From Candidatus Nitrosopumilus salarius BD31 (GTDB lineage: Archaea > Thermoproteota > Nitrososphaeria > Nitrososphaerales > Nitrosopumilaceae), in NCBI RefSeq assembly GCF_000242875.2, contig NZ_AEXL02000062.1, forward strand, positions 1-32,680: a DNA stretch of 32,680 nt, in the 5' to 3' direction. Made by a program: the position numbers and the translations under genes. This document shows, in pieces, positions 1 to 32,680 of the stretch; position 1 is the first letter of the stretch, and the number at the start of each line of letters is the position of its first letter. The notes below the pieces were generated by a model, which saw only the letters and a program-made list of their open reading frames with translations, was not told the DNA's origin and searched no databases.

Positions 1-1062
1 GTTTATGCCCTTGCTGAAGAATCAACTGAAGCATATGAGGCTACACGGGATAAAATTGCAAATTTCATCAATGTGAAAGATCGTCAAGAAATTATTTTTG
101 TCAGGGGTACTACTGAAGCAATCAATTTAGTTGCATATGCATGGGGAAGACCTCATGTCAAAGAAGGTGACATTATTGTTACCACTGAATATGAGCATCA
201 CAGTAACATTGTGCCATGGCAACTTCTTACTCAAGAGAAGCATGCTAAAGTTGAATACATTAGAATGGATGATGATGGTGAGTTAATTCTAGATGATCTT
301 GATAAATTCCTAGCAACTGGCAAGGTCAAACTTGTGACATTTAGTTTGATGTCTAATGTTCTTGGAACTATAACCGATGCTCATAAGATTATCGAAAAAT
401 GTAAAGCGGCAGGTGTTCTTACTCTAATTGACGGTGCTCAGGCAGTACCTCACATGCAAGTTGATATTGAAAAATTAGGCTGTGACTTTTTTGCATTTTC
501 TGGACATAAAATGTTAGGGCCAACTGGTATTGGAGTTTTGTGGGTTAAAAAATCTGTGTTGGAAACCATGGTTCCTTTTCATGGCGGTGGTGATATGATT
601 AGGGAAGTTCACAAATATGAAACTACATGGAATGATTTACCATACAAATTTGAGGCAGGTACGCCAAACATTGCAGATGTAATAGGATTCGGTGCTGCTA
701 TTGATTATCTCACAAAGATTGGAATGGATAATGTACGAGAACATGAAGTTGAATTAACAAAGTATGCTATGGAAAAATTATCTCAAGTTAAAGGTCTACA
801 TATCTACGGAACAAAAGATATTTCAAAACGTGGTGGCGTTATCTCATTTAATTTTGCAGATGTTCATCCTCACGATGTTGCTCAAATTATTGATGAAGAA
901 GGAATTGCTGTTAGATCTGGTCATCATTGTGCACAAGTACTAATGGAGAGACTGAATGTTGCTGCAACATCAAGAGCTAGTTTTTACATTTACAATACCA
1001 AAGAAGACATTGATATTCTAGTAAATTCATTAAATATTGTGGCAAAGGTGTTTAAGCTATGA
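1..1062 (+). CDS. sufS: Cysteine desulfurase SufS, 5' end outside the window
   Basis: PLP enzyme that takes sulfur from L-cysteine and hands it as persulfide to the Fe-S scaffold. The frame is open from base 1 without a start, so the gene begins upstream; the GTG at 73 is an internal codon. Family landmarks are intact: the TTEAIN cofactor region near 109, the SGHKMLGP motif whose lysine (508-510) should bind PLP, and RSGHHCAQ, whose cysteine (928-930) is the expected persulfide carrier. The spacing of these motifs and the C-terminal SRASFYIYNT segment fit group II desulfurases (SufS type) rather than IscS. Its TGA overlaps the sufU ATG (ATGA), so the two are translationally coupled. Family call is firm; nothing can be said of its promoter. 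Confidence 0.95.
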   Translation, partial: VYALAEESTEAYEATRDKIANFINVKDRQEIIFVRGTTEAINLVAYAWGRPHVKEGDIIVTTEYEHHSNIVPWQLLTQEKHAKVEYIRMDDDGELILDDLDKFLATGKVKLVTFSLMSNVLGTITDAHKIIEKCKAAGVLTLIDGAQAVPHMQVDIEKLGCDFFAFSGHKMLGPTGIGVLWVKKSVLETMVPFHGGGDMIREVHKYETTWNDLPYKFEAGTPNIADVIGFGAAIDYLTKIGMDNVREHEVELTKYAMEKLSQVKGLHIYGTKDISKRGGVISFNFADVHPHDVAQIIDEEGIAVRSGHHCAQVLMERLNVAATSRASFYIYNTKEDIDILVNSLNIVAKVFKL

Positions 1063-1502
1063 GTAGTAATGCAGACATTTACCATGAGATGATTGTTGAT
1101 TATTCTAGAAATCCTGTCAACTTTGGAAAAATCGAGGATCATGATGTAACTTTTCATGACTCAAATCCGTTGTGTGGCGATAGTATTGACATTGATATGA
1201 AAATTGATGATAACAAAGTTACAGATATCAAATTTCATGGAAGGGGATGTGCAATTTGTATGGCATGCTCTTCTGTTTTAACAGAAATTACAAAAGGTAA
1301 AACCCTTGATGAAGCAAGAGCCATTGAGAAAAATGATGTATTAAGCGAACTAGGTCTTGAACATCTTCAGGCAGTTCGAATAAAATGCGCTTTGCTTTCC
1401 CTCAAAGTACTCAAATCTGCTCTTTATACCTACATTGGAGAGCACCTTGAAAATACTCAAGATTTGGATACACTAAAAGAAGAGGCAGCAAATCTGTACT
1501 AG
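1059..1502 (+). CDS. sufU: SufU/IscU-type Fe-S scaffold or sulfur-transfer protein
   Basis: 147-residue SufU-family protein that receives sulfur from SufS. The family's metal-binding residues are visible: Cys39 and Asp41 in NPLCGD, Cys64 in GRGCAIC and Cys110 in RIKCALLSLK. There are two further cysteines at 67 and 70. The gap between Cys64 and Cys110 is shorter than I expect for Bacillus SufU but typical of compact archaeal forms. It starts inside the stop of sufS (4-base overlap) and ends one base before the next gene, so all three are probably one transcript. Whether it acts as a scaffold or as a zinc-dependent sulfur acceptor cannot be decided from sequence. Confidence 0.93.
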   Translation: MSSNADIYHEMIVDYSRNPVNFGKIEDHDVTFHDSNPLCGDSIDIDMKIDDNKVTDIKFHGRGCAICMACSSVLTEITKGKTLDEARAIEKNDVLSELGLEHLQAVRIKCALLSLKVLKSALYTYIGEHLENTQDLDTLKEEAANLY

Positions 1503-1503
1503 T

Positions 1504-1851
1504 ATGAGTGATTTTACTCCTATTACTCCAATAGAACTTCAGATACGTAAAATTATATTTGAAAAATTCAATGACATTGATACCAACTTTACAAATGATG
1601 AAGTTTTTGAACTCCTTAAGCAAAACGGTGATTTTGATCCATCTTGGATTGTTGATGATACTGAATCGTTTTTTAACGAACTTTGTAATTCCGGTCTTGT
1701 CCGAAACATAGGGCAGAATTTTACTACAATGTATCTAAAACTATTTGATCCTATCGAGAAAATCCACTGCAACGCATGTAATCAAGACATCTATCTTGGT
1801 TCCTCTGAAGACAGAATTTGTATTAATCCTTCTTGTAAATCCCCTATTTAG
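1504..1851 (+). CDS. Small zinc-ribbon protein in the suf operon
   Basis: 115-residue protein of unknown function. The first 80 residues look like a compact helical, winged-helix-like fold (IRKIIFEKF, NDEVFELLKQ, ESFFNELCNSGLVRNIG). The last 30 residues hold four cysteines at 89, 92, 106 and 111 (CNAC then CINPSC), as expected for a zinc ribbon. One base separates it from the sufU stop, so it is co-transcribed and may help regulate or assemble the Suf system; that is inference from position only. Its last 8 bases overlap the 3' end of the convergent phosphoglycerate kinase gene. Confidence 0.8.
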   Translation: MSDFTPITPIELQIRKIIFEKFNDIDTNFTNDEVFELLKQNGDFDPSWIVDDTESFFNELCNSGLVRNIGQNFTTMYLKLFDPIEKIHCNACNQDIYLGSSEDRICINPSCKSPI

Positions 1852-3070
1852 ATCTGTATTTTATTGCTGCATCTTCAAGTGCTTTTATCATTGGTAACTT
1901 TTCTCCGGTGAGATAAAGTACTAACGCCCCACCTGCAGTACTGATGTGGTTAATTTTATCTGCTAATCCTAATTGCTTTAGAGCTGTTGTCAAATGCCCT
2001 CCACTTACAATTGTAGTTGCCATGGAATTTGAAACTGCTTCAAGTAATGCATTTGTTCCATAACTGAAATTCTCTTTTTCAAAAAATCCTGCAGGACCAC
2101 TGATAAACACAGTTCCAGCACCTGCGATTAATTTTGAATAATACTCTACAGTTTTTGGCCCTAGATCAAAAATTTTGTCTCCTTTGCCCATCTCTCTTAC
2201 ATCCATCTCTACCCTTTCACCATCTTTGTCAATTGCAATGTCTACTGGAGTTGCAAACACATCGGGATATTCTCCAATGAGTGCATGAGCTTTTGCCACT
2301 ACTTCATCTTCACGTTTTATTCCAAGAGGGGATTTTATTCTAGCCTGTGCACGCATAAACACATTACCTATAAGTCCCGTAAGCAGCACATGATCTGCAC
2401 GACCATTCTGAATCAATAATTTTATCGCCTCAAGCCTATCTGGAACCTTCGAGCCTCCAAGGACAATCACATGAGGTGCCTTGGCTACTGTCATTATCTC
2501 ATCCAGATTCCTGACTTCTCTCTCGACAATTTTTCCTGCACATGCAGGCAGAACTTGTGGAAATCCAACTATTGATGGGTGTGATCTGTGGGCACTTGGA
2601 AATGAATCCAATACACAAAGATCAAACAATTTAGATAGACGAGAAACCATTATAGTTTTTGCAGCATTCTCAGGTGTAAACTCGTAATTTTCTTCCGCAC
2701 ATAATCGTAGATTATCTAAAAGTAAAATATCCCCGTTCTCTAAATTTTTAATTGCATTTTGTGCAGCTTCTCCAATAACATCTTCGACATATTTTATTTC
2801 CCTATTCATTAATTTTTCAAGAACTTTGGCATGTTTGTCCATTCCAGTATAATCGTTATTTCCAACTCTTCCTTGATGTGATGCAACGACAACTTTAGCG
2901 TCTTTTAATGATGTTAGAGTCTCAATGGCCTCCTCGATCCTTCTCGTACCCAAAATCTCCATTGTTGCTGGATCTATTGGGCAATTCATGTCCACCCTGA
3001 GGAAAACTGTCTTACCTTTAAGGTCAAAATCATCTAATGTGAGTACCTTCACAATTTTTCTATTGTTCAC
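1844..3070 (-). CDS. pgk: Phosphoglycerate kinase, archaeal type
   Basis: Interconverts 1,3-bisphosphoglycerate/ADP and 3-phosphoglycerate/ATP; in an autotrophic ammonia oxidiser this would mainly serve gluconeogenesis. Seen: the N-terminal substrate loop FLRVDMNCPID, the RRIEEA and SHQGRVG segments, DSFPSAHRSHPSIVGF, the nucleotide-side helix GGSKVPDRLEA, and the C-terminal glycine-rich STAGGALVLYLTGEKLPM motif. At 408 residues it has the usual length. The outer start is a GTG at 3070; a second in-frame GTG at 3052 would give MKVLTLDDF, closer to how archaeal homologues usually begin. It is monocistronic, divergent from the PAP2 gene, and its end overlaps the end of the small zinc-ribbon gene. 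Confidence 0.95.
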   Translation of the reverse strand: MNNRKIVKVLTLDDFDLKGKTVFLRVDMNCPIDPATMEILGTRRIEEAIETLTSLKDAKVVVASHQGRVGNNDYTGMDKHAKVLEKLMNREIKYVEDVIGEAAQNAIKNLENGDILLLDNLRLCAEENYEFTPENAAKTIMVSRLSKLFDLCVLDSFPSAHRSHPSIVGFPQVLPACAGKIVEREVRNLDEIMTVAKAPHVIVLGGSKVPDRLEAIKLLIQNGRADHVLLTGLIGNVFMRAQARIKSPLGIKREDEVVAKAHALIGEYPDVFATPVDIAIDKDGERVEMDVREMGKGDKIFDLGPKTVEYYSKLIAGAGTVFISGPAGFFEKENFSYGTNALLEAVSNSMATTIVSGGHLTTALKQLGLADKINHISTAGGALVLYLTGEKLPMIKALEDAAIKYRSK

Positions 3071-3191
3071 TTGGTTAAATTCTTTGAGTCGATCTGAATT
3101 ATTTTCACTACTTTGTTTTCTTGACTAAGATTGATTTACAAAACTTATCTATTGACAAAAATTAAAAGAAACGAACTTGAGGTTTATTTAA

Positions 3192-3869
3192 TTGCAAAAT
3201 TGGATTTTTGATATCAGGTCGCGTTCTTTTGTTTTACTGACAATCCTGTTTCTCGTCTTAACGGCATTTGTTTACTTTGGACTCACTGAAAGTTTTGATC
3301 AAAGTGTCATTTTGTTTTTCTCACAAAATGTTGGAGATTCCTCACTTGATCTAATTATGCAATACGTCACAGAAAGTGGTGAGGTTCTGTGGATGTTGGG
3401 ATTTGGAATTTTAATGTTGATAATCCCAAAAACTCGAAGGGTTGGAATTACCTTGATGATATTGATTGTGATTTCTACATTGCTTACAGGATACATCAAA
3501 TGCGGTGTTGATAGGGATAGACCTGATTTTGATTATGAGGGTGCCCCATTTCCAGTACCAATAAGTAAAGATACTTTTGCCCTGTTCTGTGAGGGAGGAT
3601 ACAATGCATCATACCCATCTGGTCATGCTGCCAGGTCTATGATATTTGCAATAATCCTAGGTTATGCCCTCTCTGAGCGATTCCCAAGAGGTGCATATTT
3701 GTTATTTATTTATCCTGCAATGATATCTATTAGCAGAATCTATGTCTTACAACATTATCCAATGGATGTCATTGGAGGAATCGTAATTGGAATAATGCTT
3801 GCAGGTGTCATGGCAAAAAGAACTAAACTTTACAAAATTTTTGACAAATCAAAAACCCAGTTCAGTTAA
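3192..3869 (+). CDS. PAP2-family membrane phosphatase
   Basis: Membrane-bound acid phosphatase/lipid phosphatase of the PAP2 superfamily, 225 residues with about six hydrophobic segments. All three signature blocks are present: K-x6-RP (Lys103 to Arg110-Pro111), PSGH (142-145) and SR-x5-H-x3-D (Arg182, His188, Asp192). These form the phosphohistidine active site, facing outside in known members. Likely substrates are prenyl or phospholipid phosphates; the exact one is not visible. The start is a TTG preceded at good distance by GAGGT (3179-3183). Its last 21 bases overlap the end of the convergent gene. Confidence 0.9.
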   Translation: MQNWIFDIRSRSFVLLTILFLVLTAFVYFGLTESFDQSVILFFSQNVGDSSLDLIMQYVTESGEVLWMLGFGILMLIIPKTRRVGITLMILIVISTLLTGYIKCGVDRDRPDFDYEGAPFPVPISKDTFALFCEGGYNASYPSGHAARSMIFAIILGYALSERFPRGAYLLFIYPAMISISRIYVLQHYPMDVIGGIVIGIMLAGVMAKRTKLYKIFDKSKTQFS

Positions 3870-4160
3870 TGCGTCACTGCTAATCAAAACTATTGCATAA
3901 TGATCATCATCGTGGTGGTATGTCCAATATCGTATGTCTGGAATTTCTTTTTTTTGTTTAAGTCCATGTGTTACCCCCGTTGTCACCGTATATCCTATTC
4001 TTTTTGCAGTCTTTGATTCCTTTGGAAATAACACTTTGAATCCTTCATTTTTATCTCTAAACCCTAGTTTTACCATGTCATCTACCGCATCGGATGCATC
4101 TTTTTCATCTTTTAGATCGTACGTCTTTGATATTGGTAAATCATTAGGATGAAAATCCAT
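3849..4160 (-). CDS. Conserved small protein of unknown function
   Basis: 103 residues, acidic-basic mixed, no membrane segment and no motif I recognise. It opens with MDFHPNDLPISKTYDL and has a His/Asp-rich stretch near residues 79-88 (YHHDDDHYAI) that could bind metal, which is speculation. A TATA-like TATTAGATAAG lies about 30 bases before the ATG. The convergent overlap with the PAP2 gene (21 bases) argues the frame is genuine only weakly; the codon use and a normal ATG start support it better. Confidence 0.65.
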   Translation of the reverse strand: MDFHPNDLPISKTYDLKDEKDASDAVDDMVKLGFRDKNEGFKVLFPKESKTAKRIGYTVTTGVTHGLKQKKEIPDIRYWTYHHDDDHYAIVLISSDALTELGF

Positions 4161-4298
4161 TAAATATGATGTGTTCTCTTATCTAATATTTTTTAAAAAA
4201 CTGATTTTTGCGATCAATGTTAGTTAATTTTCTTTACCGCTAAGTCAAATCCTGAACATATTAACAACTTAACCGAGTCTTTTCTCTTGATTGTAACA

Positions 4299-4943
4299 TT
4301 GGCATCTCTAGAAAAATTGGTAATTCAATTACGTAAAAAGAAACAAGAAGCAACAAAGCTAAGGGCAAAAGCTGAAGAAGAACTAAAAAAATATCGATCT
4401 GCTGAAAAGCGTTCAGCATCTGGAATCGTGTCAATTGAGAAAAAAATAGATTCTGAAAAAGAGAACGTATCTGATGTTTCCTCTGTCCTTAACCAAAAAA
4501 CATCCCAATTGGAAAGTATTGGAAGACTGGTGGCAACAGCAGAAGAACGTCTTACTAGGGAAAGAGAAGCCATTGAGAATGCTCAGCAAGAAATTGAGTT
4601 CGCTGAAAATCCTGAAGAAAAACAAAATGCCGAGGCTAGGTTACGTTCGTTATCTGACCGTATTGAAGAACTAGTCTCTGAAATCAAAAACAGGCAAAAA
4701 ACTGCTAAAAAGATTACAGATGAAATAGCAAATTTTTCCACTATGAAATCAAAAATCACTTCAACTATTCAAAAACAATCCAAATCAAAACCCACTTTAC
4801 GTGAAGCAATGGTTACTAGCCGCAAGTCTGCAGAAAAACTTGTCAAGGAATTGGAGAGGCGAATCAAAGCAGAAGAATCTGCTAAAAACGCATTAGATAA
4901 GGTATCTTCAAAAATTAGGAGAATATTTGGCAAAGAAACGTAA
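4299..4943 (+). CDS. Coiled-coil protein coupled to a lysine-rich DNA-binding-like protein
   Basis: About 214 residues of nearly uninterrupted charged heptads (Lys/Glu/Ala/Arg rich), with two long helical blocks separated near residues 110-125. No signal peptide or membrane segment. The start is uncertain: a TTG at 4287 would add four hydrophobic residues, while TTG at 4299 gives MASLEKLVIQLRKKK, which I prefer. The stop lies inside the following lysine-rich gene (17-base overlap in a different frame), so the two are translationally coupled and probably act together. A structural or chromatin-associated role is inference from that neighbour. Confidence 0.75.
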   Translation: MASLEKLVIQLRKKKQEATKLRAKAEEELKKYRSAEKRSASGIVSIEKKIDSEKENVSDVSSVLNQKTSQLESIGRLVATAEERLTREREAIENAQQEIEFAENPEEKQNAEARLRSLSDRIEELVSEIKNRQKTAKKITDEIANFSTMKSKITSTIQKQSKSKPTLREAMVTSRKSAEKLVKELERRIKAEESAKNALDKVSSKIRRIFGKET

Positions 4944-5121
4944 ATCTGCCAAAAAGAAACCATCTAAAAGAAAACCATCTAAAAAGACTGCAGCTAAAAG
5001 AAAACCATCTAAAAAGACTGCAGCTAAAAGAAAACCATCTAAAAAGACTGCAGCTAAAAGAAAACCATCTAAAAAGACTGCAGCTAAAAGAAAACCAGCT
5101 AAAAAGAAATCTAGACGATAA
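4927..5121 (+). CDS. Lysine-rich histone-H1-like repeat protein
   Basis: 64 residues, mostly Lys/Arg/Ala/Pro/Ser/Thr, with four identical decapeptides KRKPSKKTAA (residues 14-53) and a fifth partial copy. The composition resembles the tails of histone H1 and of bacterial H1-like proteins that bind DNA through charge. There are no acidic residues at all. It starts at TTG within the end of the coiled-coil gene, overlapping it by 17 bases. It is probably a nucleoid protein or the basic partner of the coiled-coil protein; homology is hard to prove because the sequence is of low complexity. Confidence 0.8.
   Translation: MAKKRKSAKKKPSKRKPSKKTAAKRKPSKKTAAKRKPSKKTAAKRKPSKKTAAKRKPAKKKSRR
4966..5096 (+). 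repeat. Perfect 30-bp tandem repeat inside the lysine-rich gene
   Basis: Four copies of a 30-base unit at 4966-4995, 4996-5025, 5026-5055 and 5056-5085 are identical at DNA level, including third positions, followed by a partial copy to about 5096. One unit encodes exactly ten codons, so copy-number changes keep the frame. Identity at silent positions points to recent duplication or ongoing slippage/recombination. Confidence 0.97.
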
Positions 5122-5180
5122 TTCTGTAGTTTTCTAAATTCATTTTCTATGACATAAAAGTGGGGGTTTGATGATTTATC

Positions 5181-5786
5181 ATGATGAATAAAAGAGGTCC
5201 AATAATTTCCCTCGCTGGTATGGTTCTAATTGGAATTTCACTTCTAGTTGCTGCTTCGTCCATTCCATCCGGTATTGCTAAATCTGATAATTTTTCAGTT
5301 CCATTATTGTTTGAAGGGATGTTTGATGAGGTTTCAGATGAAGTTGAAATCCTGCCTGGTAGTTCAGCGTATGTTTCTTACAGTGTTTCTTCATCTAATA
5401 TTCCACTTCTATGGGGAATTCAAATAATTAATTATCAATCTGGAGATAAATTGTCTATTAAAATTTCTAATATTTTTGGTGATGATTATGGAGAGTTTGT
5501 TCAAGATGAACCAATTTTATTTGAAGTGTTGGAAATCACAAAATCTGATACGTTAAATTTTGAAATTCAAAATCCTGGAACTGAAACTGTAAATGTCGTT
5601 ACAATGTTTTCGGAAGATCCTGAAAACTCTGACGCTCTTTCAAACCCAAATTCCCCTGTGATGAATATGGTTTTTCCTCTCATTGTTTCCGGAATTTTGA
5701 TTATATTGGGAATTGTTATGTTGATAGTTGGCATCTTGGTAATGTTTGTAGATTGGAAAAACTATCAAAATAAAAGAAATTATTGA
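5181..5786 (+). CDS. Membrane-anchored extracellular protein, function unknown
   Basis: 201 residues with a hydrophobic N-terminal segment (about 9-31, signal anchor or signal peptide), an extracellular beta-rich middle (about 40-155) and a C-terminal membrane helix (about 163-190) followed by a short basic tail (DWKNYQNKRNY). The architecture suggests a cell-envelope protein. I do not recognise a family. Two ATGs in tandem at 5181 and 5184 make the exact start ambiguous by one residue. It is monocistronic, ending 18 bases before the end of the convergent SSB gene. Confidence 0.75.
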   Translation: MMNKRGPIISLAGMVLIGISLLVAASSIPSGIAKSDNFSVPLLFEGMFDEVSDEVEILPGSSAYVSYSVSSSNIPLLWGIQIINYQSGDKLSIKISNIFGDDYGEFVQDEPILFEVLEITKSDTLNFEIQNPGTETVNVVTMFSEDPENSDALSNPNSPVMNMVFPLIVSGILIILGIVMLIVGILVMFVDWKNYQNKRNY

Positions 5787-5803
5787 GTGTTGATTCTGAT
5801 TTG

Positions 5804-6118
5804 TTATGGATTAATTTCCATCTTACCGTATTTGCCTTTGGTTAAGGATACTTCACCTTTGAACTCATTGGTATATCCATTTGTGATAACAACTTTATCT
5901 CCCACATTCACTGCTTTGATATCGTCACCCCACAATGTGAGTTTCATTTGGTTGTCTTCAGTTTCATCGCCGTTAACTATGATTGCATCGCAGACATCAA
6001 CTGTTCCTCCACTTTTGAGATTTACAGTTCTTGCATCTCCTTTACTTTTTACAATGGCTTCAACATTAACTCCACTACGCATTTTTTTTGCGTCTGAAAT
6101 TGGTATGAATTCTGACAT
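5804..6118 (-). CDS. ssb: Single-OB-fold ssDNA-binding protein (crenarchaeal SSB type)
   Basis: About 104 residues forming one OB fold. The blocks IVNGDETE, MKLTLWGDDIKAVNVGD and the later NEFKGEVSLTKG line up by eye with Sulfolobus SSB (GDETGRVKLTLWG and FKGQVQLNAG). It should protect single-stranded DNA or RNA in replication and repair. Unlike the Sulfolobus protein it has no Gly/Arg-rich or acidic C-terminal tail. I chose the ATG at 6118 (MSEFIPISDAKK); an upstream ATG at 6160 adds 14 residues that do not look like the fold, and a TATA-like TTTTAATC sits about 30 bases before 6118. Confidence 0.85.
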   Translation of the reverse strand: MSEFIPISDAKKMRSGVNVEAIVKSKGDARTVNLKSGGTVDVCDAIIVNGDETEDNQMKLTLWGDDIKAVNVGDKVVITNGYTNEFKGEVSLTKGKYGKMEINP

Positions 6119-6237
6119 GTATTTTTGAGTCTTATTAACACGATTAAAAGCTTTGTCCAAAAATCTCCAAAAAATGGAATTATTTTTGTTTTATTGTAAT
6201 AGTAATTGAAAAATAATGGTCATTATCCACTCTCATT

Positions 6238-6337
6238 GCAGAGGTATCGAAGCCCGGTCAACCGAGAGGGACTCAAGATCCATAAATAGGAAATCCCTTC
6301 TCTCAGGAGTTCGTGGGTTCAAATCCCACCCTCTGCA
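6238..6337 (+). tRNA. tRNA-Leu(CAA) with a 15-nt intron
   Basis: Acceptor GCAGAGG (6238-6244) pairs with CCTCTGC (6330-6336), the discriminator is A6337 and CCA is not encoded. The D stem is TCG/CGA. The anticodon stem AGGGA (6267-6271) pairs with TCCCT (6294-6298), with anticodon CAA at 6274-6276. The T arm is GTGGG-TTCAAAT-CCCAC (6313-6329). A long variable arm with CTC/GAG pairing makes it class II, as expected for leucine. The anticodon stem only closes if 15 bases (6278-6292) are removed after position 37, the standard archaeal intron site. Confidence 0.92.
6278..6292 (+). other. Predicted tRNA-Leu intron at position 37/38
   Basis: Fifteen bases between G37 and A38 of the tRNA. The intron can fold TCC/GGA around a 7-nt loop, giving a relaxed splicing motif instead of a full bulge-helix-bulge. 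Because an A occurs at both ends, cleavage one base later would give the same mature tRNA. Confidence 0.8.
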
Positions 6338-6379
6338 CTATTTTTTACTAAAATATTGAAAATGATGAAAAATTTGCGA

Positions 6380-6502
6380 TTATGCTACTATTGCTTTTAT
6401 TTTTGTTATGGAATGCGATGATATTTTTTTATGCATTTTTGCTACGTCCTCGTCTTTGAAAGTTAGATTGCATCGATAACACTTCCAAATTAACTCAGAC
6501 AT
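6380..6502 (-). CDS. 40-residue C2H2 zinc-finger protein
   Basis: From the ATG at 6502 the product begins MSELIWKCYRCNLTFKDED and carries one C2H2-type finger: Cys-x2-Cys (residues 8 and 11), then His-x5-His near 24 and 30, followed by a basic tail. An upstream ATG at 6574 would add 24 residues without finger features and is less likely. Such one-finger proteins are common in thaumarchaea and are presumed nucleic-acid binding; the target is unknown. Confidence 0.7.
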   Translation of the reverse strand: MSELIWKCYRCNLTFKDEDVAKMHKKISSHSITKIKAIVA

Positions 6503-6685
6503 GAATGAATGTACGCATAAATTGCTTATAAGTATATTGCATGATTGATCCGATTTGTTACAAATCATGATCAATAGATCGAAAAATATGAAATTTTTTT
6601 AATTTTTTAGATCAAAATGATATTTTCTGCTGACTGAATATGGATACAAGGGTTTAGAAACAAAAAGTAACATAATTTTAGTAAG

Positions 6686-7306
6686 ATGATGGATATTTTT
6701 GAAATTTTTGGAGAATATTCGTATTTTGGAATTTTTCTTGTACTGATAGGAATAAACACGTCACCGATTTTGATGCCTCCAAGCTGGATCATTCTGACAT
6801 CATTTTATCTTCTAGATCCAAGCTTGAATGTAATAATTCTTGCAATGGTTGGTGCTACCGGTGCCACAATTGGTAGATTTGTGCTCAAAAAAATTAGCGG
6901 GTTATTTAGAAAATTTGTTGGCGAAGAACAAAAATCCAATCTCGATATAATCGGAGATTATCTTAATAGAAAAAAGTATGGCTATATCATTGCATCATTT
7001 TTGTTTGGCGCTACTCCTCTCCCCAGCAACATATTGTTTATCGCCTATGGGTTGATGCGCGCAAAGAGTGTTGGGATGTATGTTGGATTTTGGTTTGGTC
7101 GAACTCTTTCTTATATTGTAATGATTTATTTTGGAAATGCTGTATTATCACCATTTTTAGAAGTATTTGAAGACCGTCTTACAGGAATTTTATTAATTGA
7201 CGGTATTGGTATTGTATTGATTATTCTCTTTGCATCTGTAAACTGGACAGTATTAATTACTCAGAAAAAAATAAAGTTTGTCAAGCCGAAAATATGGAGA
7301 TTGTAA
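6686..7306 (+). CDS. VTT/DedA-like integral membrane protein
   Basis: 206 residues with about five to six hydrophobic segments, including a re-entrant-like stretch FLFGATPLPSNILFIAYGLM that resembles the conserved core of DedA/VTT (SNARE-associated) proteins. Family members are thought to move lipids or take part in membrane homeostasis. The usual arginine-rich motif after the re-entrant loop is not clear here, so the assignment is moderate. The next gene starts directly after its stop codon, so it is co-transcribed with the HD hydrolase. Confidence 0.65.
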   Translation: MMDIFEIFGEYSYFGIFLVLIGINTSPILMPPSWIILTSFYLLDPSLNVIILAMVGATGATIGRFVLKKISGLFRKFVGEEQKSNLDIIGDYLNRKKYGYIIASFLFGATPLPSNILFIAYGLMRAKSVGMYVGFWFGRTLSYIVMIYFGNAVLSPFLEVFEDRLTGILLIDGIGIVLIILFASVNWTVLITQKKIKFVKPKIWRL

Positions 7307-7930
7307 ATGAAAGTTCTTGATTCTATTAAAAATGATGTAAAAAAAATAATTGAAAATGACCCTGCTCATGATTTTGAACATATTATGAGAGTATATCATA
7401 ATGCTCAAAAAATATGTAAAAAAGAAAAGGCAAATAAGAAATTAGTTTTATGTGCTGCATTATTACATGACATAGTGTCCTACCCAAAATCACATAAATT
7501 TTCTAAATTATCTTCAATTCACAGTGCAAATAAATCAAAACAAATTCTGAAAAAATATTCTTTTTCTGATAAAGAAATTGTGATTATTTCAGACGCTATT
7601 CGTGATCATAGTTTTTCACAAAATAAAACTCCTGAAACACTCGAAGGAAAAATTCTTCAGGATGCTGATAGACTAGATGCTTTAGGTGCAATAGGTATTG
7701 CTCGAGTTTTTGCTACTGCAGGCTCACTTAAACGCCCCTTTTACAACCCAAATGACCCTTTTTGCAATAAACGCAAGCCTGATGATAAAACCTGGACTGT
7801 TGATCATTTTTTTCAAAAATTACTAAAACTCGAATCATTAATGAACACAAAAGCTGGCAGATCTGAGGCAAAAAAAAGAACTCTTGTGTTAAAAAAATTT
7901 CTAAATCAGCTAAAACATGAATGTATTTGA
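7307..7930 (+). CDS. HD-domain phosphohydrolase
   Basis: 207-residue soluble HD-superfamily protein (YedJ-like). Metal ligands visible: His of HDFEHIMRVYHN near residue 22, the LLHD pair near 53-54, and the downstream aspartate in QDADRLDALGAIGIARV. The DHSF block near 100 is also typical. Members hydrolyse nucleotides or other phosphoesters; the substrate cannot be read from sequence. ATG follows the TAA of the membrane-protein gene with no gap. Confidence 0.85.
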   Translation: MKVLDSIKNDVKKIIENDPAHDFEHIMRVYHNAQKICKKEKANKKLVLCAALLHDIVSYPKSHKFSKLSSIHSANKSKQILKKYSFSDKEIVIISDAIRDHSFSQNKTPETLEGKILQDADRLDALGAIGIARVFATAGSLKRPFYNPNDPFCNKRKPDDKTWTVDHFFQKLLKLESLMNTKAGRSEAKKRTLVLKKFLNQLKHECI

Positions 7931-7957
7931 CAACACCACTGTTGAAAATGTTAAAAT

Positions 7958-8095
7958 ATGATATCTATGGTATTATTATCGGAAGTTACACCAGAGGTCA
8001 ACTGTACGATAAAAAAATTAATTGAAATTTTTAAGAAAAAATCTAAAAACAATGATGTTGTTTTTGATCAAGACCTTTTAAATCACTATAAATGA
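7958..8095 (+). CDS. 45-residue ORF coupled to the GNAT gene
   Basis: A complete ATG-to-TGA frame encoding 45 residues, beginning MISMVLLSEVTPEVN and ending LLNHYK. A lysine-rich amphipathic middle (TIKKLIEIFKKKSKN) is likely helical. An in-frame TAA lies just upstream, so the start is 7958 or 7967. Its TGA overlaps the ATG of the acetyltransferase as ATGA, the same coupling seen for other operon pairs in this window, and this is the main reason to believe it. No family recognised. Confidence 0.65.
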   Translation: MISMVLLSEVTPEVNCTIKKLIEIFKKKSKNNDVVFDQDLLNHYK

Positions 8096-8769
8096 AAGAA
8101 ATGAACCGAAATACCCCCATTCACACACGACATAGTCATGTAACGATACGTACAATGACTACAAATGATATTCCTAAAGTTGTAGAACTACAAAAAATTG
8201 CTTTTCCCACAATGGCTGCAGAAGGAGTGTATTGGAAACCTGACCAACTAACAGCACATCTGGAAGTATTTCCTGAAGGTCAGTTTGTTGCAGAATATCA
8301 CGGAAAAATTGTTGGTTCTTGTAGTAGTTTGATTGTGAAATTAAAATCCGAATATGAAGAACACACTTGGAAAGACGCATGTGGTGATAGTTATTTTAAA
8401 AATCATGATCCAAACGGTGATTCTCTATATGGTGCTGATGTTTCATCTCATCCAGATCATAGAAGATTAGGTGTTGCTACAAAACTTTATGATGCAAGAA
8501 AAACCCTTACAGTTAAACTGAATTTGCGTAGAATTATTGCTGGCGCAAGACTGGTTAATTATTGTGAGCATACTGAACTGTCTCCTCTCGAATATGTTAA
8601 AAAAGTCAAGCGTCATGAAATCAAAGAACCTGTATTATCATTTCAGATACGAAATGGCTTCAAATTTATCAAAATACTGCCTAATTACATGAAAGATCCT
8701 AGATCATTAAACAATGCAACTTTTATTGAATGGAAAAATCCCCATTTTGTAGAAAATAATGATAATTGA
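8092..8769 (+). CDS. GNAT-family N-acetyltransferase
   Basis: 225 residues. The core GNAT fold begins near residue 17 (VTIRTMTTNDIPKVVEL). The acetyl-CoA-binding motif A is clear: GADVSSHPDHRRLGVATKLY (R/Q-x-x-G-x-A loop) around residues 114-133. The C-terminal third is longer than a minimal GNAT and ends acidic-polar. The acceptor is unknown. It starts within the stop of the 45-residue ORF and its last 11 bases overlap the amidohydrolase, so the three form one operon, suggesting action on a common small molecule. Confidence 0.88.
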   Translation: MKEMNRNTPIHTRHSHVTIRTMTTNDIPKVVELQKIAFPTMAAEGVYWKPDQLTAHLEVFPEGQFVAEYHGKIVGSCSSLIVKLKSEYEEHTWKDACGDSYFKNHDPNGDSLYGADVSSHPDHRRLGVATKLYDARKTLTVKLNLRRIIAGARLVNYCEHTELSPLEYVKKVKRHEIKEPVLSFQIRNGFKFIKILPNYMKDPRSLNNATFIEWKNPHFVENNDN

Positions 8770-9559
8770 CTGTCATGTACATGTGAATCAATACGAGCTG
8801 ACACAACATGTTCCATTATTAGAAGATCGACTGGAAATGCTTCAGATAGAAATGGCTAGTAATAATATTGATTATGCTATAATTTTGTCTTCTTACAAAG
8901 TAAACTCAGAAAGACCTTCTACTAAACAAATTATCGATGCGATTAAAAAATATGATAATCTTGGTGTAGCAGCTGGGTTTGCACTTGACTATCATACTGA
9001 TGAAGATCTTAAACATTATCGGGAATGGATTAAAGATGGAAAGATCAAAGCCTTGAAAATTTATTCAGGTTATGAGCATTACTATCCTTACGATGAAAAA
9101 TATCAAAAAGTGTATGACACTTGTATTGAATTTGGTATTCCTGCAATGTTTCATACTGGTGATACTTATTCTGAGAAAGGAAAACTGCGCTATTCAAGAC
9201 CTCTTAATCTTGATGACGTCGCAGTAGATAATCCTGAATTAAAGATTGTAATGTGTCATTTGGGAAATCCTTGGATTCAGGATGCTCAGGAAGTACTTTA
9301 TAAAAACAAGAATGTTTACGCTGACATGTCTGGTCTTGTAATTGGTTCATTCGATCACTTTTTTGAGAAAATGATGAAAGACAAAGTTGCAGAATTGATA
9401 AACTATGCAGGAGAGCCAAGATATCTTTTGTATGGTACTGATTGGCCAATCAGCAGTATGGACTCATACCTTAGTTTTGTGGCTAAACTCAATATCAAAC
9501 AAGAGTTTAGAGATAATTTGATGTACAAGAATGCTCAGAAACTCTTTAACATTTCATAA
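8759..9559 (+). CDS. Amidohydrolase-family metal-dependent hydrolase
   Basis: 266-residue TIM-barrel hydrolase of the amidohydrolase-2 type. Expected metal ligands: the N-terminal DCHVHV (residues 3-8), His of AMFHTGD near 132, His of VMCHLGNPW near 164 and Asp of YGTDWPIS near 224. Relatives are decarboxylases or hydrolases of carboxylated or lactone substrates. It overlaps the GNAT gene by 11 bases in another frame, so coupled expression is expected. The substrate is not visible. Confidence 0.88.
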   Translation: MIIDCHVHVNQYELTQHVPLLEDRLEMLQIEMASNNIDYAIILSSYKVNSERPSTKQIIDAIKKYDNLGVAAGFALDYHTDEDLKHYREWIKDGKIKALKIYSGYEHYYPYDEKYQKVYDTCIEFGIPAMFHTGDTYSEKGKLRYSRPLNLDDVAVDNPELKIVMCHLGNPWIQDAQEVLYKNKNVYADMSGLVIGSFDHFFEKMMKDKVAELINYAGEPRYLLYGTDWPISSMDSYLSFVAKLNIKQEFRDNLMYKNAQKLFNIS

Positions 9560-9674
9560 CTTTTCAAAGAAACTATCTTCTAACTACTGTAATTGATTTT
9601 TGAACTATTGTTTTCAATTCATAGAAATGTACTCTAACTTTATATTCATATGACCTGACTGGTTCCTTATCTTT

Positions 9675-9959
9675 ATGAAAAATCCGTTTAGTAAAAAAAA
9701 TAATTGCACTCAATGTGACGCAAAATTTTCAAACCATGAAGATTTGGTTGCGCACGTAAGACATGAACATCACAAAACGATCGTTAAATGCCAAAAATGT
9801 GGCAGGGAATTCATTCATGAAAAAGATAGATTGCATCATGCAAGAAAAGAACATGAGGAAGAAATGAGAGAACGTTCTAATAGAAAATCATATCCTGATG
9901 AATATAATACTCAAAGCAGAGTAGACCGATTCAGGGCTAGATTTCATGATAAACTCTAA
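9675..9959 (+). CDS. Two-finger C2H2 zinc-finger protein
   Basis: 94 residues with two consecutive C2H2 fingers: Cys11/Cys14 with His27/His31-32, then Cys39/Cys42 with the His pair of HHARKEH. A long basic/acidic helix (KEHEEEMRERSNRK) follows. It is presumed nucleic-acid binding, perhaps a small regulator. A TATA-like CTTTATATTC at about 9637-9646 lies some 30 bases before the ATG, so it has its own promoter. Confidence 0.8.
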   Translation: MKNPFSKKNNCTQCDAKFSNHEDLVAHVRHEHHKTIVKCQKCGREFIHEKDRLHHARKEHEEEMRERSNRKSYPDEYNTQSRVDRFRARFHDKL

Positions 9960-9984
9960 CTAGCGTATTTTGATATTGACTAAT

Positions 9985-11610
9985 TTATTTTGGCACTGAA
10001 TTGAGATTTTTAGTATCTGTAAGTAATTCCATTACTCCTTTGTTAGTTACAACTCCTATTACTTTTCCATAATTTTTAGGATCCATTATTGGAATCATGT
10101 CAAATGGATGGGTATTCATTTTCTGAATTACTGAAAATAGGTATTCATCAGGTAATGCTGTGTGGAATTTTTTATACATTACATCTGCAACAGTTGTACT
10201 GTCTCGTGTTTTTTTGTGAAATCTGTTTATTTCATTCTTTGAGATCATACCTACAATATTGTCTTCTTTATCAAATACAAGAAATGGACTTTTGGTGACC
10301 TTGTTATTTTCAACAAATTCTTTAATTGTAATGTCTGGCGTTGTTTTGGAAAACGACGTGTTTATAATTGCTATAGCCGGAGTATCTGATACGACTCTTC
10401 TGAAATAAATTGGAATGAGGCCCAGTTCTAGAGTTCCTATCTTAACTTGGACTATTTTCTTTAATTTACGTTGAAGCTCTACACTTGAAATTATCATAGT
10501 AATGAGTGTTCCAAGAACTAAAAGTGAAAATAATTTGTCATCCATGATTTTTGCTTGAAGCAACGACAACATGAGCGCCAAATCCACTGCCCCTTTTGAC
10601 ATTACTCCATATGCCACAGTTGTTGCAGGCCGCATGTTGGCTATGCGCACTGCAATGTATGAACTCAGAAATTTTACTCCTGTCATGATTGCTATGAAAA
10701 TTACAATTACCCACCATTCTAATTCTAAAAATGCTATGCTGAAATGAATTCCGATACCTGCAAAAAATATCGGAATAAATATTCCATATCCTATTACGCT
10801 GATATTTTTAGAAATTTCATGATATTCTTTTCTACTCATTCTTGACACTGCAATTCCTAAAAGAAGTGCACCTATTGCACCATGAACCCCACTAATTTCA
10901 GCGAAATATGCTACAAGTAGAATTACCCCAATCACAATGCCAAAATATGCTTGTTGAGCTCGAAGATGATTGTTGAGAAGTCTAAATATTCGTGGTAATC
11001 CAAATACTGAGATAATTCCAGCTATTGCAAAAAAGATCACCATCTTTGCAAAAAGCCACACCATCTCAGTAATGTCTGGAAGATCAGAACTTGTATCTAT
11101 TTGAATGAATACGCTTACAAAAATAATTGCAATAAACTCTACAATTGCTGTAACTGTAAAAATTTCAAGCCCTATGGTCGATTTTAGTTTTCCAAGATCA
11201 CTTAGTACTTTAGCTGTAACTCCTAAACTTGACGCTGCAATTACACTTGCAATTGCAAATGCTTTTACAAAATCCATATCTATTGCTAATCCAAAAACCC
11301 CTGCAACCAAAAATGGAATTAAAAATGCAACTGCAGAACCTGCAAAAATTTTACCCCTCATTACCTTGAATAAGCCTGCGATATCGATTTCTTCAAGACC
11401 GATTAAGAAGAATAAGAAAAATACCCCAATTGAAACAAAAAGTTCTATTGCTTCAATTGGATGTACTATGGCCAAAAATGTAGGACCTACAATGATTCCT
11501 GCAAGAACATTTCCAAGTATTGTTGGTTGACCTATCCTATGAAGTAATTCGCCACCTAGTTTTGATGCAATTACTAGTACTGCTATGAATAGAATTGCTT
11601 CAAAAACCAA
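9985..11610 (-). CDS. Kef-type cation/proton antiporter with C-terminal CBS pair
   Basis: 541 residues. Residues 1-390 form roughly 12 membrane helices of the CPA2/Kef family, starting MVFEAILFIAVLVIASKLGGE, with the typical GQPTILGNVLAGIIVGP and GLEEIDI stretches. Residues about 420-535 form two CBS motifs (TIKEFVENNKVTKSPFLVFD and the MYKKFHTALPDEYLFSVIQ half) likely to sense adenine nucleotides, replacing the TrkA-N domain usual in KefB/C. Expected role: K+ or Na+ exchange for H+ and pH homeostasis. Monocistronic; the downstream minus-strand side faces the two-finger gene. Confidence 0.9.
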   Translation of the reverse strand: MVFEAILFIAVLVIASKLGGELLHRIGQPTILGNVLAGIIVGPTFLAIVHPIEAIELFVSIGVFFLFFLIGLEEIDIAGLFKVMRGKIFAGSAVAFLIPFLVAGVFGLAIDMDFVKAFAIASVIAASSLGVTAKVLSDLGKLKSTIGLEIFTVTAIVEFIAIIFVSVFIQIDTSSDLPDITEMVWLFAKMVIFFAIAGIISVFGLPRIFRLLNNHLRAQQAYFGIVIGVILLVAYFAEISGVHGAIGALLLGIAVSRMSRKEYHEISKNISVIGYGIFIPIFFAGIGIHFSIAFLELEWWVIVIFIAIMTGVKFLSSYIAVRIANMRPATTVAYGVMSKGAVDLALMLSLLQAKIMDDKLFSLLVLGTLITMIISSVELQRKLKKIVQVKIGTLELGLIPIYFRRVVSDTPAIAIINTSFSKTTPDITIKEFVENNKVTKSPFLVFDKEDNIVGMISKNEINRFHKKTRDSTTVADVMYKKFHTALPDEYLFSVIQKMNTHPFDMIPIMDPKNYGKVIGVVTNKGVMELLTDTKNLNSVPK

Positions 11611-11653
11611 ACCTGATTAAATATTCTCCACATCTATACATAAACTAAACAAT

Positions 11654-12046
11654 CTAAATTGTTGTAATAGTAATATCGTCAAACAATGCCTCTGCCTTTT
11701 TGATGATGTTTTTGTCGTCTGCATCTGGCTCCGCTGTTATTAGCACCAAATTTTCTCCAATTGGAACACTGATGATTAACTGCTTTGTTCTTCTTGATGC
11801 AATATAATCAATTGTACCTAAAAGTTCATCCAACTCCTGTCTCATTTTATAATCCAACTGCATCTGCATGTACAACATTTTTACTTTGTTATCTTCTAAT
11901 GTTGGCGTCAGTCCTTTTTTCAAACCTCCTGCAATCAACTTTCCAAGCTGGTTTATCACTCCCACATGTCGTACTTTGGGTTCTCCTGATAATTTCACGC
12001 ACGCTTCTTCTAATTTTTTAATATCTGTATCTGTGAGAATTACCAT
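11654..12046 (-). CDS. Small roadblock/profilin-like protein (DUF6659-like)
   Basis: 130 residues alternating helices and strands: VRHVGVINQLGKLIAGGLKKG, then a MYMQMQLDYKMRQELDELLG helix and RTKQLIISVPIGENLVLITA strands. This order resembles the roadblock/LC7 or profilin-like sensor fold, and I associate it from memory with the thaumarchaeal family DUF6659. Function unknown; such proteins often sit in signalling contexts. It lies 43 bases upstream of the antiporter start on the same strand, so co-transcription is possible. Confidence 0.7.
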   Translation of the reverse strand: MVILTDTDIKKLEEACVKLSGEPKVRHVGVINQLGKLIAGGLKKGLTPTLEDNKVKMLYMQMQLDYKMRQELDELLGTIDYIASRRTKQLIISVPIGENLVLITAEPDADDKNIIKKAEALFDDITITTI

Positions 12047-12214
12047 ATGATCGATATTTTTTATTATTATTTCAACTCTTTGGACTACCTGTAGAATATA
12101 TCTTCATAATCCTTATCTAGATATGTGTGAAGAATCAGACAAATATGGTTTCTATGGTCGAAGTTGGCATTTCTCTTTATAGTTACTTTAGAAAGAAAAA
12201 ATGGGTTTGATGTG

Positions 12215-13354
12215 ATGTTGGATGTCAATTCTTCACGATATTTGGTTTTGCTGCTTCTGGTGGGATTTTTGTTTCCAGTAATTTACGCACAGACTTCTGA
12301 TGACATTTCAACCTTATTTCAAAACGCAAAAAATTTAATCAAAGACAAACAGTATGAAATAGCAATTAACGAGTTGAATAAAATTTTAGAAATTGATCCC
12401 AATAATTTAGATGCCTTAAATGAAAAAGGCTCAATTCGTTTGACTCAGGGAAAATATGTCAAGGCACAGCAAAATTTTGAAAAGTCAGTAGGATTGAATC
12501 CTAAAAATATTTCTGGATTGAATGGATTAGGAACCTCCCTTTACTATCTTGACAGATATGATGATGCTTTGGATGTCTTTGATTATGTTTTACAACTTGA
12601 TGTGCACAATATTGATGCTTTGATTGGAAGTGGAAACGTTTTGGTAAAAAGACAGCAATATGATGATGCCCTATTGTTTTTTAATATTGCACTGGAACAA
12701 AAACCTGATTATATTCCCGCATTACTTGCAAAAGCATATGCTCTTTCTAACATTAATCAAAATAGTGATGCGATACTTATCTTTGATCACATACTTCAAA
12801 TTGATTTAGATAATGCTATGGCATTAAATGGAAAGGGACAGGTGTATTTAGAGTTAGAAGAATACACTTTTTCTAAAGATGCTTTTACTGATGTTTTAGA
12901 TGTAGATCCAAATAATATTCTGGCGTTATTGGGTATGGCCGAATTAAATTTTCTTGAAGATAAGAATATCAAATCTGATCAACTTTATGATAAGGTGTTA
13001 TCTATGGATCCTGATAATGTCGATGCTTTACTTGGGAAAGCGAATAATCAGGAACGCCTTGGACATTTGGATGATTCTTTAAAATACTTTGATGAGGCTT
13101 TAGAGGTAGATCCTGATAATTTAGAAGCTGCAAATGGCAGAGACAATGTTCTAAAAAATGAAGTCAATACGTCACTTGACTTAATTTTGCTCATCACAAT
13201 AATTGGAAGTGTCACTTCAGTTGTTTCTTTTATTGTAATGCTTATCAAAATTAAAGAAAATGCTCGTCTAAAGGATAAGGTGACTATTGCAGATGAGCAG
13301 ATTGAGGAACTTGTTGACAAGTTTATGAAAAGTTCTGAAAAATCTAAGAAATAA
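12215..13354 (+). CDS. Secreted/membrane-anchored TPR protein
   Basis: From the ATG at 12215 the product has a signal sequence (LLLLVGFLFPVIYAQ), about eight tetratricopeptide repeats, one membrane helix (LILLITIIGSVTSVVSFIV) and a charged cytoplasmic coiled tail. The repeats show the W/LxxLGxxYxxxxxYxxAxxxFxxALxxxPxN pattern with DPNN/DPDN turns. A TTG at 12164 would add 17 residues before the signal sequence and is unlikely. TTTATAG near 12177 may be its TATA box. The likely role is an extracellular protein-interaction scaffold. Confidence 0.85.
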   Translation: MLDVNSSRYLVLLLLVGFLFPVIYAQTSDDISTLFQNAKNLIKDKQYEIAINELNKILEIDPNNLDALNEKGSIRLTQGKYVKAQQNFEKSVGLNPKNISGLNGLGTSLYYLDRYDDALDVFDYVLQLDVHNIDALIGSGNVLVKRQQYDDALLFFNIALEQKPDYIPALLAKAYALSNINQNSDAILIFDHILQIDLDNAMALNGKGQVYLELEEYTFSKDAFTDVLDVDPNNILALLGMAELNFLEDKNIKSDQLYDKVLSMDPDNVDALLGKANNQERLGHLDDSLKYFDEALEVDPDNLEAANGRDNVLKNEVNTSLDLILLITIIGSVTSVVSFIVMLIKIKENARLKDKVTIADEQIEELVDKFMKSSEKSKK

Positions 13355-13480
13355 TTGATATTTTATATCTTCAAAAAATACCGTAAATCTGAAATTTAAT
13401 CCGGACCTATTAGAGATATTCAAGTGACAATTCGTATGATTCATCAACAATTGTTAATACCTAGACCTCTATTAGGTAGT

Positions 13481-15187
13481 ATGCTATTAAGTAAAATTAA
13501 TTTTCTCACAACTTTGGTGATCTTATTTTCGATTTCGTTGATAATTTCACATGATAATGAAATCTTTGCTCAAACCCCTTCTACACCTGAAGCTGTAACA
13601 GACCTTATTGCAATTCCCGGTAATGGCGAAATACATCTTTCTTGGAGTGAGCCTGATAATAACGGTGCAGATATAATTTCTTACAAAGTAATCCGATGGG
13701 AGACAGGCTCTGATGTATTTACAACATTTCCAAATCTTGGCACTTCAACACAAGCCATAGCAACTGGACTCAAAAATGATGTATCTTATAGTTTCAAAGT
13801 AATTGCAATAAATTCTATTGGTGCAAGTAATGATTCTAACATTGCATCTGCAAAACCGTTGGCAACTTCTCCATTAACTGATATTCCAAATACAATAACT
13901 GATTTCATAGCAACTAGAGGCGATGCAAAAGTAAACTTGTCTTGGACAAAGCCTTATGATAATGGTTCTCCAATCACATCTTATAAAATCACATACTGGC
14001 AAATTGGTACAGATGATTTTAAGAAAAAAACTGTTGCATCTGAATCGACTAGCGCACAAATCACAGGTTTGACAAATGATGCATCTTATGCATTCAAAAT
14101 AAATTCGATAAATGCACTGGGACAAAGTCCTGATTCCAATGTGGATTCTGCAACGCCCTCAAAATCTGTAGTTGCTAAAGTCCCAAATCAAGTACGGGGA
14201 GTAACTGGAATTCCAAGTAATGGTCAAGTATTTTTATCTTGGATTGAACCTTCAGATAATGGTTCTTTTATTACCAGTTATAGAGTTACGGTAAATGAAA
14301 AAGGTTCAACTGTTTCTACAACTTATCCTAACATTGGTGATGTGACAAAGACTACTATTATTGGATTAAAGAACAATGTATCTTATGAGTTCAAACTATC
14401 TGCAGTAAATTCAGTTGGAATTGGAAAGGAATCCAATTCTATAACTGTGACCCCAAATAACAAAGTCCCAATCGCAATAACCAATCTTAAATCTTCATCA
14501 GGTAATGGCAAAGTCATGTTGTCTTGGTCTGTATCCTCACCTGCGTTAGATCAAATTACGGGTTACAGGGTAAGAGAATTTAAGACTGGTTCAGACTCTT
14601 TTGTATCTTATTCTGTAGTTGGTAAGAGCACAAGTATTACTATTGATGGTCTAACAAATGGCGTTCCTTATGGATTTAGAGTATTGGGAGTTAATGCTGA
14701 TGGAGTTGGACCTGAATCAAATATTGTTTATGTTACACCAATGCCTCCAACTAATGTTATAGGAAAAGTTCCTGCACAGATTGGTGATTTGCGAGCAACC
14801 GCAAATGATGGTCAGGTAAAACTTGAATGGAGTGCTCCATTTAATAACGGATTTCCAATCATTGGATACAAAATTACTCAATCTAATACTGGTTCTAACT
14901 CATTTACAACAATTCAAAAATCAGATGTGACTCCAAATGCAATTATAACTGGCTTGACAAATGATGCATCTTACAACTTTAAAGTATCTGCAATAAACTC
15001 AGAAGGCATTGGAAAGGAATCTGTATCGGCATCTGTAATTCCAAAATCTGCAACAAATTCCATCCTTAAGATCCCTCAATGGGTAAAAAATAATGCAGAA
15101 TGGTGGGCACAAGGATTGATTTCTGATTCTGAATATGCACAGGCAATAGAGTATTTGATTAACCAGGGAATCATTAAAATCAAATAA
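13481..15187 (+). CDS. Secreted protein with five fibronectin type III domains
   Basis: About 568 residues from the ATG at 13481: signal peptide (FLTTLVILFSISLIIS), five FN3 domains of about 95 residues each, and a C-terminal module with IPQWVKNNAEWWAQG followed by a helix ending LINQGIIKI. Each FN3 copy has the L-SW core and a GL-N-SY-FKV-A-N-G block. The C-terminal module recurs, as I recall, in many secreted thaumarchaeal proteins and may attach to the cell envelope. A GTG at 13424 would add 19 residues ahead of the signal peptide; I judge it less likely. An adhesion or envelope role is inference. Confidence 0.88.
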   Translation: MLLSKINFLTTLVILFSISLIISHDNEIFAQTPSTPEAVTDLIAIPGNGEIHLSWSEPDNNGADIISYKVIRWETGSDVFTTFPNLGTSTQAIATGLKNDVSYSFKVIAINSIGASNDSNIASAKPLATSPLTDIPNTITDFIATRGDAKVNLSWTKPYDNGSPITSYKITYWQIGTDDFKKKTVASESTSAQITGLTNDASYAFKINSINALGQSPDSNVDSATPSKSVVAKVPNQVRGVTGIPSNGQVFLSWIEPSDNGSFITSYRVTVNEKGSTVSTTYPNIGDVTKTTIIGLKNNVSYEFKLSAVNSVGIGKESNSITVTPNNKVPIAITNLKSSSGNGKVMLSWSVSSPALDQITGYRVREFKTGSDSFVSYSVVGKSTSITIDGLTNGVPYGFRVLGVNADGVGPESNIVYVTPMPPTNVIGKVPAQIGDLRATANDGQVKLEWSAPFNNGFPIIGYKITQSNTGSNSFTTIQKSDVTPNAIITGLTNDASYNFKVSAINSEGIGKESVSASVIPKSATNSILKIPQWVKNNAEWWAQGLISDSEYAQAIEYLINQGIIKIK

Positions 15188-15278
15188 TTAAAAATTTGAA
15201 TATAATTATCAGCTCCTAAACACAACTTATTTTCGTGATTGCAAAAATAGTCTCACTTTAGATTCGTTTAGAAAAATT

Positions 15279-15590
15279 TCATCCGTAATCTATGTATCTG
15301 TCGTATCTTGTTTCAATCTCTTTGTTGTTTCCTGTCTTTATTTTTTCATATTCTTCGTTTTTTCTAAACTCGATATATTTGCGAATATCTAAAAATTCTT
15401 CTTCATTAGGATATGATTCAAAGACTGGATCAACCATTCTTAGGTATTCTAATGTTTTTTCTCTAAATTCTTCTTTTGTGGGCTTTTTGATTCCTTTCAT
15501 TCTGAACCAAACTGCAGCCCAGCTTGCACCTACAACATGTGGCAATAAGTCAAATGCTCGCTGAATTTCAAAACGTTCGTCGTTTCTCAT
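15279..15590 (-). CDS. Unknown protein coupled to hemB
   Basis: 103 residues, charged, no membrane segment, rich in Glu/Lys/Arg/Tyr in the second half (EYEKIKTGNNKEIETRYDRY). N-terminal part has an aromatic stretch SWAAVWFRMKG. No family recognised. Its ATG overlaps the hemB stop as ATGA, so it is the last gene of the tetrapyrrole operon and may assist that pathway; this is positional inference. Confidence 0.72.
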   Translation of the reverse strand: MRNDERFEIQRAFDLLPHVVGASWAAVWFRMKGIKKPTKEEFREKTLEYLRMVDPVFESYPNEEEFLDIRKYIEFRKNEEYEKIKTGNNKEIETRYDRYIDYG

Positions 15591-16573
15591 GATTCTTGAA
15601 GAAACTTTGAGGCTGATTTGGCAAAATATGTTACTATCATGTCTGCTCCTGCTCTTTTTATCGAATATAGTATTTCTTCTGTAATGTCTTTTTCATTTAC
15701 ATATCCTAATTGTGAAGCAGCTTTCACCAAAGCATATTCTCCAGAAACACTATATGCTGAAACTGGAATGTTGAATTTTCTTCTTGTTTCTGCAATTAGA
15801 TCCAAGTATGATAATGCTGGCTTTATCATTACTATGTCTACTCCTTCAATGATGTCTGTCTCAACCTCCATCATTGCTTCTCTTGCATTTGTGTATGGAA
15901 CTTGGTATGTTTTTCTGTCTCCAAATTTTGGGGCACATTCTGCTGCATCTCTAAATGGTGAGTAAAAGTTTGAGCGATGTTTTGCCGAATGTGACATTAT
16001 TGAAACATCTGTGAATCCTTCATTGTCCAGTGCTTTTCTTATTGCAGCAACTTGACCGTCCATCATTGCTGATGGTGATACTGTATCCACTCCTGCTTTT
16101 GCTTGACTTACTGCAATCTTTGAAAGAGTACCTAAACTAGTATCATTATCTATTTTATTTCCTTGAATAATTCCACAATGACCGGTTGATGTAAATTGGC
16201 ATAGACACACGTCTGCCATTATCACTACCTTGTCGCCAAAATTCTCTCTGATCTGAGATATTGCTTTTTGAACTATTCCTTTATCATCAAATGCTGAAGT
16301 TCCAGCTTCATCTTTTAAAGTTGGAATCCCAAAAAGCATGATTGCAGGAATTCCTAAATCACAAATTTTTCCCACTTCGTCATTTACATCAGCAAGTGGC
16401 AATCTTTCAATTTCTGACATTGATTCCACCATGACTCTGTTCTTCAGATCTTCTTGAACAAAAACTGGGCATATGAAATCTTTTGAGGATAGTGTTGTTT
16501 GCTGAACTAACTCCCTCATTTTATCCGATACTCTCAATCTTCTTAGACGTCTAGTGGGAAATGACATGCTCAA
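15587..16573 (-). CDS. hemB: Porphobilinogen synthase (delta-aminolevulinate dehydratase)
   Basis: Condenses two 5-aminolevulinate molecules to porphobilinogen. At 328 residues it has the normal length. Schiff-base lysines are visible at Lys198 (MSHSAKHRSNFYSPFRDAA) and Lys251 (VMIKPALSYLD). The metal site is the cysteine-type DVCLCQFTSTGHCG with Cys123, Cys125 and Cys133, so a zinc-dependent enzyme is expected. It lies 24 bases downstream of hemA and overlaps the next gene by 4 bases. Confidence 0.97.
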   Translation of the reverse strand: MSMSFPTRRLRRLRVSDKMRELVQQTTLSSKDFICPVFVQEDLKNRVMVESMSEIERLPLADVNDEVGKICDLGIPAIMLFGIPTLKDEAGTSAFDDKGIVQKAISQIRENFGDKVVIMADVCLCQFTSTGHCGIIQGNKIDNDTSLGTLSKIAVSQAKAGVDTVSPSAMMDGQVAAIRKALDNEGFTDVSIMSHSAKHRSNFYSPFRDAAECAPKFGDRKTYQVPYTNAREAMMEVETDIIEGVDIVMIKPALSYLDLIAETRRKFNIPVSAYSVSGEYALVKAASQLGYVNEKDITEEILYSIKRAGADMIVTYFAKSASKFLQES

Positions 16574-16597
16574 ATTCTCTTTGGGTAAAATATAATC

Positions 16598-17869
16598 CTA
16601 GTCTACATTATTGTGTTTTTTATAGTCAAACAACTTACTTGCAAGTTCTATTATGTCTAGATTGCCATCCTCTGACGCTTTTCTTATGTTGTTCATTGGA
16701 GTTGAAACAATACTTTCAACAACAGCTTTAGTCAATTCTTCAATTATTTTGATCTTTTTCTCATCTTTTTCATCTAGCATCTGAAGTGCTTTTTGCAACT
16801 CTTTTTCTCTTAAACTCTCTATGTTCTTGAATACGTCTTTTACAAGTGGCTCTGCTTCTAATCTTTTCATTGAGGCTTCTAGTACACATACTTCCTCATT
16901 AATTATATTTTCAACTGTTTTTACCTTGTTTAATCTAGCATTCATGTTTTTTTCAACCATCTCTGCAATTTGATCCAAATTCATTAATTTCACTCCTCCA
17001 ATCGTTGCAACTTTCTCATCCACTGTTCTTGGATTTGACAAATCTAGAATCATCATGCCTTTTTTCTTGTCTTTAATTGCTTGTGTTATTCTCTCATTTG
17101 TCACAAGAAAATATGGTGCTGTAGTTGCTACAAACATTACATCATAATTATGAAATCCTGAAAGAACTTGTTCGAATTTAATTGGGTTTCCTCCCATTGT
17201 TTCACAAAATGCTTCCGATCTCCCAATTGTCCTACTTGTAACATCAAAAGCGTATCCGCGTCTTTGTAATGATTTGGCAACAAGAGTTGATACTTCGCCT
17301 GTACCGATAAGTAAAATTCTCTTCGTTTTTAATTCATCAATGTTTTCTTCTGCAAGCTTTACTGCCATTGAACCCACTGAAATTCCACCTGCGCCAATCC
17401 CACTGGAATTTCTAATTCTAGTCCCAATTCTAATTGCCTTGTCAAATAATGTGTTTAGGTGTTGACCTGATGCTTTTGTTTCCCTAGCTGATGTTATCGA
17501 GTTTTTTATCTGTCCTAGAATTTGTTCTTCTCCAAGCACCATTGAATCCAATCCTGATGTTAATTTCAATAAATGGTGAAATGCCTCTTGATTTTCTACA
17601 TATTCCAAGTTTTCATCAAACAGCTCCTCTTCAAGTCCAGTTATTGATGCCCATGTTTTTTTAATCTTGTCCAAATCATTTATTTTTGATTTTCCAAATA
17701 ATTCTATTCTGTTACATGTCTGAATAATTACACATTCATCCAATCCTGAATGCTTTTTGAATTGTTCATATGCATTTTCTATATCTTTTATTGTGAATTG
17801 TTCGAGAATATGGATTGGTGAATTACGAAAAGTAACACGTGCATTGATGATGTTTTGATTCATTTCCAA
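16598..17869 (-). CDS. hemA: Glutamyl-tRNA reductase
   Basis: First committed enzyme of the C5 route: reduces glutamyl-tRNA(Glu) to glutamate-1-semialdehyde with NADPH. Seen: catalytic Cys52 in IIQTCNRIELFG, the SGLDSMVLGEEQILGQIK block, the NADPH-binding RILLIGTGEVSTLVAKSL, and a C-terminal dimerisation helix region. 423 residues is normal. Two starts are possible (Met1 at 17869 or Met3 at 17863). The start overlaps the end of the precorrin-2 dehydrogenase gene by up to 10 bases, so translation is coupled. Confidence 0.96.
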   Translation of the reverse strand: MEMNQNIINARVTFRNSPIHILEQFTIKDIENAYEQFKKHSGLDECVIIQTCNRIELFGKSKINDLDKIKKTWASITGLEEELFDENLEYVENQEAFHHLLKLTSGLDSMVLGEEQILGQIKNSITSARETKASGQHLNTLFDKAIRIGTRIRNSSGIGAGGISVGSMAVKLAEENIDELKTKRILLIGTGEVSTLVAKSLQRRGYAFDVTSRTIGRSEAFCETMGGNPIKFEQVLSGFHNYDVMFVATTAPYFLVTNERITQAIKDKKKGMMILDLSNPRTVDEKVATIGGVKLMNLDQIAEMVEKNMNARLNKVKTVENIINEEVCVLEASMKRLEAEPLVKDVFKNIESLREKELQKALQMLDEKDEKKIKIIEELTKAVVESIVSTPMNNIRKASEDGNLDIIELASKLFDYKKHNNVD

Positions 17870-18513
17870 TTCCTCAATATTGTAATTGCTCGCTTTTCAG
17901 CTTTTTTCATCTGACCGTCTTTTATTAACTGATCAATCTCATTATCAGTCATGATACTATGCAGATACTCCTTTCTCTGAGTTTGAGTTGGAATAGTTTC
18001 CTTTGCCCTCTTTCTTGCGATCTTTTGAATCTTGATTTGAGCAATATCTTTGTCTGTGATTAATCTCTTGAATATTTTTTCTGATTTTGTTTTAATTTTC
18101 TTGGACATGGCTGGACTTTGACCTCCTGTGAAAATTGCAATCTGAATGGTATTGTCAAAATCAATTATCGCAGGATTTGAAAAGTCGCTATCCTCTGGGT
18201 TATCTGAGCTGTAAACAATAATCTTTTTTCTTTTTGAAGCATTGATTATCTTTTGATTGATCTTTTTGTCGTTTGTAGTTGTGATAATGATATTTGGTTT
18301 GAATTTTGAAATAAATTTCAGGTCTTCGATTTTCTGTTTTTCTATCTTGATTTTTTTTGTTTTTGCTAGTTTGTTAATTTTAGCATTGAATGAATCACTG
18401 ATTACAATAATTCTGCAATCTTGTTTTAACAATGAATTGATTCTTTTTTGAGCCTCATTTCCGCCTCCTATAACAACAACTATTTTGCCGTGAATGTTAA
18501 GATCCACTATCAT
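17860..18513 (-). CDS. Precorrin-2 dehydrogenase / siroheme synthase N-terminal type
   Basis: 217 residues. N-terminal Rossmann nucleotide-binding motif VVVIGGGNEAQKRINSLL (residues 11-28), then a Met8-like core with TTTNDKKIN, a YSSDNPEDSDFSNPA segment and FTGGQSPAMSKKIK, all characteristic of the CysG N-terminal/Met8 family. It oxidises precorrin-2 to sirohydrochlorin and may also insert iron. First gene of the hem operon. A TATA-like TACATAAATAG lies about 30 bases before the start. The product would feed siroheme to AhbAB encoded divergently. Confidence 0.9.
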   Translation of the reverse strand: MIVDLNIHGKIVVVIGGGNEAQKRINSLLKQDCRIIVISDSFNAKINKLAKTKKIKIEKQKIEDLKFISKFKPNIIITTTNDKKINQKIINASKRKKIIVYSSDNPEDSDFSNPAIIDFDNTIQIAIFTGGQSPAMSKKIKTKSEKIFKRLITDKDIAQIKIQKIARKRAKETIPTQTQRKEYLHSIMTDNEIDQLIKDGQMKKAEKRAITILRNWK

Positions 18514-18606
18514 CGATCAAATGGGCTAGCGTTTCTATTTATGTATTAAAAATCACGGTGAAAATTACTAGCTACGTTTTTAATTGAATGAACAAGAACT
18601 GTCTTA

Positions 18607-19629
18607 GTGACTTCTATGGATGAGTCTGATAAAGAACTCTTAAATGAAATTCAATGGACCTTTCCTCTTGTAACTCGACCTTTTGATGCTATTGCTAAAA
18701 AATTTGATACAACACCAGAAGATATCAAAAATAGATTGAGTAAACTCAAAGAAATTGGAGTCTTAAGACAGCTTAGCGCTATTTTTGATACTCGCAAACT
18801 TGGTTATACTAGCTCTCTTGTTGCAATGGAGATTGAATCTGATCAATTAGAAAATGTTGCAAACCAGATTAATCGTCATCCTGGTGTTAGTCATAATTAT
18901 GAACGAGATCATCAGTTTAATCTTTGGTTTACTTTGGCGGTTCCACCTGGTTCTGATTTAAAAGAAGAGCTTGACAAATTCAATGTTCTTAAGGGAATCA
19001 AAAAAGTAAGAATGCTTCCTACTCTACAACTCTTCAAGATTGGTGTGAAACTAGACATGGTTGATGATAAGAAACATGATGTTGCCCCAACTGAAGCAAA
19101 AAAAGAAATTAAAAATATAAAATTTGTTGCTACTGAAGACGACAAAGAGTTTATTCGTGAATTGCAAAAAGATATGGATATAATTGATGAGCCATTTGTA
19201 AAGGCTGCAAACAATCTCGGCATTTCTGAAAATGAGTTGTTTGAAAAAATGAGGTACTATGAGGATATTGGAGTAATGAGAAGATTTGCTGCAATCTTAA
19301 GACATAGACAAGTTGGTTTCACTGCTAATGGTATGATTGTTTGGAAAGTACCTGAGGACAGAATTTCCAAAGTTGGCGAAACACTAGGTTCATTTCCACA
19401 AGTAAGTCATTGTTATGAAAGACCAACATATGATGACTGGCCATACAATGTATTTTCAATGATTCATTGTAAAACTCATGATGAGGCAAATGAGATGGCA
19501 AAAACTATTCAGAATCAGATACATGTTGACGATTATAAGATCCTCTTCAGTTCTCGTGAGTTTAAAAAAACACGTGTGGAATATTTTGTAGAAAACTCGT
19601 TCAGTTTAGAAGAGACGATTCCTTCTTAG
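18607..19629 (+). CDS. ahbAB: Fused siroheme decarboxylase AhbA-AhbB
   Basis: 340 residues made of two homologous halves, each an Lrp/AsnC-like winged helix plus a ferredoxin-like domain. The first half (about 1-155) contains GVSHNYERDHQFNLWFTLAV, the second (about 180-335) VSHCYERPTYDDWPYNVFSM; these paired YER blocks are the signature of AhbA and AhbB siroheme decarboxylase subunits, which are usually separate proteins. It removes two acetate carboxyl groups from siroheme on the archaeal heme route. Start is GTG 18607 or ATG 18616; a TATA-like TTTTTAATTG (about 18577-18586) fits either. Last 4 bases overlap the convergent gene. Confidence 0.88.
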   Translation: MTSMDESDKELLNEIQWTFPLVTRPFDAIAKKFDTTPEDIKNRLSKLKEIGVLRQLSAIFDTRKLGYTSSLVAMEIESDQLENVANQINRHPGVSHNYERDHQFNLWFTLAVPPGSDLKEELDKFNVLKGIKKVRMLPTLQLFKIGVKLDMVDDKKHDVAPTEAKKEIKNIKFVATEDDKEFIRELQKDMDIIDEPFVKAANNLGISENELFEKMRYYEDIGVMRRFAAILRHRQVGFTANGMIVWKVPEDRISKVGETLGSFPQVSHCYERPTYDDWPYNVFSMIHCKTHDEANEMAKTIQNQIHVDDYKILFSSREFKKTRVEYFVENSFSLEETIPS

Positions 19630-19970
19630 AATTCGTTTTCATCATGCCCTACTACGTGAACTGTACAAAAATACTGGTCATTCATGTTGCAATAGTATAG
19701 GGAATCTTCTCCGCACATATTACATGGAGGTTTTTCATCGTGATTTGATAGTTTGGTGTGGTATACTTTACTTCTGTTGGTTATGCTTGAATCCTTGTAA
19801 ATTCTAGTCAGATTTGTATAATATTCCAATTCGCCAATATTCAATGGCTGCTCTTTTTTGATTTTTTTGATTATTGTCTCCCATTTTTTATAATTGCCTA
19901 TTTTGGCAATCTTCATTCCTTCTATGACTTCTAATGTTTTTTCAAAATCTATTGGATTGTCCATTTGCAA
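19626..19970 (-). CDS. Small protein with a C-terminal zinc-binding cluster
   Basis: 114 residues. The N-terminal 70 are helical and lysine-rich. The C-terminus carries Cys83, Cys86, Cys94, Cys102, His105 and His109 (CNMCGEDSLYYC then FCTVHVVGH), a cross-brace-like arrangement reminiscent of B-box or HIT-type fingers. No function recognised. It begins one base after the aldo/keto reductase stop, so the two are co-transcribed. Confidence 0.72.
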   Translation of the reverse strand: MQMDNPIDFEKTLEVIEGMKIAKIGNYKKWETIIKKIKKEQPLNIGELEYYTNLTRIYKDSSITNRSKVYHTKLSNHDEKPPCNMCGEDSLYYCNMNDQYFCTVHVVGHDENEF

Positions 19971-19971
19971 A

Positions 19972-20970
19972 TTAATTTGCTTGTGGGGTTGCCTTTAATT
20001 CGTAGGAAGGCCATGTATTGTACATCTCTTCAATTTCTTTCATATCTGATGATGGAATGTATTCCCCCTTTGTCATCTCGACGTAATTGACTATCTCTTC
20101 TTCACTAACTACTGTTGGAAATACTGATGCAAATCCTTTCTTTGACATGATAAACTTCATTGCCAATTCTGTAATTGTTAATCCGTTTCTCTCCGCAATT
20201 GGTCTGAGTTGTTCAACTTTTTCCAATGATGCTTTAATCCATTCTCCTTTTCTTACTGATCTATGATCTTTTTCATCTATTTTGGTATCTGCATTGACTT
20301 TTCCAGTTAAAATTCCAGATGCTTCTGGAACTCTAACTAATATGCCCACATTTTTTTCTACAGCTTTTCTCATTAACTCGTTTCCCGGGGTTTGTTCTAT
20401 GATGTTATATACTGTTTGAACAGCACTTACATTTGGTCTGTCCATTGCTTCAAGACCTTCTTGTGTCCATCCAATTGCAGGACCTAATGCAACTTGGTAT
20501 GTTTTGATTGATTCATCTGCAATAAAACTGTCAAGTACATTGAAAATAGAGTCGTCTCTGATGTGTCTTAATTTTGGATTGTGTAGTCCATACATATCAA
20601 GATGATCTGTTTGTAACCTTTCTAAGCTGTCTCTTAATGCTTTTCTTGTAAAAACCTCATCAAATTTCTGTGGAAGTTCGCTGTGTCCTATTTGCTCAAC
20701 TTCTGAAAAGTCATACCCATACTTTGTGGAAATAACAATTTCGTCTCGCATATCTTTGAAAACTTCGCCAATTAGTTTTTCACTTTTTCCTTTTCCATAC
20801 ATGTCTCCTGTTTCAAAAAAGTTAATTCCTAAATCATATGCTTTTTTGAGCATTCTTTTAGCCTCATCCTCTTCAATTTTTTTGCCCCACCAATCGAGTG
20901 CAATAGACCATGCGCCAAATCCTAACTCTGATACTTTGATGTCTGTTTTTCCTAGTTTGTTGTAATTCAA
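19972..20970 (-). CDS. Aldo/keto reductase
   Basis: 332-residue NADPH-dependent oxidoreductase with a TIM barrel. Seen: N-terminal LGKTDIKVSELGFGAW, the INFFETGDMYGKGKSE active-site block with Tyr58, Lys83 in ISTKYGYD, and His130 in DMYGLHNP. The catalytic aspartate expected at position 53 of FDTxxxY is a glutamate here. C-terminal cofactor region ASVFPTVVSEEEI is present. It resembles the YajO/Tas-like branch. The substrate is unknown; location between heme genes may be coincidental. Confidence 0.88.
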   Translation of the reverse strand: MNYNKLGKTDIKVSELGFGAWSIALDWWGKKIEEDEAKRMLKKAYDLGINFFETGDMYGKGKSEKLIGEVFKDMRDEIVISTKYGYDFSEVEQIGHSELPQKFDEVFTRKALRDSLERLQTDHLDMYGLHNPKLRHIRDDSIFNVLDSFIADESIKTYQVALGPAIGWTQEGLEAMDRPNVSAVQTVYNIIEQTPGNELMRKAVEKNVGILVRVPEASGILTGKVNADTKIDEKDHRSVRKGEWIKASLEKVEQLRPIAERNGLTITELAMKFIMSKKGFASVFPTVVSEEEIVNYVEMTKGEYIPSSDMKEIEEMYNTWPSYELKATPQAN

Positions 20971-21104
20971 TTTTCAATCTCTCTTTGTTTTGTATATTTC
21001 AAAACTATTTTTTGAGTTAAAAATTAACCATTTATGTTTATCCAAGATTTGCACCTGTGATATTGGATTTTAAGGTGAAATTTACTCCATCTCGTTCTAT
21101 TGAT

Positions 21105-21779
21105 TTAACCTAAGCTGGAAATCAGCGGCACAATATCTTTTTTCACACATACAATCATTGGAATGTCATTTTTGACATATGATGACACTTGAGTTTCTCT
21201 CAAATCCATAATGAGGTCTTGGAAATCTCTAATGTTGTCTACTTCAAATGCTAACATGAAATCCTCATCATGTATTCCAAACGAGTATGTTGTATTGAGT
21301 AGAACTTGTGGATATTTTTTACTTACTTCGATGTGCTCATCCATTATTTCTTGGCGTTTCTCTTTTGGTAGAAGATACCATTCTCTTGTCTTTGTAAATG
21401 GATATACAATGACATGTTTTTTTGGTTCATTTCCTGTAACAAATCCATGGGCTTTTTGTTCTTGCACGTAAATTGATGGTCGTGTACATGACAAATATGT
21501 TCTAGATGGAATGATGTATTTTCCAAATACTGTTTTGTATAATTTTTCAATTACTACTTGAATTTCTTCTACTGATTTTGCTGCAAACCAAAACAAAAAA
21601 TCTGCATCATCTCTTAATCCTAAATTTGAATATGATCTGAACATTATTCCTGAGTTATTAATTACATTTTCAACTTCTTTTGCCGATTCTTCTTTTGCAA
21701 GATCTGCCATCCATCTCCATTTAGGATCGACTTTGAAAAATGAGAAATTAAAATAATATTGATTATTGTCTTCTGACAC
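21105..21779 (-). CDS. Chlorite-dismutase-family (HemQ/ChdC-like) heme protein
   Basis: 224 residues of the dimeric alpha/beta-barrel Cld superfamily. Recognisable blocks: FNFSFFKVDPKWRW near the start, RSYSNLGLRDDADFLFW, YPFTKTREWYLLPKEKRQ (typical YP-x-K-x-R-x-WY segment of HemQ-like members) and TYSFGIHDEDFMLAFE. Family members bind heme or decarboxylate coproheme to heme b. Being encoded a few kilobases from the siroheme/heme genes supports a role in heme metabolism, but whether it is an active decarboxylase alongside an AhbD enzyme is unknown. Confidence 0.88.
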   Translation of the reverse strand: MSEDNNQYYFNFSFFKVDPKWRWMADLAKEESAKEVENVINNSGIMFRSYSNLGLRDDADFLFWFAAKSVEEIQVVIEKLYKTVFGKYIIPSRTYLSCTRPSIYVQEQKAHGFVTGNEPKKHVIVYPFTKTREWYLLPKEKRQEIMDEHIEVSKKYPQVLLNTTYSFGIHDEDFMLAFEVDNIRDFQDLIMDLRETQVSSYVKNDIPMIVCVKKDIVPLISSLG

Positions 21780-21825
21780 ATTCTCTTCAATTTTGCAACC
21801 CTATTTAAACAAAAAACTTGATTTT

Positions 21826-22038
21826 CTATTTTAGAATCTCAATAATCTTCTCTCGTGATTTATGACCTGATTTTATTTGAACTAATGCTGTTGATACTCC
21901 GAAATGTTTTGCAATTTTCTTGATGATTTCTTTATTTGCTTCTCCTTTGAGTGGCTTTGATTTTATACCTATGTTGATTTGATTTTCTTTGATTTCTAAA
22001 AATTCTTTAGAGAATTCAACTCTGACTTTGTAAATCAA
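21826..22038 (-). CDS. DUF167 / YggU-family protein
   Basis: 70 residues matching the UPF0235/DUF167 family: the KSKPLKGEANKEIIKKIAKH block followed by FGVSTALVQIKSGHKSREK is the family signature. Function is unknown across the family. It ends 50 bases from the divergent side of the Cld-family gene and starts 34 bases after sufC's stop on the same strand, so it may be the distal gene of the sufC transcript. Confidence 0.9.
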   Translation of the reverse strand: MIYKVRVEFSKEFLEIKENQINIGIKSKPLKGEANKEIIKKIAKHFGVSTALVQIKSGHKSREKIIEILK

Positions 22039-22072
22039 TATTTTTTTAGAAAATTATTCAGGTTAAATTTGA

Positions 22073-22843
22073 TTAGGCTGTTTGCTCTAATACCCAATCA
22101 TAACCTTCAGCTTCTAGTTTATCTGCAAGTGATGCATCCCCTGTTTTTAACACCTGTCCTCTGGCAAAGACATGTACGTAATCTAACTTGTCTAAAAATT
22201 TTAAAATTCTTGCATAGTGAGTAATTACAATAACTGTTGCATCTTTGCTTGATACCTTGCTAATTGCTTTAGCCACTGATTGAACTGCATCTATATCTAA
22301 TCCTGAATCTGGCTCATCCAAAATTGAAATCTTTGGTTTTAAAACAGCCATTTGTAAAACTTCTGCACGCTTTTTCTCTCCTCCTGAGAATCCCTCATTG
22401 AGATATCTTGAAAGAAACTCTTCTTTCAATCCTACTTTTTCTAGATTTTCTTTTAGATATTTTTGAAATTCTCTTACTGTAATGAAAACTTCTCTGTCGT
22501 CTCCCTCAAGTGCTTTGCTTAAGGAGTTGTATGCTGTTCTTAGAAAATGAGAGAACCCTACACCCGAGACTTCAGTTGGATATTGGAATCCTAAGAATAA
22601 CCCTTTCTTTGCTCTTTCATCTGCGGTCAAATCTAAGATACTTTCACCATCCAATAATATGTCCCCTTGTGTGACTTCGTATTTTGGATGTGCAAGTAAT
22701 GTGTAAGCTAATGTACTCTTTCCTGAACCGTTTGGACCCATGATGGCATGTACTTCTCCTGGACCTGTTTTCAAATTAACGCCTTTTAGAATCTCTTTAC
22801 CCTCTCTTGTTACGTGAAGATCTTTGATTTCTAATACTGCCAT
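22073..22843 (-). CDS. sufC: Fe-S assembly ATPase SufC
   Basis: 256-residue ABC-type ATPase of the SufBCD complex, which builds Fe-S clusters. Walker A is GPNGSGKSTLAYTLL (about 36-50), the Q loop lies in GFQYPTEVSGV, the signature is FSGGEKKRAE, Walker B ISILDEPDSGLD and the switch histidine VIVITHYAR. The EPDSGLD with SufC-specific residues separates it from transport ATPases. sufB and sufD are not beside it, and sufS/sufU lie 21 kb away on the opposite strand. Confidence 0.96.
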   Translation of the reverse strand: MAVLEIKDLHVTREGKEILKGVNLKTGPGEVHAIMGPNGSGKSTLAYTLLAHPKYEVTQGDILLDGESILDLTADERAKKGLFLGFQYPTEVSGVGFSHFLRTAYNSLSKALEGDDREVFITVREFQKYLKENLEKVGLKEEFLSRYLNEGFSGGEKKRAEVLQMAVLKPKISILDEPDSGLDIDAVQSVAKAISKVSSKDATVIVITHYARILKFLDKLDYVHVFARGQVLKTGDASLADKLEAEGYDWVLEQTA

Positions 22844-22934
22844 GTTTCAAATTGCTTTGTTTCTCTATATAATACCGACGAAATTTAGCTAATCCTAACG
22901 TAGAATCAATAATAAAATGAAAAGAGGGGGGGTG

Positions 22935-23891
22935 TTAATATTTGGCCAGAGATGGTCTCAAAGTGATTTTGAGTTTATAGAATGTTAGAATTTCTTTACA
23001 TCTGTTTCTGATAGTAACTTCTGTAACTCCTGCAATACTTGAAACGTCTCTTTGTAGTACGTTTTGTCCAAGTAGGACAGATGCCACATACAGATATGCT
23101 GCTGCAATTCCATTTGGAGCTTTTCCATCTGCAATGCTACTGCCTTTAGTTTTTTCTGCAATTTCCAAGGCTAATCTTTCAACTCTTACCTCTGTTTGTG
23201 TCATGTTTGCTATCTTTGAGATGTATTTGTCCATGGTTACAACTGGGGCAGTTAATTGTCCCATTTCCATTACCATGGTTCTATAGTATCTTGCTGCAAG
23301 TTTTGTTTTTGATTTGACGTCTTTAGGTGGACAAATTCCTCGAATGATTTCTTCAAGAGATCTTACTACTTCACATTGCTTACATGCCATGTAAATTGTA
23401 GCTGCAGTGATACTAGCTACAGATTTTCCTTTTACATCAATATGGCCATCTAAGTTTCTGTATATCATAGAGGCAGTCTCTAACACATTCTTTGAAAGAT
23501 TTAGACCGTCACATGTTTCACCCATTTTTGTTAAAACATTTGCAAGTCTTCTTTCTCTTGGTGAGGAAACTCTTACTCTTTGTTGCCATTTTCTGAGATT
23601 GTGCATTTGATTTGCAACGTCGTGGTTAATTGTTTTCCCACTGAAGTCTTTTGTGCTGATTGAAATCTCAGTTGTTATTCCCAAATCATGTTGAGAATAG
23701 GTTGTTTGTCCTGTTGCTCTTGCAAGCTTCATCTTGTCTTCAAAACTTGAGCTTATTGTTTCTGGACCAAAATCTGAAATCTGATCATCGACTACTACGC
23801 CGCAACCAGAACAGATTATTTCACCATTCTGCATGTCGTCTACTAGTGAGGATCGACATTCAGGACAGCTTTGTTTTTCTAGTATGTTCAT
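22935..23891 (-). CDS. tfb: Transcription initiation factor TFB (TFIIB)
   Basis: 318 residues. N-terminal zinc ribbon Cys9/Cys12 and Cys27/Cys30 (CPEC, CSGC), B-reader/linker, then two cyclin-like repeats (about 125-210 and 220-310). It bridges TBP and RNA polymerase at archaeal promoters. Its ATG overlaps the gar1 stop by 4 bases, so it is the last gene of the S8e-SRP19-Gar1 run; a gar1-tfb pairing is common in archaea. Thaumarchaea carry several TFB copies, and this one has a complete domain set. Confidence 0.95.
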   Translation of the reverse strand: MNILEKQSCPECRSSLVDDMQNGEIICSGCGVVVDDQISDFGPETISSSFEDKMKLARATGQTTYSQHDLGITTEISISTKDFSGKTINHDVANQMHNLRKWQQRVRVSSPRERRLANVLTKMGETCDGLNLSKNVLETASMIYRNLDGHIDVKGKSVASITAATIYMACKQCEVVRSLEEIIRGICPPKDVKSKTKLAARYYRTMVMEMGQLTAPVVTMDKYISKIANMTQTEVRVERLALEIAEKTKGSSIADGKAPNGIAAAYLYVASVLLGQNVLQRDVSSIAGVTEVTIRNRCKEILTFYKLKITLRPSLAKY

Positions 23892-24157
23892 TTTTGTTTT
23901 CTCCTAAATTTTCTTGGTTTGTTTACGGGAGATTCTTCTGATGCGAAAACACTTTTGCCAATGTATTTTTTGATGTTGTTTGTAATTGGCATTGCTGATG
24001 CGAATGGTCTTTTTACTGGACCTATCATTTCCATTACTTTTGCAACTCTAGTTCCCTTTTCGTCACAGAGTATTTGTCCTTCAACTAATTCTTTTGATAG
24101 TTGAATGATTACCCTGCCACTAGCGGCTAGGTGCATTATTTCGCCTACCTCCTGCAA
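23888..24157 (-). CDS. gar1: H/ACA ribonucleoprotein subunit Gar1
   Basis: 89 residues with the Gar1 beta-barrel: GEIMHLAASGRVIIQL, GTRVAKVMEMIGPVKRPFAS and NIKKYIGKSVFA followed by a basic tail. Gar1 binds Cbf5 in RNA-guided pseudouridylation particles. No Gly/Arg-rich arms, as usual for archaea. It overlaps tfb by 4 bases. The start at 24157 is an ATG; a Met at residue 8 is an alternative. Confidence 0.88.
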   Translation of the reverse strand: MQEVGEIMHLAASGRVIIQLSKELVEGQILCDEKGTRVAKVMEMIGPVKRPFASAMPITNNIKKYIGKSVFASEESPVNKPRKFRRKQK

Positions 24158-24231
24158 TTAGAGTTCTTAATCATGATACTCTTATCATAGACTTCTGTCA
24201 ACTTTACTTTAGCTAAGAGCTAGATTTCATT

Positions 24232-24531
24232 TTATTTTGATTGCTTTGATCTTTTAGCAACTAATTTTTCTGAAATTTTGTTAAGAATTTTTGTCTTGGA
24301 GGATCCTTTTGGTACAACCACATATCCCGACCTGACAAATGGTCTTTTTGGATATCTCACCTTGTCATCAGATTCTGTAATTTCAAATCCTCCAGATGTT
24401 GTAGCATCCATTAATTCTTTTAATGAAGGATCATATACACATTTTTCTAATCCTAATCTTCTACCTTTTGATTTTTTTAAATTCTTGTTGAAATAATCCA
24501 ACCAGATTACGACATGCTCGTAATCTTTCAT
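24232..24531 (-). CDS. srp19: Signal recognition particle subunit SRP19
   Basis: 99 residues. VIWLDYFNKNLKKSKGRRLG (residues 8-27) is the conserved SRP19 start, followed by EKCVYDPSLKEL, the YPKRPFVRSGYVVVP strand and a basic tail. It binds the 7S RNA helices 6 and 8 and primes SRP54 loading. It starts one base after the S8e stop. No 7S RNA gene is in this window. Confidence 0.94.
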   Translation of the reverse strand: MKDYEHVVIWLDYFNKNLKKSKGRRLGLEKCVYDPSLKELMDATTSGGFEITESDDKVRYPKRPFVRSGYVVVPKGSSKTKILNKISEKLVAKRSKQSK

Positions 24532-24532
24532 T

Positions 24533-24916
24533 TTATTCCTTTAGTAAAATTGCGTTAACTATTCCGTTTTGTCCTGGCTTTGAAACAACTCTGCATTTAC
24601 CTTCTTGTGTTTCTAAGATTGCACCTTTTGTAATGATGCCTCGTCTTTTGTAATCATTGTTTGTTGCATTTTCTAATACTTTGATAATTTTTGATTTCTT
24701 CACTTTAGCTTCACCTGTTGCTAGATTTACAAAATCAATTGACTTCAAAGCTGTTTTCTTATTATTTCCACGAACACGTCTGGTTACTGTCACTTGAGCT
24801 CCGTTAACAGGTTCGTTTGGATATCTGTCAATTTCATATTTTCTTCTAATTCTAAGTGGTGTTCTCCTTCCACCCGTTATCTTACTAGTTGCTAAATTCT
24901 CTACGGATTTTCTCAC
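24533..24916 (-). CDS. rps8e: 30S ribosomal protein S8e
   Basis: 127 residues with the S8e hallmarks: MRKSVENLATSKITGGRRTP at the N-terminus, KYEIDRYPNEPV, RVRGNNKKTALKSIDFVNLA and the C-terminal RRGIITKGAILETQEGKCRV block. Archaeal S8e is a basic primary binder of 16S rRNA and this one has normal length. It precedes srp19 by one base and follows scpB by 68 bases. Confidence 0.96.
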   Translation of the reverse strand: MRKSVENLATSKITGGRRTPLRIRRKYEIDRYPNEPVNGAQVTVTRRVRGNNKKTALKSIDFVNLATGEAKVKKSKIIKVLENATNNDYKRRGIITKGAILETQEGKCRVVSKPGQNGIVNAILLKE

Positions 24917-24984
24917 GAATTCCTGTCTGAATTACTCTAATTTATACAAAACGCAAAAAACTAGCCATGACTTGAGAAATAGAC

Positions 24985-25560
24985 TCAGTTTAATTCTGTG
25001 ACTATTTCTTGATTAATACTTGTTTGTCTACTTGCAGTTTTTCTCACTTTGGAGAATAATCTTTGTTTGAGATCTTCGACGTCTCCTTGAATTCCAAAAT
25101 ACTTTTGGAATTTTTCTGTTGTCATGTAAATTTTTAATCTACCTACATTTTGGTGACTAATGTAATCTAATTGTCGTAATTCTTTTAGATGTGAATATAC
25201 TCCAGATCCTCTTGTTTCAACAAGTTGTTTTGACGATATTGGTTGCATGTATGCAATATATGATAACGTCTTAAGTGTGGCATTTGGGAGAACTGGTTTT
25301 GAAGCATATCTTTTAACTGTAGAACTATACTCTGGTTTTAATTGCATTACATACGAGCCATCTGGAAGAATGACAATTTCAAGTGCTTTGAATGCTGACT
25401 TTGTTTTTTTCATAATATTTTCTAATAATTCAAGAGTTTTTGTTCTTGATTCTGTGCCTGAGGCTCTGATAATATCTTCAATTTTAAGAGGTCTTCCTGC
25501 TGAATATAATGCAGCTTCTATTCGTGCTGTTGCCTCATCACTATTGTCTATTTTTGCCAA
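24985..25560 (-). CDS. scpB: Segregation and condensation protein ScpB
   Basis: 191 residues forming two winged-helix domains: ARIEAALYSAGRPLKIEDII (about 12-31) and, near 97, LKTLSYIAYMQPISSKQLVE with RGSGVYSHLKEL. These are typical ScpB segments. ScpB with ScpA binds SMC to make the condensin-like chromosome compaction complex. It lies 53 bases downstream of scpA on the same strand. The SMC gene is outside the window. Confidence 0.92.
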   Translation of the reverse strand: MAKIDNSDEATARIEAALYSAGRPLKIEDIIRASGTESRTKTLELLENIMKKTKSAFKALEIVILPDGSYVMQLKPEYSSTVKRYASKPVLPNATLKTLSYIAYMQPISSKQLVETRGSGVYSHLKELRQLDYISHQNVGRLKIYMTTEKFQKYFGIQGDVEDLKQRLFSKVRKTASRQTSINQEIVTELN

Positions 25561-25613
25561 CTATTTCTAACTCCATTAAATTCTAGTTAAAGAAATCCTT
25601 CCTTCATTTTTGA

Positions 25614-26291
25614 TCAGTTTGTTAACTCTTCTTTTACTATGGTGATTTTGATGTCATCTTCCACTTGCTCCAAGTCCACTTTTTGATCTCTTGCTAAAAA
25701 CAATGCCGCAAAGAAACATCTGATAGAATCCACTTGATCTAACTCTGCAATGATTTCTTGAAGTAACCCAAATCCTGTCAGTGAAATTTTCTTCATTATC
25801 AAATCCTCGTATTTCCCAATAATACTTTCAAGTGATATGAAATAATCTTGGAAATCTGGTGCTTCAATTGGCTCGATCTCGACTTGCCTGTTTCTTCTTG
25901 ATTGAGGGTTTGCAATTGTTCCAATAAGGTTTTGAAGTAATCCTAACAAATCATCTAATGATACTGGGTATGTTGATTCATGTCTGTATGGGATATCTAT
26001 TAATTCTATATCTACATCTGTTCTTTGATGCATTGGTTTTTTCTCCATTGCTGCTTTTTGTAATGCAAAAATACTTTCAACTTTCATTCTGTAAATCAAT
26101 GATGATGACAATGCTGCCATTCCTGCCACTTTGAGATCTTTTCTATCTGATTTTTCGAGAATTTTTATTAATAAATTTAAAATTTGAATTAGATCAATGT
26201 CCCAAACATCTTTTTTTGCATTAGATAACGGGCTAAATAGAATGTTGATTGGTTCTTGAGAGATGCTGGTAGGATTTGGTACTTCATTCAC
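25614..26291 (-). CDS. scpA: Segregation and condensation protein ScpA (kleisin)
   Basis: 225 residues. The N-terminal half has the kleisin pattern WDIDLIQILNLLIKILEK, then KVAGMAALSSSLIYRMKVES; the C-terminal half ends in a winged helix (ECxF-like region QVDSIRCFFAALFLARDQKVDLEQ). It bridges the SMC heads. Promoter lies upstream toward the divergent alcohol dehydrogenase gene. The archaeal proteins are shorter in the middle than bacterial ScpA, which fits. Confidence 0.88.
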   Translation of the reverse strand: MNEVPNPTSISQEPINILFSPLSNAKKDVWDIDLIQILNLLIKILEKSDRKDLKVAGMAALSSSLIYRMKVESIFALQKAAMEKKPMHQRTDVDIELIDIPYRHESTYPVSLDDLLGLLQNLIGTIANPQSRRNRQVEIEPIEAPDFQDYFISLESIIGKYEDLIMKKISLTGFGLLQEIIAELDQVDSIRCFFAALFLARDQKVDLEQVEDDIKITIVKEELTN

Positions 26292-26385
26292 ATTTTTACT
26301 TCCTGACTATTCAATAATATCTAAGGGCTCTATTTTTTTCTCATTTCCAGTCAACTCTTATATTGTCAATACGAAAAATTGAACT

Positions 26386-27462
26386 ATGAAATCTGCTAGA
26401 ATCACAGGTCCGAATGAGCCTCTTGTGGTCTCCGAATTTGAGACTCCTAAACCTCAAGGAACTCAGGTTTTGGTTAAAGTAAAATCTGTGGGCGTTTGTC
26501 ATAGTGATTTACACCTTTGGGAAGGTGGCTATGATCTTGGTGATGGTCAATTCATGAAAGTGACTGATAGAGGAGTAAAATATCCTGTAACTCCAGGCCA
26601 TGAGATTGTGGGCGTGGTTGAAGATTTTGGTGATGATGTTTCTGGAATTTCAAAAGGAGATGAGGTTTTAGTTTTCCCCTGGATTGGTTGCGGTGAATGC
26701 CCTGCATGTAAAGTACAAAATGAAAATCTATGTGATACCCCAAAATCGATGGGCGTTTTTCAGGACGGTGGCTATTCTGATTATGCTTTAATTCCTAATT
26801 CAAAATATCTGGCAAAACTGGACGGTGTTGATCCTGATGCTGCTACTTCTCTTGCTTGCTCTGGACTTACTGCATACAATGCTGTAAAAAAGGCAAATGT
26901 AAATTCACCAGAATTTTTAATGATAATTGGAGCAGGAGGTCTAGGATTAATGGCAATCCAAATTGCTAAAGCAATCACTAAAGCCAAAATTATCTGTGTT
27001 GATAATGATGACAAAAAATTTGATACTGCAAAAAAGATGGGAGCTGACTTTGTTGTAAATACTAGTTTAGTTGGTTCTTTGTCTAGTGGAACTGGCGGCC
27101 CTGTAGAAAAAATAATTTCCATTAGTAATGGTAAAGGAGTTGACAGTGTCATTGACTTTGTTAATGCTCCTCCAACTGTTAGAACTGCATTAGGAGTAAT
27201 CCGAAAAAGAGGAAATATAGTGCTTGTTGGATTATTTGGAGGATCTCTTGAAATGTCCTTGGTGACAATTCCATTAAAATCAATTGTTATTCAGGGAGCA
27301 TACACTGGAAATTATACTGATATGGTTGAATTACTTGAACTTGCAAGAAAAGGAATTATCAACCCCGTGATCTCAAAACGATATACTCTCGATGAGGCAA
27401 ATACTGCATTAGAGGATCTAAAGGCACGAAAAATAATTGGCCGTGCAGTAATTAATCCGTAA
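26386..27462 (+). CDS. Zinc-dependent alcohol dehydrogenase
   Basis: 358-residue medium-chain dehydrogenase. Catalytic zinc ligands Cys38 (GVCHSD) and His72/Glu73 (GHEIVG); structural zinc Cys102, Cys105, Cys108 and Cys116 (CGECPACKVQNENLC). NAD(P)-binding LMIIGAGGLGLMAIQIA near 181-197, then an acidic CVDNDD that favours NAD+. It interconverts an alcohol and an aldehyde; the substrate is not visible. It is transcribed alone from the divergent region shared with scpA. Confidence 0.93.
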   Translation: MKSARITGPNEPLVVSEFETPKPQGTQVLVKVKSVGVCHSDLHLWEGGYDLGDGQFMKVTDRGVKYPVTPGHEIVGVVEDFGDDVSGISKGDEVLVFPWIGCGECPACKVQNENLCDTPKSMGVFQDGGYSDYALIPNSKYLAKLDGVDPDAATSLACSGLTAYNAVKKANVNSPEFLMIIGAGGLGLMAIQIAKAITKAKIICVDNDDKKFDTAKKMGADFVVNTSLVGSLSSGTGGPVEKIISISNGKGVDSVIDFVNAPPTVRTALGVIRKRGNIVLVGLFGGSLEMSLVTIPLKSIVIQGAYTGNYTDMVELLELARKGIINPVISKRYTLDEANTALEDLKARKIIGRAVINP

Positions 27463-27506
27463 TCTCTGCGTTGTTACAAAATTTTATAACATAAAAAAAA
27501 TTACTG

Positions 27507-28264
27507 TTGTTATTGGACATAAAAATAAATTGTGAAATTGCACTTACTCATCTTAAAAATAAGCAATTCCTCACTGCCCATAATTTGTTTTTGAATCAGG
27601 CTGAATCTCTAAAGAAATCTGAAATCCTCAAATCTGCTTTATTGTATATGTTAGCTGGCGAATGTAAATCTAGACAAGGAAAAGATTCCGAAAATGAAAT
27701 TCGTGAAGCTGGTGATCTTTTTCTGAAATATTCTAACATGAAAAATTCAAAAAACGTTAAAGGTGCATTACTTTGTGCATCAAAATGCTTTCTAAATTTA
27801 GGTGAATTCAATAAAGCTAAAACTGCATATCAGAAAGCAAAAAACATTTTTTCACCATCTATTTCCGTAACAAGACCTGTTGTAATAATTGACGATAGCA
27901 AGGCAATTGCAATGAAACTCCAAAATTATGTGGAAAAGCTAGGATATTCAGAAATTTATATTTTTGAAAATGGAAAAGATGGCGTTAATGGGTGTAAAAA
28001 ATTATTTTCTGAAAATAAAGAACCTGTAGTACTTCTTGATATGGGACTGCCTGATCTTGATGGTGATGTTGTTGCAACAAAATTACTCAAGGAAAAAATA
28101 AACTTACAAATTGTAGTTATCACTGCTGATGAAAAAACAACTTCACGTGCTAACAAAACTATTAGTACTGGTGTATCTGCCTTTATTCAAAAAACCTTTT
28201 ACTTTGGATGAAGTTAAAAAAAGCAATCTCTGTTGCAGAATCTGAATATTCTTTATTACAATAA
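27507..28264 (+). CDS. TPR/response-regulator receiver protein, frame broken twice near the 3' end
   Basis: N-terminal helical repeat region (about 1-115, TPR-like LYMLAGECKSRQGK, GALLCASKCFLNLGE) joined to a CheY-like receiver: Asp129/Asp130, phospho-acceptor Asp178 in VLLDMGLPDLDG, Thr206 in VVITADE and Lys229. As written, the frame stops at 28211 with QKTFYFG. Removing one A from the A6 run at 28189-28194 and one from the A7 run at 28216-28222 restores QKPFTLDEVKKAISVAESEY and a stop at 28262-28264, exactly the expected last helix of a receiver. Either sequence errors or a degrading gene. TTG start (27507 or 27513). No output domain beyond the repeats. Confidence 0.85.
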
Positions 28265-28753
28265 AAGTAATGACATGTTCAGTATGTTTACATCTTTGAT
28301 ATCTATTTCATTTATTCTGTAATCTATCAACTCGTCTGAAAATTTTTCTACTATTTTTTGTGATGTGTTTATTTCAGAATTTATTTGAATAATTATCAGC
28401 ATATTCCATTCACCTTCCATATTTGCTACTAGGAGATAATTATCTAATTTTGTAATGAATTCCTTTATAGAGTCTTTCACCGCGCCAAGAGATTTTGAGG
28501 GTTTGAGCTTCATCAATATTGCATGATACTCGTTAATCCCTGAAACATCAGTTAGAACTGCTTTGTATCCTTTGATGATTCCGCTTTTCTCTAAACGTTC
28601 TATCCTTTTTCTAATTGTTCTATCTGAAACATCATGTCCTGATTTTTTTAATTCTGATGCAATTTCCTTTGATGGTGTTCTGGCATTGTTGTTTAGAATC
28701 TCGATAATTTTTTGATCAACTTTATCTAGGTTTGACCATGCGTCATCGCTCAT
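28256..28753 (-). CDS. Lrp/AsnC-family transcriptional regulator
   Basis: 165 residues. Winged helix-turn-helix at about 10-62 (LDKVDQKIIEILNNNARTPS, DRTIRKRIERLEKSGIIKGY) followed by an RAM/ferredoxin-like ligand domain. Feast/famine regulators of this type respond to amino acids; the effector is unknown. It is convergent with the receiver gene and, if that gene's frame is repaired, their ends overlap by 9 bases. Confidence 0.92.
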   Translation of the reverse strand: MSDDAWSNLDKVDQKIIEILNNNARTPSKEIASELKKSGHDVSDRTIRKRIERLEKSGIIKGYKAVLTDVSGINEYHAILMKLKPSKSLGAVKDSIKEFITKLDNYLLVANMEGEWNMLIIIQINSEINTSQKIVEKFSDELIDYRINEIDIKDVNILNMSLLLL

Positions 28754-28810
28754 ACTGTTTCAAAGTTATAATGCCTTTTGAATTTTTGCTTGAAATTATA
28801 CTTTAATGTC

Positions 28811-29386
28811 TTACTGGAACTTGTTATCTTCTAAAATCCACCCTGATTCAAGAATATCTTGGTCTTCCTCTTCTCCTATGCCTGTAGCGAATCTCCAAAC
28901 TACTGGTGCCACTGTAATCATTTTTTCTTTAATCTTTAGAAGTGATTCTATTTCTGACTGGATGTTTTGATCAGCATTCCCGTATTCTTTACAATATTTG
29001 CATTTTGTATCTAGTGTGATTGGCTCTGATTCAATAACTGGATAAGCCATACATGCTAGTGGTCTCTCCTTGTAAATTTTACATGGGAATCCACCATGTG
29101 GTGATTTTTCTCCACTCTCTGCATCTAGGAAAGGACATGTGTTACCATTTTTTTCAGAACCCATTAATTGGTATGCTAAAATTTTTGTTGGGGGTATATT
29201 CACATCTTCAGAAATACCTATTCTTGGTAAAATTTTAATTTCAATTCCTTTTATTTTTGCTAATTTCTCAATTCTTTCTTTCTCTTCTGGAAGTATCAGA
29301 ACTCCTATCTTGCCAAATTTTTTACTAGGATAATATTCCCTTTCAATACAACACTGAGCACAATCATCTATGCATCTAAACTCCAC
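28811..29386 (-). CDS. YkgJ-like cysteine-cluster protein
   Basis: 191 residues of the YkgJ/UPF0153 family. Cys5, Cys9, Cys12 and Cys13 (CIDDCAQCC) open the protein; further cysteines follow in GNTCPFLD, FPCKIYKERPLACMAYP and CKYCKEYG. These eight or so cysteines should bind metal, either zinc or an Fe-S cluster. Function unproven. The gene is divergent from aIF1A, and TTAATAAAATC between them could serve either direction. Confidence 0.85.
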   Translation of the reverse strand: MEFRCIDDCAQCCIEREYYPSKKFGKIGVLILPEEKERIEKLAKIKGIEIKILPRIGISEDVNIPPTKILAYQLMGSEKNGNTCPFLDAESGEKSPHGGFPCKIYKERPLACMAYPVIESEPITLDTKCKYCKEYGNADQNIQSEIESLLKIKEKMITVAPVVWRFATGIGEEEDQDILESGWILEDNKFQ

Positions 29387-29494
29387 AGATTTTTTTTACT
29401 GTTATTAATAAAATCCCTTTCGGCTTAGTATCTTGTTTATCTTTTCCATATGAAAAACCCTACCAGTTATATGCTCATAACCAATAAGAGTGTC

Positions 29495-29806
29495 ATGGGA
29501 AAACGTCAAGTTAAGAATGAAAGTGCCCTTAAAGAAATTCGCCTACCTGAAGAGGGTGAACTTTTTGGACGTGTATTGAAAATGCTTGGTGGTGAAAATG
29601 TCATGATAAAATGTGCTGATGGTATTACTCGACGTGGAAGAATCCGAGGAAAGCTGAAAAGAAGAGTTTGGATTAGGGATAATGATATTGTCATTATTGC
29701 CCCATGGGATTTTAATGAATCTGAACGGGGAGATATTGTTTGGAGATTTACTCTTCCTCAAGTAGAATGGCTAAAAGATAATGGCCATATTGCTAAAGAT
29801 TTCTAG
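29495..29806 (+). CDS. eif1A: Translation initiation factor aIF1A
   Basis: S1-like OB fold factor that helps position the initiator tRNA on the small subunit. From the ATG at 29495 it begins MGKRQVKNESALKE and contains LPEEGELFGRVLKMLGG, GITRRGRIRGKLKRRVWIR and PWDFNESERGDIVWRF, the family core. An in-frame ATG at 29450 would add 15 residues; family starts usually resemble MGKR, so I chose 29495. Monocistronic. Confidence 0.94.
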   Translation: MGKRQVKNESALKEIRLPEEGELFGRVLKMLGGENVMIKCADGITRRGRIRGKLKRRVWIRDNDIVIIAPWDFNESERGDIVWRFTLPQVEWLKDNGHIAKDF

Positions 29807-29878
29807 ATCTTTTTAATAATTATTTAATTTTGAATAAATGACTTAGTTAATATAGCGAATTAGATGTTTTAGAATCAA

Positions 29879-30070
29879 ATGGAACAAGGCACCGTAAAGT
29901 GGTTTAACCGTACTAAGGGCTTTGGTTTTATCGAAAGAGAATCTGGTGAAGATCTATTTGTTCACAAATCAGATGTTGACGGATTCATCAATGAAGGCGA
30001 TAAAGTCGAGTTTGAAGTAGGCGAAGGTCAAAAAGGACCTGCAGCACAAAAAGTCAAAAAATCAGCATAG
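29879..30070 (+). CDS. cspA: Cold-shock protein (CspA family)
   Basis: 63 residues, single cold-shock domain with RNP1 KGFGFI (13-18) and RNP2 DLFVH (25-29), starting [14 protein letters not shown]. It binds single-stranded RNA/DNA and melts RNA structure. The family is bacterial in origin and in archaea appears mainly in halophiles and thaumarchaea, so an ancient transfer is likely. A TATA-like GTTAATATAG (about 29846-29855) lies some 28 bases before the ATG. Confidence 0.96.
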
Positions 30071-30273
30071 GCAATAAATTTTTTATTTAAGAGTTCAAAT
30101 TTGTTTTCTTAAATCAGTCTATCTTTTTATTATTTTTAAAATCACAAAATTTGGGTATTGGTATTGTGTATCCTTTACAAAATATCTCATTTCCAGTCCC
30201 AACACTAAATGTTAATCAAAGCTTCAAGCCTTTTTATTCCTAGTAATTTTCAAAAGGATTTTAGACTCTCTAC

Positions 30274-30432
30274 TTACAAATCTGTACTCAATGTCTTTAA
30301 TGCAAAATTCCCGCATTTTGGACATCTATGTTTTTTCAATAAATCTGCATGAGTTTGCATGGACTTTTTAGAATATGCGATGTGTTCTCCACAATCTACA
30401 CATACGCCAGGTATGTCTCCTTTTGGAATCAT
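30274..30432 (-). CDS. 52-residue double-CxxC zinc-binding protein
   Basis: Begins MIPKGDIPGVCVDCGEHIAY and ends with CPKCGNFALKTLSTDL. Two CxxC pairs (Cys11/Cys14 and Cys37/Cys40) flank a His-containing helix (SMQTHADLLKKH), enough for one zinc ribbon or treble-clef site. A box reading GCTTAAGTTC on this strand (30452-30461) sits 19 bases before the ATG, so the mRNA is probably leaderless. No family recognised. Confidence 0.75.
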   Translation of the reverse strand: MIPKGDIPGVCVDCGEHIAYSKKSMQTHADLLKKHRCPKCGNFALKTLSTDL

Positions 30433-30451
30433 GTCTTTCTAAATTCTGTGG

Positions 30452-30461
30452 GAACTTAAGC
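30452..30461 (-). promoter_or_regulatory. TATA-like box GCTTAAGTTC of the 52-residue zinc gene
   Basis: Identical to the boxes before the DUF302 gene and the 57-residue gene. Its TTAA centre is 24-25 bases before the ATG at 30432, the spacing expected when transcription begins at or next to the start codon. Confidence 0.65.
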
Positions 30462-30496
30462 TTGTCTGTTCTCAAAAAGAGTTTGAAAAATAAGAC

Positions 30497-30882
30497 TTAT
30501 TTTATTTTATCAATAGATTGAATCAGTTTAGTTTCTATCTCCAAACCAAGTTGTTTGAAAGAGTCATCTGATGTTATTGACAGAATTGAGGATGGTTTTG
30601 CCAGACTAATGACAGTATGACCCTCATCACTATAGACTGCAATAGTGCATGGCAGCATAAGCCCCAATTCGGGGTTTGAGTCAAGTATGGTCTTGGCAGC
30701 TATGGGATTACACACCTCGAGAAGCTTGTACTGCCTGTCAAAGACCAATCCCTTGCTTTGGAATATTTTTTGAAAGTCCAGTATTCCAAGGACTCCAAAT
30801 CCAATCTCTTTCAAGTTTGTTGTTAAATTTTCAACCACCTCATCGATTGTTTTTCAGATTTTACAGAATAATGAAATGTCAA
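30497..30882 (-). CDS. DUF302 protein, N-terminus in a different frame
   Basis: The uninterrupted part (from GTG 30838) has the DUF302 core: LKEIGFGVLGILDFQKIF, LLEVCNPIAAKTILD and LGLMLPCTIAVYSDEGH. The family normally starts about 15 residues earlier. A TTG at 30882 opens with MTFHYSVKSEK in another frame and would join the core as KTIDEVVENLTTNLKE if one A were added to the A5 run at 30850-30854, giving a normal 128-residue protein. A TATA-like box lies 20 bases before 30882. DUF302 proteins may bind heme or other small ligands; function here unknown. Confidence 0.82.
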
Positions 30883-30902
30883 TGTCCTACTGTATATTCT
30901 AC

Positions 30903-30912
30903 GAACTTAAGC
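30903..30912 (-). promoter_or_regulatory. TATA-like box GCTTAAGTTC of the DUF302 gene
   Basis: Same 10-base box, with 20 bases to the TTG at 30882 but 64 bases to the GTG at 30838. This supports 30882 as the true start and therefore the frameshift. Confidence 0.65.
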
Positions 30913-30950
30913 GTATTGGATTTCGATCCTAAGGAAACTTCCATCGTTTA

Positions 30951-31084
30951 TCATTCTTTGTACATTGTTTTTTCTAGTCGAGTCTCAGTTGCACTACATT
31001 TACTGCATAACACAATATCTTGCGGATCATCTTCTTTTTCTTCTCGCATTCTGCACATTTGTGAATCCCTTTCTTGAATGTCAT
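30951..31084 (-). pseudogene. 44-residue double-CxxC protein, interrupted by a one-base frameshift
   Basis: The ATG at 31084 shares a base with the upstream stop (TAATG). Frame one gives MTFKKGIHKCAECEKKKK, then drifts into an unconvincing tail ending at a TAG. Frame two gives EDDPQDIVLCSKCSATETRL to a stop at 30951. Adding one A to the A5 run (31035-31039, T on plus) fuses both into a 44-residue protein with two CxxC pairs about 17 residues apart. Broken in this sequence, either by decay or by a read error. Second gene of a two-gene operon. Confidence 0.6.
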
Positions 31085-31257
31085 TAATTATCAAATCCCA
31101 CAGTTCTCATGCCTGCGCAAGGCTTTTTCCCCTTACTCCAACATTTACAAGAACAAGAAACAGCTTTTCCACTTTTCAAATCTTTGACAACTTTGTGAAA
31201 CACTCCCTCTCGTACTTTTGATTCAATTGATATAATTTCATATCTGTCATCGGTCAT
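31084..31257 (-). CDS. 57-residue cysteine-rich protein
   Basis: Starts MTDDRYEIISIESKVREGVF and carries a dense cluster CSCKCWSKGKKPC (cysteines 35, 37, 39 and 46) near the C-terminus, followed by AGMRTVGFDN. The Cys pattern suggests metal binding. It is preceded by the shared GCTTAAGTTC box 20 bases before its ATG and followed at a 1-base overlap by the next gene. No family recognised. Confidence 0.72.
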   Translation of the reverse strand: MTDDRYEIISIESKVREGVFHKVVKDLKSGKAVSCSCKCWSKGKKPCAGMRTVGFDN

Positions 31258-31277
31258 GGATTTTCTACAAGAATTAT

Positions 31278-31287
31278 GAACTTAAGC
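31278..31287 (-). promoter_or_regulatory. TATA-like box GCTTAAGTTC of the 57-residue gene
   Basis: Third identical copy on the minus strand; TTAA centre about 26 bases before the ATG at 31257. Confidence 0.65.
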
Positions 31288-31658
31288 ATTTACAGCACGA
31301 TTTTTCAATCCCTGGAATTTCAACAATTCATCCGAGTTTGCTTTTTTGTGTCTTACATTGAAAATGGAGGGTGTCAGTCACCTTGTCAAAGTGTGATGCA
31401 AAATACATTGCATTGGAATATACCATAATAGAATTATGTCAAACTAATACAATAGCGTGTTCTCTAAATTCTTTACATTTGTTTGATTTTTCTACAAAAA
31501 TGACTAGAAAAATAAAGAGTTCAAAATCATACCTCAGAGACTCTATTAGGCAGATAAGACATTGTATAGTATCGTAGTGGTGTGAGTTTGCATATCCGTT
31601 TGGAAGGACTGAATTAACTACTCAGCTACGAAAAAAGGGATTAGGCATTTTAAGAAAT
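31288..31658. other. Intergenic stretch with no supported gene
   Basis: About 370 bases between the divergent small-gene promoters. A plus-strand frame of 68 codons (31371-31577) and a minus-strand frame (31439 to about 31620) are both open, but the first has no family features and the second has no start codon. I see no tRNA-like fold or repeat. Confidence 0.5.
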
Positions 31659-31668
31659 ACTTAAATTC
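31659..31668 (+). promoter_or_regulatory. TATA-like box ACTTAAATTC on the plus strand
   Basis: Relative of the three GCTTAAGTTC boxes (CTTAA-TTC core). The TTAA centre is about 24 bases before the ATG at 31686, matching the spacing of the minus-strand copies. Confidence 0.55.
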
Positions 31669-31685
31669 ATAATTCATAACAAATT

Positions 31686-31837
31686 ATGAACAACTATTGC
31701 TTTGCAGTATCTGTAACAAGGAGATGGTCATCTCTGAAGGATTGACAGAAATGGATGGAAAAAGATGTCATATTTCCTGCAAGGGTGATTATGAGAAACG
31801 TTGGAGAGATGTCAAAAGACTTAACCGAATTGAATGA
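31686..31837 (+). pseudogene. 50-residue CxxC/CxxxC zinc protein, frame broken near the start
   Basis: From 31703 the frame reads CSICNKEMVISEGLTEMD, then GKRCHISCKGDYEKRW and stops at 31835-31837: four cysteines as CxxC and CxxxC, a credible zinc site. The ATG at 31686, placed 24 bases after a TATA-like box, is out of frame with it by one base and stops after 19 codons. One added T in the TT (31697-31698) or TTT (31701-31703) run joins them. Alternatively translation starts in frame at TTG 31697, giving 46 residues with no defect. Confidence 0.55.
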
Positions 31838-31895
31838 CATCTGTTCGTTCATTTTATCTACAGTAATTAGCTTTAAGAAGAGGTTAGACTAGTTG

Positions 31896-32045
31896 TTACC
31901 CGCAGGAATTACATTCAAATTTCTTTTTGGATTTGTGGGCTTTTTCAATATGGCGCAATGTTCTTTGCGGTTCTGAAAACTCCATGTTGCATTTTGGGCA
32001 AATGTTGCCCACCATGATCTCTTTTTTACGTGAAAACAGGCCCAT
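31896..32045 (-). CDS. 49-residue zinc-finger protein
   Basis: From the ATG at 32045: MGLFSRKKEIMVGNICPKCN, with a C2H2 finger Cys-x2-Cys (16, 19) and His-x4-His in RHIEKAH, plus a trailing ECNSCG CxxC that may start a second site. It resembles the N-terminal part of the two-finger gene at 9675. Upstream in-frame codons to 32129 look like non-coding extension. A TTTTAT stretch lies about 30 bases before the ATG. Confidence 0.72.
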   Translation of the reverse strand: MGLFSRKKEIMVGNICPKCNMEFSEPQRTLRHIEKAHKSKKKFECNSCG

Positions 32046-32079
32046 TATTTTTTTGAAATTACCTGCAAATAAAACTCTT

Positions 32080-32327
32080 TTACATATTTCTAACTGAAAA
32101 CAGTTTGGAATCCAAAGAATAAACCCCAAGCATTACAAAATTTGCAATACTTACTGGAATCTTTGCAATTGGAATTTGTAATTTTCCACACAAACACTGA
32201 AAGGATACAAATTGTAAACCAAAATTTTTTTCCAGCTGTATGATTTCAGAATTTTTCAGGCGTGGCCAATCACTTTTTCAGAGAATTCTCAGGGGGCAAA
32301 TTCTGAGAAAATTATTTTTTTGTTCAT
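32080..32327 (-). pseudogene. Possible frame-disrupted gene between the zinc finger and tRNA-Tyr
   Basis: A frame of about 62 codons without start runs to a TAA at 32080-32082 and looks coding (RLKNSEIIQLEKNFGLQF, then QCLCGKLQIPIAKIPVSIAN). An ATG at 32327 opens MNKKIIFSEFAP in another frame. Removing one base from the C5 run (32292-32296, G on plus) and one from the A5 run (32274-32278, T on plus) would join them into an 81-residue protein containing SEFAPENSLKSDWPRLKN. Two corrections are needed, so this is tentative. Confidence 0.3.
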
Positions 32328-32338
32328 GTGAAAATTTG

Positions 32339-32465
32339 TGGTCCCAAGCGACGGAGTTGAACCATCGACAACCCGGTTTCTGTATGCCTGATATGCTGTT
32401 TTTCGGTCAGCCATCTAAAGCCGACAACTACAGCCGGGAGCTCTACCAGGCTGAGCTAGCTTGGG
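32339..32465 (-). tRNA. tRNA-Tyr(GTA) with a 50-nt intron and encoded CCA
   Basis: Reading the minus strand from 32465: acceptor CCCAAGC pairs with GCTTGGG, then discriminator A (32342) and an encoded CCA (32341-32339). The D arm is GCTC-AGCCTGGTA-GAGC. The anticodon stem CCCGG pairs with CCGGG once an intron is removed, and the loop C-T-GTA-G-A gives anticodon GTA. The T arm is GATGG-TTCAACT-CCGTC with one G-U pair. The mature length is 74 nt plus CCA. Confidence 0.93.
32378..32427 (-). other. Predicted tRNA-Tyr intron at position 37/38
   Basis: Fifty bases after G37. CTGTA of the anticodon loop can pair with TACAG near the intron's 3' end, leaving bulges at both cleavage sites as in a bulge-helix-bulge motif. 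GTCGGC and GCTGAC inside the intron can form a further hairpin with an 8-nt loop. Confidence 0.85.
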
Positions 32466-32490
32466 ACAAGAAAAACGAAGCTAACTGCTA

Positions 32491-32680
32491 TTAAAAAACT
32501 TCGTAGGTGATTGTTAGTATGTGATCGTCATTATCATAATAGGCGTAAATAGTCTGAAAAATGAATATCTCTAATTGTCCTCTATGACATTTTCTTATCC
32601 CGGTTATGTCTGTGCTCCGTACATGCATACACACCAATCTGTTGATCTCAAAGAAACTTGGATTAATTCTAAAAATATTG
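32491..32680 (-). CDS. Possible 3' end of a gene running in from outside the window
   Basis: The minus strand is open for 62 codons from the window edge to a TAA at 32491-32493, ending QTIYAYYDNDDHILTITYEV-F, which looks like real protein. No start is visible and no family is recognised. Some rare-looking codons (CGG, GGG) weaken the case. It conflicts with a shorter plus-strand frame from ATG 32584 (MTFSYPGYVCAPYMHTHQ) that runs off the end; at most one of them is real. Confidence 0.3.
   Translation of the reverse strand, partial: NIFRINPSFFEINRLVCMHVRSTDITGIRKCHRGQLEIFIFQTIYAYYDNDDHILTITYEVF

Follow-up and report, generated by a model that had tools for sequence, protein, structure and literature searches.

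Comparison with related genomes indicates that positions 4299–5121 of the window (the whole 32,680-nt stretch of Candidatus Nitrosopumilus salarius BD31 analyzed here) are one gene, whose reading frame is broken in this assembly by a single extra base in a run of A residues. On balance, we favor the view that the intact gene encodes a nucleoid-associated protein that binds or compacts DNA and consists of a helical hairpin followed by a lysine/arginine-rich tail.

The interrupted reading frame

Read from the window DNA, an upstream open frame extends from TTG 4299 to TAA 4941–4943 and a second one from TTG 4927 to TAA 5119–5121. The initial annotation had correctly noted that these frames share 17 nt (4927–4943) and that the second encodes 64 residues, none of them aspartic or glutamic acid, with four KRKPSKKTAA units; the underlying tail DNA (4964–5107) is a 30-bp tandem repeat with 4.8 copies and 99% matches (TRF). 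The annotation had further proposed that the frames are two translationally coupled genes encoding a two-part nucleoid-binding system, and had conceded that a fusion might arise through a frameshift or readthrough.

The relatives do not bear out coupling. Seventy other distinct relatives have a complete frame, and in each of them coil and tail form one continuous ORF; the coil enters the lysine tail in-frame in every examined relative whose contig extends far enough, and none of those examined has the two as separate genes. The single proteins fusing coil and tail that the annotation had suggested searching for thus exist, fusion being the usual state and the split in the window the exception. 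In DNA alignments, including that with locus L100, five A residues in the window stand against four in relatives (TCTTC-AAAAA-TTAGG versus TCTT[C/T]-AAAA-TT; Table 1). Dropping one A yields an 822-nt ORF of 273 residues, in register with the relatives, which reads ...SSKLGEYLAKKRKSAKKKPSKRKPSKKTAA... across a junction that agrees with theirs. The final nine residues of the upstream frame are out-of-frame sequence, and TTG 4927 corresponds to the leucine codon within an LLAK, YLAK or FLAK motif of the relatives. Since coil and tail are one ORF in relatives, and the presumed second start is an internal codon there, we see neither translational coupling nor a two-part system.

Table 1. Features in and around the coil-tail gene (window coordinates)
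Feature	Position	Strand	Basis
Divergent 103-aa neighbor, position conserved	3849..4160	-	Synteny in most relatives
Upstream conserved region (TAAGTCAAATCCTGAACATATTAACAACTTAACCGAGTC...), presumed promoter/leader	4241..4298	+	Near-identity across loci
Coil-coding part, conserved frame, TTG start	4299..4913	+	Alignment with relatives
A5 run (A4 in relatives), frame-breaking extra base	4910..4914	+	DNA alignments
Out-of-frame end of upstream ORF (IRRIFGKET, stop), product of the shift	4914..4943	+	DNA alignment
Coil end and K/R tail in original frame (LGEYLAKKRKSAKKKPSKRKPSKKTAA..., stop)	4915..5121	+	Relatives' frame
TTG read as start of second gene; internal Leu in relatives	4927..4929	+	Alignments
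Predicted membrane protein downstream, in many but not all relatives	5181..5786	+	Synteny

Two separate coupled genes, encoding a rod and a basic peptide, would account for the overlap and for a Shine-Dalgarno-like AGGAG at 4917–4921, 5 nt ahead of TTG 4927, but neither AGGAG nor the frame break is conserved among aligned relatives, in which the overlap and the separate genes are likewise missing; given fusion in 70 of 70, we rejected this very improbable reading. A programmed +1 frameshift or slippage, producing both a short coil and the fused protein, might be suspected from the overlap of the frames around the A5 run. However, only the window has this arrangement, its run of A residues is short, and the aligned relatives have four A residues and a frame that is open without any shift, so that this reading, too, was rejected and appears scarcely credible.

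The extra A itself may be an assembly error or, as we tentatively regard as a serious possibility, a real and recent frameshift in this population, through which the fused protein was lost and a tail-less coil is made, the tail being translated, if at all, by re-initiation at TTG 4927, 5 nt after AGGAG. No other split gene was found when approximately 31 kb of this genome, most of it from the window, were compared with two close relatives, and the assembly is therefore not obviously error-ridden; moreover, an in-frame TAG within the coil of genome G123, which consists of one contig of 1,803,090 bp, indicates that the coil-tail gene carries lesions elsewhere too. Conversely, conservation as coding sequence in the original frame persists 3' of the extra A, which means that the base is either a very recent mutation or an error, and the lesion lies just before the repeat in which the contigs of many relatives end, a site prone to assembly trouble. 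If the broken state is real, which it could be, the fused protein is missing from this population. In either event, the case illustrates that one extra assembly base can pass for a new two-gene system. The G123 locus (L180; G123:C1:1350500-1353500, minus strand) reads SKIQ*QAKSKP where relatives read SKIQKQTKSKP, and its tail frame is open downstream.

Distribution, conservation and gene order

An initial search with the coil, covering the window's own genome and 40 relatives, gave matches in 22 genomes, all of one genus. A coil profile matched 211 of 250 Nitrosopumilaceae genomes, each of them once, covering 20 of the 22 genera, and 148 genomes of a class-wide sample of 300; among the matches listed for that sample, all are in the Nitrosopumilaceae. 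As the named relatives include both Nitrosopumilus and Nitrosarchaeum, the taxonomic family concerned is the Nitrosopumilaceae.

Among 106 distinct relatives, the coil most frequently starts with TTG (84), followed by ATG (15) and GTG (6). Its alignment spans 212 columns, and the intact rows show one internal gap, a single residue long (in L022); the rows for L019, L021 and the window are truncated and do not count as intact. Judging from substitution rates (dN 0.07–0.18, dS 0.52–1.34, dN/dS about 0.1–0.2), the coil is under purifying selection.

Gene order is kept across most loci: PGK, PAP2, the divergent 103-aa gene and the coil-tail gene, often followed by the membrane protein and an OB-fold gene. 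The 103-aa neighbor, which has no confident match in Pfam, lies 138 nt from the start of the coil gene. The roughly 60 nt ahead of that start are near-identical in most Nitrosopumilus and Nitrosarchaeum loci and include a TATA-like CATATTAA at 4257–4264; this stretch is presumably a promoter or leader. Elsewhere in the window, at 12278–13123, an internally repeated protein is suggested by matches of several G018 proteins to overlapping stretches that are shifted against one another.

The basic tail and the predicted hairpin

All 70 complete-frame relatives have a C-terminal extension, which lacks any acidic residue in 57 of them and has a median K+R content of 54%. Its length ranges from 12 to about 475 residues (median 61.5), although tail lengths taken from draft genomes, among them that of the window, may be underestimates, as many relatives' contigs stop inside the tail repeat; in L184, the tail is mostly N-masked. 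The tail usually consists of tandem repeats, with units of about ten residues in the window, and these units are similar within species and dissimilar between species. The longest extension, with TKAAPKRKRPSRKSSSK-type repeats over about 475 residues, belongs to a 680-aa version (L200, genome G081). A 566-aa version (L201, genome G045) has an extension of 364 residues, in which an acidic-containing segment of AAREEAARKKAE-type repeats comes first, followed by KKPAAKK repeats, with KKPAAK units broken by IFEDGDSMWINSY.

No free-standing tail gene was found among the tail matches that we inspected, which lay in coil ORFs, at contig ends or in a second protein with a short coil. The latter, of 132 aa, combines a short helical N-terminus (MSEANNDSFRSEIIAEIKRMQSELNQLKDIKKS) with KRKPARKTAAKKKVA repeats and occurs in four genomes, not including the window's own (L034, 1408–1806, as well as L213–L215 in G002, G009 and G010).

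The layout is a predicted helical hairpin of 212 residues followed by a predicted disordered K/R-rich tail. The initial annotation had envisaged a dimeric rod; the AlphaFold2 monomer model of the relative L005 looks hairpin-like instead, with helices at residues 3–101, 105–162 and 164–217, pLDDT values of at least 90 for 200 residues, and values below 50 in the tail. The model suggests that the coil is a long antiparallel hairpin, a geometry that would place the N-terminus and the tail near the same end. Its best Foldseek match is the coiled-coil hairpin of an SMC protein (5xg2, E 3e-3), and Foldseek returned no coiled-coil fold match at E 0.001 or below.

Proteins of similar layout and proposed role

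By sequence, no chain among solved structures matches the protein, and no curated family in Pfam or NCBIfam covers it; the NCBIfam SMC and H1-like models score far below their cut-offs, and no HbhA-named family is among the Pfam and NCBIfam matches at E ≤0.01. The Pfam model HC2 (PF07382; cut-off 40 bits) gives 14.6 bits for the window tail and 40.1 for one relative, the match being confined to the repeat tail. While the predicted hairpin resembles the arms of SMC and Rad50 proteins (5xg2), membership in that group was rejected, as there is neither an ATPase head nor a hinge, and the low-scoring similarity reflects coiled-coil composition only. Our literature search, with most subscription papers beyond its reach, found no account of this archaeal family, which is probably, judging by analogy, an undescribed DNA-packing protein.

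The closest parallels are bacterial. HbhA, a nucleoid-associated protein of Mycobacterium tuberculosis, likewise has a coiled coil and then a lysine-rich tail in one chain; its Lys/Ala/Pro tail is required for DNA binding and suffices for it, the binding shows no sequence preference, and HbhA bends and loops DNA (PMC10665949). The archaeal protein resembles it in layout. HbhA differs in having an N-proximal hydrophobic stretch and a coil of 81 residues, and in being also an adhesin, whereas the coil of the protein described here, from an archaeal host, has about 212 residues. AlgP of Pseudomonas aeruginosa shares an α-helical N-terminal domain and a long disordered KPAA-type tail with a variable number of repeats; its N-terminal part is shorter (124 aa), and AlgP associates with polyphosphate granules, whose spacing depends on the KPAA tail (PMC9239181). 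In the Chlamydia protein Hc2/HctB (PF07382), lysine-rich repeats similarly vary in number (PMC2848022), but Hc2 is without a 212-residue hairpin and only the low-complexity tail matches, mostly under the curated cut-off. Following HbhA and AlgP, an H1-like, DNA-binding reading of the lysine tail, as in the initial annotation, is plausible (PMC10665949, PMC9239181). Most likely, the coil-tail protein works like HbhA or AlgP, the likeness being one of layout.

The most likely function, by the same analogy, is non-specific DNA binding and compaction. The tail would bind DNA by charge, without sequence specificity, and possibly RNA or polyphosphate too, while the hairpin would space or oligomerize the tails. 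The intact protein may thereby coat, bridge or compact DNA as a nucleoid-associated protein, beside histone and Alba-domain proteins, for which this genome has one and two genes, respectively. As repeat units are gained or lost, tail length would drift and the basic character stay.

Tails rich in lysine have other ligands as well: RNA, ribosomes, membranes and polyphosphate. Given this promiscuity, and with AlgP residing on polyphosphate granules and requiring its KPAA tail for their spacing, the intact tail might instead mainly bind RNA, ribosomes or polyphosphate, or tether a granule to the nucleoid in the manner of AlgP or PhaF. We consider this rather unlikely: a granule-binding domain was not found, and nothing in the present analysis favors RNA or polyphosphate over DNA.

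The Nitrosopumilaceae are ammonia-oxidizing archaea, and such archaea are very abundant in the sea. In genome G125, which we take to be that of strain SCM1, the coil-tail ORF comprises 312 aa counted from TTG. Hocher et al. (2022, PMC7613761) reported that histone makes up less than 0.06% of the Nitrosopumilus maritimus proteome, which raises the question of what packs the chromosome of this species, and the candidate screen of that study was restricted to proteins of fewer than 290 aa (PMC7613761). A conserved, tail-bearing protein found family-wide is a direct candidate for this packing, and one that a 290-aa filter would miss. More speculatively, and with considerable doubt on our part, a Nitrosopumilaceae-specific chromatin protein, combining a hairpin with an H1-like tail of evolvable length, might be a main DNA compactor in marine ammonia-oxidizing archaea, where histone is scarce.
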